A stretch of DNA of 64,000 nucleotides from a virus. The DNA lies in the IMG/VR virus record IMGVR_UViG_3300017987_000063, positions 26,972 to 90,971 of that record, one strand, 5' to 3'. The translations under genes were made by a program, and so were the position numbers. Numbering within the stretch: the stretch's first letter is position 1; the number at the start of each line of letters is the position of its first letter. A model generated the notes under the pieces. That model did no database searches and was not told where the DNA came from. It was given only the letters and a program-made list of their open reading frames with translations. Below, in pieces: positions 1-64,000 of the stretch.

Positions 1-112
1 CCTCTTTTTCAGTTTCACCCTCATTTTTAATGCTGGTGCTAACCGAAACTGTGGCAGGGCCTCCATCGCCGGGCTTCTTTACTTTTTCCTGTTTTTCTTT
101 CGCCACTTTCAT
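1..112 (-). CDS. Lysine-rich protein, 3' part beyond the window
   Basis: The open frame starts at ATG 112 and runs off the left edge after 37 codons. The visible part (MKVAKEKQEKVKKPGDGG, then a Ser/Thr-rich stretch) is basic and low in complexity. A GAGGAG ribosome site lies just upstream, and the start overlaps the stop of the upstream gene in an ATGA junction, which points to translational coupling. I recognise no family from so short a piece. Confidence 0.6.
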   Translation of the reverse strand, partial: MKVAKEKQEKVKKPGDGGPATVSVSTSIKNEGETEKE

Positions 113-588
113 CCTCCTCGTATGCCGTTTGGCATTTTATCAAATTCAGCTTTTACAAGCTGCGGGAACGCCGAACTTTTCCATTGGACGTTCCCCTGTT
201 GAGTAAGCGAGACCTTGCGAGCGGTAAGAATAACGTCCACTTGGTCTTCCGTCCACAGCCGGTTCTCGCCATCATCCCGGTAAGTCGCCTCCGGTATGAT
301 GCCGCGAGCCAGCCACACACGCAGTGTCCCTATTTTAATGCCAAGCATTTTCGCAAGGGTTCCATTGCTGTAAACCTTGACCTGCCGACCATTTATGGAA
401 ATATACTTTATCGGCATCGGGCCTCCAGCGCGTCCCCCGCTTGTTGCCGTTTTCGGCTTGGTACGCTCTCGCCACTTGCGTCCCGCCTCAAGCATGCGCT
501 CTCGGTAAGCCTTATCTTCCCGATAACGCCTGCGCCGCTCGGAATTAAGCCGCTCTTTATTCTCATCGTACCACTTTTTCCATCCCAC
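109..588 (-). CDS. Helix-turn-helix (MerR-like) DNA-binding protein
   Basis: 159 aa. The first ~45 residues are very rich in Arg, Lys and Glu and probably helical. Residues ~60-130 look like a MerR/excisionase-type winged helix: a 'SNGTLAKMLGIKIGTLRVW' recognition helix, then a wing and 'LWTEDQVDVIL'. It is probably a transcriptional regulator or DNA-binding accessory protein. The start is GTG at 588, chosen because AGGAGGTGA, a near-perfect anti-16S match, sits 5-6 nt upstream. It has its own promoter at 609-637, so it can be expressed apart from the helicase gene. No effector-binding domain is visible. Confidence 0.75.
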   Translation of the reverse strand: MGWKKWYDENKERLNSERRRRYREDKAYRERMLEAGRKWRERTKPKTATSGGRAGGPMPIKYISINGRQVKVYSNGTLAKMLGIKIGTLRVWLARGIIPEATYRDDGENRLWTEDQVDVILTARKVSLTQQGNVQWKSSAFPQLVKAEFDKMPNGIRGG

Positions 589-608
589 AGAATCACCTCC
601 TGACTATT

Positions 609-637
609 AGAATAGCATATATATTTAAAAATGTCAA
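609..637 (-). promoter_or_regulatory. Sigma-70-type promoter (TTGACA-N17-TATTCT)
   Basis: On the minus strand TTGACA (637-632) is followed 17 nt later by TATTCT (614-609), preceded by TGC (extended -10). The spacer is the same AT-rich run seen at the other early promoters. The helicase stop codon TGA lies inside the -35 hexamer. It drives the helix-turn-helix gene. Confidence 0.75.
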
Positions 638-3321
638 GTCCCTTGCCCTGTTTTTTGCAATTTGGCATAAATAAGTTTCCTGTTAAGCTGCCAGTCTTCG
701 CAAACCGGAAGTTCGGTATCCAGTATATCGGTAACCACAGGCTCCTTTTTCTCCGCATAATCCCTCAGAATCCTTCCCACTGGTTGCTCCACGTCCACCG
801 CCGGAGTCGCCATGAGCAGGGTATCCAGCCTCGGAATATCCAGCCCTTCTTTCGCCATCTGGTATGTCGCCAGCACAATGTGCGCCTCATTCTCGCTAAA
901 CTCCATCATGGTCGCGCTTTCCCCGCCGATGTATCGCCCGACCTTGAGCCAGTCATGCGCCGCCAGCATTTGCTCCAGAATTCCGACCTGCTCGCGCCGC
1001 TCCGTCAACACCAGCACGCTCCGGCCTGCCTTTGCCGCGTTTACAAGCTCTCCGGCGATCATGCGGTTCCTGCTTTCGCGCTTGGCTATGTCGGTAATCA
1101 AAGCAGACCTGCGCTTCTTGTTATACTCCCACAGGCCGGTATTTTTATTCTTGGAGCCATACTTTCGCAGGGTATAAGGGCCGTTAAACCGGATATAACG
1201 AATCTTCGGAGCCAGATACCGGACACCAGACTCGGCGAGAATCGGCCCAATGTGGGCATAAAGCAGGGGCATCATTCCATCCTTCCGGCGAGGGGTAGCC
1301 GTAACCCCCACCCTGTACGTTGAAGGAAACATGGTTATCACCTTCTGCCACTCCGCCGCGCCGTACCGGTGACAATTATGGGCAACTACGCCATTCCCTA
1401 CAAAGTTATGATTCCCCTCAACTGTCAAATCATAAACGTCCCTGCATCCTGCAGGGGTAATGGATTGAATCTGTTTTATACCGCATTTCGGGGATGATAA
1501 AAAGGGCGATTTTTCCGATGAAAATGGCGGACATTCCGGTTCGCATGCTAATATTCCAATGCCTTCCCGTCCAGCGGACTTCGGAAATAATGCCTTTTTC
1601 CTCCAGCCACGCCCTAATAAGCTGATTTTCTTGTTTTGAATACCCCTCAGTATGTAAAGTAACTTGCCCATTTTGAGCGGAGCCATCGTCCATAAACCAC
1701 CAAGCCATTCCTTCATCTGATATATTATTGAGCCATTGTTCAGTAACCCGCTTTTTCCCTGTTTTTCTGCAAATTTCCCAAATTTCTTCCAGAACTGGTT
1801 GCGTTGCAGATACCGCCCGTATAAGCGGCCCTCCCCACCCCCCATTTTCCACCTGTTTAACTTTGAAAGCAAGGCATGATAATTTCTTTGCCTTATAAAA
1901 TACCCAAGCCGCCTGTCGGATACTGTGCTGAAACAGTAATCGAGGCCCCCGCGCTGTCCTGTGGGGTCTATTAATACACCCATCTCCCAACAAGGTACCG
2001 AGAATAAGCCCTTTAATGCCCTTAATATCTTTGCACTCAATGACACCTCGCCGGTTATGCCCCAATTTATATTCAGGCCAGTCAATCTTTTTACACCGCT
2101 TCTTTTTATAATATTCCCAATCCAATTCAATACGCTCGCCGCACCCGCATTTACAATATGGGGCAGTTGCTTTCCATATTTCAATCCTTTCCACCCAGTC
2201 AACCCTTCTCCGTAAATCTCTCGTGTGTCCCTGTAACCGCCTTCGCTCCCTACCCCGCGCATCAAATTTGAACAGTGTTTTTCCACATCCGCAGGCGCAC
2301 TCAATAAGAACATTTTCGGCTTTAGCTCTCGCGCCTCTCGCCATCCATCTACTGTCAACACTCGATGCTCCGGCGTACATATCACGCTCGTCCCGTCCGT
2401 AAACTGGATTTTCAGGGTCTGCCGCTTTCCTCTCGGTAACCATGCCAATATTCTCCTATACTCAAAGGTAGATCGTGTTTCATTGAATGATAGCACTAAA
2501 GAGGCTTTTTCGCAACTAGCTATTGGCATACTCCCTTGTTCGGTTATAACCCTCGTATCCCCTGCCACGCACTCGTCAAAGATAACAGTCCCGAACTCCC
2601 TGAATAACTGCTCCGGATAGGCTTCCCTCCCCCGCTCGACCAGCGATTGAATCATGGCCACCGCGACCTTAACATCGCTTCCCCACTCGCACCTGTCCTG
2701 CTGGATAAGCCCTATTTCCTCCCGCGCAAGCCCGCAAAAGCTCTGAAAAGTTTCAACCCACTGGTTGTATAAAAATTCTTTATGCACCAGAACGACCGGT
2801 TTCCTGCCAAGTTTCGCCGCAATATCCGCTCCCACTACTGTTTTACCGAAGCCCGGCGGAGCGCAAAGGATGCCTCCATGACACCCGCTGCCTATTCCTT
2901 CATGAAGCTCCCGCAGGAAACTGTCCCGCACCTTGACCTGCGCCCCCCTGTGCTTCCACGCGCTTGCCTTTAGCTCGTCAAAGGTAAATCCAGCCGCCGC
3001 CCCAATAACCGTCTTATCCTGCACCCTATCCTTCGTGGTGTTCGCCAGTAAATCATATCCGAACACGCGGGGCAGACACAAATAGCCGTTCTCCTCCTGC
3101 CATCCGTAGACCTCGGTTTGCTCTTGGGTCATGTAATCGGTAATGGTGAACGTAAGACGGGGTTTGATTATGCTTTCGATAAACCAGCCTTTCGGTCGCC
3201 GCAAGCGCAGCCATTCGGCCATCTTGTTATCAGTCGCTCCTTCCAGCCCGCGCCGCGCAAGCTCTGCATCGCGCCCGACCAGTCCCCCGTAGCCTTTTCT
3301 TATGCTTTTGCCTCTTTCCAT
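634..3321 (-). CDS. Superfamily II DNA/RNA helicase, interrupted by an intein
   Basis: About 895 aa from ATG 3321 (GGAG just upstream; the frame is open further, to 3429, but that would bury more of the polymerase gene). It resembles UvsW/Rad25-like ATP-dependent helicases. It has Walker A APPGFGKT at residues ~154-161, 'VVLVHKEFLYNQW' (motif Ia region), motif II split by an intein, 'VTATPRR' (motif III) and the C-terminal RecA domain with 'QPVGRILRD' (motif VI). Removing the intein joins IFDE to CHRYGA and recreates a DECH box, so the unspliced protein should be inactive. Likely role: unwinding or branch migration in phage replication and recombination. It overlaps the end of the polymerase gene by 22 nt and is probably co-transcribed with it. 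Confidence 0.88.
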   Translation of the reverse strand: MERGKSIRKGYGGLVGRDAELARRGLEGATDNKMAEWLRLRRPKGWFIESIIKPRLTFTITDYMTQEQTEVYGWQEENGYLCLPRVFGYDLLANTTKDRVQDKTVIGAAAGFTFDELKASAWKHRGAQVKVRDSFLRELHEGIGSGCHGGILCAPPGFGKTVVGADIAAKLGRKPVVLVHKEFLYNQWVETFQSFCGLAREEIGLIQQDRCEWGSDVKVAVAMIQSLVERGREAYPEQLFREFGTVIFDECVAGDTRVITEQGSMPIASCEKASLVLSFNETRSTFEYRRILAWLPRGKRQTLKIQFTDGTSVICTPEHRVLTVDGWREARELKPKMFLLSAPADVEKHCSNLMRGVGSEGGYRDTREIYGEGLTGWKGLKYGKQLPHIVNAGAASVLNWIGNIIKRSGVKRLTGLNINWGITGEVSLSAKILRALKGLFSVPCWEMGVLIDPTGQRGGLDYCFSTVSDRRLGYFIRQRNYHALLSKLNRWKMGGGEGRLYGRYLQRNQFWKKFGKFAEKQGKSGLLNNGSIIYQMKEWLGGLWTMAPLKMGKLLYILRGIQNKKISLLGRGWRKKALFPKSAGREGIGILACEPECPPFSSEKSPFLSSPKCGIKQIQSITPAGCRDVYDLTVEGNHNFVGNGVVAHNCHRYGAAEWQKVITMFPSTYRVGVTATPRRKDGMMPLLYAHIGPILAESGVRYLAPKIRYIRFNGPYTLRKYGSKNKNTGLWEYNKKRRSALITDIAKRESRNRMIAGELVNAAKAGRSVLVLTERREQVGILEQMLAAHDWLKVGRYIGGESATMMEFSENEAHIVLATYQMAKEGLDIPRLDTLLMATPAVDVEQPVGRILRDYAEKKEPVVTDILDTELPVCEDWQLNRKLIYAKLQKTGQGT
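1375..2571 (-). mobile_element. Intein in helicase motif II (DECH box), 399 aa
   Basis: It starts at Cys (2571-2569), with N-terminal splicing block 'CVAGDTRVITEQGSMPI' and block B 'TPEHRVLT'. It ends with 'DLTVEGNHNFVGNGVVAHN' followed by Cys+1 of the extein. The splicing blocks occupy roughly the first 100 and last 30 residues. The middle ~270 residues show no LAGLIDADG motif in this frame. Instead, a separate LAGLIDADG gene is encoded there in another frame (see 1430-2443). Confidence 0.85.
1430..2443 (-). CDS. LAGLIDADG homing endonuclease nested out of frame in the helicase intein
   Basis: 337 aa in a frame offset from the helicase/intein frame. It has two Cys-rich segments ('CACGCGKTLFKF' and 'CKCGCGERIELD', each followed by a His), then the two dodecapeptide motifs 'GLILGTLLGDGCINRP' and 'GMAWWFMDDGSAQNGQ', the second followed by 'TEGYSKQENQLIRAWL'. 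This is the standard layout of a two-motif LAGLIDADG nuclease. The start at ATG 2443 has AGGAG ~9 nt upstream, so it can be translated on its own. The first ~45 residues overlap intein block B and may not belong to the ancestral enzyme. The last codons overlap the coding sequence of the C-terminal splicing blocks. Presumed function: cutting an intein-less helicase allele to spread the element. Confidence 0.82.
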   Translation of the reverse strand: MVTERKAADPENPVYGRDERDMYAGASSVDSRWMARGARAKAENVLIECACGCGKTLFKFDARGRERRRLQGHTRDLRRRVDWVERIEIWKATAPYCKCGCGERIELDWEYYKKKRCKKIDWPEYKLGHNRRGVIECKDIKGIKGLILGTLLGDGCINRPHRTARGPRLLFQHSIRQAAWVFYKAKKLSCLAFKVKQVENGGWGGPLIRAVSATQPVLEEIWEICRKTGKKRVTEQWLNNISDEGMAWWFMDDGSAQNGQVTLHTEGYSKQENQLIRAWLEEKGIISEVRWTGRHWNISMRTGMSAIFIGKIALFIIPEMRYKTDSIHYPCRMQGRL

Positions 3322-6206
3322 GTCACTCCATGCCCTACATCCGCAATCAGGGGCAATTTCAAGGTAACGCATGTCTCCATAATACCCTTTAATTCCCTTG
3401 CCACTATCTCCGCTTTGTCCTCCGGGCACTCCACCAGAATTTCATCATGCACCTGTAAAATCTGTCTCGCGCCCCATTTGGATTGTTTTTTAAAGAAATT
3501 GCGCTGTGCAATCTTGACCATATCCGCCGCGCTGTTATGCACTACCAGCCCATTTGCCATAAATCTGCTCGTAGGACTGTTTAAGGCATCATACATCCGT
3601 ATTTTCTCGCCTGTAAAAATCACCCTTTTAACCCTGTTACAATTTCCTTGTATATTTCCATATTTAGCTAGACCGGACTGCCCTTGTACTGCCATCCTAT
3701 TTTTCGAAGGGTTCAAAAATCCAATCCTTTTTATAAAATCAAGATTGAATTTTGTGGATACCTGCACCACTGTCCTGTCATCTGGATAGTGTCGGACGCG
3801 GGAGCGAATCCCGAAAAGTAACAACGCCTGCTGCACGTCCCTTGCCCACTTTTCTTTATATTTATGCTTTCCAAAAACCAGAGTAATAGCCTTTCCCGAT
3901 ACCCCCCCATCACCATCAAAAAGTCCTCTTAAATAGCCGGAAATAGCCTCATAAGATGTTAAAACATTCCACGGAATCCCCCTCTTAACCCCCAATAACA
4001 AAGCATCTCGCGCCAGCATAGCGGAATCTACATACAGCCAGTAAATATTCTGTTTTCCCTTCCTTTTATGTGTCCACTCTCTGACTTTTCCGAATGGTGT
4101 CAGGGCTTTTTTTAGCTTGTTTAAAAGTCCTCTCTCATGCTCCGCTACCAGCCAGCCGACCGCTTTTTCGGGGGAAATTGTACCATCCGAAGCCAACCTG
4201 CCCAAAAGCATCCCTAAAGTAACATCGTCTTTAATTAAAGAAAAAGAAAGCTGTTTATCGTTTGCTACCCCTTTAATCGCTTTCCAATGTGTTTTTCGCG
4301 GGTTTATAGGCCACCTTTTTTCAAATTTAAAACCAACCTCCACGCCATTGCCCGTTAAAAGCCTCTCTACCGCCTTAAACTCTTTTGGAGTTTTCCACAA
4401 TTTATGCCCCGCCTCATTTACAGTTAAAAAACAATGGTCTGGACTACAGATTATTTTATTCCCATCGTAAAAATCCACGATTACCTTATCCTTTAGGCCA
4501 GAATCTACTACCTCCACAGGCACATACTTGTTTCCATCCCACAATTCAATATTTTTTCCCGCCTGCCTTTCCATGCAAGTCATACCTATACCCCTTGCAA
4601 AAATACGAGTATCGCCCCCCAAACATCCCTGAATTATACTGTTAATGGCCTGCCGCTGCTCCGCCCATTTTCGCTTTCCTTTTAACTTGAGCCAGTCGGG
4701 GAACCTGCGCCTCCGGCCTGTAACCGTGGAAACATACTGCTGCTTATCGAGAATCATCGCCACCCGATCATGGAACCTTTTTACTCCTTTGTAAGCGGTA
4801 AAATAGCGGTTCCGCATCTCCACAGCCTTCTCATCCGTCACATCCGGCGGTTGGCGACTCTTGAGCCTGTAAGTGTTTAACTGGCGAGCCAGCGTCGGCC
4901 CGCTCATCCCGTAAATGAGCCCGAAGTTTACTGTTTTACCCTGCTGTCTGGTACACCCACAAAAGTCCCCTGTCCGCTGGTGTACGTCCTCACCCTTGAG
5001 ATAGGCTTCCATCAGCAGCGGGTCTTGCGACCAGTGCGCCATCAGTCGTAGCTCCAACTGGCTGAAATCCGCGCACACAAACTTATGCCCCTGCTTGGCC
5101 TTAAACAGTACCCGCAAAAGCTCGCGCTCAATATTCTGCATATTAGGGTCTTTACTCGCGAGCCGCCCGCTAACTGTCCCTGTGTGCAGGAAGGTAGAGC
5201 GTATCCGACCATCGTTTACCGCCGCCCACTCCTTCAACGGCAGCAGGAAACTGTTAATCATGTGGCTCTTACCGCGCCACTCAATAATCTCCCAAAATAA
5301 AGGGTCGTCAAACTGAAAAGCCAGCAGAACGTTCGCCGCCGTAGACCACTCGCCGGACGCGGTCTGCTTCATCCAATCCTTCGGCTTAAATTTAAGGTCG
5401 TCAAAAAGTATCTTGCTCAACTGCTGCGTCGAGCCTATATTAAACGCTTTCCCCGCCTTTTTATAAATCTCTGTCTCGTGTGCCTTGATTTGGGCCTGAA
5501 GGTCGTCAATCATGGCATCCGCCGCCGGAACGTCCAGCATAACACCCGCAAGCTCCATATCGGCAAGCACCCAAACATACTCCATTTCAAGGGTATTAAA
5601 AACTTTCCACAGCTTTTGCTCAACCAGCGCAGGGTAGTATTTATCCCATAACAGGAGAGGAGCCCGCACGTCCTCGCAGGCATATTCCAGCATTTTTTCG
5701 CTGCTGTCCTCAAAAAGATTCCCCGCGCTCGCCTTTTCATACCCCACCATATTAAGGTCAAGATGGTCTTTCGCGCAGGGCTTCAGGCCATGTCGCTTCC
5801 GGTTCTCGTCCAGCAGCCAGTCCGCTATCATGGTATCCCGCAACACCCACCCGATGTTAATCCCCTCAAACCCATGCTCCAGTTTTAACCGCTTGTTATG
5901 AATAACCAGACACTCAATATCAAACTTTAAATTATGCCCCACAACCGCCCTGTCGCAGGCGAATACCTCTTTAAGGGTAGTCATAGCCTCCAGCAGGGAA
6001 AAAGGCCCGTGTGCGGGTTTTAGGGCTACATAATACTGGTCTTCCTCTACCCCGAAGGCGAAGCTTGCAAGCTCGTTCCTGAAGGGGTCGAGTTTAGCCG
6101 CCTTATTAGGCCCCTCGCACTCCACGTCGAAGCTAAAAATATCGGCTTTAAGGAGCCGCTCCTTTAACTGGAGCAGCCCCTCTGCCGTTGTTACGTTATG
6201 TTTCAT
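3300..6206 (-). CDS. Family A DNA polymerase with 3'-5' exonuclease domain, interrupted by an intein
   Basis: 968 aa. Residues ~22-190 are a DEDD proofreading domain ('FDVECEG', 'VGHNLKFDIECL', 'YACEDVRAPLLLWDKYY'). The polymerase domain follows, with motif A 'VCADFSQLELRL' (~377-388), motif B 'RQQGKTVNFGLIYG' (~420-433) and motif C 'QVHDEILVE' near the C-terminus. An intein separates 'NSIIQG' from 'SAADMVK', a highly conserved helix of the domain. It is the replicative polymerase. The start at 6206 overlaps the preceding stop (ATGA). It is probably transcribed from the promoter at 7319-7347 together with the SSB and helicase genes. Confidence 0.93.
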   Translation of the reverse strand: MKHNVTTAEGLLQLKERLLKADIFSFDVECEGPNKAAKLDPFRNELASFAFGVEEDQYYVALKPAHGPFSLLEAMTTLKEVFACDRAVVGHNLKFDIECLVIHNKRLKLEHGFEGINIGWVLRDTMIADWLLDENRKRHGLKPCAKDHLDLNMVGYEKASAGNLFEDSSEKMLEYACEDVRAPLLLWDKYYPALVEQKLWKVFNTLEMEYVWVLADMELAGVMLDVPAADAMIDDLQAQIKAHETEIYKKAGKAFNIGSTQQLSKILFDDLKFKPKDWMKQTASGEWSTAANVLLAFQFDDPLFWEIIEWRGKSHMINSFLLPLKEWAAVNDGRIRSTFLHTGTVSGRLASKDPNMQNIERELLRVLFKAKQGHKFVCADFSQLELRLMAHWSQDPLLMEAYLKGEDVHQRTGDFCGCTRQQGKTVNFGLIYGMSGPTLARQLNTYRLKSRQPPDVTDEKAVEMRNRYFTAYKGVKRFHDRVAMILDKQQYVSTVTGRRRRFPDWLKLKGKRKWAEQRQAINSIIQGCLGGDTRIFARGIGMTCMERQAGKNIELWDGNKYVPVEVVDSGLKDKVIVDFYDGNKIICSPDHCFLTVNEAGHKLWKTPKEFKAVERLLTGNGVEVGFKFEKRWPINPRKTHWKAIKGVANDKQLSFSLIKDDVTLGMLLGRLASDGTISPEKAVGWLVAEHERGLLNKLKKALTPFGKVREWTHKRKGKQNIYWLYVDSAMLARDALLLGVKRGIPWNVLTSYEAISGYLRGLFDGDGGVSGKAITLVFGKHKYKEKWARDVQQALLLFGIRSRVRHYPDDRTVVQVSTKFNLDFIKRIGFLNPSKNRMAVQGQSGLAKYGNIQGNCNRVKRVIFTGEKIRMYDALNSPTSRFMANGLVVHNSAADMVKIAQRNFFKKQSKWGARQILQVHDEILVECPEDKAEIVARELKGIMETCVTLKLPLIADVGHGVTWKEAKA
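3534..4625 (-). mobile_element. Intein with in-frame LAGLIDADG endonuclease in DNA polymerase, 364 aa
   Basis: Cys1 at 4625 starts 'CLGGDTRIFARG'. The element ends 'SRFMANGLVVHN' before Ser+1 of the extein (SAADMVK). Two LAGLIDADG-type motifs are in frame: 'TLGMLLGRLASDGTISP' and 'GYLRGLFDGDGGVSG'. This is therefore a conventional bifunctional intein, in contrast to the helicase element. Confidence 0.92.
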
Positions 6207-6466
6207 GCGTTCAGTAGTTTTGCTACCTCAGAGAGCAGCGACTTGTCTATCGCAATGAACTGCATCGCCGGTTCGCTCTGTACGTTAATGGTAAGCACTT
6301 TATGCTTCGTTAGAGCCTCAACCACCGTTCGCATATCCTTGACGTTGATATAACCCTCACTCAACGCGCCACCAATTGATTTAACGGGAACTCGCGCTCC
6401 ACCAATTCCGGTCGGCGGAGTTATTTCTGTGCGACTGTAGTCTTTGGTTTTTCCATTTTCTTCCAT
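6203..6466 (-). CDS. Conserved-looking small protein of unknown function
   Basis: 87 aa starting MEENGKTKDYSRTE. Start chosen at ATG 6466 because AAAGGA lies 8 nt upstream and it follows the SSB stop (6480). The frame is open further upstream only inside the SSB gene. A Gly/Pro-rich N-terminus is followed by an alpha/beta region ('GYINVKDMRTVVEALTKHKV'). It sits between SSB and DNA polymerase with an ATGA overlap, so a replication-accessory role is plausible but unproven. Confidence 0.65.
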   Translation of the reverse strand: MEENGKTKDYSRTEITPPTGIGGARVPVKSIGGALSEGYINVKDMRTVVEALTKHKVLTINVQSEPAMQFIAIDKSLLSEVAKLLNA

Positions 6467-6479
6467 TGGATACATCCTT

Positions 6480-7142
6480 TCAGTAATCCACTTGTCCGGA
6501 ATCGCCTGCCCCGGCATCGCCACTGCCTTTACCCTCTTTATCCCAAGGGTCTCCCTCGCCGACTCCGAGAGCCGCCATATCGCGCTCGACCTCAAACGCT
6601 TCCAGCGGCTTGAACATTTTCATAAAATCGAAGGGCTCCACATCCTTGAGCGTCGCTATATCGAATTTACCTTCGAAATCGAAGCTGCCGCCCACGCGAG
6701 CGGTCTTTTCGTCCGCCCTGTAAGCCTCATACTTGAGCCCCTTCAGACTGCCCCGCTTTTCCTGCTGGTCTCGCAACCACTTGAGCGTCCTGCTCTTGGC
6801 CGCGAATATCCGCTTGGAACCGGTGGCATGCTCGACCCCGTTTTTATCGGTATAAGGAGTCAAATCCTGAATGGTAATCATGCCGACATAATAGGGCTTG
6901 TTCCCTATTTTGCACAGCGGGCAACCCTGCCGAAGACAGGTAAAATAATTGCCCCAAGAGCCATTCGCGTAAAGATGATGCTCGTAGAAGCAGAGCGGTT
7001 CAGACTCAAGAAAAACTATCATCCTTTTTTCGCCTTCCTTGAGCCAGAAGCGAGGCTGGAATTTACCCTTTTCCTTATCCATCGCCTCATCCAAGCCGTT
7101 GTAACCGGTATCAAACCAGTCTTTTCCCTTGCCATTTCCCAT
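6480..7142 (-). CDS. Single-strand DNA-binding protein (T4 gp32-like)
   Basis: 220 aa. The core has 'FWLKEGEKRMIVFLE', then an 'EHHL' and 'CLRQGCPLCK' cluster that could bind zinc as in gp32. A highly acidic, glycine-rich C-terminal tail (DPWDKEGKGSGDAGAGD) is typical of SSBs that recruit partners through their tail. Family assignment rests on this arrangement and on its position just before the DNA polymerase gene. It is preceded by a ~175-nt structured leader (7143-7318) and its own promoter, suggesting post-transcriptional autoregulation as known for T4 gene 32. A strong GGAGG site precedes ATG 7142. Confidence 0.8.
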   Translation of the reverse strand: MGNGKGKDWFDTGYNGLDEAMDKEKGKFQPRFWLKEGEKRMIVFLESEPLCFYEHHLYANGSWGNYFTCLRQGCPLCKIGNKPYYVGMITIQDLTPYTDKNGVEHATGSKRIFAAKSRTLKWLRDQQEKRGSLKGLKYEAYRADEKTARVGGSFDFEGKFDIATLKDVEPFDFMKMFKPLEAFEVERDMAALGVGEGDPWDKEGKGSGDAGAGDSGQVDY

Positions 7143-7318
7143 CGTGTACCTCCTTGACCTTTCGGTCGTAAAATTTAGACCTTACGGTCTTTAATACTCG
7201 CCGGGTATCGGGAGCGCACCTGCGGGCCACCCCGTCCCTTAACACCCGGCGACCTACTCATTTGCACGACGAGGACTGGACAGGTACTTTCCGTGCAGGC
7301 CGGTGCCGCCTGTATAGA
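7143..7318 (-). promoter_or_regulatory. Structured 5' leader of the SSB-polymerase operon
   Basis: About 175 nt of non-coding RNA between the promoter and the SSB start. Visible hairpins in transcript order: CGCCGGGT paired with ACCCGGCG around a GC-rich loop, AGACC-GTAA-GGTCT, and GACC-GAAA-GGTC. The last two have GNRA tetraloops and abut the AAGGAGG ribosome site. No open frame is present. Its size and position fit an autoregulatory leader; I do not recognise a known riboswitch class. Confidence 0.6.
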
Positions 7319-7347
7319 ATAATAACTCATATTTTCTTAAATGTCAA
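7319..7347 (-). promoter_or_regulatory. Sigma-70-type promoter (TTGACA-N17-TATTAT)
   Basis: TTGACA at 7347-7342, TATTAT at 7324-7319. It drives the SSB-polymerase-helicase operon. The stop codon of the upstream zinc-ribbon gene is embedded in the -35 hexamer. Confidence 0.75.
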
Positions 7348-7724
7348 GCCCCCTCCTGAAATAAATTCATCTGTTTATCAAGAAAATCGCCCTGCTTGAA
7401 TGCCTCATCATAAAACACCTTGCGGTCAACACTATTCCCGTTCGGATGCACAAATTCCTCCCCCCTGCAAGCCTCTTCATAATCATCGTGGCTGCTTCCA
7501 CAATCCATGCACTCCCAATGGTGGACGTGTTTACATTCCAGCTTAAAATATTCCCCGCCGTATGTCCATGCGGCCACCTCCATATCTGTCTCACCGCAAT
7601 CGGGACAGTCCACCATCCCTTCAAGCTCCGAAATAATGGCCTGTATGTCCTTCGGAATATCGCCATTATCCTGCGGTCTTTTTATGGTGCCCTTTTCAAT
7701 CAATCGCCATCTTTCCTTGTCCAT
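7344..7724 (-). CDS. Zinc-ribbon protein, function unknown
   Basis: 126 aa. It contains 'CPDCGETDMEVAAW' and 'CKHVHHWECMDCGS', i.e. CxxC, C-x3-H-x4-CxxC ligands for one or two zinc ions. The rest is acidic. A good GGAGGAAGGACATG start site lies at 7724 and the start overlaps the end of the methyltransferase gene by 29 nt. No enzymatic motif is visible. Confidence 0.75.
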   Translation of the reverse strand: MDKERWRLIEKGTIKRPQDNGDIPKDIQAIISELEGMVDCPDCGETDMEVAAWTYGGEYFKLECKHVHHWECMDCGSSHDDYEEACRGEEFVHPNGNSVDRKVFYDEAFKQGDFLDKQMNLFQEGA

Positions 7725-9771
7725 GTCCTTCCTCCTTTGCTTTAAGCGTCCAGTAATTTACTCGATGCTTCGCCACTTCGAGATATTTTATGTATTTTTC
7801 CAGCCCGATATAATTCACGCCCTCCAGCACCGCCGCTATAAGCGTAGTGCCTGTCCCTGTAAAAGGGTCTATAACCAGTCCCCCCGGCGGGGTAATCATC
7901 CGCACCAGATACCGCATAAGCTCGATGGGCTTCACTGTGGGATGCGGGTTCCGCAGACACCGCTCCTCCCTACCGCCCACCATGTGGGTCTCGCTTTTAA
8001 GATTTTTACATACTGTGCAGGGAAGATTCCCAATCAGCCCTGCCTCGCGCTCGTCCCTGCGGGCTTTCGGGATATAAAAGTACCGGCTTCGCTCGCCGAT
8101 TAAACCGATGGGACAGTCAGGATGGCACACCCAGTCTTCAACCATCTCCATGCCATCCTCATCCGCAAATCCCTTCACCGGCACGTCGCCCAGCGGATTT
8201 TCCTTCCTATCCGAATCGCCGAGACTGAAAGATGTGCCCCCGCGCCCTGTAGGATAACCCTTATGCCCCGGTATTTTCTTGGTGCCCTGATATTTACATT
8301 CGGGATGGTGCGCCATTATCACGTTTGAAGGCCACCGGCCTAAATCTGCGGACTTGTCCAGCGTATAAATCAACCGACCTTCCGGCTTGTTTACATGCCT
8401 GTCTCCAAGCATCGCCCCGTGCGCCATTAACCCCTCCATCTCGCTGCGGGCATAGCTCGCCACCGTATGCTTGGCAATATCCCTATCTTCCTCATTCGCC
8501 CACGGAACCCTGCAGCCGTCCACGTTTATGCCCCCCGTGCCCCATACTATCACGTTCAGGAATAGCGGCCCCGACAAAGGCTTCCGCGCCAGCGTTATAG
8601 GAGTAACCTTAATGGGTCTTGCATCTCGAAGCGTGATAACATTCCGACCCGCAATAGATTCGCTTTGGATTGTTACTTCTAAATTCTGCCCCGCAAAATT
8701 TACAAGTGTGGTGAGTATGCTTCCCGCGATTTTTTCTATAACACTCGCGTCCGCAAAAAGTCTCTGGATGTTTGGAAACTTCAAGCCTTTTCCGTTGAAA
8801 TACTTTTCCGCATTCAACGCATTTGCACTCGACCCATTTGCTGGGGACTCTTCGGCAAGGATGATACCGCGATATATGGTCTCCCGGAGACAGTAGCTCA
8901 AGGTTCTCAACTCTGTTATCAGCCCTATCTCCGTTAATATGGTGGACTTCCTCAAATCGTGATAAAGAGCGGCCAAGATACCGTTCCATAACGAGACGAT
9001 GTTCAAGCCTATTGATGCCCCCTCCTGTAACCTGAATATATCCATCTTTTCGGACTTTATGGGTAACCCTTCCAAAAATTTTTCGACGGCACTCCATAGA
9101 GCAAAATCTGACCCTGCTTCTTCGCAATCTGTTTGGCTTGACTTTAAAATTTTGTCCACAAATTTCGCATGTAACAACAGGCATAATAGCGCCTCCATGA
9201 GATACGTTATATGTGCTATTATAGCATAAGGGGGAACAACTGTCAAGCCTTTAGTAGCCCATGTTATTGGCTCAACTGCGGGCTTCAACTGTGTGCCCCA
9301 ACCATCCCACCGCGCCGCTAAGTCCGTGCCGGCCGCCGTAACGTCAAGCTCGACCTGTGGCCTGTCCCCGCTGAACAATGTCCCTTTTTCGCTTTTTCCG
9401 AACGCAGTTCCAGCCACTTTGCGCTCCGCGCCCAGTCCCTTATCAATGGCCTTGCCTATATCTTCGCTCTTGGGATACCCCTCGCCGTAAACCCACACCA
9501 GCATATCCCGCACCTCAAATCCGGCCTCCCGTATCCGCCCCATAACTAAATCCGTCGTCCTCGCCCCGCTGAAGGCCATCAGGTGCGCTCCCGGCTTCAA
9601 CACCCGGTAAACCTCTCGCCAAATATCCACCGCCGGACAGTCGTCATCCCACACCTTGTTGGTTATGGAAAAGCCGTAAGGCGGGTCGCACACGCAGGCA
9701 TCCACCGAGTTCGATGGTATTTCCGCCAGTTTCAGCTTGCTATCGCCGAGAATTATCTTGTTCAAGTCCAT
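7696..9771 (-). CDS. DNA (N4/N6) methyltransferase, interrupted by an HNH endonuclease gene
   Basis: 691 aa from ATG 9771. The catalytic motif IV 'CDPPYGF' is near residue 30 and the SAM-binding motif I 'DPFTGTGTT' is near the C-terminus, the order of beta-class amino-methyltransferases (N6_N4_Mtase family). A family hallmark is split: '..QLKPAVEPIT' lies upstream and 'TPITLARKPLSG' downstream of a 669-bp insert (~8594-9262), which contains the out-of-frame HNH gene. The insert is a multiple of three and has no stop in the methyltransferase frame, so a 223-residue insertion would be translated unless something removes or bypasses it. Whether the enzyme is active cannot be judged. Likely role if active: protecting phage DNA from restriction. 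Confidence 0.85.
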   Translation of the reverse strand: MDLNKIILGDSKLKLAEIPSNSVDACVCDPPYGFSITNKVWDDDCPAVDIWREVYRVLKPGAHLMAFSGARTTDLVMGRIREAGFEVRDMLVWVYGEGYPKSEDIGKAIDKGLGAERKVAGTAFGKSEKGTLFSGDRPQVELDVTAAGTDLAARWDGWGTQLKPAVEPITWATKGLTVVPPYAIIAHITYLMEALLCLLLHAKFVDKILKSSQTDCEEAGSDFALWSAVEKFLEGLPIKSEKMDIFRLQEGASIGLNIVSLWNGILAALYHDLRKSTILTEIGLITELRTLSYCLRETIYRGIILAEESPANGSSANALNAEKYFNGKGLKFPNIQRLFADASVIEKIAGSILTTLVNFAGQNLEVTIQSESIAGRNVITLRDARPIKVTPITLARKPLSGPLFLNVIVWGTGGINVDGCRVPWANEEDRDIAKHTVASYARSEMEGLMAHGAMLGDRHVNKPEGRLIYTLDKSADLGRWPSNVIMAHHPECKYQGTKKIPGHKGYPTGRGGTSFSLGDSDRKENPLGDVPVKGFADEDGMEMVEDWVCHPDCPIGLIGERSRYFYIPKARRDEREAGLIGNLPCTVCKNLKSETHMVGGREERCLRNPHPTVKPIELMRYLVRMITPPGGLVIDPFTGTGTTLIAAVLEGVNYIGLEKYIKYLEVAKHRVNYWTLKAKEEGHGQGKMAID
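8609..9184 (-). CDS. HNH homing endonuclease nested out of frame in the methyltransferase gene
   Basis: 191 aa. An N-terminal zinc-finger-like segment ('CEICGQNFK' with 'CSMEC') is followed by the HNH core 'EVHHINGDRADNRVENLELL' and a second Cys-rich region ('CKCVECGKVFQRKRLEV', 'CGREC', 'CKFCGAEF', 'CGSEC'). This is the layout of phage free-standing or intron-type HNH enzymes. ATG 9184 is preceded by GGAGG and a consensus promoter. It is offset from the methyltransferase frame in the same direction as the LAGLIDADG gene is offset from the helicase. Confidence 0.88.
   Translation of the reverse strand: MPVVTCEICGQNFKVKPNRLRRSRVRFCSMECRRKIFGRVTHKVRKDGYIQVTGGGINRLEHRLVMERYLGRSLSRFEEVHHINGDRADNRVENLELLSPGDHISRYHPCRRVPSKWVECKCVECGKVFQRKRLEVSKHPETFCGRECYRKNRGKHTHHTCKFCGAEFRSNNPKRIYCGSECYHASRCKTH
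9218..9246 (-). promoter_or_regulatory. Perfect consensus promoter of the HNH gene
   Basis: TTGACA (9246-9241), a 17-nt spacer and TATAAT (9223-9218): both hexamers and the spacing match the sigma-70 consensus exactly. It lies inside the inserted cassette, ~34 nt upstream of the HNH start codon. Confidence 0.85.
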
Positions 9772-9955
9772 AAATACAATCCACCGTATCTGGCTCCAGA
9801 GACTCGCCACTTAACCATAAGGTTGCCACGCCGTGTTTGCAATTGTTACACCGCGTCCAACCAGTCACGCCGTATTGCGGACACTCGACCTTACCCCCTT
9901 TAATCTTTCGGGCTACACCAGCCGCCGGAGTTAAGTCTTGTTCAGTATCAGACAT
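9740..9955 (-). CDS. Small Cys-containing protein, function unknown
   Basis: 71 aa from ATG 9955 (GAGAGG 7 nt upstream; an in-frame GTG two codons earlier is possible). It contains 'CPQYGVTGWTRCNNCKHG', a probable zinc-binding knuckle, and a later Cys. It overlaps the methyltransferase start by 32 nt, suggesting coupled translation. Confidence 0.65.
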   Translation of the reverse strand: MSDTEQDLTPAAGVARKIKGGKVECPQYGVTGWTRCNNCKHGVATLWLSGESLEPDTVDCIYGLEQDNSRR

Positions 9956-10434
9956 TGGCACCTCTCAAAGAAAATTAGCGGTATTCCGCCCCCGCACCGT
10001 AAATGCTTGACCAAGCTTCTGCCCCTGCAGTAAAGCCGGACAGGGCTTCTCAGCTTATTTGCCCTTCTTTTTGCCACATCCACGCAGCCCTGCGAGGGCA
10101 GTGTAGCCGTACACCGCACCGCCGGAGGCTGTGGAAACTGGCACCGCTTGATAAAATCAATCACAAACTCATCATCCGTCTTATGCTCACTCGGCATCCC
10201 GAAAAAGGCTTCCATCGTTTGCATCCAATGTTTGCTCCCAAGATAGGGCAATGCCTTGTCTGCCTTTATAATGCTTTTACAGTCCACTGTCAAAATAGCG
10301 GTATTATCAAGTTGGATTTTTACTGTATAGCCATTTCCCACATGGTTGATATTATAAATTCTGCCAAGCATCCCGGCGCACTTTCCCTCTGTTATCTTAA
10401 CCCTGTCCCCTATTTTCCAGACTTCACGCTCCAT
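9931..10434 (-). CDS. KOW-domain-like protein
   Basis: 167 aa. The N-terminus 'WKIGDRVKITEGKCAGMLG' followed by 'VKIQLDN' resembles a KOW/SH3-like RNA-binding motif of the kind in NusG and ribosomal proteins. The C-terminal ~70 residues are basic and Cys-containing with no recognised domain. It could bind RNA or the transcription machinery, but that is inference. GAGG precedes ATG 10434. Confidence 0.65.
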   Translation of the reverse strand: MEREVWKIGDRVKITEGKCAGMLGRIYNINHVGNGYTVKIQLDNTAILTVDCKSIIKADKALPYLGSKHWMQTMEAFFGMPSEHKTDDEFVIDFIKRCQFPQPPAVRCTATLPSQGCVDVAKRRANKLRSPVRLYCRGRSLVKHLRCGGGIPLIFFERCQCLILNKT

Positions 10435-10720
10435 CTTGAACCTCGGCTACCACATTCTCCAATCTTCGCTTTAATTTCGCCCCCTCGCCGGACAGTTTAT
10501 CCAGCGGGATCGGCATAACCGAATCCCATGCAAGGGCAAAATATTCTGACATTGCCTTCCGCGCTTCCTGCGGGGTAGCTCCGCGTCCTAATATCGGCCA
10601 GTCCGCCATCTGGCACACCCATTGACCGGCCTCACGCTTAAACTCCAGCAGGATGGCCTGTTTAAATACCCATAAGCGGCTTTTATGCCGCAGGGCCACT
10701 ATTTTCTTATCCTGCTCCAC
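10424..10720 (-). CDS. HicB-like fold small protein
   Basis: 98 aa. Residues ~20-65 ('EFKREAGQWVCQMADWP' then 'GRGATPQEARKAMSEY') resemble the HicB/UPF0150 fold, where a short beta hairpin precedes a 'G.TPEEA' helix. No adjacent HicA toxin-like gene is visible, so an antitoxin role is not supported. Start taken as GTG 10720; the ribosome site is weak. Confidence 0.55.
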   Translation of the reverse strand: MEQDKKIVALRHKSRLWVFKQAILLEFKREAGQWVCQMADWPILGRGATPQEARKAMSEYFALAWDSVMPIPLDKLSGEGAKLKRRLENVVAEVQDGA

Positions 10721-10757
10721 CTTTGATTTATTTTACCGGGCGGCATGGTTACCTATT

Positions 10758-10847
10758 TCAGAAGGCTTTCACTCCAATCAATGTTACTTCATCCCGTATC
10801 ACCGGGGTAGCCTCGCATTGAAATTCAGTGAATCGGGCCGCGACCAT
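10758..10847 (-). CDS. Possible 29-aa small ORF
   Basis: ATG 10847 to TGA 10758 encodes MVAARFTEFQCEATPVIRDE and nine more residues. It lies in an otherwise empty 180-nt gap. The ribosome site (AAGG close to ATG) is weak. It may be a real small gene or a remnant. Confidence 0.3.
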   Translation of the reverse strand: MVAARFTEFQCEATPVIRDEVTLIGVKAF

Positions 10848-10884
10848 ACCTTGTTTATTCCTGTAGGAACCCGGTTTATACTCT

Positions 10885-10900
10885 GCGCAATCACTTGCGC
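10885..10900 (-). repeat. Dispersed palindrome GCGCAAGTGATTGCGC, copy 1
   Basis: Exact 16-mer just downstream of the TAA of the 55-aa gene. Arms GCGCAA/TTGCGC around GTGA. Same orientation relative to transcription as most other copies. Confidence 0.85.
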
Positions 10901-10901
10901 T

Positions 10902-11069
10902 TTACAGTTCGGTCTCCACCAGCCCCTCAAGGCTCTTTAACACCGCCTCAATGGGGAGGTTAAGGCAGGCGAAGTCTTCGCCGCGCCGTAAGTTCACCGG
11001 CATCCGAGGCCCCTCATAGCTGAAGGTGCCGTCCATCTCAAGTTCCATATAGCTTATTGTCCACTCCAT
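10902..11069 (-). CDS. Small early protein, function unknown
   Basis: 55 aa (MEWTISYMELEMDGTFSYEG start). It is the first gene after the promoter at 11100-11127 and has the repeated leader GGAGGACAGGAAAATG. It has no recognised domain. The dispersed 16-bp palindrome follows its stop by 1 nt. Confidence 0.7.
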   Translation of the reverse strand: MEWTISYMELEMDGTFSYEGPRMPVNLRRGEDFACLNLPIEAVLKSLEGLVETEL

Positions 11070-11099
11070 TTTCCTGTCCTCCTTTATCCTTTTACTATT

Positions 11100-11127
11100 A
11101 TTATAGCATATATATTTAAAATGTCAA
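11100..11127 (-). promoter_or_regulatory. Early promoter of the repeated family (TTGACA-N16-TATAAT)
   Basis: TTGACA 11127-11122, TATAAT 11105-11100 with TGC before the -10. The AT-rich spacer TTTTAAATATATATGC is shared with other early promoters. The last codons and TAA of the primase gene lie in the -35/spacer. Confidence 0.8.
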
Positions 11128-12060
11128 TACCTCTGGCCGGAAAAAGTGCGCTTTTTCCAATATTTCTCGCGCCTCTTCCATCGAACACTCGGCAGGGTCT
11201 TTACGGGGGTACAGATATGCCGCTTCTTCCACCGGAATGCGCCTGTAAAGGGCTTTTCCTATGCGCCCCGCTGCTTCCTTACCCGGCCCATCGTTATCAA
11301 GGAATAACACCACTGGGCAGCCCCATTCAACCAGTTTTTGCTCCTTCTGCACCGTAAGAGAGGAGCCCATGAGCCCTAAAATATCAAACTCAGGCAGTTT
11401 CCACTGCCACAGCTTTAAAACGTCCATAAGCCCCTCAACCAGCACAATCTTAGGCTTTCCTTCTAGTTTCCATTCCCCATAAAAATGAAGCCGCTTTTTC
11501 AGCCCAAGCAGTCCCTTATAGCGGGGTCGGGTCTTACTTGGTTTCAAGAGCCTGCCCTCCGCGCCCACGAGCTTGCCGCTTTCGTCCCGCACCGGAAATA
11601 CCACTCGTCCATCGGACTCGGCGATTCTGATACCCCATTCTTTAGCCGTATCAAAGTAAACCCCCCGGTTCAGGATATAATTCGGCACCGCCTTCCGATA
11701 ACCGGACAGAATCTCCTCCTCAAGTTCGGGGTCTGTGACTGATGGAGCGGCGACACTGCCCGGCCCCATGCGCTCGTTAAGCTCCACAAACTCCATAAGC
11801 TCCGGCAGTGACTTCTTACCGAACCACTCCAGCTTTCGCACCATCGTTCGCAGGTTCCGACCTTTATGCCCGCATGTAAAGCAGTTAAATGGGCTGGCAC
11901 CCCCTTCCACGGCCTTAATTCCCATCGAGGGATGCCTGTCCTCTCCATCTTCATGCGTCCACCGGGCAAGTGGGCACTCCATCGTGTACTCAGGCTCCGA
12001 TGCCCGTACCCGCTTCGCACCGATTAACTCTAGGAATGTTTCAATATCCGATGCTTTCAT
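11116..12060 (-). CDS. DnaG-like DNA primase
   Basis: 314 aa. An N-terminal CHC2-type zinc-binding region ('CPLARWTHEDGEDRHPSMG' and 'CFTCGHKGRN') is followed by a catalytic TOPRIM domain: 'VLVEGLMDVLKLWQ' carries the conserved Glu, and 'LFLDNDGPGKEAAGRI' the DxD-type acidic pair. It synthesises primers for lagging-strand replication. It is short compared with cellular DnaG and lacks an obvious helicase-binding C-terminal domain, as is common in phages. GAGG precedes ATG 12060 and a parS consensus site lies just upstream of that. Confidence 0.9.
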   Translation of the reverse strand: MKASDIETFLELIGAKRVRASEPEYTMECPLARWTHEDGEDRHPSMGIKAVEGGASPFNCFTCGHKGRNLRTMVRKLEWFGKKSLPELMEFVELNERMGPGSVAAPSVTDPELEEEILSGYRKAVPNYILNRGVYFDTAKEWGIRIAESDGRVVFPVRDESGKLVGAEGRLLKPSKTRPRYKGLLGLKKRLHFYGEWKLEGKPKIVLVEGLMDVLKLWQWKLPEFDILGLMGSSLTVQKEQKLVEWGCPVVLFLDNDGPGKEAAGRIGKALYRRIPVEEAAYLYPRKDPAECSMEEAREILEKAHFFRPEVLTF

Positions 12061-12071
12061 GTTTACCTCAA

Positions 12072-12087
12072 TGTTTCACGTGAAACA
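12072..12087. other. parS centromere consensus site TGTTTCACGTGAAACA
   Basis: A perfect 16-bp palindrome identical to the consensus of the bacterial chromosomal partition site bound by ParB. It lies in the 49-nt gap upstream of the primase start (12060). It is the only copy I find in the window, and no ParA or ParB gene is visible here, so any ParB would come from the host or from elsewhere in the phage genome. Confidence 0.85.
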
Positions 12088-12109
12088 ATTGGAAAAAAGC
12101 CGTTTAAAA

Positions 12110-12376
12110 TCAAGACCTTCCGAGAATAAAACCCGCAATTGCGACAGGCTTTAAACCCACGCGCAGCATATTTTTAATCACCGCGATGGCATCCGTACTT
12201 AGACCCGTAGGATCTTCCCGCCAATCATGATTCCGGATCGCCGTACAGGTGTCTGCGCAGGCCCGCGCACCCCACTGGACGTTATGGTTGAGGAAGCCAT
12301 CTATCCACTCCTCAAGATGCCGGGCGACCCGCTCGGCTGCGACTTTAAGCTTATTTTGTCCCTTCGTGAGACCCAC
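12110..12376 (-). CDS. Small basic protein, function unknown
   Basis: 88 aa from GTG 12376, chosen because AGGAGG lies 8 nt upstream; the frame is open to 12445 but without a ribosome site. It is predicted mostly helical ('KLKVAAERVARHLEEWI'), with two Cys in 'GARACADTCTAIRNHDW'. It overlaps the upstream DUF1599-like gene by 26 nt. It resembles small phage proteins found near replication genes, but I cannot name a family. Confidence 0.65.
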   Translation of the reverse strand: MGLTKGQNKLKVAAERVARHLEEWIDGFLNHNVQWGARACADTCTAIRNHDWREDPTGLSTDAIAVIKNMLRVGLKPVAIAGFILGRS

Positions 12377-12752
12377 AGTTACATCCTCCTTCCTTCTCGA
12401 CAAATACGTCCGCCATGCCCAGCGACGCCACACCGTCACCCGCATCCTCCTCCAGCAGGGTAAGGAAGATAAAGAGATAGTTTATCATGTCCACCACCCT
12501 GCCTTCCACCGGCTCGCTGCGTACCTCTCTATCGTTGAGCCATGTTAAAAGGGCATCGAAGTGTTTCAGGAAGTAAACCGCCCACACGTCAATCGGGTCA
12601 ATATTCCGGCCTTCCAGCCGCTTTGCGCCCTCCTTAAAGTTGTTATTCGCGTCCTTACCCTGCGTATAATCATGGCCTTTGGTCTCCAGCAGGGGAACGC
12701 ACTTCTGCATGAAAGTCTCCTTGATTTTTTCAAGCCGTGTCTTCGCGTCCAT
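12351..12752 (-). CDS. DUF1599-like (nucleotide modification-associated) protein
   Basis: 133 aa. The pattern 'KGHDYTQGKDANNNFKEGAKR', W...YFLKHFDALLTW and 'VVDMINYLFIFLTLLEED' fits the phage family described as nucleotide modification-associated domain 1. The C-terminus has a short Cys cluster (GGCNCGSHEGTK) next to the end. GGAGTAGAC precedes ATG 12752. Substrate unknown. The match is from memory of the family pattern and needs a profile search. Confidence 0.6.
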   Translation of the reverse strand: MDAKTRLEKIKETFMQKCVPLLETKGHDYTQGKDANNNFKEGAKRLEGRNIDPIDVWAVYFLKHFDALLTWLNDREVRSEPVEGRVVDMINYLFIFLTLLEEDAGDGVASLGMADVFVEKEGGCNCGSHEGTK

Positions 12753-12933
12753 GTCTACTCCTTTCCATTAAATTTTCCCGCATAGCCCCAATATGCGCCT
12801 TTTGCCCGCAATAGGGGCACCGAATATTCCACCTGTCCGCCCTATGTTCAAACTCAGTCCCGCACGTGCAGGCTATCTTGAGCATATTAACCTGCGGAGT
12901 CCAGCGGGCATCCAGTATCTTCATTTGACCCAT
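12730..12933 (-). CDS. Zinc-ribbon protein, function unknown
   Basis: 67 aa from ATG 12933 (GAGG 9 nt upstream). 'CTCGTEFEHRADRWNIRCPYCG' shows two CxC/CxxC knuckles, a typical rubredoxin-like zinc ribbon. It overlaps the upstream 56-aa gene in another frame by 47 nt. It is probably a regulatory or adaptor protein. Confidence 0.65.
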   Translation of the reverse strand: MGQMKILDARWTPQVNMLKIACTCGTEFEHRADRWNIRCPYCGQKAHIGAMRENLMERSRHGREDTA

Positions 12934-13057
12934 AATCGGTAACCTCAAATTTGGTATTGGGGCAATAGGCATGTAAAGCCACCGCCACGTTATCCTTGTT
13001 TAGCCAGAACTCCTCGTCTGGCCAATCCCATTTTATTTTTATCACTATTTTAGGCAT
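12887..13057 (-). CDS. Small acidic protein, function unknown
   Basis: 56 aa, ATG 13057 to TAA 12887, starting MPKIVIKIKWDWPDEEFW. A near-perfect AAGGAGGTGA ribosome site four nt upstream makes it very likely real. Two Cys in the C-terminal half. No family recognised. Confidence 0.7.
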   Translation of the reverse strand: MPKIVIKIKWDWPDEEFWLNKDNVAVALHAYCPNTKFEVTDYGSNEDTGCPLDSAG

Positions 13058-13061
13058 GTTC

Positions 13062-13325
13062 TCACCTCCTTATGTTTTTCAAATAAGCCCTGCACCGCAA
13101 AAAAGGGCATCCATTCACGTCAAACTCTCCGGTAAACTCCAGCGCGGTCTCTATTGGCTTGGGACACTGGCCATTTTTATTGAAAATGCAATCCAGCATC
13201 GGGCAACGGGCAGTGGGCCGCCTACTCGTCTCGATTAAAATATCGCTGAAGCACTGTTCGCAATAAGCCGCCCCCTCTACCAGCTTATCCCCGCAGTTGT
13301 TACAGTTACCTTCTATTTCTCGCAT
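13062..13325 (-). CDS. Double zinc-finger small protein
   Basis: 87 aa. 'CNNCGDKLVEGAAYCEQCF' is a zinc-ribbon module. 'CPMLDC', 'NGQCPK' and 'CPFLRC' form a second Cys cluster that could bind another metal. GGAGGCACACG precedes ATG 13325. Function unknown. Confidence 0.7.
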   Translation of the reverse strand: MREIEGNCNNCGDKLVEGAAYCEQCFSDILIETSRRPTARCPMLDCIFNKNGQCPKPIETALEFTGEFDVNGCPFLRCRAYLKNIRR

Positions 13326-13578
13326 CGTGTGCCTCCTGTATTCCTATGACATTCTTAACCCAATTTTTAAATCCATCCAGCCCTTTCACGAATATATCTT
13401 CCTGCTCAAATATAACCCCCTCAATATACTCCAGCTTTACGTCAAAATATCCGCGAGGATTCGGAGGATGTTTTACCCTCCAGTAAATCAAGCGGTCGCG
13501 TTCGTCCCAAAATTCCTCGCAGTCCAGATTCTCCAGCATGTAATCAATGGCTTCCCGTATCTCCGGCTCAATAATCAA
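13306..13578 (-). CDS. Small acidic protein, function unknown
   Basis: 90 aa from TTG 13578, with GAGGA 8 nt upstream; a TTG at 13602 is an alternative. Aromatic- and Asp/Glu-rich ('CEEFWDERDRLIYWRVKH'). Its start overlaps the end of the DnaB gene, so it is probably co-expressed with the helicase. Confidence 0.6.
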   Translation of the reverse strand: MIIEPEIREAIDYMLENLDCEEFWDERDRLIYWRVKHPPNPRGYFDVKLEYIEGVIFEQEDIFVKGLDGFKNWVKNVIGIQEAHDARNRR

Positions 13579-16138
13579 GGGGCTCTTCCTCGCCGATTTC
13601 AATATCGTCCGGCACCCCTTTTACAAGGCTGTCCCCCTCCCTGCCGACCAGCCCTGTCTCGGTAAAGTCATTATCCATAAAATTCCAGTTTAACAGGAAC
13701 TCCACAAGCTCGTCCTCCCTGTTTTTAAGCAGCCGAACCAGCATAGTCTTATCCGTCAAGTGGTCTTGATTGCGGAACAGGGCGAGGATAACATCCGCGT
13801 TCTGTGGCAGCCTGTCGCTCAACCCGACGTTCTCCATCCCCGCCCGCAGGCTTTTAAGGTTGACCTGCTTATTGAACTGGGCAGTAATCGCCACCGGAAC
13901 ATGCTGCCTGTGCGCCATCAGGGTAATATCATCCGCGATATTCGTAACCCGCTCCCACATTGAAGTGGCCTTTTTCCAATCCATAAACAGGTAAACACCA
14001 TCCACGAACACAATATCCGGCTTCGTAGCATTCACCACCCGCTCCACGTCCGGCACCGTGCTTACATCCTCTGCACCGATCATGTGTAGTCCGCCCTTAC
14101 CGGCCAGTAAATCCAGCGCATCCCATAATTTTTTCTCGTCAAAGGCTCCGAGCGTTCCCTTCCTTAGCCTGTGGTGTGGGACACCCGCTAAAATGGCATA
14201 AAACCGGCGAATCATGGCTATCTTGCTCATTTCCATCGTCACAATCAGCACTTTTTTACCCATCTGCCATGCCGCCCACGCCAGAAACAGCAGGAAAAAG
14301 GTGTTGTGGGCGACCAGACCATTGGCGACAAAATTATGAGTTTCCAACACCGTAAAATCGAACACTCTTCTTTCACCCACATTCTGTACCTTTTCCACCC
14401 GATCCCATATTATGTCAGGACTGCTCAACCATTCAAATTCGTGGAGTAGCCCCTTATTAGCTCTTATCAAGCCTTGAAACATTCTCCGGCTAACCCTTCC
14501 CGAATTGTGCTTATTCAAAAACTCGCGAGCCCCCCACCGCCGGGGGTTTGTTAGCCCCAAGCACTTTGCGGCCTTTGTAAATAGCCCCTCTCTGTCCGCT
14601 GGCCGAACCCCCTTATGTTTGCGGTTTACTTTAGCTATTGTAATGATTCTTTCCCTTATCTCTTTGCTTACTGGAACAGCATCAATATTTGGATTGCAAC
14701 TGGGATTTAGTTTCGCCAACGCCGTACTTTTCGGGCCGGGAATGTCGGTAAATACAGTTTTAAATGCCTCCCGCGACGTACTGTCAACGATAAACTCCCA
14801 TGACTTGAATTTCCGGCCATTACAGCGGCTTATTTTCACTCGTTTCCTGCCGCTGATCCCGAAACGCATTAACAGCTTTTGAATATCGTCAATCATTCCC
14901 TCCGATCCCAGTCCAATGCCTATGCAGCCGCGCTTATCGATATAACCATCTCCAGCCCATAACACCTCAATAAAGCGGATCAAAGTTTTATATGGAAGCC
15001 GGAACACCCCTACCGGCACTCTTTTTTCGGTCGCCTTCTCGTGCCCCAGTCCATATTTTTTCAATAATTTCGCCCTGATATTCCCTTTAATACCATAGTC
15101 ATATTTGCCATGCTTCCGCTTATGTATCTCACATCCGATTGCGGATGCCGCCTTTTTCACAACGCTTAAAAAAGCGGCACATCCGCTTGTAATGGTGACA
15201 CTGCTCCCTGTATAACCGCCTTCGGATAATAGGGCCGCTAATAATTCAACCTCGCCAATAGGCTGATTCACCGGCATCTCTGGCTCCGGCACCATCTTGG
15301 CTGCCGCTATATAATCTTCCTGCTGCAACTCCGATGCCTTGGCCCAGCCTCGCTGTGTCAAAAAGGGATGCTCCGGCGTTACTGTAATGCGCCGACCAGA
15401 ACGTGTTTCAACCTCGACACACGCCTTAATTCCGGTATCCAGATGGGCGAATGGTTTAACAGATTTAAACCGCCCTCCTGCTTTTTCAAAAGTTAGCAGC
15501 TTACGTTGCTCGTGAACAGCGTCCTTCGCGCTCGGCCACTCCCCCGTTAAAGGGTCATAGATAGGTGTATCTTCGGCAACGCATTTCCCCGTACCCGGTC
15601 GGGCAACTATCAGGATGGTTTCCCCCTCATGCCAGCCGTAAGTAGCCTCGTTTAAAGTCCCCCACGGAGTAATGATGCCGTCCGGCCCGCCGATTTTCTT
15701 GATAAGCTCGTACCTGTCCCGCTGGAGTTTTACCGTAGATTTTGCCATAACGTCCAGCACGATCTCCGAAGTCGCCCCGATCCTCGCCGCCGCCGTCCCG
15801 GTATCCGTCAGCCCGCGCCGTGCCGCCGCGAAGTCCCCCCTGCGGATTGCTGCCTCAACGCTTCCAATACCCTCCAGCATAACGCTTCGGGTCTCGCGCT
15901 CCAGCATTTTATCAACGTAGTACTCCAGAGGCTCAAGAGCTTCCTCAACCTCAAACGAGTAATCCGTCTTTAGCGCGGTCTCCGTGGGCATGGTGCCGTA
16001 TTTCTTCCGGTGTTCAAGGATGTGTTCAAGAGTTCTTCGATGGTCTTTGAAGAAGTCCGGCGATACCCCGCGCTCACTCAGGAGTTCAAGCCGGGGATCG
16101 GCCAGCAGTCTCGTTATTATCTGCCGTTCAAGCCCCAT
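13568..16138 (-). CDS. dnaB: Replicative DNA helicase DnaB, interrupted by an intein
   Basis: 856 aa, about 429 after splicing. The N-terminal helical domain is followed by a RecA-fold ATPase. Walker A 'ARPGTGK|TF' is split by the intein, Walker B is 'PDIVFVDGVYLF', and 'LMAHRQHVPVAITAQFNKQ' and 'QNADVILALFRNQD' are typical of the DnaB/SF4 core. It is the hexameric fork helicase. The start ATG 16138 overlaps the end of the ATPase loader gene by 11 nt, and the loader is itself preceded by the initiator, the classical initiator-loader-helicase order. The unspliced protein cannot bind ATP normally. Confidence 0.92.
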   Translation of the reverse strand: MGLERQIITRLLADPRLELLSERGVSPDFFKDHRRTLEHILEHRKKYGTMPTETALKTDYSFEVEEALEPLEYYVDKMLERETRSVMLEGIGSVEAAIRRGDFAAARRGLTDTGTAAARIGATSEIVLDVMAKSTVKLQRDRYELIKKIGGPDGIITPWGTLNEATYGWHEGETILIVARPGTGKCVAEDTPIYDPLTGEWPSAKDAVHEQRKLLTFEKAGGRFKSVKPFAHLDTGIKACVEVETRSGRRITVTPEHPFLTQRGWAKASELQQEDYIAAAKMVPEPEMPVNQPIGEVELLAALLSEGGYTGSSVTITSGCAAFLSVVKKAASAIGCEIHKRKHGKYDYGIKGNIRAKLLKKYGLGHEKATEKRVPVGVFRLPYKTLIRFIEVLWAGDGYIDKRGCIGIGLGSEGMIDDIQKLLMRFGISGRKRVKISRCNGRKFKSWEFIVDSTSREAFKTVFTDIPGPKSTALAKLNPSCNPNIDAVPVSKEIRERIITIAKVNRKHKGVRPADREGLFTKAAKCLGLTNPRRWGAREFLNKHNSGRVSRRMFQGLIRANKGLLHEFEWLSSPDIIWDRVEKVQNVGERRVFDFTVLETHNFVANGLVAHNTFFLLFLAWAAWQMGKKVLIVTMEMSKIAMIRRFYAILAGVPHHRLRKGTLGAFDEKKLWDALDLLAGKGGLHMIGAEDVSTVPDVERVVNATKPDIVFVDGVYLFMDWKKATSMWERVTNIADDITLMAHRQHVPVAITAQFNKQVNLKSLRAGMENVGLSDRLPQNADVILALFRNQDHLTDKTMLVRLLKNREDELVEFLLNWNFMDNDFTETGLVGREGDSLVKGVPDDIEIGEEEPLDY
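14303..15583 (-). mobile_element. Intein with LAGLIDADG endonuclease in the DnaB P-loop, 427 aa
   Basis: Cys1 at 15583 ('CVAEDTPIYDPLTGEW'), block B 'TVTPEHPFLTQRGW', endonuclease motifs 'ELLAALLSEGGYTGS' and 'FIEVLWAGDGYIDK', and end 'THNFVANGLVAHN' before Thr+1. It splits GK from T in Walker A, a known hot spot for inteins in P-loop proteins. Confidence 0.92.
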
Positions 16139-16727
16139 TCTCCGCTCCTATCGTAGCCGTTTTGCGCCACTGAACGCCTTTAAGCTCCAGCATTACCGCG
16201 CTTTCCATTAAAAGCGCCATGAAAGACTGGCTGTAACCCGCTTTTAAAAGGCCGGAAGGCGCGACATTCGTGGTTATCAAGGTAATCTGTAGGTTCTGCG
16301 CCCGCGCCCTTATAATTTCCTCAACTGTGGCCTCTGTAAAGCCGGACGCGGCCTTGTATTCCTTGCCGAGGTCGTCTATTACCAGAACGTCCACATCTAA
16401 AGCCCTGTCGTACCACGTGCCGCCCTCATCAAACTCCCGCTTGGCGATAATCATATCCCGAAGCTCCCCCGCCCTGACAAATAAAGCCGTGTAGCCCCTG
16501 CGCCGGTACTCTTTGGCGATGGCTATAGCCGCCGAGGTCTTTCCGGTTCCATTATCCCCCCACAGCACAATTCCTAATCCATCCCCATAATTATCGCGCT
16601 CAAGATACTCGATCAAGGTCTTCTTGTGTGTGGCTGTATCGGGAATTTGGGAAATGGAAACACCGTAGAACCTGCGGCCTACATGCATCCGCTCATAATC
16701 AGCTTGCTGGAGCTTCCGCCTTTTCAT
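16128..16727 (-). CDS. DnaC/IstB-like ATPase, probable helicase loader
   Basis: 199 aa from ATG 16727 (AGGAG 10 nt upstream; an in-frame TTG at 16754 is less likely). Walker A 'WGDNGTGKTSAA', Walker B 'VLVIDDLGKE' and sensor 'LITTNVAPSGL' fit the AAA+ DnaC/DnaI/IstB group. It lies between the initiator and DnaB, which strongly supports loading of DnaB at the origin. Confidence 0.85.
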   Translation of the reverse strand: MKRRKLQQADYERMHVGRRFYGVSISQIPDTATHKKTLIEYLERDNYGDGLGIVLWGDNGTGKTSAAIAIAKEYRRRGYTALFVRAGELRDMIIAKREFDEGGTWYDRALDVDVLVIDDLGKEYKAASGFTEATVEEIIRARAQNLQITLITTNVAPSGLLKAGYSQSFMALLMESAVMLELKGVQWRKTATIGAENGA

Positions 16728-17718
16728 CCTGTCCTGCTCCTCGTTCCCATCCAAGTATCTTCATAAGGTCTTCCACTGTCTCTCCAGCCGTGGCGGGGTC
16801 ATATTCCCGCGCCGCTCGTGGGTCACGCTTTTCCGGTATATCCCCCTTCTCCCTGTAGTATTTTATAGTCTCCCGGAAGCCAAGTATAATCCCAGGAGTA
16901 GGGTATAAGGCGCTCACGCCGATGGCTTTATACAGTTTATGCCAGCACTCAAAGGTAAAAGTTATCAATAAAACCGCCTCAACCGGCCCCATAATGTCGT
17001 AAAACTTATTCAACTGCCCTGCCTCCTTGCCGGTAAGACCGCCGCTAACATCCGCAGTTAACTCTCTCTGCTTGGCATACAAGGCCCGAATATCCGCCTT
17101 TGTGTAGTCATGAATCTCTTTTATTACTGGTTCTCTAGGAGACTTAACCCTCTTTGCCTTTTTACCCTGTCTTTTAACTCTTGCCGCCGTTGCCCTATTT
17201 TTACCCCGCTGGAGAGCTTGCGCAAGTGATTGCGCCTTCCCATCGGCGTGCGCCCGTAAGGGCGTCTCGCTATGTTCTTCATCTTTGTTTGTTTTTATTA
17301 AAGATTTATCTTTAATATCTTGTATTATTATGTCACGCACCTGCGATGGAACGTATTCCTTATCCTGCGATGGAATACGTTCCATTATCTCTGATGGAAT
17401 AAAGGCGGGTAATTTATGGTCTATAAGCCCCGTTTCCTGTGTTAATCCCAGCCCTCTTCTGGTGGTTGAAATTATACCCATTTCCCTGAGTTTGCGGTAT
17501 GCTCTATCAATAGTAGGCACAGATAACCCTAACCTATCTGCCAGAGTTTTATGGCCAACAATGCACTTGGATTTTTTGCCATAGCAATAGGTCGTAAGAG
17601 CTACATAGACTTGGCAGGTAGTAGGGTCAAGCGAAAAAATAACGTCTGGATGGACTTTTGCAAATCGCTTTAGTGTTCGCTCGTTATCTTTTTTTGCATC
17701 CTTTTTTTGCTTTTTCAT
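16699..17718 (-). CDS. Replication initiator with winged-helix domain; contains the putative origin
   Basis: 339 aa. Residues ~30-95 form a winged helix ('TLADRLGLSVPTIDRAYRKL' then 'MGIISTTRRG') as in phage O-type or DnaD-like initiators. Residues ~108-132 are three 8-residue repeats (IPSEIMER/IPSQDKEY/VPSQVRDI) encoded by 24-bp DNA iterons. A Lys/Arg-rich linker follows, then a helical C-terminal domain that may contact the loader. Only the upstream 146-aa gene separates it from the promoter. Overlap ATGA with the upstream gene. I judge it functionally equivalent to lambda O, but the sequence family is not certain. Confidence 0.78.
   Translation of the reverse strand: MKKQKKDAKKDNERTLKRFAKVHPDVIFSLDPTTCQVYVALTTYCYGKKSKCIVGHKTLADRLGLSVPTIDRAYRKLREMGIISTTRRGLGLTQETGLIDHKLPAFIPSEIMERIPSQDKEYVPSQVRDIIIQDIKDKSLIKTNKDEEHSETPLRAHADGKAQSLAQALQRGKNRATAARVKRQGKKAKRVKSPREPVIKEIHDYTKADIRALYAKQRELTADVSGGLTGKEAGQLNKFYDIMGPVEAVLLITFTFECWHKLYKAIGVSALYPTPGIILGFRETIKYYREKGDIPEKRDPRAAREYDPATAGETVEDLMKILGWERGAGQDEKAEAPAS
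17220..17235 (+). repeat. Dispersed palindrome GCGCAAGTGATTGCGC, copy 2 (inverted)
   Basis: Exact 16-mer inside the initiator gene, in the opposite orientation to the other copies. It lies about 45 nt from the AT-rich part of the putative origin. Confidence 0.85.
17281..17416. other. Putative lambda-type replication origin: three 24-bp iterons plus AT-rich region
   Basis: GATGGAA recurs at 17345, 17369 and 17393, exactly 24 bp apart. The first two units contain the mutually inverted sequences GGAACGTATTCC and GGAATACGTTCC. The ~60 bp next to them (17281-17340) are strongly AT-rich with the palindrome AAAGATTTATCTTT, a candidate unwinding element. All this lies within the initiator gene, as in lambda. 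Confidence 0.65.
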
Positions 17719-18155
17719 TTATTTTTCCCCCGCTTCCTCGCTGGAGGGGTCTCCTCTTCCTGCTCCTCTACGGCTTTTTGCAATACATAAGGAGGCGCCC
17801 CTTCACGAATTAAAAGGCGCAAATAATCCGCGTCGGTCTCTGCCTGCAAAATCAGACCTTCTTTTATAAGCGTCCGCTCAAATTCTGCAATAACATTGCC
17901 TGTAATGTAGCGGTAGCCATTTACCTCTTTAAAAAGTTTAGCCCATGCCCTTCCAAGTTCCAGCCGTATTCCTTCATCTTCACAACCTCGTGCAGCATCG
18001 TAAAGAGGGTCGAGCGCGAAGGCATCCGCAAATTCCCTAAAAACCGGATCGTCATTTCCTTTTTTGTGTAGTCTGAAGATTATCGAAAGCTCGTTCTTCC
18101 GCCATTCTAGCTCAACTTTAATTGGGATAATATCGGTAAGCGTATCTGTAGGCAT
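17715..18155 (-). CDS. Unknown protein at the head of the replication operon
   Basis: 146 aa, acidic N-terminal half, Lys-rich C-terminus (PPARKRGKNK). Mostly alpha-helical by composition. GAAGGAGG precedes ATG 18155. First gene after the promoter at 18276-18304 and ATGA-overlapped with the initiator, so likely tied to replication control. No family recognised. Confidence 0.7.
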   Translation of the reverse strand: MPTDTLTDIIPIKVELEWRKNELSIIFRLHKKGNDDPVFREFADAFALDPLYDAARGCEDEGIRLELGRAWAKLFKEVNGYRYITGNVIAEFERTLIKEGLILQAETDADYLRLLIREGAPPYVLQKAVEEQEEETPPARKRGKNK

Positions 18156-18275
18156 ACAACCTCCTTCTCCTTAAATAATGAAGCCCGCCGAGGGCAGCAA
18201 AATGATGGGTAGAAAAGGTGCGCTACACTCCCGGCGGGCTTTTGATTTTCTTTATGTATCCACCCATCGTTCGGA
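18156..18275 (-). promoter_or_regulatory. Structured leader of the replication operon
   Basis: About 120 nt without a gene. AGCCCGCCG (18182-18190) can pair with CGGCGGGCT (18232-18240) around a 41-nt loop. On the minus strand no T-run follows, so it is more likely a leader element or processed hairpin than a terminator; on the plus strand TTTTG follows the stem. Confidence 0.5.
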
Positions 18276-18304
18276 AGCATAGCATCCCGTGCCGCGCATG
18301 TCAA
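18276..18304 (-). promoter_or_regulatory. Promoter of the replication operon (TTGACA-N17-TATGCT)
   Basis: TTGACA 18304-18299, TATGCT 18281-18276. The spacer is GC-rich, unlike the early promoter family, so expression may be weaker or differently controlled. Confidence 0.65.
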
Positions 18305-18312
18305 GTAAAAAA

Positions 18313-18537
18313 TCAGCAATGGGGGCAATTTTCCTCATCAGTATCGAAAAGAAGCATATCCATAAGCATTTCTTCCTTAGCTTCCAGATAGGTCTTTCGC
18401 TGCATTTTATTGGGATACAGGCTATCAACCACCTTTTTTGCCGCCTGTTTTAAAGGGCACTTGTCGCTGTTTACGTCCGGACATTTATCACAACCTTCCG
18501 GCCCCGCGCACCCGCTGAAGTCAATTAGGTCTTTCAT
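18313..18537 (-). CDS. Cys-rich small protein, function unknown
   Basis: 74 aa from ATG 18537, which shares one base with the TAA of the upstream gene. 'CAGPEGCDKCPDVNSDKC' and the C-terminal 'ENCPHC' could ligate a metal or iron-sulfur cluster. No known family. Confidence 0.7.
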   Translation of the reverse strand: MKDLIDFSGCAGPEGCDKCPDVNSDKCPLKQAAKKVVDSLYPNKMQRKTYLEAKEEMLMDMLLFDTDEENCPHC

Positions 18538-19208
18538 TAAGCCTCTCCTTCCACCAGTTTCATGGCTCTGGTAACCAGCGGCTTTCCAACCACCCACCCG
18601 CAGGGCATTGTATGCGCGAAGGCTTTGCCGCGCCTGTACGCCTTGTCTGCATGGGTAATGGCTTTCGCTATACGCTCGGCCTCGGCTATACAGTCTTCAC
18701 AGCCCACCAGCGGGTCGCCGCAGTTTGACCCTTTCGTGGCTCCGAGCTTCCAGCATTTACGCATCCCGAAGTTTTTAGCCCTCATTTCATCCTTGCCCTC
18801 CGGAACCCCGTTCGTCCCGAAGAATTTATCCAGCTTCTCAAGATTCGGTAATCCTATCATTGTCCTGTCCTCCTTTTTAGTTTCGGCCTCATAAAAGACC
18901 TTGTTATAAATCTCGTAAACCTTATCCTCCGCCGCTGTCTGCCCGTATCCTACTATATACCGGCCTATGGTTATGGCGAAGCCTATTATCCTTTCCCTTA
19001 CCGCCGTATCGTCCACCTCGCGGAACCCTTTGCCGGTGGCCATTCTGAACATGGTCATAAAGTATTTTTTTAACGCCCGTGCGAAGGTAACCCCTTCTTC
19101 ACAGTCCTTTTTCAGCAGGATGGCCATGTTACGCACCCGCCTGTTACCCTCTGGAGTAAACATGCTCCACTCGGTCGGTACGTTTATTTTCTTATGTATT
19201 GCTCTCAT
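18537..19208 (-). CDS. Unknown protein with possible internal translation start
   Basis: 223 aa from ATG 19208, preceded by GGGGGACAGGACATG and the promoter 19231-19258. Helical N-terminal half; C-terminal half contains 'RKCWKLGATKGSNCGDPLV' and 'CEDCIAEAERIAK'. The repeated leader GGAGGACAGGACAATG also occurs in frame at ~18860, so a second product of 107 aa (MIGLPNLEKLDKFFG...) is likely made by internal initiation. It may be two ancestral genes now read as one. Function unknown. Confidence 0.7.
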   Translation of the reverse strand: MRAIHKKINVPTEWSMFTPEGNRRVRNMAILLKKDCEEGVTFARALKKYFMTMFRMATGKGFREVDDTAVRERIIGFAITIGRYIVGYGQTAAEDKVYEIYNKVFYEAETKKEDRTMIGLPNLEKLDKFFGTNGVPEGKDEMRAKNFGMRKCWKLGATKGSNCGDPLVGCEDCIAEAERIAKAITHADKAYRRGKAFAHTMPCGWVVGKPLVTRAMKLVEGEA

Positions 19209-19230
19209 GTCCTGTCCCCCTTATACTATT

Positions 19231-19258
19231 ATTATAGCATATATTTTTATAATGTCAA
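19231..19258 (-). promoter_or_regulatory. Early promoter of the repeated family (TTGACA-N16-TATAAT)
   Basis: TTGACA 19258-19253, TATAAT 19236-19231, extended by TGC. Drives the 223-aa and 74-aa genes. Confidence 0.8.
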
Positions 19259-19333
19259 GTCTTTTCATAGCACTTTCGCCAGAAAAATGCAAGACCAGCG
19301 AAAAAATTTTTCGTGGGTCGGTTTTTGCGGTAT

Positions 19334-19373
19334 CCGAAAAAAGTAATGCCCCTCTTGGACATTGAGGGGCATT
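19334..19373 (-). terminator. Rho-independent terminator
   Basis: Minus-strand stem AATGCCCCTC/GAGGGGCATT with a 9-nt loop, followed closely by ACTTTTTTCGG. It ends the transcript from the 72-aa gene (19401-19619) before the next early promoter. The remaining sequence between it and 19259 holds nothing I recognise. Confidence 0.75.
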
Positions 19374-19400
19374 TTAAGGAGGGGGTATAAAAACGAGCCG

Positions 19401-19619
19401 TTATTTTATGGCTCTGAGAGAAGCCTGCTCACGCGGAATATCCGTCTGCAGCCGACCAAGTCGGTTACAGTGAATTACTTGGAAGCCATCCCGCTCGGCG
19501 CAAGAATACTGTGGGCCTTCCCAATGGCGCGGAATGGCCTTGTAACAACCAGCCGGAGCGATTTGAGCGCACGGCCCTGCACAAGTCTTCATACATCCTC
19601 GCATCATTTTAACCGGCAT
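19401..19619 (-). CDS. Small Cys-rich protein, function unknown
   Basis: 72 aa from ATG 19619 (GGAGGCAGAA upstream), starting MPVKMMRGCMKTCAGPCAQ. Four Cys in the first 25 residues and more later. It has its own promoter and terminator, so it is a single-gene unit. No family. Confidence 0.65.
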   Translation of the reverse strand: MPVKMMRGCMKTCAGPCAQIAPAGCYKAIPRHWEGPQYSCAERDGFQVIHCNRLGRLQTDIPREQASLRAIK

Positions 19620-19637
19620 TTCTGCCTCCTGATTAAA

Positions 19638-19666
19638 AATATAACATACATCCCGCCACTTGTCAA
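19638..19666 (-). promoter_or_regulatory. Sigma-70-type promoter (TTGACA-N17-TATATT)
   Basis: TTGACA 19666-19661, TATATT 19643-19638. Drives the single 72-aa gene. Confidence 0.7.
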
Positions 19667-19698
19667 CCCCCGATGCGCCTTGTGACGGGTCGCGGTGC

Positions 19699-19986
19699 CT
19701 AGTGGAGTCCATCTGCCTTCTCCTCCTTCATTTGCAGATAGGCCGCCGCAATCTCTGTCATGTGCGCCGCCGAAAAGCCTATTAGGTACATGGCAATCTC
19801 CCGCGAATTGCAGCCATGCTTCCACAAGGGCATCAGGTAGGGAATATTCGCCCGCGCCTCGTCCATTTCCATCATGCGCTCAATCAGCTTGGCATAAGTC
19901 ATCCACGGTTCCTCTCCCGTATGCTCAAACTGCTTTTTCAGTTGGGACATGGCTCCGAGAACACGTTTAGTCAGTTTTTCGCTCAT
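19699..19986 (-). CDS. Small helical protein, function unknown
   Basis: 95 aa from ATG 19986 (AAGGATGATGCC upstream), overlapping the end of the 170-aa gene by 20 nt. Met-rich helices ('LIERMMEMDEARANIPYLM'). No domain recognised. Confidence 0.6.
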   Translation of the reverse strand: MSEKLTKRVLGAMSQLKKQFEHTGEEPWMTYAKLIERMMEMDEARANIPYLMPLWKHGCNSREIAMYLIGFSAAHMTEIAAAYLQMKEEKADGLH

Positions 19987-20479
19987 TGGCATCATCCTTA
20001 AAGCTGTCGGGCAGGCACAAATTGCACTCTCCTTCGCCTCGCATGATTTTAATGGCCTCTTCCCCGTGCTTCTCGGCAATAATCCTGTCCACCTCTTTCA
20101 TATCGTTCCAGAACTTATCGCGCACCTCGTCCGTAACCCTGCCAACGAAGTCCTTCTTCTCCACAGACCATATCAATGGCCCGCATAAAACGTGTGCATC
20201 CGGATGAATTGCGTGGATAAGCTCCAGACGCTTTTCCTCCCAGTCCGCGTTGACCACCTTCATTTCCTTGCGGACATGCTCCAGCAGCACCGGTATTGCG
20301 CCTCGCTCAAACACATCCTGCGTGGCATCCATGATTTTTTTCCGCACATCGGTCAACTGTGCGTCACGCTCCGTCGTAAGCGTCCCAGCGAAGCTCCCAT
20401 TGCGCCTGTACTGTTCCAGCCCATCCAGCACCAGCCCAAACTCCTCCGCGTCAAGCTCCAGTATTACAAGATCGCTCAT
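19967..20479 (-). CDS. Unknown acidic protein
   Basis: 170 aa. AAAAAGGAGGCAAC precedes ATG 20479. Helical and acidic, with 'GEGECNLCLPDSF' near the C-terminus. No recognised motif. Preceded by a structured non-coding segment (20500-20563). Confidence 0.7.
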   Translation of the reverse strand: MSDLVILELDAEEFGLVLDGLEQYRRNGSFAGTLTTERDAQLTDVRKKIMDATQDVFERGAIPVLLEHVRKEMKVVNADWEEKRLELIHAIHPDAHVLCGPLIWSVEKKDFVGRVTDEVRDKFWNDMKEVDRIIAEKHGEEAIKIMRGEGECNLCLPDSFKDDANERKTD

Positions 20480-20499
20480 GTTGCCTCCTTTTTAGGGTG

Positions 20500-20563
20500 G
20501 GGGGCTTGCAGGGAATCTCACCCTGACACCGGGTAGCTATGCCGGTATTGGCCACAAGCCCCC
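20500..20563 (-). ncRNA. Small structured RNA element, possible three-way junction
   Basis: Minus strand: GGGGGCTTG pairs with CAAGCCCCC (9 bp). Inside, ACCGG/CCGGT and CAGGG/CCCTG form two further hairpins, giving a three-way junction. It sits directly upstream of the ribosome site of the 170-aa gene in a 175-nt gap (20483-20658) that otherwise holds no supported gene. It could be a cis-regulatory leader. I cannot assign a riboswitch class. Confidence 0.5.
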
Positions 20564-20658
20564 ATAAAATTTAAAGCGTCCGGTCTCTCACCGAATCGGT
20601 CATGGCCACTCCCGTTTTTACCGGCCTGTCCGGTATCTGCTCTCGCGCAGCCACTTCG

Positions 20659-20883
20659 TTATTTTTTATTCCACGTTGAAGCAATTTCCTCAAGCTGTCC
20701 CTCAACGCTCTGGATTGTAGCCCATTTGCCTTTGGGGAACCACGCATCTGCATCGGGCAGGGCTTTCATAAGCTGAAGAATCCATGACATTCTTTCAGGC
20801 TGCTCCTCCACCGCAAAAGGCTCCCCGAATGCAAGCTCCAGCCCTTTTGCGGCCTTCTCCGATAATGTTACTGTGGTCTTCAT
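20659..20883 (-). CDS. Small protein, function unknown
   Basis: 74 aa from ATG 20883 (GAGAGG 7 nt upstream), starting MKTTVTLSEKAAKGLEL. The N-terminus looks like a short ribbon-helix-helix-like segment, but the rest does not fit clearly. No family assigned. Confidence 0.6.
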   Translation of the reverse strand: MKTTVTLSEKAAKGLELAFGEPFAVEEQPERMSWILQLMKALPDADAWFPKGKWATIQSVEGQLEEIASTWNKK

Positions 20884-20894
20884 ACTGCATCCTC

Positions 20895-21098
20895 TCAATA
20901 AGGCGGAACATCCGTCAAGTCCGCCCGCTTCTCCACGTTCGGCTTCCGGTAAGGCTTGTAAACGGCCTCGTTGTCAGATACAGGGAACCGCAGGTCATAA
21001 TACCGCCCCTCAATCGGGGCATCCTCGCACATCTCCACATCGTGGTCGGTAAAGCGGATAATTACCGCCTGGCGCCGGGCTTGGTCTCTTGTCCGCAT
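20895..21098 (-). CDS. Small protein, function unknown
   Basis: 67 aa, basic N-terminus then acidic. No clear ribosome site of its own; its start lies within a 17-codon frame (21062-21115) that does have one, so coupled translation is likely. No family. Confidence 0.5.
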   Translation of the reverse strand: MRTRDQARRQAVIIRFTDHDVEMCEDAPIEGRYYDLRFPVSDNEAVYKPYRKPNVEKRADLTDVPPY

Positions 21099-21115
21099 AT
21101 TTCACATTTATTCAT
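21062..21115 (-). CDS. Possible 17-aa CxxC microprotein
   Basis: ATG 21115 to TAA 21062 encodes MNKCEICGQETKPGARR. AGGAGCTAAAC gives a good ribosome site. It may act as a leader peptide for the overlapping 67-aa gene or be a small zinc-knuckle protein. Confidence 0.35.
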   Translation of the reverse strand: MNKCEICGQETKPGARR

Positions 21116-21133
21116 GTTTAGCTCCTGTCCTGT

Positions 21134-21175
21134 AAAAAAGTCAGGCGAGGGTGGGAGGACAGGCCACACCCCCGC
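21134..21175 (-). terminator. Probable rho-independent terminator
   Basis: Minus strand GGCGGGGGTG can pair with CACCCTCGCC (9 of 10 positions) and is followed by TGACTTTTTTAC. It lies just after the stop of the 102-aa gene (21182). Confidence 0.6.
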
Positions 21176-21181
21176 CCTCAA

Positions 21182-21490
21182 TTATGCGGTCATATCAGCC
21201 GCGATTCTCGCAAGCTGTCCCGCATACTTCTTAATCTTTTTCCGTATAAGCTCGCCCTGCTTCGGGGTAACAAACCCCTTGTCCATATACCACTGGGCGA
21301 TGCTGGTAAGCACCGGCGCGTCGTGGCCGGTAAAGCCGACACCATTATTGTGGCGCGTGTCGCCCGCTGCCTGCTCGTCTGCGGTCTGCCGGTGGTACAA
21401 GGCCACCAGAGCATTTGCGAGCCTTTTGTGCGGGGCTGTGGCTATCCAGCCAGCCATTTTTGCCTTCTGTGCCTTCTGTTCTTTAGTCAT
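21182..21490 (-). CDS. Small basic protein, function unknown
   Basis: 102 aa from ATG 21490, chosen for the repeated leader GGAGGACAGGACAATG. Basic, helical N-terminus ('TKEQKAQKAKMAGWIATAP'), then 'WYMDKGFVTPKQGELIRKK', which resembles short helix-turn segments of phage host-takeover proteins, but no family can be named. Confidence 0.65.
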   Translation of the reverse strand: MTKEQKAQKAKMAGWIATAPHKRLANALVALYHRQTADEQAAGDTRHNNGVGFTGHDAPVLTSIAQWYMDKGFVTPKQGELIRKKIKKYAGQLARIAADMTA

Positions 21491-21650
21491 TGTCCTGTCC
21501 TCCATGCCCATCGTCAAGGGCTTGCGCGGCCTGTTCAAGCTCGCGCTTTGCGGTTTCAACGTAACTCCATTCGCCTTCGGTCAAGGCATCGTTTAAATGG
21601 TCTAATGCCTCGTTGACCTTGTTGGCTATAAAATCGTAATCGCGTTTCAT
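21483..21650 (-). CDS. Small helical protein, function unknown
   Basis: 55 aa, ATG 21650 to TAA 21483, beginning MKRDYDFIANKVNEALDHL. Its last codons read through the ribosome-site leader of the next gene and overlap it by 8 nt. First gene after the promoter 21728-21755. Confidence 0.65.
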   Translation of the reverse strand: MKRDYDFIANKVNEALDHLNDALTEGEWSYVETAKRELEQAAQALDDGHGGQDND

Positions 21651-21727
21651 TATATGGTCTCCCGTGGTGCTTCGGGGAGTCCGAAGGTATCGCTGTTCAC
21701 CCCCGGCCTGATGTCCACATGATTATT

Positions 21728-21755
21728 ATTATAGCATATATATTTAAAACGTCAA
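21728..21755 (-). promoter_or_regulatory. Early promoter of the repeated family (TTGACG-N16-TATAAT)
   Basis: Same spacer as the other copies, but the -35 reads TTGACG. It is followed by a ~75-nt leader with a TTCGG/CCGAA hairpin before ATG 21650. Confidence 0.7.
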
Positions 21756-21769
21756 TACCTCTGGCCGGT

Positions 21770-21964
21770 TTATTTCGCCTTTTTCGGCTTTTTCTTCAGG
21801 CCAATCTCGATTATTGTCTGAATAATGATGGCCACCACCACCGGCCATATCAGGGTCAAGGCCATAATCATGCGTGGCCTGTCCGGTTCATCTTCCGGCA
21901 GATAAATTGCCAGTAAAAAACCGGTAATAATAGCCCCCCACAGGTATATGGTCATGGCCATCAT
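21770..21964 (-). CDS. Small membrane protein with two transmembrane helices
   Basis: 64 aa from ATG 21964 (GAGGTGGAAAA upstream). Two hydrophobic stretches, 'IYLWGAIITGFLLAIYL' and 'MALTLIWPVVVAIIIQTII', are separated by a short charged loop and followed by a Lys-rich tail (LKKKPKKAK). An inner-membrane protein of unknown role; ATGA overlap with the upstream gene. Confidence 0.7.
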   Translation of the reverse strand: MMAMTIYLWGAIITGFLLAIYLPEDEPDRPRMIMALTLIWPVVVAIIIQTIIEIGLKKKPKKAK

Positions 21965-22161
21965 TTTTCCACCTCGATTCTGATTTTGCGGATAGTAAAA
22001 CCTTCGCTTTGTAATAGCTTCCAGTGATTTTTGCCCGGCCCTTGCCATCCGCTAAACTCCTTATTGGTTTCTTCAATTGCGTCTTTTCTTTTTTGCCGAA
22101 TTGAGGCTATAATTATTCTGCCTTTGGGAGTAAATCCCGCCCATACGATGATTGGTTTCAT
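21961..22161 (-). CDS. Small basic protein, function unknown
   Basis: 66 aa (MKPIIVWAGFTPKGRIIIAS start). Basic. ATGA overlaps with both neighbours show a coupled small-gene operon. No family. Confidence 0.6.
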   Translation of the reverse strand: MKPIIVWAGFTPKGRIIIASIRQKRKDAIEETNKEFSGWQGPGKNHWKLLQSEGFTIRKIRIEVEK

Positions 22162-22409
22162 TTTTTCGGCCCTTCCAGCTTGATAAGCCCCGCCTCGGTA
22201 GCCCTTCGGTAAAGCTCACCGGTATCGCACCATGCCTCCTGCGCCTTTACCTCGTCGGGGAAGACTGTCCTCAGCCGCTCCTTGTTAATCCTGTCCGCTG
22301 CGCCGATGGCGTTAAACAGGTGGGTCGAAAAGCTCCCCGCCTTGTTTTTCTGGTAATCCAGATAAAGCATCTCGGCTTCGGTAAACTTGATTCCTTTGAT
22401 TTCCGGCAT
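22158..22409 (-). CDS. Small protein, function unknown
   Basis: 83 aa from ATG 22409 (GGGAGGATAAA upstream). Helical ('FTEAEMLYLDYQKNKAGSF'). The ribosome site directly adjoins a copy of the dispersed palindrome. No family. Confidence 0.65.
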   Translation of the reverse strand: MPEIKGIKFTEAEMLYLDYQKNKAGSFSTHLFNAIGAADRINKERLRTVFPDEVKAQEAWCDTGELYRRATEAGLIKLEGPKK

Positions 22410-22418
22410 TTTATCCTC

Positions 22419-22434
22419 CCGCAATCACTTGCGC
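22419..22434 (-). repeat. Dispersed palindrome, copy 3 (GCGCAAGTGATTGCGG)
   Basis: Fourteen central bases plus one flank are conserved. The TGA stop of the 145-aa gene is the centre of the palindrome, and the next ribosome site begins at its end. Confidence 0.8.
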
Positions 22435-22862
22435 TTTGGTAACTCGGCCTCAATACCCTTTTCGGCCTGTTCTTCAAAGCCCTTGATAAGCTCGTCCATG
22501 CTGCCATCCGGAAGCTCGAATTCGTCCCCGAATATCTTGTCCAAGCCCATCTTTTTCATGGTCTTAAAGGTCTCGGCCAGTTCCGCACCCTGTGCCTTGA
22601 CCGCCTCATTAAACTGCTCCTTCGTTATATTCAGGTCTATCTTTTCCATCTCCTTTTTCTCCCTTCTGTTCATCTCCCGCTTTATTGCCCTGCCATTCGG
22701 ACAGATGCAGGGCCTCTGGTCGGTATAGACGCGCCCTGTCCGCGCATTAACCACCTTCAGGTCAACCATGCCGGAGTTATCGCATAGCCCGCATTTATTG
22801 AATTTCGGTAAAAAGCTATCATCCATTTCCACCATAAACTCCCACCATAATGCTTTTGCCAT
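22425..22862 (-). CDS. Zinc-finger-containing protein, function unknown
   Basis: 145 aa. 'FNKCGLCDNSGMVDLKV' and 'RPCICPNGRAIKREM' form a DnaJ-like zinc module (CxxC...CxC). The rest is helical and acidic, with basic 'REMNRREKKEMEK'. AGGAGGTTGAC precedes ATG 22862. Could be an adaptor protein. Unassigned. Confidence 0.7.
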   Translation of the reverse strand: MAKALWWEFMVEMDDSFLPKFNKCGLCDNSGMVDLKVVNARTGRVYTDQRPCICPNGRAIKREMNRREKKEMEKIDLNITKEQFNEAVKAQGAELAETFKTMKKMGLDKIFGDEFELPDGSMDELIKGFEEQAEKGIEAELPKRK

Positions 22863-22871
22863 GTCAACCTC

Positions 22872-23186
22872 CTAACTGTAGTCAACCTCAATGGGCTCCC
22901 CGCGCAGGGTAAACTCACCGCGCTCCAGCGTAGCCGCACCGGATATTACACCGATGGCCACCGCGTCCCAGTCGCCCATAAAGGCTCCAGCCGCCGACAC
23001 GCCTCCATGCGTATCGTCAAACTCCCCGCTCTGGCCATAGGTTTCAATCATCCTGTCCGTGCAGTGTAGTGCCCTGCCTTCGGGGAAGATTATCTTGTTA
23101 TGGTAATGGCCTATCTCCCGCTCCTCTACGATGCAGTCGCGCCGGGAGATAACCCGCGTCCGTACCCATTTGCGTCCTTCTTCCAT
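22872..23186 (-). CDS. Small protein, function unknown
   Basis: 104 aa from ATG 23186, which directly follows the stop of the 74-aa gene. Begins MEEGRKWVRTRVISRRDC and contains a Gly/Ala-rich segment 'HGGVSAAGAFMGDWDAVAIG'. No recognised motif. Confidence 0.6.
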   Translation of the reverse strand: MEEGRKWVRTRVISRRDCIVEEREIGHYHNKIIFPEGRALHCTDRMIETYGQSGEFDDTHGGVSAAGAFMGDWDAVAIGVISGAATLERGEFTLRGEPIEVDYS

Positions 23187-23187
23187 G

Positions 23188-23412
23188 TTATGCCGCCATC
23201 CCTTCCGCCCGCGCCAAGTCCTTCCGTATGGCTTCCGCGATAGCCAATTCAGCGGCAGCCGCCTCAGCGTAACCGCGCAGCCAGCACATGGCCATGTCAA
23301 AATCTCTGCCTTTGAAGGGATTATCGGTTATAAAGTATTCGCGGTCGAAGGCTTCCTTACCCTCAAAGTAAGCCGCCCTGCCTTCCTCGGTAATAATAGC
23401 GGTATTTTCCAT
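23188..23412 (-). CDS. Small acidic protein, function unknown
   Basis: 74 aa with the repeated leader GGAGGACAGGATAATG. 'EGKEAFDREYFITDNPF' then 'WLRGYAEAAAAELAIAEA' resembles the 'G..AF....NP+....+W..G+' pattern of small RMF/CrpP-like proteins, as does the 74-aa protein at 26664-26888. Ribosome-related function is only a suggestion. Confidence 0.6.
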   Translation of the reverse strand: MENTAIITEEGRAAYFEGKEAFDREYFITDNPFKGRDFDMAMCWLRGYAEAAAAELAIAEAIRKDLARAEGMAA

Positions 23413-23464
23413 TATCCTGTCCTCCTGTTATGTTTTTATGGAAGGGGCTTGCGCCCCCGCCTTG

Positions 23465-23737
23465 TTATTCGTTATGGGCATCCATCCAGTTGCTCACCGC
23501 AAGCTGGTGTTTGCAGGGTATTCCGAACCTTTTTGCATGGGTCTCATGGTCTTTGCAGGTGCAGCGGGTCGCACCCTCGTCGTCCATGTGGATGCTGTAA
23601 AATGTGTCTTCGGCGGAGCCTTTAGCGATAAACTCGCGCTCGCTGGCTCTCTCAATTTCAACCTCTGCCGCCCTGTCCATGCGGGCAAGGTACATCTCCA
23701 TCCTGCGTCCGTATTGTGTTAGTGCCATCTTTGTCAT
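23465..23737 (-). CDS. SWIM-type zinc-finger protein
   Basis: 90 aa. 'CTCKDHETHAKRFGIPCKH' matches the SWIM signature CxC...CxH. SWIM domains bind DNA or proteins. Leader GGAGGACAGGACAATG. First gene after promoter 23794-23821. Stand-alone, with no nuclease or ATPase domain. Confidence 0.7.
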   Translation of the reverse strand: MTKMALTQYGRRMEMYLARMDRAAEVEIERASEREFIAKGSAEDTFYSIHMDDEGATRCTCKDHETHAKRFGIPCKHQLAVSNWMDAHNE

Positions 23738-23793
23738 TGTCCTGTCCTCCTGCTTTTTTATTTTCGGGCTTTATCTCGCCCCTTATGATTATT

Positions 23794-23821
23794 ATTATAG
23801 CATATATATTTATAATGTCAA
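23794..23821 (-). promoter_or_regulatory. Early promoter of the repeated family (TTGACA-N16-TATAAT)
   Basis: TTGACA 23821-23816, TATAAT 23799-23794, extended by TGC. The stop codon of the release-factor-like gene lies in the -35 hexamer. Confidence 0.8.
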
Positions 23822-24210
23822 TAGGTTTCGGAAAGAATATTCGCTTTTTCAGCAGATTCTTCATCCCGTACCCATTTTCCACCCTTTTTCACCTCGATCT
23901 TCAGGTTCTCCGCCCTCATAGCCCGCTCCGTAGCCTTTTCCACCTCGGCCTCAACCTGAACGACCTGTCCGGTCTTGATTTTTAGCCACCTCTGAAACTC
24001 CTTGCTTTGCGCCATGCGCTTAAACGCCAGCTTCTTGTTCTGCCTTTGATACCGCTCATCCTGTGCCGTGCCCACCGCTCCGCTTGGAGGATGGGTACAC
24101 CGAACGGCAGTGTCTCGCTTATTCCTGTTCTGCCCACCCGCGCCGCTCCCCCTGAAATAATCCCACTTACAATCGGCAGCGGTCACCGAAAAGAGTAATT
24201 TACGGCTCAT
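23818..24210 (-). CDS. GGQ-domain release-factor-like protein (ArfB-like)
   Basis: 130 aa. Residues ~18-65 carry the class I release factor catalytic signature 'FRGSGAGGQNRNKRDTAVRC', then 'THPPSGAVGTAQDERYQRQN'. GGQ reaches the ribosomal peptidyl-transferase centre and hydrolyses peptidyl-tRNA. The stop-codon recognition domain of RF1/RF2 is absent, so it resembles codon-independent ribosome-rescue factors such as ArfB/YaeJ or RF-C proteins. The C-terminal third is charged, as in ArfB tails. GAGGTGAATA precedes ATG 24210. Possible role: ribosome rescue or host translation control during infection. Confidence 0.85.
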   Translation of the reverse strand: MSRKLLFSVTAADCKWDYFRGSGAGGQNRNKRDTAVRCTHPPSGAVGTAQDERYQRQNKKLAFKRMAQSKEFQRWLKIKTGQVVQVEAEVEKATERAMRAENLKIEVKKGGKWVRDEESAEKANILSETY

Positions 24211-24320
24211 TATTCACCTCGCATTGATTTTCTCCGCTCCTCCAGCCTTTTTCCCCATCGCTCCAGCATATCCCCAAAGTTCCACAGCCATCTGGCTAAA
24301 ATCCGTCTTATCGTGTTCAT
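24210..24320 (-). CDS. 36-aa basic microprotein
   Basis: ATG 24320 to TAA 24210, starting MNTIRRILARWLWNFGDML. Strongly basic and amphipathic, with AAGGAGTACGGG upstream and a TAATG junction to the next gene. It might associate with membrane or nucleic acid. No family. Confidence 0.6.
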   Translation of the reverse strand: MNTIRRILARWLWNFGDMLERWGKRLEERRKSMRGE

Positions 24321-24913
24321 CCCGTACTCCTTCCTCTGCTTAATAATGCCTTCGCCATAGGCAGTAACTCCTTCCATTCATCGCCATACATCTTGGCGGG
24401 GTCTGGCTCTTCCCCGAACCGTACCCTGTCCAGCCTGTCCGCATTTGCAAAGCATATATCCAGTGTTCCGGCCTGAATACCCTCCCCCGGCTGTAGAAAA
24501 TCGTGCTTATTTATCGCCTCAGCCACGTATTCTATCCAGCGGGGGTCATACCCCCTGCGGGACGCAAACGCCCGCCACGTGGCCGCTCCTGCCGCCCCGT
24601 GCCCCTTTTCGGAGCCCTCTCCTTCCCTCATACAGTCATGGAAGAAGGCAGCCGTGGTCACGCCATACCGGATTATCTCCACATCGCGGAATATTTCGCC
24701 CTGCGGATACCGGTGGTTCTCGCACCACAATCCAGCCATAGCCCGCCCCAATATGGCCACCCTTACCCAATGAGCATAACCATGTAGCGGGGAATCCCAT
24801 TGCTGAAAAGCCCCCTCAATGGTCTCTCGCTCATGAGCGGTCAAGTGGAGCCACCTGTTAAAGTGAAACTCCACTTTTTGCCGGTGGTCTTCAACCTCAA
24901 ATCCGCTTAACAC
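24317..24913 (-). CDS. HD-domain (metal-dependent phosphohydrolase-like) protein
   Basis: 198 aa from GTG 24913 (GGAGGG 8 nt upstream; the frame is open to 24991 without a ribosome site). 'HGYAHWVRVAILGRAM', 'TTAAFFHDCMREGEGSEKGH' and 'ANADRLDRVRFG' give the H...HD...H...D metal ligands of the HD superfamily. Likely hydrolyses a nucleotide or other phosphate ester; substrate unknown. Confidence 0.75.
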   Translation of the reverse strand: MLSGFEVEDHRQKVEFHFNRWLHLTAHERETIEGAFQQWDSPLHGYAHWVRVAILGRAMAGLWCENHRYPQGEIFRDVEIIRYGVTTAAFFHDCMREGEGSEKGHGAAGAATWRAFASRRGYDPRWIEYVAEAINKHDFLQPGEGIQAGTLDICFANADRLDRVRFGEEPDPAKMYGDEWKELLPMAKALLSRGRSTG

Positions 24914-25218
24914 GATCCCCACCCTCCTATCAGCCAGAAGCTCTCCTCTGGAGTATCGGCTATTATTGGGATGGCCACCGCATATTCCCACTTTCGCGCA
25001 TTCCTCATGCAGAATTTTCGCGCATCTTTCAAGCCATCTTCGCGGTAAAACGCCAGCCCTCTAATAACGACATTGTCCATCGTATCGAAGCCGCCGCCGT
25101 AACCATCGGGGTCATATTTTTCAATGGCATCCCGCTGCTGCTGGAGTTTAAAGATTTTCTTGACCTGCTCTGGAGAGCAGTGCCCTGCCACCCTCATTTC
25201 AATAAAGATTGCGCCCAT
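24907..25218 (-). CDS. Small protein, function unknown
   Basis: 103 aa from ATG 25218 (GAGGAGTTATAAG upstream). Contains 'MRVAGHCSPEQVKKIFKLQ' and 'DDTMDNVVIRGLA'-like alpha/beta segments. No domain recognised. Overlaps the HD gene start by 7 nt. Confidence 0.65.
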   Translation of the reverse strand: MGAIFIEMRVAGHCSPEQVKKIFKLQQQRDAIEKYDPDGYGGGFDTMDNVVIRGLAFYREDGLKDARKFCMRNARKWEYAVAIPIIADTPEESFWLIGGWGSC

Positions 25219-25219
25219 C

Positions 25220-25387
25220 TTATAACTCCTCAAGCTGCCTGTCAATCCGCTCGATCTGGTCGTCCATGCACCGGCGGAAGATTTCCCTGCCCTGCTCGGA
25301 GCAGAGCGGTAAAATATGGTCGCGCTCTTCAATGTACTCCTCGCGGAGCCTTCGGAGCCTTTTCCTGATTAATTCTTTGCCTTCCAT
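25220..25387 (-). CDS. Small coiled-coil protein, function unknown
   Basis: 55 aa, ATG 25387 to TAA 25220, beginning MEGKELIRKRLRRLREEYI. Very rich in Arg, Glu and Leu, probably one or two long helices. Leader GGAGGACAGGATG. No family. Confidence 0.65.
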   Translation of the reverse strand: MEGKELIRKRLRRLREEYIEERDHILPLCSEQGREIFRRCMDDQIERIDRQLEEL

Positions 25388-25397
25388 CCTGTCCTCC

Positions 25398-25532
25398 TTA
25401 ATACCAGTATTTCTGTAAGTTTTTAATTTCCTCGTCGTCCTGATGCTCTTGAGCGTACCTCATACCCTCAATAAAAGCCTCAAGGTTAATTTCGCCATCC
25501 TCGTACTGTGTCATCTCCTGTTTTTCGTTCAT
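25398..25532 (-). CDS. Small acidic protein, function unknown
   Basis: 44 aa (MNEKQEMTQYEDGEINLEAF start), leader GGGGGACAGGACAATG, first gene after the promoter 25556-25583. Acidic and helical; could be an inhibitor-type early protein, but nothing specific is visible. Confidence 0.6.
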   Translation of the reverse strand: MNEKQEMTQYEDGEINLEAFIEGMRYAQEHQDDEEIKNLQKYWY

Positions 25533-25555
25533 TGTCCTGTCCCCCTTTAACTATA

Positions 25556-25583
25556 ATTATAGCATATATATTTAAAATGTCAA
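25556..25583 (-). promoter_or_regulatory. Early promoter of the repeated family (TTGACA-N16-TATAAT)
   Basis: TTGACA 25583-25578, TATAAT 25561-25556, extended by TGC. It lies between the 3' end of the large RNA candidate and the 44-aa gene. Confidence 0.8.
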
Positions 25584-25622
25584 GCATTTTCCAAAGGAAT
25601 TTGTGGAAAAAGCGAAGATTCA

Positions 25623-26400
25623 GATAGCGGGGCGCGAATATTGACGTATTTTCCGCCCGGCTGCTGTTGAGCACTCCGCAGTCCGCCAAGAACTGCTTTA
25701 CCCCGCTTTAACTTATACACAGGCAGGGTTGCGGAAGCGGCCCCGCGCCATCTCTACGTCCTCTGGTTGAGGCCCTCAATGTTACGCTTGCGTCCAGCCC
25801 GTTCGCCGGTTACCACTCGGCATACTCAACTGGACTGATTTTTCAGTGGTGGGGTTTGGCTACCTCTCGGCGACCTTTTCAGGTGTCCACGTCAACACAT
25901 GTCCGGTGTGCGTTCTTACACCGCCCCCGCCGGGCTCCACGCCAAGCAGGGGAAGGATTTTCACCTTACCTCCAGACTCTATGGCTCTGCGACCGCCATC
26001 CTGTCCACGTCTATAAGGGCTTACTGCCTCCACCGCCGTTCCGCTCCCATTTTTCAGGCTGTTTGCCGCAACCCTGTCTGTGTATAAATCTTATACGCTC
26101 AAGCGGGGGAGCGACCTTTCGGTCGCGTCCTGTGCCCGCTGGCTTACTCCACTGGCGGGAATGTCAACACCCGCATTTTCAATATGTTCCGGTTACATCA
26201 CAGCGGATTCACCCGCTTCAGCCTATAAAGTAACCGGTAAAAGGTGGGCAGCTTCAGGTGAGGCCCCGGTCGTCTATAGGTGCCTCTCAGATTCCGTTTG
26301 ACTTGTAATGCGTAACTTATAGCCGGGTATCCGACCGCCCGGCCTCCTTATGCCTCTGTGGGCATCTGGCATACGCCTCCCCCTTTTTACCGATATTATT
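25623..26400 (-). ncRNA. Large structured non-coding RNA candidate (~780 nt; GOLLD/ROOL-like in size and setting)
   Basis: No supported protein gene lies in this stretch on either strand. The minus strand folds extensively by eye. 26087-26066 pairs with 25734-25713 over 22 positions with one mismatch, closing a ~330-nt domain. 26218-26212 pairs with 26107-26101 (AAGCGGG/CCCGCTT) around the hairpin GCGACC-GAAA-GGTCGC. 26280-26266 pairs with 26237-26222 in two helices (CCTATA/TATAGG, ACCGG/CCGGT). GGTGT/ACACC and other hairpins lie within. The 3' end is closed by AGCGGGG/CCCCGCT (25707-25701 with 25632-25626), the same stem as the acceptor of the nearby tRNA. Giant RNAs of the GOLLD and ROOL classes are known from phages, often near tRNAs. 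Class and exact ends are not established. Confidence 0.65.
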
Positions 26401-26414
26401 CAGATATTCAATTT

Positions 26415-26651
26415 TCAATGATCGTATAATTTGCTCTCGTACTCGTCAATCCATTCGTTGTATTTTTTATACCCGCCGATGGCCTCCGCCAGTGCGTCTA
26501 GTGTGTGGTGGAGCCCTGCATCGCGGGTCGTGCTCAATTCGTACATCAGCCTCTTGGCCATCTCCGCGTCCAGCTTTATGGTAACATCCGCGAAGTCTCC
26601 GATTTGGCTGGTGGTAACCTCAATGCCTTTTTCCTTTAACAGTCTTTTCAT
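26415..26651 (-). CDS. Small protein, function unknown
   Basis: 78 aa, leader GGAGGACAGGACATG. 'KGIEVTTSQIGDFADVTIKL' then helices 'MAKRLMYELSTTRDAGLHHT' suggest a compact alpha/beta protein. Last gene before the large RNA; they may share a transcript. Confidence 0.65.
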   Translation of the reverse strand: MKRLLKEKGIEVTTSQIGDFADVTIKLDAEMAKRLMYELSTTRDAGLHHTLDALAEAIGGYKKYNEWIDEYESKLYDH

Positions 26652-26663
26652 GTCCTGTCCTCC

Positions 26664-26888
26664 TTAATAATCTTCCGGCTGCATGCCTTCAAAATCTTCA
26701 AGTTCCTGTTGGGCTAAAATGCTGTCCATTCCAGCCTCGGCCTCATCCTTCAGGGCTTGCTCAAAGCCCGCATCCCATAATCCCGCCCGCGTTCCATCAT
26801 CGTAAGGGTTATCTTCGGCCTCAAGGCCCTCAAGAGCCGCGTCATAACCTTCACTGTAAATGTCCTCATGGTCTTGTCCGTATCTCAT
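26664..26888 (-). CDS. RMF/CrpP-like small acidic protein
   Basis: 74 aa. 'SEGYDAALEGLEAEDNPYDD' then 'GLWDAGFEQAL' fits the pattern G...A..G....NPY...-....W..GF of ribosome modulation factor-like proteins, which inactivate or dimerise ribosomes in stationary cells. Unlike RMF it is strongly acidic, so an altered target is likely. Leader GGAGGACAGGACAATG. Confidence 0.6.
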   Translation of the reverse strand: MRYGQDHEDIYSEGYDAALEGLEAEDNPYDDGTRAGLWDAGFEQALKDEAEAGMDSILAQQELEDFEGMQPEDY

Positions 26889-26937
26889 TGTCCTGTCCTC
26901 CTTGTTTTATTGGGCTTTTCTCGCCATCTTATATATA

Positions 26938-26965
26938 ATAATAGCATATATTTTTAAATTGTCAA
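26938..26965 (-). promoter_or_regulatory. Early promoter of the repeated family (TTGACA-N16-TATTAT)
   Basis: TTGACA 26965-26960, TATTAT 26943-26938. Drives the RMF-like gene, the 78-aa gene and possibly the large RNA. Confidence 0.75.
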
Positions 26966-27012
26966 TACCTTTCCAGAATTATTTGCCGAAAAATTGCAGA
27001 TTCTTGGGGAAA

Positions 27013-27084
27013 TAGCGGGGGCAGGAGTTGAACCCACGATAGCCGGAATATGAATCCGGTGCCTTACCACTTGGCTACCCCGCT
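27013..27084 (-). tRNA. tRNA with CAT anticodon (Met, or Ile if modified)
   Basis: 72 nt. Acceptor AGCGGGG/CCCCGCT plus discriminator A; D arm GCC...GGC; anticodon arm CCGGA-TTCATAT-TCCGG; T arm GTGGG-TTCAACT-CCTGC. No CCA is encoded. A CAT anticodon reads Met, or Ile AUA when the C is modified to lysidine. AUA codons are common in these genes, which would favour the Ile reading, but the sequence alone does not decide. Confidence 0.92.
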
Positions 27085-27088
27085 AAAT

Positions 27089-27119
27089 CAAACGCCCCCG
27101 GTGGCGACGAGGGCGTTTG
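27089..27119 (-). terminator. Terminator-like hairpin after the lysis genes
   Basis: Minus strand CAAACGCCC/GGGCGTTTG around a 13-nt loop, followed by ATTTAG rather than a T-run. It lies between the exported 178-aa gene and the tRNA. It may terminate weakly or mark tRNA 5' processing. Confidence 0.5.
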
Positions 27120-27159
27120 TGAAAGGAGGATTCTTCCGGCAGTAAGCCAAGAAAAACCA

Positions 27160-27696
27160 CTAGAATTTAAGTATATCAAATCCGATGGCGAAATGCAAGC
27201 CCCGTTCGATAGGCTCATCCGGTGTCCAGCCGCAGCCCATCGTAAGGGTTAAAATCTCCGGTATAAGCTCCGTGCCTGTACCGATGATAATAACAGTCGC
27301 CCCCGCGCTCAACTCCACAAAGTCAGGCGCAATCACTTGCGCCCATTTTATCCATGTCCTGTTCGCGGGATTCTGGATTTGGGGAAAAAGGCGATACCGC
27401 GCTCCAATTGTAGGGGTAATAAGCGAATCTTCCCCAATAACCACTACGAAACCTCCTGTAATCTGTGGAAAGTACGTTGCCAGTTTCGCGCCGGGGTCAT
27501 CGGTTATCAGGTTGCCTTCGTCGTCGTAACGGAGCGGCGGTGCGCCTGCTTCCTCCGCGATAACCTCCGCCTCACTGTCATCCTGTCCAAACGCGCCATA
27601 AGGCAGTAAGAAAAGAATTGAGGTCATTAGGGTCAGGAGGATGCTTAATCTTTTCCCATGCCCGAAGGTACTGGACAAGTCGGTAAACTTTCGCAA
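27160..27696 (-). CDS. Exported protein of unknown function
   Basis: 178 aa from TTG 27696 (AGGAG 8 nt upstream). A basic n-region and hydrophobic core 'LSILLTLMTSILFLLPYG' followed by 'AFGQD' make a clear signal peptide. The mature part has alternating beta-type segments ('GGFVVVIGEDSLITPTIGAR', 'ELSAGATVIIIGTG') suggesting an outer-membrane or periplasmic beta protein. Downstream of the lysis genes; could be lysogenic conversion or superinfection-related. A copy of the dispersed 16-mer is in its coding sequence. Confidence 0.65.
   Translation of the reverse strand: MRKFTDLSSTFGHGKRLSILLTLMTSILFLLPYGAFGQDDSEAEVIAEEAGAPPLRYDDEGNLITDDPGAKLATYFPQITGGFVVVIGEDSLITPTIGARYRLFPQIQNPANRTWIKWAQVIAPDFVELSAGATVIIIGTGTELIPEILTLTMGCGWTPDEPIERGLHFAIGFDILKF
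27327..27342 (-). repeat. Dispersed palindrome GCGCAAGTGATTGCGC, copy 4
   Basis: Exact 16-mer inside the exported-protein gene, where it encodes AQVIA. Confidence 0.85.
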
Positions 27697-27805
27697 AGGC
27701 TTTTCTCCTATCTCGCTTCTGGAACCACTGGACGGCGGCCTGATTTACCAGCAGGGTCGCCGTTTCCAGCTTGGTTCCTTTAAGCCCTCCGGCCTTGCCG
27801 AGCAT
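27578..27805 (-). CDS. Small basic protein, function unknown
   Basis: 75 aa. Basic, Leu/Trp-containing ('AVQWFQKRDRRKAFAKVYRL'). Overlaps the exported-protein gene by 119 nt in another frame, a large overlap for this genome, and has no clear ribosome site, so the start is uncertain. Confidence 0.5.
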   Translation of the reverse strand: MLGKAGGLKGTKLETATLLVNQAAVQWFQKRDRRKAFAKVYRLVQYLRAWEKIKHPPDPNDLNSFLTALWRVWTG

Positions 27806-27831
27806 GTAAGCATACTGGGTAAGGCCGATAA

Positions 27832-28392
27832 TTACTTTTTTGGCGGCACCGAAGGGGTTTTTGTGGCCTTATTTCGCTCCTTAGACAACTGGGCGGCATG
27901 CTCCACCGCGCCGGTAAGCATGGAATCCACGTCCTGAACGCCTGCCTGTCCGAGCGCGAGCAGGGATGCGGGGCCGAGCATCTTCTTCATCTGCGTCAAC
28001 GCAAGACCCTTCAACTGGGTAATTTCGTCCTTTGTGAGCTTGCCATCGGCCTTAGCCGCCTTCATATCCTTGACATAAGCCTCATAAAGGTTCTCGGCCA
28101 CCCACCAAGCCGCCGTGTTGACGTTATCCAGTATCGAGGCCACCGCCTCATTCTGGACTTTGGCCTTTATCATACCGGAAACCGCCACCTTGCCCTTGAT
28201 AAACAGGGCGGAGATGATGGAACCGAAGATACCAGCCACTGCGACCACGATGGTTACGATGGTATCCAGTGTCGGGTCAACCGGTACATCCGTCGCGGGC
28301 GGCAGGGGAACCTCTGCGGTCTGTCCCAGCGCAATGGCTACCAGTCCCAGCACGAGCAGGGCGGAAAGCCCCAGCAAAATGTTCCGCTTCAT
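27832..28392 (-). CDS. Holin-like membrane protein (LL-H holin-like)
   Basis: 186 aa. N-terminal signal-like helix 'ILLGLSALLVLGLVAIALG', then a second hydrophobic segment 'IVTIVVAVAGIFGSIISALF', then 'NEAVASILDNVNTAAWWVAE' and 'DGKLTKDEITQLKGLALTQM'. This order resembles the phage holin LLH family. It lies downstream of the endolysin, as expected for a lysis cassette. It would permeabilise the inner membrane. GGAGGTGAGTA precedes ATG. Confidence 0.7.
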   Translation of the reverse strand: MKRNILLGLSALLVLGLVAIALGQTAEVPLPPATDVPVDPTLDTIVTIVVAVAGIFGSIISALFIKGKVAVSGMIKAKVQNEAVASILDNVNTAAWWVAENLYEAYVKDMKAAKADGKLTKDEITQLKGLALTQMKKMLGPASLLALGQAGVQDVDSMLTGAVEHAAQLSKERNKATKTPSVPPKK

Positions 28393-28826
28393 TACTCACC
28401 TCCCGTATAGGGCAGCGCAAGTATCGCCGTGCGTATTTTCATCTGCTCTTTTACGGGCAGCTTGGCATAAATGTCCATAAATAGCTGGGCTGTTGGAAGC
28501 TCTCCCGGCGATTCCTCGTCACCTTTTTCAATAGATTGAATCCACCACTCGGCCAGTAATGGAAGGGCCTGTGTAGCAGCGGTTTTAATGCACTCAGCAT
28601 TTTCATCGTAGTATTTGCACTGCTCCTCTGTCCACTTGCCGGTCTTGCATTGATTCCTTGCGGCGGTATCAAGGTAAGGCCAGCCGGTCTGGATACCTAT
28701 AGTCGCCACCTGAAAGCCAATTTCAATGGCTTGCTTCTGGTCGCACTGGGTCGCGCCGATTGTGACACCGCCTATGCCGAGGCATATTGCCAAGACAACC
28801 ACGATTCGCATCATTTTCGCTCTCAT
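28392..28826 (-). CDS. Exported small protein, possible spanin-type lysis accessory
   Basis: 144 aa. N-terminal 'MRIVVVLAICLGIGGVTIG' then 'ATQC' is a signal peptide; the Cys could be lipidated though the lipobox is not canonical. Four further Cys or aromatic positions follow. Shares one base with the holin start (TAATG). Position in the lysis module suggests an outer-membrane lysis factor, unproven. Confidence 0.6.
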   Translation of the reverse strand: MRAKMMRIVVVLAICLGIGGVTIGATQCDQKQAIEIGFQVATIGIQTGWPYLDTAARNQCKTGKWTEEQCKYYDENAECIKTAATQALPLLAEWWIQSIEKGDEESPGELPTAQLFMDIYAKLPVKEQMKIRTAILALPYTGGE

Positions 28827-28835
28827 CGGTTCCTC

Positions 28836-28958
28836 CTAAGTTTTTAGTGTCCACCCGCAATGCGGGCATATTATAAGCCCCCACGGATCGAAGATAAAAT
28901 ACCTTCCACACTGGGGACAGAGTCGCCACCATACATCATGTGGTGCGTTCCTTATCAC
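28836..28958 (-). CDS. 40-aa zinc-ribbon microprotein
   Basis: GTG 28958 to TAG 28836. 'CPQCGRYFIFDPWGLIICPH' continues CGW, giving CxxC...CxxC zinc ligands. It overlaps the end of the endolysin gene by 23 nt; AGGA precedes the GTG. Typical small phage zinc ribbon, function unknown. Confidence 0.6.
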   Translation of the reverse strand: MIRNAPHDVWWRLCPQCGRYFIFDPWGLIICPHCGWTLKT

Positions 28959-29976
28959 CGGATTCCTGTATGTCTCCGCTGGCCGTGCCATCGAAATCCG
29001 CATCCATAAGCAAGGCGGGGGCTATTATAAACCATTTTATCGAGCTTTGGGTAATGTTCCTACTCCGGCGGCCACCGGAATTGGAGATATTGCCCTCGCG
29101 GAGTTCCAGCTTAGATGGCAGACCATTTCGCTTGATTACCCGCGCCACGCTGCCGGTATGCCCCCGTGTGCCGCCGTAGTTCATTATCATCGCCGAGCCG
29201 ACGGGCAGCGCGACGTTGCCGTTGACCACGTCCTCCTTGTTGACCACCCAGCCGATCATCTTTTTCTTGGGGTCAATTTTATTGTGCAGCGGGCTGCGGG
29301 GCTGCTTTTTCGCCCATGTGTAGTTGGCATAGCACAGGCCAATGCGCCCGCCGGAGTTTATGTAAGACCCTTTTCCGGCGGTCAAGCCGCTGGCCTCCCA
29401 CTCTATGCCGCATCTGGAATAGCAGCACCACGCGGGGCCTTGTGCCTTTTTAGCGGGGTTGTACCGTATCCACCAGTCAATGCCCCCGTGATCCGCTCCC
29501 GGCCATAAGGGGGGCAGATAGGGGCCGCGATTGGAGCCGTTGGGTATCTCTTTAAGCCCCTGTATGATATAATGCTCCCACACGGCTATTATGGCCGCGC
29601 CGAGGGCTGTTTTTTCCCTCTGTACCGTAGCGGGCACGCCTTGATTCTGTTTTTCAGGCTCCGAGTTTTTCAAAGCCCACCAGACATCCAAGTCCACCAC
29701 GCCGGGCTTCGTTATCTCGTCCAGTGGTATTTTTCGCGGGCCTATAAGCTGGACTTGGGCGAGCTTAACTGCCTCCTCTGTCCACGTCCCGAAGTCGCCA
29801 TCTATCCAGAATTTCTTGGCCTTCGGGTCTTCGGGCGTGCGAATGTTATTCCTTTTCGCAACGCTGGACGACCAGAATGGGTTATCGGGGCCGACACAGC
29901 CAAGTCCCCACAGGAGTCCCTGTAGAGCCTCGACATCCGCGCCCTGATCCCCTTTCATCAGAATTTTTTCTGGCAT
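28936..29976 (-). CDS. Endolysin: peptidoglycan-binding plus CHAP-like peptidase
   Basis: 346 aa. Residues ~5-80 are a PG_binding_1-like domain ('KGDQGADVEALQGLLWGLG', 'DGDFGTWTEEAVKLAQ'). The catalytic part ~125-320 has 'NRGPYLPPLWPG', the Cys-containing 'GPAWCCYSRCG' and the His motif 'GHTGSVARV', matching the Cys/His layout of CHAP amidases/endopeptidases. No signal peptide, so it should need the holin. AAAGGAGGTTTT precedes ATG 29976. Confidence 0.85.
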   Translation of the reverse strand: MPEKILMKGDQGADVEALQGLLWGLGCVGPDNPFWSSSVAKRNNIRTPEDPKAKKFWIDGDFGTWTEEAVKLAQVQLIGPRKIPLDEITKPGVVDLDVWWALKNSEPEKQNQGVPATVQREKTALGAAIIAVWEHYIIQGLKEIPNGSNRGPYLPPLWPGADHGGIDWWIRYNPAKKAQGPAWCCYSRCGIEWEASGLTAGKGSYINSGGRIGLCYANYTWAKKQPRSPLHNKIDPKKKMIGWVVNKEDVVNGNVALPVGSAMIMNYGGTRGHTGSVARVIKRNGLPSKLELREGNISNSGGRRSRNITQSSIKWFIIAPALLMDADFDGTASGDIQESGDKERTT

Positions 29977-29988
29977 AAAACCTCCTTT

Positions 29989-30198
29989 TTAAGCCAGCAA
30001 GTCGGTTATTTCCGAGTAGTCTGCCGGATTTATAGTGTTCACCCCATCCACTTCGATGGGCGTGCAGGGATCGTCCAAAATTTTATATAGATGAACCGCG
30101 CCCGTAACAGGGTCGGGGTCATCTTGGCCGTTCGGAGCCCCATAAACTTGCCAAGCCAGCAGCACCTGTCCTGCATCCGAATGCGCATAATTAATCAT
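29989..30198 (-). CDS. Small acidic protein, function unknown
   Basis: 69 aa (MINYAHSDAGQVLLAWQVYG start). Strong AAGGAGGATAAA site. Acidic. Lies between the putative adhesin module and the endolysin. No family. Confidence 0.65.
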   Translation of the reverse strand: MINYAHSDAGQVLLAWQVYGAPNGQDDPDPVTGAVHLYKILDDPCTPIEVDGVNTINPADYSEITDLLA

Positions 30199-30212
30199 TT
30201 TATCCTCCTTCT

Positions 30213-30824
30213 TTAAAGGGCCATCGCGGGCAATTTAAGGGCAGTTAATCTGTGTCCGCTCGCCCAAAACGACAACTCGAATGTTCTTGTGCCTGCAGCA
30301 CCTGCGGGCGTGAGGAATGCCTGAAGTCTGTCTCCCGGTAAAAGCATTATTCCTCCATACTTTAGATATTCGGTAGGAGTGGCTCCCACCCAATTCCAGC
30401 CGCTTGATTCATTCCAGTCGCCTGAAACATTATCAGCGGGGGTGCCTTTAGTGTGTTCGAACAAGTGAGTAGCGTATTTCCAATTTGCCGCAGGAATATA
30501 GACAGGCGATAAACCGGTCGTCCGGTAGACCTCTATTTTTGCCGTTCCCGCAGTAGCCCCTACCTGAAAGACCGTTTTTACATCGGTAACTATTACCACC
30601 TCGTTTGCCGGAACCACAGGACTTAAATTCCACAAAAGGCCATTATTTGTGATGGTCTGATAGGTATCGTGAAACTCCGAAATGCTTACTACCGGACTGT
30701 CCTGTCTATCTTTTATGTCCTGCAGCAAAGTTTCAAGAGCACCTGTGTTGGTCTCAATAGCGGTCAATAAGGCAAGAAACTCCTCGTCCCCGCCAATAAC
30801 CTTCGGTAAATAGTTTTTAACCAT
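30213..30824 (-). CDS. Probable virion or tail-fibre-associated protein
   Basis: 203 aa. Short N-terminal helical part ('ALLTAIETNTGALETLLQDI') and a beta-rich C-terminal domain. Such layouts are common in distal tail or receptor-binding accessory proteins. Context (tail end of the structural operon) supports this, but no family is recognised. Confidence 0.5.
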   Translation of the reverse strand: MVKNYLPKVIGGDEEFLALLTAIETNTGALETLLQDIKDRQDSPVVSISEFHDTYQTITNNGLLWNLSPVVPANEVVIVTDVKTVFQVGATAGTAKIEVYRTTGLSPVYIPAANWKYATHLFEHTKGTPADNVSGDWNESSGWNWVGATPTEYLKYGGIMLLPGDRLQAFLTPAGAAGTRTFELSFWASGHRLTALKLPAMAL

Positions 30825-30836
30825 CTCTATTCTCCT

Positions 30837-31556
30837 TTAGGCCACCAGACTGTCAATGGCCTGCGTAAACTTGGAAATCTCGCGGGGATAGTCTCCAAAG
30901 TCCGCAAGGTTCCCCGCGCCGGACGTAAAGCCCAAGAGAGCGGATACATCGTTGCTGGCAGGGGTAATTATCTCCACGCTGCCGGGGCCTGTGGCGTTTT
31001 TAGAGCGTATTCCAAGCTGCCTGCTATCCCCCACCTGCGCCGCAAAAGCCTCGGCAAGCGTATTAAACGCGACCAGTGAATTCAGATAATCCACAATCCC
31101 CGGCCCCACAGCATCCTCCTGTACCAGTCTTCCAGCCGTAGGGGTAAGGTCAATATCAACCAACGGCAAACCATCAATCTGAAACTTCACGTTGGCCGGA
31201 GAGCTTGGGAAAGTCACCGGATAGCTTGTCCCCGCCGAAATAAGCTCTGCCATTGTATCGTAAGCATGAAGGCCGGGATTCCACGGAGAATCTGACCCCA
31301 GCGTCAATATCCGGCGCATACCCCGTACCATCCAAAGGCCATAATTCACCGCCGAAAGCATGTTTTTAAAAAAGTACGGAATATGGTTGATATTCGTCAA
31401 TGGAGAGGCCACCGGAAAGCCGAAAGACTGCCGAACAGACTCCTCAAAATTCGGTATTTGGCCTTGTGGCACAGCCCATACCGCCTTAATGTCATAAGGC
31501 GCGGCTGCTGCCCATTCTACCACCACAAGTTGGTCAAGTTTTGGTCTGATTATCAT
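30837..31556 (-). CDS. Probable virion protein with a flagellin-hook-IN-like module
   Basis: 239 aa. The C-terminal ~110 residues ('NVKFQIDGLPLVDIDL', '...ALLGFTSGAGNLADF') resemble the beta module also seen in the major capsid protein and the beta-helix protein. ATGA overlap with the upstream gene. Role unknown, probably structural. Confidence 0.55.
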   Translation of the reverse strand: MIIRPKLDQLVVVEWAAAAPYDIKAVWAVPQGQIPNFEESVRQSFGFPVASPLTNINHIPYFFKNMLSAVNYGLWMVRGMRRILTLGSDSPWNPGLHAYDTMAELISAGTSYPVTFPSSPANVKFQIDGLPLVDIDLTPTAGRLVQEDAVGPGIVDYLNSLVAFNTLAEAFAAQVGDSRQLGIRSKNATGPGSVEIITPASNDVSALLGFTSGAGNLADFGDYPREISKFTQAIDSLVA

Positions 31557-32005
31557 AACTGCACCTCCACGCCGGAGACCCTTGCTCCTATGTAATTATC
31601 GAACGTAACGTCTGCCGAGGTAATCCATGCCCAAGTAAGGATAAGCTCTTCGCCCGGCTCCAGCACGAGAGACGATTTTTCTCCTCCGCTGAAGTTGGGG
31701 AAGTAAATACCATCCGGTTCATCCGTCCCCGTAGCCTCGCTCCTTACCAATCCCATGCCGTTTGATACCGATAAAATAAGGTCATTTTTAGTCACACTGG
31801 CAGGGGGACTTCCTTGCTGGACTTCCTCTGCACCGGGATAATTCGGCAGCCAGTTTACCCTGACATCCTTGATTATCGCTCTTTTATCGGCGGGAGCTTG
31901 ATACAGAACCACCTGCTGTTTTAAGCTCCGATGGTTTGCCGTACCATCATTCGCCAGCATAATAATATGCTGGGCTAAAACGCGCTCTTCAATTGCTCTT
32001 GCCAT
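31553..32005 (-). CDS. Probable tail or virion protein, function unknown
   Basis: 150 aa. A beta-rich sequence ('QQVVLYQAPADKRAIIKDVR', 'SSLVLEPGEELILTWAW') with the look of a small beta-sandwich, as in receptor-binding or decoration proteins. AGGAGGCAGAT precedes ATG. Confidence 0.55.
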   Translation of the reverse strand: MARAIEERVLAQHIIMLANDGTANHRSLKQQVVLYQAPADKRAIIKDVRVNWLPNYPGAEEVQQGSPPASVTKNDLILSVSNGMGLVRSEATGTDEPDGIYFPNFSGGEKSSLVLEPGEELILTWAWITSADVTFDNYIGARVSGVEVQL

Positions 32006-32017
32006 ATCTGCCTCCTG

Positions 32018-33286
32018 TTAATCGTTCATCCATATAAGGACGCGCAGCCCAAAGGCTTCCACCACACCCGCATTAAGGCGGGCAATAGCATCCCTATGGG
32101 ATTCGTCATCCTGTACTGCTGAAACCCCCGACACCACCTCGCTTGGCCCTGCGGAATAGGTTAAATTTCCATAGCGGGCATCGTGATCCGCCACCGCTGC
32201 CGATGGAGGGGTAATTGTATCCGGCATATTGGATAGCTTATCGTGCGGGATGGTCAACTCAACCGCATCAGGATTAAGCGTACCATCGGGCATGATAACT
32301 CCATCCGTCACCGGTAAGCCGGTATAAGGGTCATACGTCCGATAAATCCGCTCCTCCAGCGAGGACATAAGCCCACGAGCGATCTCAATTTCAGGGCTGG
32401 AGCCAAACCACGGGTCTCGCAGGTCGGTTACCATAGCCGCCGAAATGTTGGGGTCGCCATCATCCCTATCAATCTGCGCGAGCGGCACTATGTAATGGAG
32501 GTTGCCCTGCGTGTCCACATAATCGGCGGGAATAGAGCCATCTTCAATAACCCTCACCCACTGAATGACCTTTAACCGCCGAGCAGACTCTATACCGGTT
32601 CCCACAGGATGAAGCAGGTCGGGGTCTTCCGTGGCATTCCACTCCATAACGTGAACGTCCAAGTAGGCATAATCTGTCCTATCGCTGCCCACCGGGGTCG
32701 TAAGCCCTATCCTGTAGTAATCGCCCACCGCCGCGACTGTGGTATGGTCTCCTGCTGTGGTAATGCTGGTCGCCGTGTTGGAGATAATCGTAAACCCTGT
32801 TGCGCTGTCCACATTCGGGTAAAGTGTCCGGCCCACAAGCTCGTTGACCTGCCACTTGCCGTTAATATCCGTCAAGGTAAGCGCATCGAGGCCAGTAGAC
32901 TTGTGGAAAATCTCGTCCTTGAACTGCGCTGCTACCGGCGGGGTCGGAGCAAACTCCCTGTCGGCGGTAAGGATAACATGCAGACCATCCGCCCAACCAT
33001 GAGCATAAGTTTCAGGGTCACCGACCGATGCCGCCAGCCCATCTATGTTAAAATTATTGGGCAGCCCCGCGCCTATTATCTGGAAGGATGTGCTGAAAAA
33101 CTTTCGGCCTGTAGCCCTCTGAAGAGCACGTTGAAGCTGATGGAATAGCGTCTCAGCGGCATCGTTGGCATCGCGGTCAATGGCCTCCTTGCCTTGCTGC
33201 TGGAGCTTGCCTAGATACCGCTTTCGCTCGTCGAAAATGTTACCGCTGTAATAACCATTCCTGTCCGCGCCGTGTTGGTTGCTCAT
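32018..33286 (-). CDS. Probable tail fibre/baseplate-associated protein
   Basis: 422 aa. N-terminal 'YYSGNIFDERKRYLGKLQQQ' is similar to the start of phage tail proteins that attach to the baseplate. The middle is beta-rich with Thr/Gly repeats, and 'IARLNAGVVEAFGLRVLIWM' ends it. Lies next to I-like and J-like baseplate genes. Assignment rests on context and composition. Confidence 0.55.
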   Translation of the reverse strand: MSNQHGADRNGYYSGNIFDERKRYLGKLQQQGKEAIDRDANDAAETLFHQLQRALQRATGRKFFSTSFQIIGAGLPNNFNIDGLAASVGDPETYAHGWADGLHVILTADREFAPTPPVAAQFKDEIFHKSTGLDALTLTDINGKWQVNELVGRTLYPNVDSATGFTIISNTATSITTAGDHTTVAAVGDYYRIGLTTPVGSDRTDYAYLDVHVMEWNATEDPDLLHPVGTGIESARRLKVIQWVRVIEDGSIPADYVDTQGNLHYIVPLAQIDRDDGDPNISAAMVTDLRDPWFGSSPEIEIARGLMSSLEERIYRTYDPYTGLPVTDGVIMPDGTLNPDAVELTIPHDKLSNMPDTITPPSAAVADHDARYGNLTYSAGPSEVVSGVSAVQDDESHRDAIARLNAGVVEAFGLRVLIWMND

Positions 33287-33298
33287 TGAAACCTCCTA

Positions 33299-33475
33299 TT
33301 ATCCGCGTCTGCCTTTTCCTCCACCGCGTCCACCGCCTCTTCCTCCGCCGGGGCCTCCACGGGAGCATCCGCCGGTATTACGACCACCCCTTCTGCCGCC
33401 AACCATACCAACGCCCCTGCCTCTGCCATCTCTTGGTCTTGCCTGTCCTCTCGGATTCCTTGTTGCAGTAGCCAT
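33299..33475 (-). CDS. Arg/Gly-rich (RGG-type) microprotein
   Basis: 58 aa from ATG 33475 with GGAAGGAG upstream. It begins MATATRNPRGQARPRDGRGR, then GGRRGG, GGGRGGGRGGG runs, ending KGRRG. Extremely basic and glycine-rich, like RGG boxes that bind RNA or DNA. A longer frame in another register (33283-33498) lacks an upstream ribosome site and I consider it spurious. Position among tail genes is odd. Confidence 0.6.
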   Translation of the reverse strand: MATATRNPRGQARPRDGRGRGVGMVGGRRGGRNTGGCSRGGPGGGRGGGRGGGKGRRG

Positions 33476-33488
33476 TTTTTAACTCCTT

Positions 33489-33504
33489 CCGCAATCACTT
33501 GCGT
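33489..33504 (-). repeat. Dispersed palindrome, copy 5 (ACGCAAGTGATTGCGG)
   Basis: Core CGCAAGTGATTGCG conserved. Lies between the stop of the I-like gene and the ribosome site of the RGG gene. Confidence 0.75.
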
Positions 33505-35034
33505 TTAAGTAGGATATACCTGTCGCCATGCCGCGCCATCCTTTCCGAAAATGTACCAGAATACTGTCATCGGGACGAAATCCTTGAAATATTCTTCAAT
33601 TAACGCAAGCATATCCGCTGTTATATTAGTATAAGGTGTGTTGAACCAAAAACCAATCGTGCGCGGTGTCCACTGCGCCCAAAGGGTAAAATCCATATAT
33701 CTCTCATAAGGGTCTGTCGGGGTATTAAGGAACTTCCACGGAGGAACCTGCGCCAGCCCCGCTGTAATATCAATATAAGTGCTGTTGACCACGTTGTAGC
33801 GCAGTAAGTTTTTTCTAAACTCCGTCACGATAGGCACCAGTCCTACAATGGCGGTGGCAAAGTCAATGGAACCCTGCAAAGTCCCGCGAATCTGGTATAA
33901 GAATATCGCGTTACGAATTAAAAACCGCTGGCGGGCGATGCTTAGGCTTGGAATAAGCCGCAGGCCGACATACTGCGCCAGCAGCGGCAGATGGTTAACG
34001 CGGACATTGTCCACATCGTAAAACGTCCCGAAATACTCAATAAGCTCCCGAATAGAGCCGAATTCCAGCCCAAAGAGCTTTAAAAACCGGTAAAGCTGGC
34101 CATGCGCATCCGTATCCTCGTCCCAGTTATACTGCTCATCCAGCGGGCCGACCAAAGGCTCAAGCAGCTTTTGAAGCGTGCCCACGTCCTTATTCCGGTA
34201 AAGCTCTGCCAGCCGATGCCAGAGCCTTAAATGGTAATCGCCGCCGTCCAGCGCGGTCTCGAATATCTTGGAAAAATCATCAGAGTAATCATTACCTGCG
34301 GCCACCACGAAGGCATGATAATAGTAGGTCTGTCCACCATCCACCGCTAAATCAGAGAAGTAATACCCCGTGCCGCTGTAAACCTCAATTCCATCCGTTA
34401 TGAGTGCAGGGTAATCCAGAACGGCCCTCCGCACCTTTATTTCATAGTCAATAAGAATTTGAAAATAGCAATCCTTCGTATTATCCTCGTGCCAGACAAG
34501 AGCCCCATCCCTGTATAGTAAAACTCCAACATCTGCGCCCACATCCACCGAGGACACCGCACCCACGTAAGCGGGATTGGTAATTGTGCCAAGCCCCTCC
34601 ATGATAAAGGCATAGTCAGTGCCGGGGGTCAAGCTCACCGATGGCGAAAAGGTAAAGACAAACTCAGGAACATTTGCCCATGGAGTAATGGCGGGCAATA
34701 GACTTAACCAGTATGCTTCGTTCGTGGCATCGGCCAGCTTAACAGTAGGGACACCCGCTACCACTGTCCAGACCGAAAGATGCATTCTATTGTCCGGCAA
34801 AATCGTCCCATAACCAGCCTTTAATTTAACCGCCACAGCGTTAATATCTACGGAATCAAACACCTGAAACTTTTGCCCCAGCCGGTCTATTACCCCCGTT
34901 ATAGGAAATTGGTAATCCATATCCGCGATAAGCTGCTTCAAATAGGCATTATCATAGGAATCCCACTGGAGCAGTAATTGCGGGCCTTCATAACCTCGCT
35001 TAATCTGGAGGTTCTGTATGGCTTGGACAGTCAC
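33505..35034 (-). CDS. Baseplate/tail protein, gpI-like
   Basis: 509 aa from GTG 35034 (GGAGGCGTGTA upstream). N-terminal half beta-rich. Residues ~270-430 ('LWHRLAELYRNKDVGTLQKL', 'LAQYVGLRLIPSLSIARQRF', 'YQIRGTLQGSIDFATAI') match the phage tail protein I region that joins baseplate to fibres. The gene follows the J-like gene, the standard P2-like order J-I. Confidence 0.75.
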   Translation of the reverse strand: MTVQAIQNLQIKRGYEGPQLLLQWDSYDNAYLKQLIADMDYQFPITGVIDRLGQKFQVFDSVDINAVAVKLKAGYGTILPDNRMHLSVWTVVAGVPTVKLADATNEAYWLSLLPAITPWANVPEFVFTFSPSVSLTPGTDYAFIMEGLGTITNPAYVGAVSSVDVGADVGVLLYRDGALVWHEDNTKDCYFQILIDYEIKVRRAVLDYPALITDGIEVYSGTGYYFSDLAVDGGQTYYYHAFVVAAGNDYSDDFSKIFETALDGGDYHLRLWHRLAELYRNKDVGTLQKLLEPLVGPLDEQYNWDEDTDAHGQLYRFLKLFGLEFGSIRELIEYFGTFYDVDNVRVNHLPLLAQYVGLRLIPSLSIARQRFLIRNAIFLYQIRGTLQGSIDFATAIVGLVPIVTEFRKNLLRYNVVNSTYIDITAGLAQVPPWKFLNTPTDPYERYMDFTLWAQWTPRTIGFWFNTPYTNITADMLALIEEYFKDFVPMTVFWYIFGKDGAAWRQVYPT

Positions 35035-36722
35035 TACACGCCTCCAATATAAGTCAGGGTAACGGTTCCTCTTACCCCTACCTCAGTCGGCAGCACATCC
35101 ACGCTTCCCAGCAGATCGCTCACCCTGAACTGGGCTATATCGCCCAGCGACATGGGAGATGTTCCAGAATTAAGCGTAAAAGATACCTCCCCGCCATCCG
35201 AGGCATACGGGGTATCCAGCGTTCCGGTCGCCGCCTGCAGGCCCGAAACCGATCCACGCACATTAAAATCAGTCGGATTGATAAAGCGAACTTCCCATGT
35301 TTCCGCGATGGTCGTACTGGAAATCCCTATCGGGCCGAAATATGCATCCCCTGTCTTTACCCGCCAATCCACTCGCGGCACCATTGTGAGCTTGGAAAGC
35401 TCCACAAAATCCACGCCCCGCACATTCTCCATCATGGCAAAAACATCGCCAATCCTTATATCGCCACGCGGGTTATCCTCTTCCCCGAAAGGTCGCAGAG
35501 CGGGATCAAAGTAATTTTCCACCGCATCTTCCACAGCCACAACCACCGCCGATTGAAGATACTGCGATAAAACATGCACCTCAGCCGTCAAGTCAACGGT
35601 CACCTCATTGGCCGAGAACACTTCCACGCCATCGCTGGCCATGCGGAAGGTATCAAGCTGGCTCAAAACATAGGCAAGGAGCGCAGGAGAGGCCGTTCCG
35701 CCGCCTGTAGGCACGATATAGATGTGGATTAAGGCTATGCCCGCAAGTATCGCCTGTGCCTTTTCTACGCCCGCGATGGCCTCTGTTAAACCTTGATAAT
35801 CGTCCAGCGTAACCGCCCGCTTCAGGGACTTTAACTCCAACGGGCCTCTTGCCTTAGCCGTCCGAATATCCTCCCTGTCCTCGCCCCCTGTCGCCCGCAC
35901 GGGGTTGGTAACCTGTACCGGCGGGGAAATGGTGTCCAGCACCACGCGGATAGCCCCGATGCCCACGTTTCCTGAAACCCCGCCTCCCACGCGCCCATTA
36001 AAAGTCAGAGTCGCACCGGAAGCGGGTATTTTACCATTGATTCCATCCCCGAATTCTATGGTAATCAGGTCATCCTCGTCCCGCGTTACCGCAAAAACCT
36101 CATCGGAAGGCCCCGCAAGAGCCAGAGATTCCACCGCCGTCCATTCGGTAATATCTACCAGCACGCTCCAACTGTCGTCAATTACAGGGGTTAAAGCTAT
36201 CGGAAATTTCTGAAACTGTGTCCCATCGCTCGTTCCCATCGCCTCGGTCTTTGTCTCCCCTTGTGTAGCCGCAACTTCCGGCGACGTAAGCTGGCCGGTC
36301 GGAATATCAACATCCTCATCCGTCTCGAACACAATCTGTGCCCCTGCCCCTGCTGTGGCTATTCTAGTCCCTTCTGGAATGGTCAAATCGTACCCCAAAG
36401 GCGAAGAAATGGAGAATATCACGTTTACCCGCGCAGGTTGTGCGCTTTTTAGCCGAATTCCTATTAACTGGAGCAGCAGCCTAACCGCCCTGCGGCTTAA
36501 TGCCGTCTCCAAATAACACTCATTGGCCTGCCTGTCAATATACCAATGGAGTACGTCCGCCATGCCCGCAAAAAGCTCTATCAATACGATGCCGAAATCA
36601 TCGGGATTGTGGTCTGTCCACTCGTCAATATAAAACTGTATCCGGCTTATAATATCATCCCGAATGCTCTCATAATCGCGGGTATCATAAGCCAAGACTG
36701 GGGTTACAAAGTCTTCAGCCAT
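35034..36722 (-). CDS. Baseplate protein J-like (gp6/gpJ family)
   Basis: 562 aa. 'YDTRDYESIRDDIISRIQFY', 'HNPDDFGIVLIELFAGMADV' and 'LQLIGIRLKSAQPARVNVIF' are typical of the BaseplateJ family, as is the central 'FGDGINGKIPASGATLTFN'. It forms the outer baseplate wedge. Starts at 36722 with AGGAGGCGAATA, sharing one base with the upstream stop. Confidence 0.88.
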   Translation of the reverse strand: MAEDFVTPVLAYDTRDYESIRDDIISRIQFYIDEWTDHNPDDFGIVLIELFAGMADVLHWYIDRQANECYLETALSRRAVRLLLQLIGIRLKSAQPARVNVIFSISSPLGYDLTIPEGTRIATAGAGAQIVFETDEDVDIPTGQLTSPEVAATQGETKTEAMGTSDGTQFQKFPIALTPVIDDSWSVLVDITEWTAVESLALAGPSDEVFAVTRDEDDLITIEFGDGINGKIPASGATLTFNGRVGGGVSGNVGIGAIRVVLDTISPPVQVTNPVRATGGEDREDIRTAKARGPLELKSLKRAVTLDDYQGLTEAIAGVEKAQAILAGIALIHIYIVPTGGGTASPALLAYVLSQLDTFRMASDGVEVFSANEVTVDLTAEVHVLSQYLQSAVVVAVEDAVENYFDPALRPFGEEDNPRGDIRIGDVFAMMENVRGVDFVELSKLTMVPRVDWRVKTGDAYFGPIGISSTTIAETWEVRFINPTDFNVRGSVSGLQAATGTLDTPYASDGGEVSFTLNSGTSPMSLGDIAQFRVSDLLGSVDVLPTEVGVRGTVTLTYIGGV

Positions 36723-37189
36723 TATTCGCCTCCTGTAACTGGAATCACGGCTACTCCTTCATTTACATAAAAAGGAAATACCTCGCTGCCCTGCTCATAA
36801 GTTGCCCGAATAAGGTAATCGGCAATAATCCTAACGACACCCTTATAAACATCCGCATTTATATCTACATTCAGCAACTCCACGCGAGGTTCCCAGTCCT
36901 CTATTCCCGCGCCCACATAATAACTTAAAAGGGCAAGCAGGGTATCGTCCAGCGGATCAAATATCAGATCATGCAGTCTGGTTCCAAACTCAGGCCGGAA
37001 AAACCGCTCGCCAAGTGCTGTAAGAACAAGCTGCTGAAGGGCTCCCGAAATATGCCGCCTTTGCCCCTCTTGAGAGGTCGTGCCATCCAACTGGTCGGAC
37101 GTATTGGCTACTCCACCGGTATTAGCGTTAATCTGGAAGGGAAACTTCCAGCCAACGCCCAAGTAATCCTTGTTATTCAGATTTGCCAT
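36722..37189 (-). CDS. gp25-like baseplate protein (GPW/gp25 family)
   Basis: 155 aa. 'GVGWKFPFQIN' near the N-terminus, 'LTALGERFFRPEFGTRLHDL' and 'YYVGAGIEDWEPRVELLNVD' are hallmarks of the GPW/gp25 family, which forms the inner baseplate ring and starts sheath assembly. Confidence 0.9.
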   Translation of the reverse strand: MANLNNKDYLGVGWKFPFQINANTGGVANTSDQLDGTTSQEGQRRHISGALQQLVLTALGERFFRPEFGTRLHDLIFDPLDDTLLALLSYYVGAGIEDWEPRVELLNVDINADVYKGVVRIIADYLIRATYEQGSEVFPFYVNEGVAVIPVTGGE

Positions 37190-37550
37190 AAGCGTTTACC
37201 ATTAAATCGTTGGCCAGTTTACGGGTCGCCGTGATAGCCTCAAGCTCCCTGTCCAGTTCCTGCCGCTTCTGTTTCAGCTTCTCCAACCCAAGCTCGGTCA
37301 ATGCCGCCTCAAGTTCTACCTTGCGCTTCCGCATAAGTTCGCGGAGAAGTAATCCAGCAGGCTCTCCATTAAGGGATGCCATATATGTTACCACATCGGT
37401 CAATTTTTCCCTTATCCGTCGCTCATCGCCCTCACGTCTGGTCACCTGTTTATCCACGTCCGAAAGAGCTTGTAACACGCGCCGCTCCATCTCTGGACTG
37501 GCCTCCTCCAGCATATCCGCCAATATTTTCTGTAAAACATCTTCCATCAT
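37173..37550 (-). CDS. Coiled-coil protein, function unknown
   Basis: 125 aa. Almost entirely helical, Glu/Arg/Leu-rich ('LTELGLEKLKQKRQELDREL'). In the baseplate cluster and overlapped by both neighbours, so probably a structural or chaperone-like baseplate component. Confidence 0.65.
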   Translation of the reverse strand: MMEDVLQKILADMLEEASPEMERRVLQALSDVDKQVTRREGDERRIREKLTDVVTYMASLNGEPAGLLLRELMRKRKVELEAALTELGLEKLKQKRQELDRELEAITATRKLANDLMVNAYGKSE

Positions 37551-38491
37551 GCTAAAACTCCAAATATTCGCTCGAATTCGCTTACCCCCGGGCCGCCCGC
37601 TAAAAACACCGCGCCTGCCACATAATAAGTATCATCGAAGCCGGGCCTGTTTATAGACTCGTTCAAAGCTGTTTTAAATCCATCTACACCGCCAACCACG
37701 CCACTGTAAAGGGTATACACGTCTGAAATATCGAACAGGCTGTCCAGCGCGGTCGCTATATCTTCCAGAGCATCGGCGGTATCCTGCAGGTCGTCCACCT
37801 TGTTATTAATGGCTTCAACCATCGCGTCAATAAAATCCGAAATCTGCTGGCCGGGAAATAGCTTGGTCACCATATTTTCCAGATTTTTAAGGGCATTGTC
37901 CAGCCCCGGAAATACGTTTCCAACAGTCTTTTTGCTCCAGTCCGGTTTCCGGCCATAACATGTTCGCGCCAGAACTGGTGGAGGCTCATCCTTCTCAGGA
38001 TCGGTCTGCCATTTCAACTTCTTGAACTCGGTAATATCCACCAACGCCCCGAATTTTTCAAGAAATGTCGTAAATAAGTCGGCCAGATTGGGGGCTCCTG
38101 CCACAATAACCACGCCCGCTACATTTGCCCCGCTACTAAAAACCGGCCTATCTGTGTCTACAATATCGTCAAAAGATAAAACTACCTTATCGAGAAACTG
38201 CTGTAACCCATTTGGCTCCCTGTAAGAAGGCACTACCGGAAGCAAGTATGCCCCCGCCGTCCGTAGATCACCAATAAAATCGGTCACCGCATCCACGAAG
38301 CTTTGAATAATTGCGATAACGGGATCGGAAAAAGCTATGATAAAAGCCGAAAGGGTATCAATTATGGTGGCAGCCGTGTCCAGTATTTCGGCCACCGCCG
38401 ATACCAATCCAGCGGCTTCGCTCGCTAAATCCTTAACCTCGCTTGGAACCAGCTTATCGAGGTTCTGTTTTTTCCAACTCACGGGCGACAT
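37547..38491 (-). CDS. Baseplate-region structural protein, function unknown
   Basis: 314 aa from ATG 38491 (GAGG upstream; a TTG at 38515 is the alternative). Rich in Ala, Val and Asp with long helices ('LASEAAGLVSAVAEILDTAA') and a Gly/Asn-poor C-terminus. Lies between spike/hub and gp25 genes. Similar helical proteins occur at this position in myoviruses, but I cannot name a family. Confidence 0.6.
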   Translation of the reverse strand: MSPVSWKKQNLDKLVPSEVKDLASEAAGLVSAVAEILDTAATIIDTLSAFIIAFSDPVIAIIQSFVDAVTDFIGDLRTAGAYLLPVVPSYREPNGLQQFLDKVVLSFDDIVDTDRPVFSSGANVAGVVIVAGAPNLADLFTTFLEKFGALVDITEFKKLKWQTDPEKDEPPPVLARTCYGRKPDWSKKTVGNVFPGLDNALKNLENMVTKLFPGQQISDFIDAMVEAINNKVDDLQDTADALEDIATALDSLFDISDVYTLYSGVVGGVDGFKTALNESINRPGFDDTYYVAGAVFLAGGPGVSEFERIFGVLA

Positions 38492-38630
38492 TTTTCTTAA
38501 TTTCCTCGGCGGCAAACTTTCGCTTTTCCGCCTCTTTTCTCAACTCTTTAGCTATCTCGCGAGCCATCTGCGCAATCACTTGCGCTCTCTTGGCTAATGG
38601 GGTCTTATTTAAGGGCACCCAGTCGCTCAT
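38454..38630 (-). CDS. Small helical protein, function unknown
   Basis: 58 aa, ATG 38630 to TAA 38454, beginning MSDWVPLNKTPLAKRAQVIA. Basic coiled-coil type helix. It carries a copy of the dispersed palindrome in its coding sequence (AQVIAQ). Overlaps both neighbours. Confidence 0.6.
   Translation of the reverse strand: MSDWVPLNKTPLAKRAQVIAQMAREIAKELRKEAEKRKFAAEEIKKNVARELEKTEPR
38570..38585 (-). repeat. Dispersed palindrome GCGCAAGTGATTGCGC, copy 6
   Basis: Exact 16-mer within the 58-aa gene, encoding AQVIA in the same frame as copy 4. Confidence 0.85.
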
Positions 38631-39778
38631 ATCGCAAACACGCTCCTTGATGTATGAATACCGGGTATCATTGGAGCAAGCGGAGGCCCCGTAACTCCTG
38701 AAGCGGGGTCGCTGTGCACATGGGTATTATAAAGCAGCGAAAAGGCCAGCCCAAGAATAACAGGCTCAAAGGCCAATTTACTGCCTAACTGAACGATTAA
38801 ACCCTCCAACGTAACAGAGCCTGCCAAAGCCTTCAATAGGATATTTCCAAGCAGAACTGTTATCTCTTTCCCGTAACTGGCCAGCCCCGCATTTCCGATA
38901 AGCTCCTGCGACCGCTCCACTATCATAATATCCTGCCTGCTGGCCGCCACAAGCTGCCACGGGCCTACTATTTTCTGCGATAGGCCGCCCCGAACTTCCT
39001 GATTATACTCCCCGCCAATGCGCTCCTCTTTTGCCCCCGCATAATCGCTTATCACCACAGGCCCTTGATAATTTTCCTGCACCGTATCCTTCAAGGTAAT
39101 AAGGGTCTTACCTGTAACAGTCGCCTGCACATCCTTGCGCCATTCATATTCCGCAGAATCGTCCACGGACTGAACTTGCTTGCGGTGGACGTGCTTAATA
39201 TCATCCCCCTCAACCAGTACGGACTGATTCTGCGCCGAAATTCGTATGCTCCCATCGTCCACTATCTCGATAACAGTACCGGACTTGTGGTACACCATGA
39301 GCCGCTCATTGCCATCGGTATCGTCAATCTCCAAGCGGTGTCCGCTCGCAGATTCGTAAACCTTATTCTGGCCGTATGCCGCATTAAAGGCCGATGGTGG
39401 GTCTTGAATCACCCTGCCGGAAGGCAAACTCGCCGTATCCGTCCCCCTCGGCATCAGCACGGACTCATCGGTATCGTCTCCACGCGCCAGCTTGGACGCG
39501 GGCTTTAGCCCTGTAGCCGCGCTTGGCAGACATCCTACCCACACTGGCCTGTTTACCTCGCCATTTTCAAACTCAACCCATACCATCGCGCCGATTTCCG
39601 GTATGCGGGTCGATTTAGGATCAACAAAGCAGGGCAAAGCCCAGTTAGACTCAAGGTCTCCCAGCACTTCCGGAATTTTGACCTTCAGTCTGCCCTGCTG
39701 CAAGGGATCATCCCGCCGAGTAACCTCGCCACGCCATTTCCCTATGAAGCGGGTAGTATCTCCATCCACATATTTCAA
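38627..39778 (-). CDS. Baseplate spike protein V-like (gp5/VgrG-type OB fold)
   Basis: 383 aa from TTG 39778, overlapped with the upstream TGA (TTGA). 'WRGEVTRRDDPLQQGRLKVK', 'WALPCFVDP' and 'IGAMVWVEFENGEVNRPVWV' are the OB-fold signature of gpV/gp5. The remainder has repeat-like beta segments suited to a trimeric needle. It forms the central spike under the hub. No lysozyme domain is visible. Confidence 0.82.
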   Translation of the reverse strand: MKYVDGDTTRFIGKWRGEVTRRDDPLQQGRLKVKIPEVLGDLESNWALPCFVDPKSTRIPEIGAMVWVEFENGEVNRPVWVGCLPSAATGLKPASKLARGDDTDESVLMPRGTDTASLPSGRVIQDPPSAFNAAYGQNKVYESASGHRLEIDDTDGNERLMVYHKSGTVIEIVDDGSIRISAQNQSVLVEGDDIKHVHRKQVQSVDDSAEYEWRKDVQATVTGKTLITLKDTVQENYQGPVVISDYAGAKEERIGGEYNQEVRGGLSQKIVGPWQLVAASRQDIMIVERSQELIGNAGLASYGKEITVLLGNILLKALAGSVTLEGLIVQLGSKLAFEPVILGLAFSLLYNTHVHSDPASGVTGPPLAPMIPGIHTSRSVFAI

Positions 39779-41151
39779 TTAACCGTGCCCTCCCACTCTC
39801 CTGTGCGGGAGTTAAACTGATAAACATTATCCAAAGGCAAATTCTGTGGCACCTGTATATCCTTAATCTTAACCGGCTTTCCTGTATACCGAGCCTTCGC
39901 TGAAAAACTCGTAAAATACCCCTGTTCTGAAAATTCATGGGTTACTTCGTCCAGCAGATAAATCATACTGTAAAGGGAGCCGACCCCCCGAACCTCTATT
40001 GTCCTGCCCCGCCGTAAATATGGAATGCCATAGCACTTACCAGACACCTCAACCGTCTCCTTGCCAACACGCTCCATCGCGGTAAGGAGTTCCTGTGTCT
40101 CGGCGGGTATAGCTGTAAGCACCTTACCCACGAAAAGCTCCTCCGGTCTGGCATATTCTCCTGTTAAGGGGTTTACTGCCCACGGAAGCTCGCTTTGCTC
40201 TTGTGGCTCTCCTCCACGCTGTTGAATACTTTGTTCGGCTACGCGCTCTGGCGGGGTCTGGCTCTCTTCGGGGTCTTTTTTATACCCTTCGCCCTGATTG
40301 GTATCCACATTTTCCGCCTTTTTCTTGCGGCCTTTTTTCGTCTTTTCTGTGGCAGCCTGAAACTCCAATAGAGTGCCTTGCAAAGGGTCTTCCGGCCTGT
40401 ACTCCAGCACTATCGGGCCTCTGAAGTCTCGCGGAGGATGAAAGTGCAGGGTATTATTTTCGATATAAAAATCATATCCGTATAACTTAGCCAGCCGCTT
40501 TAGAAAATTTCCCTCCGATTCGCCTGCCCGAATCAACTCCGGATAAACGAAGGCGGTGTCCGCAACCTCTGCCTGCAAGCCGTAACGGGCTGCTATGAGG
40601 GTGGCTATATCGCTTGCCCGCGAACCATCATATCGCTCTGCTCCATCGCTTTGAGCAAAGGTAATCAGTTTGGTCTGCGCTTTTAAGGTCAACACGGAGC
40701 CTTCCGGCCTCCACTGGTGTTCAGCCTCCTTGATAAGATACTCCCCAAAATCCTGTACCGTAGAATTTGCATAGCCCAATACCGCTCTAACATAAGACCC
40801 CGGCTGTAAAAGCTCGCTGTCCACAAGCATATCATCAGGGTCAAAAAGGTTGATATCACATTCCGAGTCCTGTTTGGTCGCCTCGCTTATGTTTATGCTT
40901 GCCAAAACAGGCGATAAATCCAACTCGTCGAACGATGATACCGTACCGCTGCTTTGACCGGTTGTTGGCCTGCGTAAAAGAACTCCGCAAACCGGCGAAG
41001 CCAATATGCTTGGAGCAAATGTTAGCCCCTCTGGTGGATTTTCTTCCTGCGTATTCTGCCCACGCCTTCGTCCTCTGCCTTGTGGTTCATAACCAAAAAG
41101 CACCCAATTCATATCTTTTCTTATAGAATTCGATGTTTTTTTCGGAGCCAT
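39775..41151 (-). CDS. Baseplate hub protein (gp27/gpD-like)
   Basis: 458 aa. N-terminal region and 'AQSDGAERYDGSRASDIATL' with 'RAGESEGNFLKRLAKLYGYD' and 'HFHPPRDFRGPIVLEYRPE' match late-control D/gp27-type hub proteins, which bind the spike. A low-complexity charged insert (TKKGRKKKAENV) lies in the middle. Precedes the V-like spike gene. Confidence 0.82.
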   Translation of the reverse strand: MAPKKTSNSIRKDMNWVLFGYEPQGRGRRRGQNTQEENPPEGLTFAPSILASPVCGVLLRRPTTGQSSGTVSSFDELDLSPVLASINISEATKQDSECDINLFDPDDMLVDSELLQPGSYVRAVLGYANSTVQDFGEYLIKEAEHQWRPEGSVLTLKAQTKLITFAQSDGAERYDGSRASDIATLIAARYGLQAEVADTAFVYPELIRAGESEGNFLKRLAKLYGYDFYIENNTLHFHPPRDFRGPIVLEYRPEDPLQGTLLEFQAATEKTKKGRKKKAENVDTNQGEGYKKDPEESQTPPERVAEQSIQQRGGEPQEQSELPWAVNPLTGEYARPEELFVGKVLTAIPAETQELLTAMERVGKETVEVSGKCYGIPYLRRGRTIEVRGVGSLYSMIYLLDEVTHEFSEQGYFTSFSAKARYTGKPVKIKDIQVPQNLPLDNVYQFNSRTGEWEGTVN

Positions 41152-41462
41152 TATCCTATCTCGTTAAAAACCTCAGTCAAGGGCATAATCAACTGCTGCC
41201 CCGGTATCAAATCATCAGGAAAATCCGTCAAGTCATTGACATCCGCAATCAACCACCATTTGCGGGCATTACCTCCAAACCTATTGGCCAACTCGTCCAG
41301 CCTGTCCCCTTCTTGAACGGTGTGAATATTAAAGCGGTCGTTCAAGTCCTCACGGGTAAACTTGCGCCGGGTATAGACAAAACGCCGTACCCGCCCATTC
41401 TCGTCCTCTAAACCAAGCATTCTGCCCTCTTGTGCATATCTCGAACCTATAAAAATAGCCAT
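41151..41462 (-). CDS. LysM-domain baseplate protein
   Basis: 103 aa. 'HTVQEGDRLDELANRFGGNA', then 'WWLIADVNDLTDFPDDLIPG' is a LysM module. In phages such short LysM proteins (gp53/gpX-like) connect tube and baseplate. One-base overlap with each neighbour. Confidence 0.82.
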   Translation of the reverse strand: MAIFIGSRYAQEGRMLGLEDENGRVRRFVYTRRKFTREDLNDRFNIHTVQEGDRLDELANRFGGNARKWWLIADVNDLTDFPDDLIPGQQLIMPLTEVFNEIG

Positions 41463-42019
41463 TATGCTAATACTCCCGGCCTGAATTTTTTAAGTGTTAC
41501 CTCGGCAGTTGCCCTGATAGCCTCATGGGTTACCGGTTTAAAAAACATTCGCTCCACCTTGACGCTGCTGATAATACAAATCAAGCCCGGCTTCCGACCA
41601 TCGAACTTTATGTTTCCCCACAAAAAGAGCATGATTGGAGGCGCGGCCTTAAAAGAGAACTGGTTTACCCGTACCGGCACAGGCTCGCACGACCTCTGAA
41701 GGAACCGTATGGAATCCTCCACCGACATTGGGGGAATCCTATTACCGACCTTATATTCATCGAAGAAAAGCTCAAGCTCTATTTCCCGCACGCCGCCAGC
41801 CACAAACTGGTACACCGGATCGAGACCGCCAGGAATTGAAATTTCAGCCCATTCCACCTCCCGCGAATCATTCCACGAGCCGGGATTATAATGAAAAACA
41901 AGCTGTTCGCCTGCATTTGGCCCCGTTAATGCCACCAATCTAGCTCGCTGAGGGGTGTTTTTTACCGGCGGAATATAATTAGCTTTATCCGCCCCATCTC
42001 CACTATAGTTTTTCATCAT
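41462..42019 (-). CDS. Tail-tube terminus/contractile-injection tube-like protein
   Basis: 185 aa. 'VALTGPNAGEQLVFHYNPGS', 'LDPVYQFVAGGVREIELELF' and 'FKPVTHEAIRATAEVTLKKF' match the tube-initiation proteins of contractile injection systems (CIS tube, T4 gp54-like place). Directly after the tape measure gene, the usual position. Confidence 0.75.
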   Translation of the reverse strand: MMKNYSGDGADKANYIPPVKNTPQRARLVALTGPNAGEQLVFHYNPGSWNDSREVEWAEISIPGGLDPVYQFVAGGVREIELELFFDEYKVGNRIPPMSVEDSIRFLQRSCEPVPVRVNQFSFKAAPPIMLFLWGNIKFDGRKPGLICIISSVKVERMFFKPVTHEAIRATAEVTLKKFRPGVLA

Positions 42020-44937
42020 GACCCTTGATTAGATATAGCCCGCTCGACCATGTTCTGAACTTTCGTCTGAACTGCGCTCCATATCTGGTTACCATCGAGA
42101 TACAGTTTACTGGTAAGCTGCATGGTATTTTGAAGGTTAATATTGGACGTAACCTGTGTGGGGCCTCCTCCGCCCCTTTCCGATGCCACTGGCCCCGCCT
42201 GTCCCGGTGAAGCCGTTGCCGCCGCTGCGGGAGCCCTTCCGCCCCTGCCCGTAAACATACTTACAAACATGCCGCCCGCCAAATCCATTTGTTTTAAAGC
42301 CACTCCACCGGCAGTGGCAAGGGGAGCCATTTGATTGGCCAGTGCCGCCTTGCCTATATCGGCAAGATTTTTAATCGCCTCCTGTGCGTTTTTAGGTGTT
42401 TTTTCTATCTTTTTAGCGGGCTTCATCAGGGCTTCAAGGAAAGTATTCAGCCGCTTAAAAGGGTCTCTCTCATTCTTTTTTTCGACCGCTGTTAAGGCAT
42501 CCTGCCACCGCTGTGTTTCAACCACCATTTGGGTCAACGGCTTAATGGTTTGCTGCATCGCTGCGGCCTGTTGCTTGGCAGCATCTGCCTCCATATACAT
42601 GCCATCCGCCGCCTCTCGCGCAATCGGGCCTGTGCGTTTTAACTCTTTATTGGACTTTTTTTCAGACTTAAAAACATCATTCCAAATTCCTTTAATATCT
42701 CCACCCTTTTCGAGCAGCCAACTAAGCACCGGAATATCCGAAAAAGTGTCTGAGATAAGCGTTTTTAAATTACCCAGCAGGGTCGCCACCTGATTATATA
42801 AATACTGAAATGCGGCTATAATAGGCCCCACGACGCTCATAACAGGCTCTTTTATAGACTCCCATACTGACAATGCCTTTGCTTTAATAGCCTCTAAAAA
42901 TGGCGTAACTCGTTCTTTAAGGGTTGAAAAGGCACTGCTTCCCCACCCCGCTATTTTCGAGAACATATTTTTATAAACGCCGCCAATATAAACCGCAGTA
43001 GATTTAAACCATCCCCCGATTGAAACCGCCAGCGATTTTAGCCTGCCTCCAAGCGAAGCAAATGCTCCTTTTATCCTATCGGCAACGGCAGAGGCTATCC
43101 CACCCATCCACTTAAAAGCCGCCGCCACGCCTTTGATTGCGCCCATAAAAAGACCGCCCAAAAGGTAGTTTGCGACTCGTGCTATAACAATTCCAACTTT
43201 AATAATTGTCGAGGCTATTTTTGCCACAAATCCTATGACTTTGGCGATAGCAATAGCAGCCTTGAAAAAAGGTGTAAGTATGTACTGAAAAATAGCCGCC
43301 GCAATCTTTGCGCTGGTTCCAATTATACCTGTACCCATACCTCCTGCCGCTCCGACAAGGCTAGATAGGGCACCATATATTGTCCTAACAAGCTCTATCA
43401 CCGGAGAAAGAGCCTCTTTTATAGCGTTAAATTGGGCTATTATAAAGTCTCCAAGACCAGCCCTCCAGATAGCCCGCAATGCAAAAAACCCCGCCACAAG
43501 CAACCCGATTACCAACACCACCGGCCATAAGGCTGCCCATAATGCTGTTAAAACGGCAGTAAAAAACGCCCCTGCGCCACCTGCTACACCAAACGCAACG
43601 GCCATTGCCCCTATAGAAATTGCGGCTCCTATAGCTAAAGCACCCAAAATTAAAAGACCTCCCACCACGATAAGAAGCACGGAAGCGAATAACATCATAT
43701 ATGCAATAATCTTTTTCGTTGTTGGAGACAGATTTACGAGCCACTCTCCTACTTTTGCGCCGATATCTAGCAGTCTTTTAAACAAGGGCAGCAGTTTATC
43801 CCCAAGCTGTATGGCAAACGTCTTTATAGTGCCGGAGAAGGTAGCCCATCGGGAGCCTAACGTGCCCATCTGTTTTTCAAATCCGGATTGAACTGCCGTG
43901 CCTTCCTCCCATAACTGATTGCCCATATTAAGAACATCCGTCAACTTAGTGCCTGTCGCGGTGGTCTTTTTCATCTCGTCCCTGAAACCACTGGCCACCG
44001 CCTGCGCGAAAGTACCGGAAATTCCAAACGCCTGCATTGTCTGCGTCCACTGTTCGTTCGTCTGCTGGGCAGCCGACCCCATAAATTTCAGGAAAAGCTC
44101 CTGCGCCATTTGCGCTTTTTCCGCTCCCGCAGGCAGGTTCTGCATCGTGGTTATCTGCTGCTCGGTAACACCGGTCATGGCGGCCATAGCCTTTTTATTC
44201 TTTAACAAGGCCATAAACACCAGATTCATGTTGGTGCCCGCCCGCTCCGAGCTTATACCCGCATTCCGCATAACCGCCGCGAAAGCTGCTGTCTGCTGAA
44301 CATTAAACCCAAACTGCCGCGCACCCACTTGCGCCCGCAGGGTAATATCTGAAATCTCGGTTGCCGTGCCAACTGAAACCATATCAAGGCGGGATAATAC
44401 AGATGCCAGCCTGTTCGCGTCTTTCATATTAACTCCGAACACGTTAGACAGGGTCGCAAAAGACTGGGCCGCTCCCTCAACAGAGAAATCCGTCTGCTGC
44501 GCCATCATAACGGCAGCTTTGCCAATCTTTATCATGGCTTCTTCGCCTTCAATACCGAATTTGGCCGCTATAATAGACGCATCCGCAAGCTCTTGCGCTG
44601 AAATAGGAAGAGGGGCAGCCGCCTTAAATATGGCCTCCTTCAAATCCCCAAGCTGGTCGGTTGTCTTACCGGTAAGAATGGCCATTTGAGCCATAGAGCC
44701 TTCAAATGTTGCAGCCTGCTTAACACCATAGGCCAAAACGCCCCCTATAGCCACGCCTGCGCCCACAAAAGCCTTACCTGTAGTCATCATGGCCTGCTGC
44801 GCCATCATCGCCTTAGACTGCATCGTGGTGGCTCTTCCGGCCACCTCTTTTATGGCACCGCTTATACCCCGCAGTCCGGCGGAGGCCGCATCTTCCAAGA
44901 TAAACCGGAGACCAAATACTGCTGAACCTGCTGGCAT
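42016..44937 (-). CDS. Tail tape measure protein
   Basis: 973 aa. The N-terminal 330 residues contain the TP901-type tape measure core ('QAATFEGSMAQMAILTGKTT', 'ADASIIAAKFGIEGEEAM'). The middle has several hydrophobic helices ('YMMLFASVLLIVVGGLLI', 'ALTALWAALWPVVLVIGLLV') that may insert into the host membrane during DNA delivery. Length sets tail length; it implies a tail of moderate size. Preceded by the tail assembly chaperone genes. Confidence 0.92.
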   Translation of the reverse strand: MPAGSAVFGLRFILEDAASAGLRGISGAIKEVAGRATTMQSKAMMAQQAMMTTGKAFVGAGVAIGGVLAYGVKQAATFEGSMAQMAILTGKTTDQLGDLKEAIFKAAAPLPISAQELADASIIAAKFGIEGEEAMIKIGKAAVMMAQQTDFSVEGAAQSFATLSNVFGVNMKDANRLASVLSRLDMVSVGTATEISDITLRAQVGARQFGFNVQQTAAFAAVMRNAGISSERAGTNMNLVFMALLKNKKAMAAMTGVTEQQITTMQNLPAGAEKAQMAQELFLKFMGSAAQQTNEQWTQTMQAFGISGTFAQAVASGFRDEMKKTTATGTKLTDVLNMGNQLWEEGTAVQSGFEKQMGTLGSRWATFSGTIKTFAIQLGDKLLPLFKRLLDIGAKVGEWLVNLSPTTKKIIAYMMLFASVLLIVVGGLLILGALAIGAAISIGAMAVAFGVAGGAGAFFTAVLTALWAALWPVVLVIGLLVAGFFALRAIWRAGLGDFIIAQFNAIKEALSPVIELVRTIYGALSSLVGAAGGMGTGIIGTSAKIAAAIFQYILTPFFKAAIAIAKVIGFVAKIASTIIKVGIVIARVANYLLGGLFMGAIKGVAAAFKWMGGIASAVADRIKGAFASLGGRLKSLAVSIGGWFKSTAVYIGGVYKNMFSKIAGWGSSAFSTLKERVTPFLEAIKAKALSVWESIKEPVMSVVGPIIAAFQYLYNQVATLLGNLKTLISDTFSDIPVLSWLLEKGGDIKGIWNDVFKSEKKSNKELKRTGPIAREAADGMYMEADAAKQQAAAMQQTIKPLTQMVVETQRWQDALTAVEKKNERDPFKRLNTFLEALMKPAKKIEKTPKNAQEAIKNLADIGKAALANQMAPLATAGGVALKQMDLAGGMFVSMFTGRGGRAPAAAATASPGQAGPVASERGGGGPTQVTSNINLQNTMQLTSKLYLDGNQIWSAVQTKVQNMVERAISNQGS

Positions 44938-44943
44938 TCGTTT

Positions 44944-45231
44944 TTACCTTTTACGCTTTGATCGAGAACGCGCTCTGGCGGCTGCCGCTTCGTCTCGTCT
45001 TCGCTGTTCTTCTAGCACGTCCCATGTCATCCAATAAAATTTTTCAAGCTCTACAAGGGGCATCCAGAGCATATCGTCCCATTGCCAACCCAGTTGATTG
45101 GCTAAAAGCCACATCATTCTGTCAACCGAGTCGTCTCCTCTCTCTCCCTTTTCCGCCGCTCCTGCGCCCCCCGGAAGAAAAAACTCAGTATGTCCAAAGA
45201 GACAACCGTCTCGCTTCCGCAAGCCTCGCAA
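44944..45231 (-). CDS. Tail assembly chaperone extension (frameshift partner)
   Basis: The open frame overlaps the end of the 293-aa gene in the -1 register. After the slippery site, the fused product reads ...SFFLPGGAGAAEKGERGDD and continues through WLLANQLGWQWDD to an Arg/Lys/Ala-rich end. The region after the slippery site is 76 codons. Alternatively it may start on its own at ATG 45117 (ATGA overlap, weak ribosome site). The position directly before the tape measure gene is that of the 'T' part of G/GT-type chaperones. Confidence 0.75.
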   Translation of the reverse strand: MRGLRKRDGCLFGHTEFFLPGGAGAAEKGERGDDSVDRMMWLLANQLGWQWDDMLWMPLVELEKFYWMTWDVLEEQRRRDEAAAARARSRSKRKR

Positions 45232-45995
45232 CTCATGGTGGGCATTAAATCCGGCCCGCGCCGATATTCTACTGTTGCATCGTCAAATGCCTCTAACACG
45301 GGCAGGGGCAGGTCTTCTACCTGATAAAACGTAAGGGGCGGCCCATTATTAAAACTCATCATCATCTGGCTTATTAAGAAGTTAAACCCCTCCGCTATGT
45401 TTCCCGATTTTCGGCGGGCAAGTTTTTCCTGCATTTCACCATCTGGCCACATAAGCGTACATTCCACAATCCGTAGCTCTGGCCTGCTGAACTTGAATAC
45501 TCGCCGTCCATCTCGAATACTTCGCTGCTCTTCTTCGGTCATTTCCTTAATCGGCAGCGAGTTAATATCCACCTCAATATCAAGCTCCACGCCGCAAGTT
45601 GGACACCGTGTTCGCGCCAATAGCTTATCGCCATGAGTAATCTGGCTCAATTTAAGGAGAATAAAATCCCTATCTCCGACCAGTAATTTCCGAATCTCGC
45701 CAGTCGCAATTGGCCGATAATCTGGGCCGATACCGATCAACCGCTGTTTTATAAGCTCGGTAGTCATGGCTGCCTGATTCTGCTGAAATTTAGGCTCAAA
45801 AAGCAGCTTCCTGTCGCGCCCTGTAAGCGGGGTCAACTTAATATCCTTTAACACCGTGCCATCTTCAAGCAAAAGGCCGCAAGGAAGCACAAAACTGTAC
45901 TCCAGTGCGGCCTTCTGTGAGGAGGGAGGTGCCTTATCAACACCAACTGCGGGGCTTTGTCTTTCCGTACCCTCTACTTTTTTATTTTCGTCCAC
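45114..45995 (-). CDS. Tail assembly chaperone/T4 baseplate-type protein
   Basis: 293 aa from GTG 45995 (GAGGAGGTTCAA upstream). 'EYSFVLPCGLLLEDGTVLKD' then 'RDRKLLFEPKF' resembles T4-type baseplate or tail assembly proteins. A zinc ribbon is formed by 'RCPTCGVELDIEV' and, near the end, 'MSCEACGSETVV'. Its stop region holds the slippery heptamer T TTT TTC, so part of the product should continue into the next frame. Confidence 0.75.
   Translation of the reverse strand: MDENKKVEGTERQSPAVGVDKAPPSSQKAALEYSFVLPCGLLLEDGTVLKDIKLTPLTGRDRKLLFEPKFQQNQAAMTTELIKQRLIGIGPDYRPIATGEIRKLLVGDRDFILLKLSQITHGDKLLARTRCPTCGVELDIEVDINSLPIKEMTEEEQRSIRDGRRVFKFSRPELRIVECTLMWPDGEMQEKLARRKSGNIAEGFNFLISQMMMSFNNGPPLTFYQVEDLPLPVLEAFDDATVEYRRGPDLMPTMSCEACGSETVVSLDILSFFFRGAQERRKREREETTRLTE
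45177..45183 (-). other. -1 ribosomal frameshift site TTTTTTC
   Basis: In the zero frame the codons AGT TTT TTC give T TTT TTC, a standard X XXY YYZ heptamer. A -1 slip leads exactly into the downstream ORF (FFLPGGAG). A GC-rich stretch (CCGGGGGGCGCAGGAGCGG) follows and could act as a stimulator. Confidence 0.75.
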
Positions 45996-46061
45996 TTGAA
46001 CCTCCTCGCCCGTAGCCGCTTAATAGATCAAGCCTTTACGGGCAATTCAAAGGGTTATTTG

Positions 46062-46286
46062 TTACGACGTAACGCCGACCTCCTCGGTGGTGTCATCCGA
46101 CATCTCCGAGACCATATCCGGTATGGTTAAGCCGAGCGCGGCTGTGGTGTTTATAACGTCCACCGCCCCCTTCAGCGTCAATATATCCCGCGTCACCGCG
46201 TTCAATAGCTGCTTCAGATTCGGGTCTGAAGACGCAGGGGTAAGATGCGCTCCACCGCTACCCATATCCTTCGGAACTTTCGCCAT
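46062..46286 (-). CDS. Small acidic protein, function unknown
   Basis: 74 aa, AAGGAGGCAAAA upstream. Begins MAKVPKDMGSGGAHLTPASS. Lies between tail tube and chaperone genes. A GCCCGTA/TACGGGC hairpin sits in the gap after its stop. No family. Confidence 0.6.
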   Translation of the reverse strand: MAKVPKDMGSGGAHLTPASSDPNLKQLLNAVTRDILTLKGAVDVINTTAALGLTIPDMVSEMSDDTTEEVGVTS

Positions 46287-46317
46287 TTTTGCCTCCTTAT
46301 AGATTTTTTACAGGCTC

Positions 46318-46860
46318 TTATCTGCCCGCTACTTGGTCAAGAACGTCTTTGAGAGAGCCAGAAGAACTGGAATTCCGCACCAGAACGTGACCTTCGTTTG
46401 CAAGCTCGACCCGCTCCAACACGACATCCGAAGAACTCGCATCGAAAGAGTCAATCTCATAAACCGCAGGCCAGCATTCGTAGATATGCCATGCCTTCAC
46501 CTCGTTCCCGCTGTAATCCTTCAGGACGACCTCCAGATCGGCGCGGAACTGGTCTTCCGGCAGCCCCTGTCCAGCATGAACGGGAACGGCCACCTGATCG
46601 CGCCATTTCTGCAAGGCATTGTCCACGGATAAACCGCGCTCAAGGACGATATTGTCATAGTTGCTTATGCCGGGCAGTTTTCGGACTTGACCTCCATCCA
46701 ATCCCTCGCGATATTCCACCACCTCGGTCTCCGACCGTATGCCGGAAACGGTGCGGAAGCCTGCAAGGGTCACTCCACCCAGCGTCCTCACCTCGAAGCG
46801 GAATCCCCTGTACGGGTCAACCCGCTTTCCTGTTACCGTGAAACTGGATTCGTTCGCCAT
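46318..46860 (-). CDS. Tail tube protein
   Basis: 180 aa. 'DPYRGFRFEVRTLGGVTLAG', 'TEVVEYREGLDGG', 'NIVLERGLSVDNALQKWRDQ' are hallmarks of the gp19/T4-like tube family; the protein forms stacked hexamers inside the sheath. AGAGGAGGTAACA precedes ATG. Confidence 0.93.
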   Translation of the reverse strand: MANESSFTVTGKRVDPYRGFRFEVRTLGGVTLAGFRTVSGIRSETEVVEYREGLDGGQVRKLPGISNYDNIVLERGLSVDNALQKWRDQVAVPVHAGQGLPEDQFRADLEVVLKDYSGNEVKAWHIYECWPAVYEIDSFDASSSDVVLERVELANEGHVLVRNSSSSGSLKDVLDQVAGR

Positions 46861-46872
46861 TGTTACCTCCTC

Positions 46873-48858
46873 TTATAGCTCCGCAGTGCTTCCGCCGCCG
46901 CTGAACAGGGCGAACTCGAAGATGATTTGCTCGGCAGGCGGAGCAGGCCGGACACCGACCACACCCTTTACCTTACCGGCATTTACCACACTGTCGGGGT
47001 TCGTTTCCCTGTCAACCTTGACATAAGCCGCCTGCTGGAAATTCGTAGATGGGAAAAGCTGACCGCCCAGCCATAACCGGCGCAGGAATTGATTTATGGC
47101 CCCCGCAATTTCGTTCCAGAGGCTTTCCGAAATAGGTTCAAACACGAACCTTTCGGCATACTCCTGCACGCTTTCCTTGACATAGTTAAGGAACCTGCGG
47201 GTAGACACGAACTGCCTGCCATCCCGCAGGCCGGTAAGTGTCCGCGCCCCATAAACCCGTATCTGCCTGCCGGGGAATATGCGAATAAGGTTAATTCCCA
47301 ACTCGTTGACCTGCTCTTGGTCAAGCCGTGAAAAGTTTGCAACGAGTCCGATAACCTCATCCCCCATAAGCTCATTGGCCGGGGCCTTGTTTACTCCGCG
47401 AGTATTCGATACATCCGCATAAATTCCCGCTATCCTGCCAGAGGGAGGTAGCTGTAGCGTTTGATCGGCTATTTCGGGGTCTTGTTCAATTTCCCACGGG
47501 GCATATAAGGCAGCATAGCTACTGTCAACGCCCAGTGTGTTCAATCGAAAGTCCTTTAACTCCTCGATACTGTCTGCCGCCTGTGGCGCATCCATTATCG
47601 CAATAGAATCTCCCCTGTCCACCACATACTCATTCAGTCCTTTAAGAACTGCCGCTGTGGTAACGCCGGGAATCGCTATCATGGATATGGCATCGACCAC
47701 GTCAAACATTTTTAACCCGTGAATATTTGGAACCAGCGTATTTGTGCCGAGATAATCGGCATCCGTGGGGGCCACACCATCCAATCCGCCAGATGGAACC
47801 AGAATGTCAGACGTTGGGTAAATCGATGCCCTAAAAGCTCCTGCCGCGTGACCGGCATCCGCCGCGTCAACGTAAATCGAGGGATTGGTCTCCCCTGTCA
47901 GGCGGTTATCCACATAATCCGCCTTGTTCTCTGTTTCAAGGGACAGATATTCATGAACTTCAACCACGTTTCCGCCTTCTACCACGGACAAGTTAAAGGC
48001 CAGAGTCGTGCAGAAGGCATCTACCGCAACGGTGGTAGCCGCGCCCGCAATATCCGTGTTTAGCTCGGTAATCTGCACGTTGTAGCCATTTACGGCGGTT
48101 ACCCGTGCCTCTACCAGAACATGCGAAGCCAGCGTTCCGCTGTAAAACACTATCAAATCCCCAATTTTCAGAGATGAAGTGTTATTCAACACCAGCATTC
48201 CGCTTCCTTGCGTATAGGCAGCGCGAAGAGTTGTCCGCGCCCTGTGTTTCGAAGTGGTCGTAACAACCGTTCCGGCGGCAAATCCGGCCACTACCACGAT
48301 GGCGGTATGCAGGCGAAGCTTCTTGGTGGCAACGTCCACCGCGACCACATAGAAATACTCCTGTACCGAGCCATCATCCACCTTGATATAATCTCCCGGC
48401 TGGAATCCGCCCACCGATGTTACGGTAAGCTCGTCCGTACCCGATGCTGCGCCTGCCGTAAGTGTGGTGCTCTGGCTGGGCACAAAAATCTCTATGTTGT
48501 TAGCCCATTCTCCTTTCCAGCGAGCGGTCACATTCAGGGTGGGATTGCTATCCTCAAATCCATCAATATCGCCGCTTGCCTTAGCCGCTCCTGCGCCGAC
48601 CACCCTGCCAACATAAAGGAATCTTCCGCCTCTCAAGAAGAAGTCTCTAGCCGCATAAGCCAGAAAATTCCCCTCAAAAAAGCTTCCATAGAGCCGCGTA
48701 AATTCAGGGAAACTGGTCGCCAAAAGAGACAGATCGTCCGGCCCTCTTTCGGCTATTCCCACAAAACCTGCAACCTCGGCGGAAACTCCTTCGATGGCAG
48801 GGGGAACTTGACGTTCAAACACGTCCACGCCCGGCGCATTTATTATCCTATTCGCCAT
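46873..48858 (-). CDS. Tail sheath protein
   Basis: 661 aa. N-terminal 'INAPGVDVFERQVPPAIEGV' and 'VAGFVGIAERGPDDL', and the C-terminal region 'IFPGRQIRVYGARTL', 'QFVSTRRFLNYVKESV' are typical of contractile sheath proteins. A Thr/Val-rich insert (~120-310) probably forms an exposed domain. Contraction drives DNA injection. Confidence 0.94.
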   Translation of the reverse strand: MANRIINAPGVDVFERQVPPAIEGVSAEVAGFVGIAERGPDDLSLLATSFPEFTRLYGSFFEGNFLAYAARDFFLRGGRFLYVGRVVGAGAAKASGDIDGFEDSNPTLNVTARWKGEWANNIEIFVPSQSTTLTAGAASGTDELTVTSVGGFQPGDYIKVDDGSVQEYFYVVAVDVATKKLRLHTAIVVVAGFAAGTVVTTTSKHRARTTLRAAYTQGSGMLVLNNTSSLKIGDLIVFYSGTLASHVLVEARVTAVNGYNVQITELNTDIAGAATTVAVDAFCTTLAFNLSVVEGGNVVEVHEYLSLETENKADYVDNRLTGETNPSIYVDAADAGHAAGAFRASIYPTSDILVPSGGLDGVAPTDADYLGTNTLVPNIHGLKMFDVVDAISMIAIPGVTTAAVLKGLNEYVVDRGDSIAIMDAPQAADSIEELKDFRLNTLGVDSSYAALYAPWEIEQDPEIADQTLQLPPSGRIAGIYADVSNTRGVNKAPANELMGDEVIGLVANFSRLDQEQVNELGINLIRIFPGRQIRVYGARTLTGLRDGRQFVSTRRFLNYVKESVQEYAERFVFEPISESLWNEIAGAINQFLRRLWLGGQLFPSTNFQQAAYVKVDRETNPDSVVNAGKVKGVVGVRPAPPAEQIIFEFALFSGGGSTAEL

Positions 48859-49156
48859 TCTTTACCTCCTTCTTTGTGCCCTTCTTGCTCGTGCTTTTTT
48901 TCTCATCCTCCATGATATCCGCTAGAGGAATCTCCGCAGGAGCGGGCGAAGGAGCACTCGCTTTACCTTTTACTTGAATTATCGCGATCCTTCCATCCCG
49001 TACCAGCTTAACAGGCTCCCCGCGAGTAGCCACGTCATCCGGATAAGTCTCTTCGGATTCTCCTTTTGCCTTTAGATATAAAGACTTAAACCGGCCATCC
49101 GCGAGCAGCAGGTTCAGCGATACAGGATATTTGGTCGTATTTTTAAACCGAATCAT
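48848..49156 (-). CDS. Small virion-region protein, function unknown
   Basis: 102 aa. N-terminal beta segment ('NTTKYPVSLNLLLADGRFKS') and a charged Lys/Ser-rich tail ('EKKSTSKKGTKKEVKNGE'). Next to the sheath gene with 11-nt overlap. Possibly a tail terminator partner; unassigned. Confidence 0.6.
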   Translation of the reverse strand: MIRFKNTTKYPVSLNLLLADGRFKSLYLKAKGESEETYPDDVATRGEPVKLVRDGRIAIIQVKGKASAPSPAPAEIPLADIMEDEKKSTSKKGTKKEVKNGE

Positions 49157-49166
49157 CAGTTTCCTC

Positions 49167-50432
49167 CTATGTCATCATCGGCGGATTCTCTATTATATTA
49201 CCAGATATCACGCCGATTTCAATACTCGTAGCGATAGGCCGCTGAATATACGGGCTTCGCCACGCTTTACCCTGTACCTGAAATTCAACCAGAGCTTCAT
49301 GCCATCCCTCTCTCTCGTCTGAACTTAGCTCAAAATAATTATACTCGACGATGGGAAACTCCTGTGCCGTAGCCAGTGAGACGATAGGGTTACCCAAACT
49401 CCGGCCTTTCACTCGAAACAGGTCATGCACCGCATCCACCATAGCCCTCATTTGCTGCTCGTACTTAGCCACCGAGTAAATCCGCACCGTCATTAACTCG
49501 GTCTGCGGCCATTCCCTGATTCTCGCTATTCCAAGTGCCTCATTTATCAGAACTTCCTTTGAGCCTATCTGACTTTCAGGAAGGTCATCCTCGCTGGTGT
49601 CAATGCGTACCGTATACAGGGGCATATTGGCTTTAACATATTCTTCGTCCGCGTGCATTGATACCTTTTCAATTCGCCCGCGCCATTCAATGTCCAGCAC
49701 ATCGCCCACTGTAAGGCCGCCCGTGTTAATCATTATATAAGCATCCCCGAAAGGCCCGGTGGCCAGATTTGTCTGCCTGCCGGGATCGGTGGTAATATTC
49801 CAAACGCCAATCACTTCGCTCACGGGAAAGGAGTGTAAAACCGGAAGCTGGCCTCCTACCGGTATAGCCTTGAGTGTCTGCTCGTACTGTACGAGAGGCC
49901 GAGCCTGTTTTAACAGGCGGATCAACGTTTGGGCAATATCAGTGGCAGGGTTATACCGGTATTCCAGTCCAAGCTCCACCATTCCAATCCACGGAGTGCC
50001 AAGTCTGTCCGGTGTCGCCTGTAGTTTTAACCGGAATCGTACCTGCGGGGTCGCACTTGCGCCTCCTCCCCTGAAGAAAAACGGCAAGCCGGAATTTAGC
50101 TGGCCAATACTATTCCAGTTTCCATCGTTGACCCAGTTAGCCCCATCCCACCGATACCATGTAGTGCCTCCATCATTTGATAGTTGGACAAGAACCGCCG
50201 AACCTGTTGGGGCATATCCTACCCCGCGCAGCGAAAATAATTCCTGTAGGCCCGTTATAACCTTATTCGGAAAAATAACCTCACCCTCCGGCTCCACCAA
50301 GTCGGTGTTTAAAGGCGAAGGCTCCCCATTGGCATCCCTTCGGATAAGCTTCAACACGTTATTCACGACCACAATCTTGGTCGGGTCAAACACGAGATCG
50401 GCCTCGCGGGGTATGTACCACAAACTCGGCAT
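49167..50432 (-). CDS. Probable tail or neck structural protein
   Basis: 421 aa from ATG 50432 (GGAGGATA upstream). Contains 'VLVQLSNDGGTTWYRWDGAN', a carbohydrate- or sialidase-like beta motif, and a long beta-rich body. In this position (between neck and sheath) many myoviruses encode neck or collar proteins. No family recognised with confidence. Confidence 0.55.
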   Translation of the reverse strand: MPSLWYIPREADLVFDPTKIVVVNNVLKLIRRDANGEPSPLNTDLVEPEGEVIFPNKVITGLQELFSLRGVGYAPTGSAVLVQLSNDGGTTWYRWDGANWVNDGNWNSIGQLNSGLPFFFRGGGASATPQVRFRLKLQATPDRLGTPWIGMVELGLEYRYNPATDIAQTLIRLLKQARPLVQYEQTLKAIPVGGQLPVLHSFPVSEVIGVWNITTDPGRQTNLATGPFGDAYIMINTGGLTVGDVLDIEWRGRIEKVSMHADEEYVKANMPLYTVRIDTSEDDLPESQIGSKEVLINEALGIARIREWPQTELMTVRIYSVAKYEQQMRAMVDAVHDLFRVKGRSLGNPIVSLATAQEFPIVEYNYFELSSDEREGWHEALVEFQVQGKAWRSPYIQRPIATSIEIGVISGNIIENPPMMT

Positions 50433-50905
50433 TATCCTCCAAGCTCCCACCAAATTAACACGCCAATTTTGCTATCCGTCCCGATGCGTTGTAACTCCGG
50501 CTCGGTTTCCCTCACAGTCGGGGCAACCACTGGCCTCGGCGGTATGGTAGACGTGCCTTTTTCCTGATAGGCCATAAGGGTCGCCACATTGAGCTTGCGG
50601 TGTCCCCTGTCGGGATGAAGTCCAGCCGTGTAATCACATGAGCCGTGCCTGCGAACCTCAACGAGCGATGCCAGCAGGCCGGTCTCCACCAACTTCGTTC
50701 CGGAACCTTTACGGGCTACCGTGCCGGCGGCCAATGCGGGGCCTTCTGCCGCGCCAGATAAAATTGCATCCTCTAAATTTCGCGCCATAACATCGGCCAT
50801 ATCCGATAACACGCCATCGCCGACCTTTTTCAAAGCCCGCGCCATGTTACCGGGGTTGGTTACCCGCATAGCCTTAGCCCAGTCTCCTATCTTTTTAACA
50901 ATCAT
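50432..50905 (-). CDS. HK97 gp10-like head-tail joining protein
   Basis: 157 aa. Basic helical N-terminus and 'GSGTKLVETGLLASLVEVRR' with 'LMAYQEKGTSTIPPRPVVAP' match the gp10/virion-morphogenesis family (tail completion). Its place between connector and sheath genes supports this. ATGA overlap upstream. Confidence 0.8.
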   Translation of the reverse strand: MIVKKIGDWAKAMRVTNPGNMARALKKVGDGVLSDMADVMARNLEDAILSGAAEGPALAAGTVARKGSGTKLVETGLLASLVEVRRHGSCDYTAGLHPDRGHRKLNVATLMAYQEKGTSTIPPRPVVAPTVRETEPELQRIGTDSKIGVLIWWELGG

Positions 50906-51105
50906 TTCTCGCTCGTGCTTCCCTTATCGTCATACTTTTTCATAAAACTTGGCAGTTCTACTTCAACACCTGATTCCTCGGCTACACTCTGGAGATATTC
51001 GAAGAATTTACGGTGTGCTTCCCTGTTTGTCTCAAGAGCCTGCTTTAGCAGGTCTCCATTATCTTTAGGGCTTCTTTTTTTCTTCCGTTTTTCCAGCATT
51101 TTCAT
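50902..51105 (-). CDS. Small basic protein, function unknown
   Basis: 67 aa (MKMLEKRKKKRSPKDNGDLL). Basic N-terminus, acidic end. Overlaps the upstream membrane protein gene by 41 nt, with no clear ribosome site. No family. Confidence 0.55.
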   Translation of the reverse strand: MKMLEKRKKKRSPKDNGDLLKQALETNREAHRKFFEYLQSVAEESGVEVELPSFMKKYDDKGSTSEK

Positions 51106-51355
51106 TGCGTAGATAGCCCATTATGGTCTGGTTCATAAGTTGCACGACTCCCACCAGTTGACTTTGGGTTACCTGTAAGCCGGTTAAAGCCACCGAGTTA
51201 TTCTGTAACGCCTCAATCAAGGCCATCCGCTCTTGATCCCTGCTCTTTAGCAGGTCTTTAAGCACCGACCTTATAAATGCCGTACCAATTAAAATACTCA
51301 AGCCGAGCAGCCCCAGTGCGCCAAATTGCAGCCATTCTGTGGGAGATATGCCCAT
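51065..51355 (-). CDS. Single-pass membrane protein with coiled coil
   Basis: 96 aa. One transmembrane segment 'FGALGLLGLSILIGTAFI' followed by a helix 'ERMALIEALQNNSVALTGLQ'. GGAGGCTAAACT precedes ATG. Resembles small phage membrane proteins in head genes, role unknown. Confidence 0.65.
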   Translation of the reverse strand: MGISPTEWLQFGALGLLGLSILIGTAFIRSVLKDLLKSRDQERMALIEALQNNSVALTGLQVTQSQLVGVVQLMNQTIMGYLRNENAGKTEEKKKP

Positions 51356-51369
51356 AGTTTAGCCTCCGG

Positions 51370-51612
51370 TTACACCTTCTCCGTTCTCAATTGCCCATTA
51401 TTTTCGATATACACCATCCATTTCGAGCCATCCGGCGAAGTCATAATAACATTCTGCGGATACTCGTCCAGCCGCTCCACCTTACGAATAGGGTGCGCGG
51501 GATTATTCGGGCATTGTGTTGGTTTCAGTTTACTTTCCACCTGTCCGCCTGCACAGACAGTGCAGAACACATACCAGACCTTTACTTTATCTTTTTTATC
51601 GGGTTTGGCCAT
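51370..51612 (-). CDS. Small zinc-knuckle protein, function unknown
   Basis: 80 aa. 'WYVFCTVCAGGQVESKLKPT' and 'CPNNPAHPIRKVERLDEY' suggest a CxxC...C-x5-H zinc site. Located among head/neck genes. No family. Confidence 0.65.
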   Translation of the reverse strand: MAKPDKKDKVKVWYVFCTVCAGGQVESKLKPTQCPNNPAHPIRKVERLDEYPQNVIMTSPDGSKWMVYIENNGQLRTEKV

Positions 51613-51622
51613 TTTTTACCTC

Positions 51623-51838
51623 TTATGGGTCAAGCGGAGGAAGCGCGGCTATTATGCCATCCAGAATTGTCTTGTTCCCCGCATCCAAATCGGTCTCAAA
51701 ATAAACGTGGAGAAGCTCCAAAGCCTCTTCCCATGTTGCGCCCTGTTGCGATTTATTGGTCATCGCACTGCCGTCAATATCGCTCCACAGGTCATCGAGA
51801 TAGGGCTGCACCATCTTGGTGTAGTCATAAACTGCCAT
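51623..51838 (-). CDS. Small protein, function unknown
   Basis: 71 aa (MAVYDYTKMVQPYLDDLWSD). Acidic and helical; GTAGGATAAA upstream. No family. Confidence 0.6.
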   Translation of the reverse strand: MAVYDYTKMVQPYLDDLWSDIDGSAMTNKSQQGATWEEALELLHVYFETDLDAGNKTILDGIIAALPPLDP

Positions 51839-51839
51839 T

Positions 51840-53537
51840 TTATCCTACCCTCATTATTTCTGCGCGGGCTCGCCGCATACTTACGCTCTGGCCCGGTACA
51901 GATGTGCCAAACTCCAATATAATGACATCAGTGCCCGCTCCAAGTCCATCGGGTACTATAAATTCTTTGAACACCGTGACTCGTCGGTAATCCGCGCCAT
52001 TATATTGGGAATTGAAGTAAAATTCCCCGTAAATATCTCCCGTGCGGCTATTACGTATTCTGGCCAAGCAAGCGCGAGGCGGACTTGTTGCATCCCCACG
52101 CCCTTCCGTGGTAACGCTACACATATAACGACCGGGATAAGCATGGTCAACACTTGTGGTAAGCATCGTTGCACCATAAGCTGCTAAGGTTGTGGCAACA
52201 ACTGGCTCCTGCTCCTGATAATCCTGCTGGTAAGGCACCGTGCGCTGAGTTAAATACAAGGTCTGCCCGCTGATATTGGTTACCTTCTGCTCGTTATAAG
52301 TCGTATTATGGAAGAAGATTTCTACTGTGCCCAATCCAGCCACAAAATAGACATCAACGTTCGAATATGCCTGTGGATATTCTTCTCCCAGCACCGTGTT
52401 ATACAGGTTCAACCAGTTATTTTGGGCAGATGTAAACTGCTCGTCCAATATCAACGAGTTTTTGGCAATCAACCGGCAACTTTCTATGCTGAGTGCGCCA
52501 CCGGGATACCGAAGAGCGCTTGCCGATGTAGTACCCTGTAAATTCCTTATCTGAAGGTTGTTTATATGCGGGTCTGGCCAAGCAGTATCGTCTATCCAAA
52601 CGCCGCATGTTGGAACATCGGCAACATTCGGAGCGCCCAGCAGCATATAAACATCGTTTGCGTAACGCAAAAGCTCCTGTAATGTGCTGGGATCTATTCC
52701 AGATTTTCCTGCCGCTGGGATGCCAAGCAGGGTATTTGCCGTTCCGGAACCCGTGACGATAACCTCGTTATTGCTATCATTGCAGCCAATCTGGACATAG
52801 CCTGTTCCACCAATATTTGTTCCCACTTCAACGGCCTTAATATTCCCTGTGGCCGCCGCATTTATCCTCGCCGCAACCAATGCCGCCGTAGTATCTCCTG
52901 CTTGGAAAGTTACGGTAAAAGGCGTTCCGGCAGGGCCTTGCTGGATTATCAAAGTCTCTCCGCCCACAATGGCAAAAGGCTCTGGAATACCGGAGTAAAC
53001 GCTCACGCTGTCCCGTACCCACCAGCCTAGTTTTACAGTACCCGCCCCAATTCCGTAAAGTCCCAGTCCATCTAAACCTCCGATCCCGCTTTGAATGAGA
53101 AAATCCGTATTTCCCGCTCCTGTATACCCCAATCCGGTCGAACGAATACCATCGCCCTTGAGCCACACCCAGTCGGGAATAACAAGTTTATCAACGGCAA
53201 AATCCTCTTGCGCGAGCCATAGAACATAGCGTTTAGTGGGAGAAGGGGCTTCAGGATCGCCAATAGCAATCAAGTTATTCAGATAAGTGATGGCAGCCTG
53301 TATAGTGTTAAACTGGTCTTTAAATCCGCGATACCCGCTGCCGACCCATAAAATCCTGTTAAAATATGGAGTATCGCCCCAAATAACGCCGCCCACACCA
53401 TCTGGCTGGAGGCGTTTATCGGGGTTTGACTCTACCGTGGTCAAGCCTTCAACCGTACCCCCGCCGCCACCCCCTGTCCCCAAGAGAACGCCATCGAGGA
53501 TAACTTTAAAGGCATCATAATCTATGGCATTGCTCAT
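51840..53537 (-). CDS. Right-handed beta-helix fibre- or spike-like protein
   Basis: 565 aa. Residues ~65-180 ('FNTIQAAITYLNNLIAIGDP', 'YVLWLAQEDFAVDKLVIPDW') are typical of pectate-lyase-type beta-helix starts in phage spikes. Residues ~187-280 are a flagellin-IN-like module also found in the capsid protein. The C-terminal ~150 residues form a beta-rich trimerisation-type domain. It lies in the head/neck cluster, so it may be a head- or collar-attached fibre rather than the tail receptor protein. Gly-rich linker near residue 22. Confidence 0.7.
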   Translation of the reverse strand: MSNAIDYDAFKVILDGVLLGTGGGGGGTVEGLTTVESNPDKRLQPDGVGGVIWGDTPYFNRILWVGSGYRGFKDQFNTIQAAITYLNNLIAIGDPEAPSPTKRYVLWLAQEDFAVDKLVIPDWVWLKGDGIRSTGLGYTGAGNTDFLIQSGIGGLDGLGLYGIGAGTVKLGWWVRDSVSVYSGIPEPFAIVGGETLIIQQGPAGTPFTVTFQAGDTTAALVAARINAAATGNIKAVEVGTNIGGTGYVQIGCNDSNNEVIVTGSGTANTLLGIPAAGKSGIDPSTLQELLRYANDVYMLLGAPNVADVPTCGVWIDDTAWPDPHINNLQIRNLQGTTSASALRYPGGALSIESCRLIAKNSLILDEQFTSAQNNWLNLYNTVLGEEYPQAYSNVDVYFVAGLGTVEIFFHNTTYNEQKVTNISGQTLYLTQRTVPYQQDYQEQEPVVATTLAAYGATMLTTSVDHAYPGRYMCSVTTEGRGDATSPPRACLARIRNSRTGDIYGEFYFNSQYNGADYRRVTVFKEFIVPDGLGAGTDVIILEFGTSVPGQSVSMRRARAEIMRVG

Positions 53538-53875
53538 CCTTTCAAGTCCTCCTCAACCACTTCCGCCCGCATTGCGGACGTTGCGCCAGTGGTTATGATT
53601 TCCAGATGCTCGGTAACGTCCAGCGGTATGGTTCCCAATACCAGAATGGACAGGTTTGTGTTGCCGGTGAGCCGTAAAACGTCAAGCCGCATATTATCTT
53701 CGCTCACTATTTGAATAGCCACGTTCTTGGCTTCCGCCCCGACGTACATGCCTATTCGGACGATTTTCGTTCCCGTGCGGTCATCTGTTGGGTTATCGAA
53801 AAAACGGCCTTTCCCCGCTGAACCGTCAAACTGCTGTCCTGCCGCTATTGTCTGAATATGCTGTTCAAATGCCAT
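53534..53875 (-). CDS. Small beta-rich virion protein, function unknown
   Basis: 113 aa. 'RTGTKIVRIGMYVGAEAKNV' and alternating beta strands fit a small beta sandwich, as in decoration or fibre-anchor proteins. Shares 4 nt with the beta-helix gene. No family. Confidence 0.55.
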   Translation of the reverse strand: MAFEQHIQTIAAGQQFDGSAGKGRFFDNPTDDRTGTKIVRIGMYVGAEAKNVAIQIVSEDNMRLDVLRLTGNTNLSILVLGTIPLDVTEHLEIITTGATSAMRAEVVEEDLKG

Positions 53876-53888
53876 AATTACCTCTCAC

Positions 53889-53904
53889 GCGCAATCACTT
53901 GCGC
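53889..53904 (-). repeat. Dispersed palindrome GCGCAAGTGATTGCGC, copy 7
   Basis: Exact 16-mer in the 30-nt gap between a stop codon (53906) and the ribosome site of the next gene. Confidence 0.85.
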
Positions 53905-53905
53905 C

Positions 53906-54340
53906 TTATGTAGCCTCCGCATACTTATCAGAATCCCGCTTAAACACCACAAAAACTATGTGTGGCTCGCCTCTCAGGTGTCCCTGCGGTCTTACCTCCT
54001 CAACGCGAAAATCAGCGGCCACGCCGCCAATAGAGGCTATTCTGTCCCCTATTTTAAAGCTGGTAAGGGTCAACCCTTGCGATTCCAGATATTCCTTCGT
54101 AAAAACCAGCCTTCCATCGGCATCGGGCACGTCGCCCGCCCAGTTTGGATTTGCCTCGTCCTTTTTCTTGTATGCGACCTGCGCTTCCAGTGCAAGCTCC
54201 GTAAACGTCTTTTCCAGCCCCCCGATAGGCTCCTCAAAGTCGGGGTCAACGTCCGGCTCTGTTAAATCCAGTATCCGCATAATTACCGGCACAGGATTGT
54301 ACCGGCGCGGGTATGGAGGAGGTAAAAACGAGAGAGCCAT
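53906..54340 (-). CDS. Head closure/neck protein candidate
   Basis: 144 aa. N-terminal Pro/Tyr-rich strand and 'FKIGDRIASIGGVAADFRVE' suggest a small beta-barrel head closure protein as expected after the connector gene. Assignment is by position and fold impression only. TAATG overlap with the connector gene. Confidence 0.55.
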   Translation of the reverse strand: MALSFLPPPYPRRYNPVPVIMRILDLTEPDVDPDFEEPIGGLEKTFTELALEAQVAYKKKDEANPNWAGDVPDADGRLVFTKEYLESQGLTLTSFKIGDRIASIGGVAADFRVEEVRPQGHLRGEPHIVFVVFKRDSDKYAEAT

Positions 54341-55338
54341 TATACAAACCCCACATAAGGCGGCTGGGAATAGCGGGCTAGAATTAAATCAAGCTGGACA
54401 TCCCCTGTTATTACTCCCAGCCCCCCGCCTGCCGCCTGTGCGCGGGAAGCAGAACTCTCAAGCTGGTAAGAATATCCATCCGTCCGCTCCATGATAATCC
54501 GGTTCGGATCTATCCCGCCCCCGCCGCCGCTTCCGCTGGCATACTGGAGAACCAATGCCTCTACCAGCCGCCGAATATCCACCGGAATCTGCCCGTAAAC
54601 CTTAACGTCCGCGCCCGCCGCTATAGGCAGGCCGCCTCTGTAGGTTACGGCATCCACTGTTACCTTGTTATTAAGAGCATCCACTGCCTGAACAATAAGT
54701 TGTAAAATATCCGCAGGAGCAGACACACTGGCGGGGGACACAATAACGTCCAAGACATCGTCCACGCCAATCCAGCCAGTGGCGTTTGATAACTCGGTAA
54801 GCTCTATCTCGGTATCCCCTTCACTTATATCCGCCGCTGTGGTAGTCTCGAAGTGCTTATCTCCGAACCCCTCCAGCCATCCGAAGGCTCCATTAACCAC
54901 CACATTACCCCTGCCACGCGGGAACCATCCTCCGACAAGCTGTAAAACCCTGTTATCATGGGTCAACTGGTAGTCTGAATCGGCAATCATACTGCTTCCG
55001 CTTGTCCCAAATGGAAATCGGCGCGGGGCTGCCCTGAATGAGCCTGAAGGCCCCAATACCCTCTCCATGCCGGTAAGCTCTCCGGTTGTTTTATCGTAAT
55101 CAATCTCTACTGAATCAAGCTGTAAAATAGGAACGAGGTCGGGACGGTGCGTGAGGGGGTCTCCCTTACCATTCCACCGCCCGACCTCATATCTTGGAGC
55201 AAAAAACTGCCCTGTCTGCGCCTCCACGAAGGAGCTTGCCGCAGCTATCAGTCGCAAAAGGTCGGCATCAGGAACCGCAACTGCTGTGATTCCCAATGCC
55301 CTCATTCTTGCGATGGTAGTATACAGGGCACGGGGCAC
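54340..55338 (-). CDS. Head-tail connector (adaptor) protein
   Basis: 332 aa from GTG 55338 (GGAGTAAACA upstream). N-terminal 'DLLRLIAAASSFVEAQTGQF' and 'RYEVGRWNGKGDPLTHRPDL' match the helical adaptor family (gp6-like) placed after the capsid gene. A large beta-rich central insert makes it longer than typical adaptors. Confidence 0.72.
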   Translation of the reverse strand: MPRALYTTIARMRALGITAVAVPDADLLRLIAAASSFVEAQTGQFFAPRYEVGRWNGKGDPLTHRPDLVPILQLDSVEIDYDKTTGELTGMERVLGPSGSFRAAPRRFPFGTSGSSMIADSDYQLTHDNRVLQLVGGWFPRGRGNVVVNGAFGWLEGFGDKHFETTTAADISEGDTEIELTELSNATGWIGVDDVLDVIVSPASVSAPADILQLIVQAVDALNNKVTVDAVTYRGGLPIAAGADVKVYGQIPVDIRRLVEALVLQYASGSGGGGGIDPNRIIMERTDGYSYQLESSASRAQAAGGGLGVITGDVQLDLILARYSQPPYVGFV

Positions 55339-55347
55339 TGTTTACTC

Positions 55348-55818
55348 CTATTCGGCAACGCAGGCTTTCGAGCCGACGTGCCTTTTTATTCCCGCCTCCG
55401 TACCAAGTTCCTTTCCGCAAAGGATACACTTGTACGGTGGCCCGCCAGCCGCAAGCGTGCGCTCCACGGCCTGCTCTTGTGTAAGCTCTACCACAGCCTC
55501 TTTTGCGGGAGGCTGGGGGGTTGTGCTTGCAATAACGGCCCTGTCTGCCTGCCGAGCCGCAAGAGCGCGTTTGGCCTCATCGATTGCCGAAAGAGTGCGG
55601 CTGGAAAGGGGCTTTGTACCGGTGAAAACTTCCACCAGCGGCTTGCCTTTATCGTCGCACTCCACCAAATCTCTGGGGCGGGATCGGAATTGACCTGCGT
55701 CCCTTTCATCTTTCACAGGCGTGGGCCGGCCCTTTACGAACAAGTAATGCCTGCCCGACAATCCTATTACTCGCAAGGAACGGGAATTGACCAGATCGAA
55801 ATACGCTATCGCGCTCAT
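55348..55818 (-). CDS. Protein with C-terminal C2H2-like zinc finger
   Basis: 156 aa. The C-terminus 'YKCILCGKELGTEAGIKRHV' followed by GSKAC gives CxxC-x12-H-x5-C, a C2H2/C2HC-type finger, unusual in phages. The N-terminal half is beta-rich. Between capsid and connector genes, so possibly a virion or assembly protein. Confidence 0.65.
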   Translation of the reverse strand: MSAIAYFDLVNSRSLRVIGLSGRHYLFVKGRPTPVKDERDAGQFRSRPRDLVECDDKGKPLVEVFTGTKPLSSRTLSAIDEAKRALAARQADRAVIASTTPQPPAKEAVVELTQEQAVERTLAAGGPPYKCILCGKELGTEAGIKRHVGSKACVAE

Positions 55819-55853
55819 GACATCCTCCTTAGATTAAGAATTTTTGGGCAGAA

Positions 55854-55874
55854 GCCCGCTCAACTAGAGCGGGC
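55854..55874 (-). promoter_or_regulatory. Hairpin at the end of the capsid gene
   Basis: GCCCGCT/AGCGGGC stem with the TAG stop of the capsid gene in the loop. Followed by a short AT-rich tract rather than a clear T-run. It could lower downstream transcription or stabilise the capsid mRNA end. Confidence 0.45.
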
Positions 55875-57171
55875 GACGCCTTATGTTCTTACCCTTGACG
55901 ATGCCATCGAGATTTTCAATCGCGGCAGCGACCTCGTTGTAAATCACGACCTCAATGCGGTCATAATCCTTCTCGAATTCGCTGTAAACGCGGGTGGCAT
56001 CCAGCATACCCCAAATCCAGTTCATGGGATTGCCGAGCCATATAAAGGTTCCCTCGTTCACGGTGCCGGAGCCGGCCGCCGAACCGGTATAAACCGCAGC
56101 GGTAAAGCCGATGGTGGTATTGGCGTTTCCAGCGTTAATCGTGAAGGTTGCGCCCGCGCCAGTATCCGTTGTAATCAACTGAACCTGTCCGAGGCCATTA
56201 TCCGATGCGACCACGTTGGTGATCGGGCCGGGAGCAGCCGCAGCCAGAGCCAGATTGATTTCACGCGCCACACGTACAGGCTCAAGCACGCCCTGCGGCA
56301 GCGTAACCGTAGCGGTATTCGCGCCCACAGTAATGCTCAAGGTGTCATTAGTGCCGGTGATTATCTCGAAGGGGCCGAATTCCACGCCAACGTGCCGCGC
56401 CGGTGTAGCAGTAGCTACCGAAACCGGCAGGTTGGAGGGTATCAGCGGAACGACCAGAGCGGGGATGCCAAGCGGCATGTTGCTGTTACCGCGCAGAGCT
56501 TCATCGCCCATCGCCGTTTCCCTGTCGCCGATATAATCCAGCCAGTCAATGTTGGCCACACGGCTCATCATCCAGCGCAGGTCGGGGTCTTGGAGATACT
56601 GCTCCGGCATGGTGCGTATCATTTCCGCAAAAAGGCCCTTGTTTACCGTGTTCGCGCCCGCGTCCAGTACGTGTGCGCCTTCGGTCAAGAGTCCCCAGCC
56701 ATCGAGTACCTTTAAGAGTTCCTGCAGCGGAGTCGTGCCTACAATACTGGTGTCGCCCTGAATGGCCAGAAGTTCCATATCGGTGGCTATCCGTTTAGTA
56801 ACCATCTCCAGCACGGTGCTCTCTATATCCTCGAACTCGATGTTCACCTGCATCGCCTCGGTGGTAATGTAGTAGAACGTCTTTACCTTGCTGGTGATTA
56901 GCTCCACCTGATTGAACTTAGGCCCAATCGGGTTGGACGAAGCATCGGTGTTCTCGCCAATACCCCGCGTAATGGGTTCGCCGAGATGGATTTTATCGAT
57001 TTGATACCGCTTTGTCGGCATATCAATAAAACGAACGGCGGCCAACATGACCGCAAATTCCTTTACCAGCCTGACAAATTCAGCCTGCTGGGTGGGGTTA
57101 ATCTGCCCACCGGCGAAAAAGTCGCTGGATTCTAGCGCCTTCTGAAGAAGGACTTCGTTGGGGTTACCCAT
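55864..57171 (-). CDS. Major capsid protein (HK97 fold)
   Basis: 435 aa. 'FDMPTKRYQIDKI'-type strand, 'TFYYITTEAMQVNIEFEDIE', 'RIATDMELLAIQGDTS' and 'AEMIRTMPEQYLQD' match HK97-fold capsid proteins. Residues ~250-372 are an inserted beta domain with the pattern 'DTLSITVGANTATVTLPQG', 'VAREINLALAAA', 'QLITTDTGAGATFTI', like flagellin hook-IN modules and probably surface exposed. The C-terminal 'RIEVVIYNEVAAAIENL' ends the fold. GGAGGTTTGAAAG upstream. Confidence 0.88.
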   Translation of the reverse strand: MGNPNEVLLQKALESSDFFAGGQINPTQQAEFVRLVKEFAVMLAAVRFIDMPTKRYQIDKIHLGEPITRGIGENTDASSNPIGPKFNQVELITSKVKTFYYITTEAMQVNIEFEDIESTVLEMVTKRIATDMELLAIQGDTSIVGTTPLQELLKVLDGWGLLTEGAHVLDAGANTVNKGLFAEMIRTMPEQYLQDPDLRWMMSRVANIDWLDYIGDRETAMGDEALRGNSNMPLGIPALVVPLIPSNLPVSVATATPARHVGVEFGPFEIITGTNDTLSITVGANTATVTLPQGVLEPVRVAREINLALAAAAPGPITNVVASDNGLGQVQLITTDTGAGATFTINAGNANTTIGFTAAVYTGSAAGSGTVNEGTFIWLGNPMNWIWGMLDATRVYSEFEKDYDRIEVVIYNEVAAAIENLDGIVKGKNIRRRPL

Positions 57172-57204
57172 CTTTCAAACCTCCTGATTTTACTTTTTTA
57201 CCCC

Positions 57205-60200
57205 TTACTCTGAAGGGGGTGGTTCCGTTTTTGCTGTGGTTTCGATTTCCGCCTGTCGCTTCATCCGCGCAACGCCGACCGAGGGAATGACACCTGTCCA
57301 GATGCCGCGCCGCTTGGTCTCCGAGCCGGGGCCTTCCTGCCCATCCTTGCTCTTTTTAATGCCGGATACGTTTTCCACCGCCTCAAGGCGAGTGCCGATG
57401 CCTTTTACCAGTCCGACAAGCTCTTCGAGGCTTTTCTTGACCTCTCCATCTTGCTCATCGGCAGGCGGGGCATCCTCCTCATCATCCGTTTTTTTACCTT
57501 CATCGGTCTCAGGCGGGGTCTCCGGAGCTTCCTCTTCCTTTTTGGCCTCGTCCTTGCCCTTCGGCTCTTCGGCTTCCTCTTTTTTCAGGAGCGGGGCAAG
57601 TTGTTCGAGCACCAGCTTGGCGGCCTTTTCCGCGATTTTATCGCCGTCCACCGCAGGCTGGGAAGGCTCTTCTGGAGCTTCCTCTTCGATTTTCAGACCG
57701 ACTTTGGCGGCCAGTTTGACCACCGATTCCTTCAGCATGGAAATGTCCGCGCCTTCCTCCATCTGCTCCAGAACATCGGAAGCCGTCTGGAGTAGTGTGG
57801 CTCCGCGCTCAACCTTTTCCATTTTCGGATCGGGGGCTTTAAAGCCGAGTGCGTGGGCTATCTTGGCCATTATGCCGACCGTAGCCTTTTCCTCGGCGGT
57901 TTTTTCGGGTGTTTCCTCCTTATGCTCCTCAGTCTTGGCGGCAGGCTCTTCCGCCGGGGGAGTCTCAGGAGCAGGAGAGGCCTTCGGCTCTTCCGTAGCC
58001 GCATCCGCGCCCTTTAATTGCTCTTTTTCCAATTTGATTTCCTCCTTGAGATATTCGTCGAGCCATGCCATGTCCTCTCCCTGCTGTTTAAAGAATTCCT
58101 TAAACCATGCAAGGTATTCGGTGTCAAGCTCGCCAACTTTCAACTCTTTTGCGGCCTCTTTCCGCAGCGGGGGCGGAGTCATCTCAAACTGCTCGCGGGC
58201 ATGTCGCGCCAGATGGTTGTAAACCCCCTGCCGCTCGCCTGCGGGAAGCTGGGTTCCTCCCCGCGCTCCGTTAACTGCCGCAATAGCCGCAATCACGCCC
58301 CTTCGGAACGTCCTCATCTGGCCATTTTCCAGTTTGTGGTGCGGCAACTTATACGCAGCCCTTACACGCGGTGGGCCTGCTTCGCCCTCACGCGCCATCG
58401 CGGGGTCGAAATAAGCATGCGCCTCTCGGTACATGCCCCATGCCTGCGCAGAGTCCTCGCCACCATTCGCGTTAATAATGGCGGTGCCTTCCGCTGGAGT
58501 AAAGCTCCACGTTGTAGACTGGGACACTGGATAAGCCCTGTAACCAACCACGGTCTTGTCCAGATCGTCCAGCAAGTCGGGGTTAATGTCGCTTTTTTCG
58601 GCGGGGTTGTACTCGGCCAAGGCAGTATAAAGCAGGCGGTTGCCGATTTTACCGTACCCCCTGCCAACTACTACCCTTTTGACGCCTCCTCCCGCTACAA
58701 TCCCTTGTGCGGTAGTCATAGCAGTAAGCCGGTTCACCGGCCCCAACTGTTTTAGCCGAGACGTCCCATCCTTGCTCTCCAGAAGCAGGCCATAGGTCTG
58801 TTTTACGTCGCCAAGTTTGGCCTCTTCGGGATTTTTCTGGAAGGTCTCCACGCTACCATCGGGAAGGGATGCGAAGAGGAGTGCGCCGGGGTCTTTCCTT
58901 GTAACTTCATTCGGCATAATCAGTATCTCCTCGTTCAGTTTTGCGAGTTCGCCTTCAAGATCGAAGGTATGATAATGCGCCCCTGCCACAGACTCTTCCC
59001 GGTTGCCACGATTCCATCGTGGGTATGGCCACTCCGTAGTGCGCCGCTCACCCGGTTCAACCCTGTGAGAATGGTTCATATCCTCGCTGGTTTTTCCCCG
59101 TATCACATCTCCTTGATTATCTATTTCAAGGTGCAGTTCGTGGCTGTGATCCTCAGCCGAAGCGGTGCGGAACTTCAGCTTGCGGATACCCAGCACCACG
59201 AGATTCGGGTCTCCCGGATACCACACCTCATCAACAGCCTGCTTTTCAACGTCAAGTGCCTTTTCCACGGACATCCTGCGTTCCAACTCGGACACGGCCT
59301 TCGGCTGAAGTATCTGTAACTCCATAACCGATGGCACCGGCCAAATATTGGAATAGGCTGAACTGCCGGGGAGCGGGCGACCTTTGGCCACAAAGGGGAA
59401 GGGACCTCCGATAAGTTTCCCATTATCGTCAAACTCCCTGTCTCCTTTGCCCGCCATCTGCGAAGGTAGAGCAGTCACATAAACAGCAGCATATTTCCCT
59501 GTAGGGTCAAGCCCAACGTTGGGCAGGCTGGTATCCTCTGCGCCAATAAAAGTCCCGAACACAGGCAACTTACCATTTTGCCCCAACTTCTCGGTATTCG
59601 GGACACCGGCTTCCTTCATGTAGTCTCGTAACCGCTCAATCTCATCCGCGTCCGTAACCGCCGGAAGCTCTATTTTCTCGCCCGGCAGCTTGTCGGCCAA
59701 GCCTTCCACAGTGACGTTCATGAGATAAGCGTTATATCCTTTGCGCCGCATTTCCACAAAGGTCGGCAATTCCTTGAGAGTGCGCTGGCGGAGGGGGGCA
59801 GCATCCTCGTCATCCGTCTCCTCACGCGGGCCTCCGCCCATCATAATAAGGCCGGGAAGGAATTTTTCGACCTCTCCTTCCGGTAGCTCCAGTTCCTTCC
59901 ATACCTCGTCCGGTATGTCCAGCGATTTCATTATCGCCGACCTGAAGCCGCCGGTGCGGTCGTTCATTGCCCGGTGCGCACGGGTCGTGGTAACGTGTTC
60001 AAGGTCTAAATCGTCAAGGTAACGCTTGTCCCCGACCTTAAACAAAGCTCGCGGGTTACTGCGGTTCGGCTTGCCGCCGATGGAAAGCTGCTTGTCGCAT
60101 GTGCCCCCCGTTGTAAGCTCCCATAAATCCTGCGCCTGCGGGTACTTTTTATCCAGCATGAAGTCCAGTTCAAGCGCAACTGATTGCGGGCCATTATGCC

Positions 60201-60450
60201 CCTTCAGTATGCGCCCATCCACGGCTTTGCCGAATTCAAAGCTATCTTTATGGGAATTTAGGAGAGGAACACCGGTAGTCTTGACCTTGCGAAGCATGCG
60301 CTCCATGCACCGCTCGGTCACAACGTCATTGATAACATCCGCCCCATTATCGGTGGCTATGGCGGAGACTATCCACTTTCCATCGTCTGTCTCGCGGGCC
60401 TTCACCACGTCCATTTCAAATTCGAACCGGTGATCTGCGAAACGTTCCAT
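57205..60450 (-). CDS. Prohead protease fused to a long scaffold-like region
   Basis: 1081 aa. Residues ~1-210 are an HK97-type (S78/U35) prohead serine protease: 'VPLLNSHKDS' supplies the His (~67) and 'CDKQLSIGG' the Ser (~123). The middle holds an XkdF-like part ('YKLPHHKLENGQMRTFRRGV', 'NGARGGTQLPAGERQGVYNH') and a His-rich stretch. The C-terminal ~330 residues are acidic, Glu/Lys/Pro-rich coiled coil, as in scaffolding proteins, ending with a basic tail. Most phages encode protease and scaffold separately, so this looks like a fusion that would process itself during maturation. Directly upstream of the capsid gene. Confidence 0.8.
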   Translation of the reverse strand: MERFADHRFEFEMDVVKARETDDGKWIVSAIATDNGADVINDVVTERCMERMLRKVKTTGVPLLNSHKDSFEFGKAVDGRILKGHNGPQSVALELDFMLDKKYPQAQDLWELTTGGTCDKQLSIGGKPNRSNPRALFKVGDKRYLDDLDLEHVTTTRAHRAMNDRTGGFRSAIMKSLDIPDEVWKELELPEGEVEKFLPGLIMMGGGPREETDDEDAAPLRQRTLKELPTFVEMRRKGYNAYLMNVTVEGLADKLPGEKIELPAVTDADEIERLRDYMKEAGVPNTEKLGQNGKLPVFGTFIGAEDTSLPNVGLDPTGKYAAVYVTALPSQMAGKGDREFDDNGKLIGGPFPFVAKGRPLPGSSAYSNIWPVPSVMELQILQPKAVSELERRMSVEKALDVEKQAVDEVWYPGDPNLVVLGIRKLKFRTASAEDHSHELHLEIDNQGDVIRGKTSEDMNHSHRVEPGERRTTEWPYPRWNRGNREESVAGAHYHTFDLEGELAKLNEEILIMPNEVTRKDPGALLFASLPDGSVETFQKNPEEAKLGDVKQTYGLLLESKDGTSRLKQLGPVNRLTAMTTAQGIVAGGGVKRVVVGRGYGKIGNRLLYTALAEYNPAEKSDINPDLLDDLDKTVVGYRAYPVSQSTTWSFTPAEGTAIINANGGEDSAQAWGMYREAHAYFDPAMAREGEAGPPRVRAAYKLPHHKLENGQMRTFRRGVIAAIAAVNGARGGTQLPAGERQGVYNHLARHAREQFEMTPPPLRKEAAKELKVGELDTEYLAWFKEFFKQQGEDMAWLDEYLKEEIKLEKEQLKGADAATEEPKASPAPETPPAEEPAAKTEEHKEETPEKTAEEKATVGIMAKIAHALGFKAPDPKMEKVERGATLLQTASDVLEQMEEGADISMLKESVVKLAAKVGLKIEEEAPEEPSQPAVDGDKIAEKAAKLVLEQLAPLLKKEEAEEPKGKDEAKKEEEAPETPPETDEGKKTDDEEDAPPADEQDGEVKKSLEELVGLVKGIGTRLEAVENVSGIKKSKDGQEGPGSETKRRGIWTGVIPSVGVARMKRQAEIETTAKTEPPPSE

Positions 60451-60461
60451 AATTTTCTCCC

Positions 60462-60503
60462 AAATTAAAAGCCGCGCATAGGCTTTTTATGCCTTGCGCG
60501 GCT
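60462..60503 (-). terminator. Rho-independent terminator-like hairpin before the protease gene
   Basis: Minus strand AGCCGCGCA/TGCGCGGCT stem with an internal AGGC...GCCT hairpin, followed by TTTTAATTTG. It lies 12 nt upstream of the protease ATG, so it could attenuate entry into the capsid operon. The rest of the 108-nt gap contains GGCCA-GAAA-TGGCC. Confidence 0.55.
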
Positions 60504-60558
60504 CTCAGTGATACCATTTTGGCCATTTCTGGCCTTTAGCTCAACGAGATACCGCTGC

Positions 60559-60717
60559 TTATTTTCGGTTCTTTCGGAAGAACCGCACCGCCCCATTTTC
60601 TATGGGACGCGGGCTCGCGGGCACGGCTATCACATCGCCGTGCTGGATAACTCCATCCTGAATTTTGAAACGAATAACCGCGTCCCCGTGGAAACCTTTG
60701 CCGCATTCGCGGCTCAT
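60559..60717 (-). CDS. Small basic protein with uncertain start
   Basis: 52 aa from ATG 60717 (MSRECGKGFHGDAVIRFKIQ start), ending in KNRK. GTG 60726 is in frame. The better ribosome site (GAGAGG) precedes an in-frame CTG at about 60760, which would add NPNDRLVEKAVG-like residues. Compact beta-type sequence; no family recognised. Confidence 0.55.
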   Translation of the reverse strand: MSRECGKGFHGDAVIRFKIQDGVIQHGDVIAVPASPRPIENGAVRFFRKNRK

Positions 60718-60782
60718 GGTGCCCACTGCTTTTTCTACGAGGCGGTCATTAGGGTTCCTGCTCAGGGCTTATCCTCTCGCTG

Positions 60783-60977
60783 TTATTTCTTGGACTTTGC
60801 ACGCCCGCCGCTGCGGGTCTGGTTCCATGCGCCGAGGTTCGGCATCTTTTCGCTGGAGCGGGTAGCGGGGCTCCTCATCGGGTCGTTCTGCTGTGATCCG
60901 GTCGGAACTACGTCTGTGCGCCTTCCGGCTACAGGGGTCGCTCTCGGTGCCATCGGTGCAGCTTGGTTTTTCGCCAT
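60783..60977 (-). CDS. Small basic proline-rich protein
   Basis: 64 aa (MAKNQAAPMAPRATPVAGRR). Disordered, rich in Pro, Arg and Ser. AAGGAGGAAAGTAAAA gives a strong ribosome site. First gene after the promoter 61037-61065. Possibly a head assembly factor; unassigned. Confidence 0.65.
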   Translation of the reverse strand: MAKNQAAPMAPRATPVAGRRTDVVPTGSQQNDPMRSPATRSSEKMPNLGAWNQTRSGGRAKSKK

Positions 60978-61036
60978 TTTTACTTTCCTCCTTGTTAAAA
61001 GTCCGGACTTATTAGATTTTTTCGATCTATGTTATA

Positions 61037-61065
61037 ATTTTAGACTATGGTTTTTGGGTTGTCAA
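61037..61065 (-). promoter_or_regulatory. Promoter of the capsid/tail operon (TTGACA-N17-TAAAAT)
   Basis: TTGACA 61065-61060, TAAAAT 61042-61037. The portal gene stop (TGA) lies in the -35 hexamer. I see no further consensus promoter between here and 27 kb, so it may serve the whole structural operon, perhaps with late control. Confidence 0.65.
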
Positions 61066-63764
61066 GCCCCTGCCTTATTTTCAGCCTCTAAAAGCAAATT
61101 TTCAAGACGATTTATAGCCGAAAAAAGTCCTTGAATGTCCTTTTTCGTCAAATTTATGTGCTGCGCTGGAGGCTGGCCGCCATTTCCGCCGCCTGCATTC
61201 TGTCCTTCTTCCTCCTCCAGCGTTATCATCTGTCCATCCGCGCCTTCCATAAAGCCCGCGTTAATAATGGATATTGGAGTATTACCAAACACGCCTCGGA
61301 ATCTATCCTTGTTTAACAGGTCGCGAATATCGTTCGGGGTAACCCCTCCAGCCGCTGCCAGAACCGAATAGGCCGCCGCATCCTGATTTAAGTCGGTGGT
61401 CTTTGGTCTCTTAAACCTGAATTTGGTATACTTCGAGTTCATTGCCTTCATGATGGTGGCGTTGATTCGGTACTCGTAACGGAGCGTTTCAGGCTCGAAG
61501 ACCTGCTCCAGCGTGACCTGCTTCATTGTCAAGGCCACTGCCCTGTTGACATCATCGCTGGTGCCGAGAAAAATCTTGCCAATGCCGAATGCTTCCCGCA
61601 CCTCCTCGTTATTTGCCGCCGTGTACCGGCTAAAACTCGCGTCATCCCCTACTCCTACCGTGAGGGGCATAAGCTGAATGCTCGTTTTATTCTCTTTTTC
61701 AATCGCGCCCTGCTTAGGCACCGCCTGAAGAACCATGACGCGCCCGTAGTTGGTCGGGCCTTTGCCTTTAGCGTTGACGAAATTCTCAATCATCTCCACC
61801 GATTGTGCGGAAAGCTGGCCGCCATTTACGATAATGGCCAGCCGGGGGGTATTATGCGTCAAAATGTAGTTATTGGTAATATAGAGATTATCGGACGAAT
61901 CTACTCGAATACACATGGTTTCCGCCCCTTGTTTTACTAGTTCTGCTCCCACCATTGTCCGCATCCGTGGTGTTTCCTTCGGGCGATAAACAAGGGCTTT
62001 TCTGGTAATTCTGGCAGGGGCAATCCACTCAGGAAGTTGCCTTATGTTTATATCGATAGTATTCCTACCTGTGACATGATGGATATGTGTTATTCCCCCT
62101 AGTGAACCAACCAAATCTGCCACCCCCGCAATTAACCGCTCGGAAACAGAAGTAAACCGCACGAAAGTATCCCCGATAAAGCCATCGGTATCCACCAAGC
62201 CTTGTAATAAGGCTATACGGTCATTTACCGATGCTTTGAGATATTCTTCAGGTACGAATTTCGTTTGTGCCTTACATCCTGCCAAACCCAACATTCGCAA
62301 AGCAGCAATAAGTAAATTATTTTTACCCTTGCCTTGCATAGCGGTTAATCGGAACTCAGAACATTGCGAAGGTGTCCTGTCTCGCCTTTTTACCTGTATT
62401 GATTCTGGCAGAATACCGGAATTTAGCAGTTGCTCAAATTCATCCGCATCCTGTTTATTGCAGGAAAATCCTATACCGTTCTTTAATTCGCCCCCACCAC
62501 AAATATCTCCATTCCCAAGGAGAAGACCTAATAAATAAGGGTTAATAGGCGGAGGGGGAGCGGGGTCAAATTCAACGGGGTCTGTGAGAGGAATAGACCA
62601 TTTTGCGGTTCCGCATTCATAATGGAAGCCATCTGCAATAATGGCCTCCAAACTCATGATTCTATCTCTACCCTGCAGTCTATCATAACTGTTTGCCACT
62701 CTCCACACATGGTCTAGAGTGCATTCCATTGTCGCTCCATCCTTAAATCGCACTCGGTATATATCCTTTTTCTCTGCCTGTGGATAGATACCAATAACTT
62801 TGTGCGCTTTTCCATCCGAACCTATCACTTCCGCTCCTATTGCCAAATCCCCCATAGTCTGCCATCCGGTGGGGGTCAAAATTCTTGCACTTTTTTCTTG
62901 GCATGCATCGTTCTCGAAAAACGACACATTCCGGATGTGGGCGAGGCGTGTGCCCGCTATCGCAGGGGCCGCCGCCGCATGCCGGGGCACTCCGTAAAAG
63001 GAACTTCGCGGGGTGTAGAGCTTAAACTGGATTATTTCATTCGCCCTGTCCTCTGGAGCCACCGCGCCTCCCGGCAAACGGCCATCCCGCGTCCAGACTT
63101 TTTCATCCCCAAACTGCTTGAAAAACACCGCCCCATCTGGAAGACTTTGGTTCCCCGCCTTATCCGTCACTAAAAATTGCGCCTGCTGTCTGCCCTTGCT
63201 GTCCCGTGTCATGCTCAATGGGAAGGCGGCTGGATTCCGTATCTGAACAAAGCCGGAACCATCGGCCATTACCCTGATAGTGTGTGCGGGCACATGGTAA
63301 AGCCCATCCGGAACGCCTGCATTATTACGGGAGACTTCCAAGTATCCCACGCCGCTGGATTCCTCGTCCACCTTTATCTTCTTCATAAGCTCCGAAAGCG
63401 GGTCTTCCTCATTTGGGGTCTCAAATAAAGGCCGGATGCGCTCGCGCTCCGCGTCAATGGCATCCTGATACTCCTGAATATACCGCTCCTCGTCCACAAC
63501 CGGGGTAAGCAGGTATCCCAGCCCTACAGTATTCAAGGCCATAGATTCAATAGTGCGTTTGAGGCGGGTGTTCTGCTCCAGCAATAATGCCCATATTAGC
63601 GGGTCATATAAGGGTTTAACTATTACCCCCTCAATGGCCGCCGTGTCAAAGGCATCCGGCGGTAACTGTGCGCTTTCCTTTTCCAGCCCATAAGTGCCGA
63701 CTTTAAGGATAAGCTCTTCGTCCTCGCTCAATATCTTCCGACTTCTGTTTTTACGTCTTGTCAT
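61062..63764 (-). CDS. Portal protein, interrupted by an intein
   Basis: 900 aa from ATG 63764 (GGGAGATTGCG upstream), about 549 after splicing. The N-terminal half ('KPLYDPLIWALLLEQNTRLK', 'YHVPAHTIRVMADGSGFVQI', 'IIQFKLYTPRSSFYGVPRHA') and C-terminal 'QVTLEQVFEPETLRYEYRI' with 'YEYRINATIMKAMNSKY' are typical phage portal segments; it forms the dodecameric DNA channel. The intein splits 'FFENDA' from 'TPRLAI'. The C-terminal tail is Gly/Gln-rich. Terminase, normally upstream, lies beyond the window. Confidence 0.88.
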   Translation of the reverse strand: MTRRKNRSRKILSEDEELILKVGTYGLEKESAQLPPDAFDTAAIEGVIVKPLYDPLIWALLLEQNTRLKRTIESMALNTVGLGYLLTPVVDEERYIQEYQDAIDAERERIRPLFETPNEEDPLSELMKKIKVDEESSGVGYLEVSRNNAGVPDGLYHVPAHTIRVMADGSGFVQIRNPAAFPLSMTRDSKGRQQAQFLVTDKAGNQSLPDGAVFFKQFGDEKVWTRDGRLPGGAVAPEDRANEIIQFKLYTPRSSFYGVPRHAAAAPAIAGTRLAHIRNVSFFENDACQEKSARILTPTGWQTMGDLAIGAEVIGSDGKAHKVIGIYPQAEKKDIYRVRFKDGATMECTLDHVWRVANSYDRLQGRDRIMSLEAIIADGFHYECGTAKWSIPLTDPVEFDPAPPPPINPYLLGLLLGNGDICGGGELKNGIGFSCNKQDADEFEQLLNSGILPESIQVKRRDRTPSQCSEFRLTAMQGKGKNNLLIAALRMLGLAGCKAQTKFVPEEYLKASVNDRIALLQGLVDTDGFIGDTFVRFTSVSERLIAGVADLVGSLGGITHIHHVTGRNTIDINIRQLPEWIAPARITRKALVYRPKETPRMRTMVGAELVKQGAETMCIRVDSSDNLYITNNYILTHNTPRLAIIVNGGQLSAQSVEMIENFVNAKGKGPTNYGRVMVLQAVPKQGAIEKENKTSIQLMPLTVGVGDDASFSRYTAANNEEVREAFGIGKIFLGTSDDVNRAVALTMKQVTLEQVFEPETLRYEYRINATIMKAMNSKYTKFRFKRPKTTDLNQDAAAYSVLAAAGGVTPNDIRDLLNKDRFRGVFGNTPISIINAGFMEGADGQMITLEEEEGQNAGGGNGGQPPAQHINLTKKDIQGLFSAINRLENLLLEAENKAGA
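61851..62903 (-). mobile_element. Intein with LAGLIDADG endonuclease in the portal protein, 351 aa
   Basis: Cys1 at 62903 ('CQEKSARILTPTGWQTMGD'), block B 'MECTLDHVWRV', endonuclease motifs 'LLGLLLGNGDICGG' and 'LLQGLVDTDGFIGD', and end 'DNLYITNNYILTHN' before Thr+1. Position in a portal gene is less usual than in replication genes. Confidence 0.9.
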
Positions 63765-63997
63765 CGCAATCTCCCTAAAATAGAGTCGCCTTTCGGATTC
63801 TCGCATTTGTTGCACCGATTCCGCGCCTCTGGTTTGGTCGTTTTAAACGGCTTTCCGCACGACTTACACACCTTTATAAATACACCTTTTAACGCCTTAC
63901 CGCAAGACCAGCAGTAATTGTGGTGCGGTTCAACTTCCACTTTACAGAATGGACACTCATGCAGCCCCTCATCTTTAGGTTCATCCGGCCTCCGCAT
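63761..63997 (-). CDS. Double zinc-ribbon protein (5' end at window edge)
   Basis: 78 aa visible from ATG 63997; the gene may begin further upstream. 'CPFCKVEVEPHHNYCWSCGK' and 'CKSCGKPFKTTKPEARNRC' with 'NKC' are two zinc ribbons. ATGA overlap with the portal gene. Possibly an assembly or regulatory protein. Confidence 0.65.
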   Translation of the reverse strand: MRRPDEPKDEGLHECPFCKVEVEPHHNYCWSCGKALKGVFIKVCKSCGKPFKTTKPEARNRCNKCENPKGDSILGRLR

Positions 63998-64000
63998 TCC

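What the first reader, a model, noticed from the sequence alone, without database searches (positions are those of the whole stretch)
1375..2571. Homing endonuclease gene nested out of frame inside an intein that stays open
In ordinary large inteins the endonuclease is in frame with the splicing domains. Here the helicase intein reads through ~1.2 kb without a stop, yet the LAGLIDADG enzyme is encoded in another frame with its own start and ribosome site. In random sequence ~13 stops would be expected over the ~290 shared codons. Both frames are thus probably under constraint: one to keep the host ORF and splicing intact, the other for the nuclease. The intein linker is then a translation of the nuclease gene in the wrong frame.
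Basis: partly seen in the sequence, partly recalled or inferred. Interest (0 to 1): 0.85.

Follow-up and report, generated by a model that had tools for sequence, protein, structure and literature searches.

The report
Endonuclease gene overlapping an intein, out-of-frame
In a phage helicase gene, a self-splicing protein insert (intein) carries its DNA-cutting homing enzyme as a separate gene read in another reading frame, and the same two-in-one layout recurs in scores of other phage sequences, so it is a real, long-maintained way to build a mobile intein.

Summary
Window 1375-2571 (-) is a 399-codon intein at the DE|CH box of an SF2 helicase. Its frame is open throughout. A 337-aa I-SceI-like LAGLIDADG endonuclease (1430-2443, -) lies inside it in another frame (offset +2), with its own ATG and an AGGAGA ribosome site. 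Chance and sequencing error are excluded. The layout recurs in isolated phages (FoX3, phi673, MR14, CP-T1) and in 73 non-redundant loci, with two nuclease families and at least three clades/offsets. Across 71 loci there are 0 stops in 16,319 intein-frame codons, against 716 expected from HEN-synonymous shuffles and 1,331 in the third frame. Relatives whose intein is split carry up to 35 stops in that same frame. The nuclease frame is under purifying selection (omega about 0.07-0.36). The linker only avoids stops: its amino acids drift, and AlphaFold models it as unfolded between two good HINT halves. Best reading: a dual-frame intein, a cis-splicing mini-intein plus an independently translated homing endonuclease on the same DNA. 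The closest published case is the out-of-frame HNH 'ShiLan' insert, which has no splicing domain. A 2025 preprint on non-canonical actinophage inteins could not be read. Splicing and cleavage are inferred, not shown.

The parts
634..3429 (-). SF2 (UvsW/ResIII-like) helicase ORF that hosts the intein; the exact start codon is uncertain because the ORF overlaps the 3' end of the upstream polymerase gene
   Evidence: ResIII E 4e-19, Helicase_C, Intein_splicing. With the intein removed it aligns without a gap across FDE|CHR to an intein-less Rhizobium phage helicase, 38% identity
1375..2571 (-). Intein, 399 codons, inserted between E and C of the DECH box; starts with Cys, ends with His-Asn, +1 residue Cys
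   Evidence: Pfam PF14890, boundaries, PDB mini-intein matches
2272..2571 (-). N-terminal splicing (HINT) half, blocks A-B
   Evidence: AlphaFold residues 1-100 mostly pLDDT 65-92
1375..1488 (-). C-terminal splicing half, blocks F-G
   Evidence: AlphaFold residues 362-399 pLDDT 75-93
1489..2271 (-). Intein linker: stop-free translation of the nuclease gene in the wrong frame
   Evidence: residues 101-361 below pLDDT 50, block means 21-32; 0 stops
1430..2443 (-). Nested LAGLIDADG_2 homing endonuclease ORF, 337 aa, frame offset +2 to the intein
   Evidence: PF03161 E 5e-25; I-SceI / I-WcaI by profile E 3e-27 / 2e-32 and by fold, TM 0.72-0.73 normalised to target
2452..2457 (-). Shine-Dalgarno AGGAGA for the nuclease, inside the coding sequence of the N splicing half (Arg-Arg)
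   Evidence: sequence; duplex energy -7.3; SD strength is enriched over 55 nested loci
2225..2299 (-). first CxCxC...H cysteine motif of the nuclease; the conserved nuclease region begins here, about where the N splicing half ends
   Evidence: also in L100, L102, L103
2057..2155 (-). second CxCxC...H cysteine motif
1526..2008 (-). LAGLIDADG_2 catalytic domain with both motifs (ILGTLLGDG, MAWWFMDDG)
   Evidence: Pfam span; D154, D252, D253 invariant in 14 sequences

Best explanation
This is a 'dual-frame' mobile intein. Shown: one stop-free frame encodes helicase N-extein, HINT N half, linker, HINT C half and C-extein, while a second, overlapping frame on the same strand encodes a separate I-SceI-like homing endonuclease with its own start codon and ribosome site. 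Shown: this arrangement is widespread and old, the nuclease frame is under purifying selection (measured in the Vsr-like group), and the intein frame is selected only to stay stop-free across the nuclease gene. Inferred: the intein splices itself out in cis as a mini-intein with a long floppy loop; the nuclease is translated by internal initiation, cuts intein-less helicase alleles at DE|CH, and so copies the whole element by homing. Inferred: it arose when a homing endonuclease gene settled in the endonuclease slot of an intein in a non-matching frame that happened, or was selected, to be stop-free.
For: Both domain sets in overlapping frames. Same architecture in 65 Vsr/DUF559-like and 8 LAGLIDADG_2 non-redundant loci, including isolated phages. 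0 stops in 16,319 linker codons over 71 loci against 716 expected and 1,331 in the third frame. Split relatives carry 10-35 stops in the same frame, apart from L087 with one. Overlap-aware rates: omega HEN 0.07-0.36; omega intein linker about 0.2-1.7, near 1 at larger divergence. SD strength at nuclease starts -5.56 against a matched null of -2.88 +/- 0.35. HINT halves fold while the linker does not; the nuclease folds as I-SceI. Gapless extein alignment across the junction to an intein-less helicase. Nested +2 and nested +1 LAGLIDADG_2 groups are each one clade.
Against: No biochemistry: splicing, translation of the nuclease, cleavage and homing are not shown. No close relative of the window's own nuclease was found, so dN/dS was measured only in the Vsr-like group. 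Codon-usage likelihood does not separate the three frames in the overlap of the window. The overlap rate method is a simple counting approach and the 14 pairs are not all independent.
Confidence: 0.88

Rival explanations
1. Sequencing or assembly frameshifts put an originally in-frame endonuclease out of frame.
For: In-frame LAGLIDADG_2 inteins do exist (KLEP7 RNA ligase and a dozen others).
Against: It would need two compensating indels in every one of 73 loci, always giving the same offset within a clade (+2, or +1). Isolate genomes show it. The wrong-frame linker has no stops where about 2-21 per locus are expected.
Confidence: 0.01
2. The nuclease frame is a relic (dead gene) and the open intein frame is chance or a by-product of composition.
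For: The nuclease's activity is untested.
Against: The nuclease frame is under strong purifying selection in the Vsr group and catalytic Asp residues are invariant in the LAGLIDADG_2 set. Stop-free chance is below about 0.001 for the window even after fixing the nuclease protein and its codons. Loci of 28-31% GC also stay open.
Confidence: 0.03
3. The nuclease is made by programmed ribosomal frameshifting from the intein frame as an N-extein/N-intein/nuclease fusion, not by internal initiation.
For: The offsets (+1, or +2 = -1) are both reachable by frameshifting.
Against: Strong ribosome sites and ATG starts sit at the nuclease start (e.g. caaaggaggtccaattATG); SD enrichment is 7-8 standard deviations over the matched control. 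Slippery sites were not scanned for.
Confidence: 0.07
4. The two halves act as a split intein (trans-splicing) and the continuous frame is irrelevant.
For: True fractured relatives exist at the same site (S16 UvsW, Amona, AN_ECEAS).
Against: In the window and 72 other non-redundant loci there is no stop between the halves; in the fractured relatives stops are plentiful, so continuity is selected.
Confidence: 0.03

Closest known systems
Conventional bifunctional (full-length) inteins such as PI-SceI, PI-PfuI and the KLEP7 RNA-ligase intein
   Same: HINT splicing halves flank a LAGLIDADG endonuclease at the usual slot between blocks B and F; insertion at a conserved motif of a nucleic-acid enzyme
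   Different: Here the endonuclease is not part of the intein polypeptide. It is a separate ORF in another frame; the literature describes intein endonucleases as in-frame fusions (PMC3943268)
ShiLan domain / out-of-frame HNH endonuclease in phage methylases (Arsenault, Gosselin and Gogarten 2025, PMC11855218)
   Same: Homing-type nuclease hidden in an alternate frame of an insertion that keeps the host ORF open
   Different: ShiLan has no splicing domain and no detectable ribosome site and is thought to stay in the protein; here there are true HINT splicing halves, ribosome sites, and different nuclease families (LAGLIDADG_2, Vsr/DUF559-like)
Fractured genes with split inteins and free-standing nucleases (Dassa et al. 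2009; paper not held, known from citations and memory); here S16 UvsW, Pectobacterium phage Amona, AN_ECEAS
   Same: Same helicase site; nuclease ORF overlapping the intein halves; in Amona and AN_ECEAS a LAGLIDADG_2 nuclease; both halves in the same register
   Different: The host ORF is interrupted by many stops and must trans-splice; here it is continuous
Mini-inteins (DnaX, DnaB, RecA-type)
   Same: The intein-frame model matches them over the two HINT halves
   Different: About 260 residues of unstructured linker, which is the other-frame reading of a nuclease gene
I-SceI / I-WcaI group-I-intron homing endonucleases
   Same: Fold and profile match of the nested nuclease
   Different: Nested in an intein, with two CxCxC...H motifs before the catalytic domain
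Brucellaphage HNH endonuclease noted as out of frame in the large terminase gene (PMC4422536)
   Same: One-sentence mention of an out-of-frame nuclease called 'intein-encoded'
   Different: The passage read gives no splicing-domain or frame analysis; not tested here

Membership tests
Class 1 intein (splicing element) | Block A nucleophile Cys1, block B TxxH, penultimate His + terminal Asn, +1 Cys/Ser/Thr | tested here: met
   CVAGDT, TPEH, VVAHN|C
Class 1 intein (splicing element) | HINT fold | tested here: met
   Confident HINT halves; Foldseek to mini-inteins E 6e-8
Class 1 intein (splicing element) | Splices in cells or in vitro | not testable with these tools
   no experiment
Conventional endonuclease-containing intein | Endonuclease encoded in frame as a domain of the intein | tested here: not met
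   offset +2; no LAGLIDADG family match in the helicase/intein frame
LAGLIDADG_2 (I-SceI-like) homing endonuclease | Profile and fold of the family with both catalytic Asp motifs | tested here: met
LAGLIDADG_2 (I-SceI-like) homing endonuclease | Cuts the intein-less allele and promotes homing | not testable with these tools
   no experiment
Split intein / fractured gene | Host gene broken into two ORFs | tested here: not met
   0 stops in the window's intein; fractured relatives have 10-35, L087 one
ShiLan-type out-of-frame HNH insertion | HNH nuclease and absence of a splicing domain | tested here: not met
   LAGLIDADG_2 nuclease and Intein_splicing domain present
Same-strand overlapping gene pair (nested ORF) | Stop-free second frame beyond what codon use of the first frame gives | tested here: met
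   P of no stop 0.000 in 1000 shuffles for the window, and pooled over 71 loci

The most novel reading that the evidence does not exclude
Dual-frame inteins are a distinct, widespread class of mobile intein in phages, with at least three independent origins. They uncouple nuclease from splicing protein, let any homing endonuclease family occupy an intein, and are the evolutionary stepping stone to split inteins: a single stop in the stop-free linker plus a start for the C half fractures the gene. Same-strand split relatives keep both halves in the same register, and L087 has a single stop.
Probability: 0.55. Interest if true: 0.87.

Novelty: new variant of a known kind. Interest (0 to 1): 0.78.

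Why it matters
Intein endonucleases are described as in-frame domains of the intein. Here scores of phage inteins carry the nuclease as a separate gene in another frame, apparently translated on its own. This explains 'mini-inteins' with long meaningless linkers in annotated phages, means that out-of-frame nucleases are missed by protein-based annotation (the continuous cases examined in isolate records annotate only the helicase-type protein), gives a natural long-lived overlapping-gene system with dozens of replicates for measuring two-frame constraint, and offers a testable route to split inteins.

Tried and rejected
Single-protein scans for close relatives of the window's helicase and nuclease in viral contigs found nothing close; relatives came only through alignments. 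A single-protein scan of genome contigs found nothing; the alignment scan found 7 loci, 5 of them nested with offset +1. Codon-usage likelihood did not separate frames in the overlap. Sequencing error, chance openness and a dead gene were considered and rejected (see rivals). L112 and L150 were left out of the stop counts because their N-half boundaries were unsure. Dassa 2009 and the Gosselin 2025 preprint were sought but are not held. The brucellaphage terminase case was not followed up.

Full report
Observation. The window lies in a 91-kb viral contig. On the minus strand, ORF 634-3429 encodes an SF2 helicase interrupted between the E and C of its DECH box by a 399-residue intein, exactly 1375-2571; ORF 1430-2443, in another frame, encodes a 337-residue protein with a LAGLIDADG_2 domain. 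The offset is 128 nt, that is +2. Removing the intein gives a helicase that aligns without a gap across the junction with an intein-less Rhizobium phage helicase, FDECHR in both.

More than chance. Keeping the nuclease protein and its codon counts fixed and shuffling synonymous codons, 10.0 stops are expected in the intein frame over 288 codons; none is seen, and the stop-free fraction of 1000 shuffles printed as 0.000. The third frame has 26 stops.

Not an error and not alone. tblastn of the nuclease hit Xanthomonas phage FoX3 inside an annotated intact 'putative DNA helicase', also offset +2 in an intein at the same DE|CH site. The intein of Corynebacterium phage phi673 at the same site hides a different nuclease, a Vsr/DUF559-like one, offset +1; its relatives are hidden the same way in Pseudomonas phage MR14 and Vibrio phages CP-T1, 104E43.1, 1.088.O, 1.194.O and 159E43-1b. 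Scans of IMG/VR with alignments of the two nuclease families, followed by classification with home-made HMMs for the splicing halves, gave, non-redundant: Vsr-like 65 nested (all +1), 4 split, 0 in frame; LAGLIDADG_2 8 nested (5 at +2, 3 at +1), 3 split, 13 in frame. Nearly all nested cases sit at the DE|C site of helicase-type P-loop proteins; L104 appears to be in a terminase. Five of seven loci from bacterial genome assemblies are nested too. The nuclease searches were blind to the intein frame.

Constraint. Over 71 nested loci the intein frame has 0 stops in 16,319 codons; 716 are expected and the third frame has 1,331. The nested class is by definition free of stops, but the nuclease-based search found few exceptions, and those exceptions are the control: in fractured relatives (Amona, Ymer, AN_ECEAS, L073, L075, L082, S16) the same region in the same frame holds 10-35 stops, while L087 has one. 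Overlap-aware counting on 14 Vsr-like pairs gives omega 0.07-0.36 for the nuclease; for the linker it rises from about 0.2 to about 1-1.7 with divergence, so linker residues drift. The pairs are not independent and the method is simple. AlphaFold of the window's intein frame models residues 1-100 and 362-399 as HINT halves and 101-361 below pLDDT 50 throughout; matches are mini-inteins. The nuclease models well and matches I-SceI and I-WcaI.

Expression. Nuclease ATGs lie near the end of, or within, the N splicing half and carry ribosome sites stronger than matched ATGs in the same inteins (mean -5.56 against -2.88, sd 0.35). The window's is AGGAGA, 8 nt before ATG 2443, encoding Arg-Arg of the intein. 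I infer internal initiation; frameshifting was not tested directly.

Origin. In the LAGLIDADG_2 tree the nested +2 group (window, FoX3, L100, L102, L103) is one clade (support 96/94) and the nested +1 group another (94/93). With the Vsr-like group this makes at least three clades/offsets, read as at least three origins. Splits fall in two places inside the Vsr-like tree. In same-strand splits both halves keep the same register, which fits fracture of a continuous ancestor, though the number of independent cases is small and the root is not known.

Known or new. A review describes intein endonucleases as in-frame fusions (PMC3943268). The nearest published case, the ShiLan element (PMC11855218), is an out-of-frame HNH insertion without splicing domains or ribosome site. 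A brucellaphage paper mentions an out-of-frame HNH gene in a terminase in one sentence (PMC4422536). Two relevant works were not readable here: Dassa 2009 and Gosselin 2025 on 'non-canonical architecture' of actinophage inteins; the latter may anticipate part of this. I therefore rate it a new variant of a known kind.

What is shown and what is not. Shown: anatomy, recurrence, stop avoidance, selection on the nuclease frame (Vsr-like group), SD enrichment. Inferred: cis-splicing, separate translation, cleavage of the empty site, homing, and the route to split inteins.

Noticed in passing
window 3300-6206 (-): The neighbouring family-A DNA polymerase also carries an intein, a conventional one with an in-frame LAGLIDADG_3 domain; two inteins of different build lie in adjacent replication genes.
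   Followed up: partly
L087: Split Vsr-like case with just one stop (intein codon 197): possibly a freshly fractured intein, or an assembly error.
   Followed up: no
L104, L105: Nested offset +1 LAGLIDADG_2 nuclease in an intein of what looks like a terminase large subunit (VVIDE|SVRLG...VHN|CQEMN) that begins with Ser, not Cys.
   Followed up: partly
L006 (Yersinia phage fHe-Yen9-02): Same helicase site with a split intein and an ORF on the opposite strand between the halves, with weak DUF7487 and REase matches; halves are not in the same register.
   Followed up: no
L081, L084, L088, L091-L097: AT-rich phage inteins of the Vsr-like group that end in Ser-Asn rather than His-Asn (LVSN|CH), i.e. 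they lack the penultimate His.
   Followed up: no
L016 (Salmonella phage S16 UvsW): Split-intein helicase with an overlapping nuclease ORF that has weak TnsA-like and NUMOD3 matches; 17 stops in the intein frame.
   Followed up: partly
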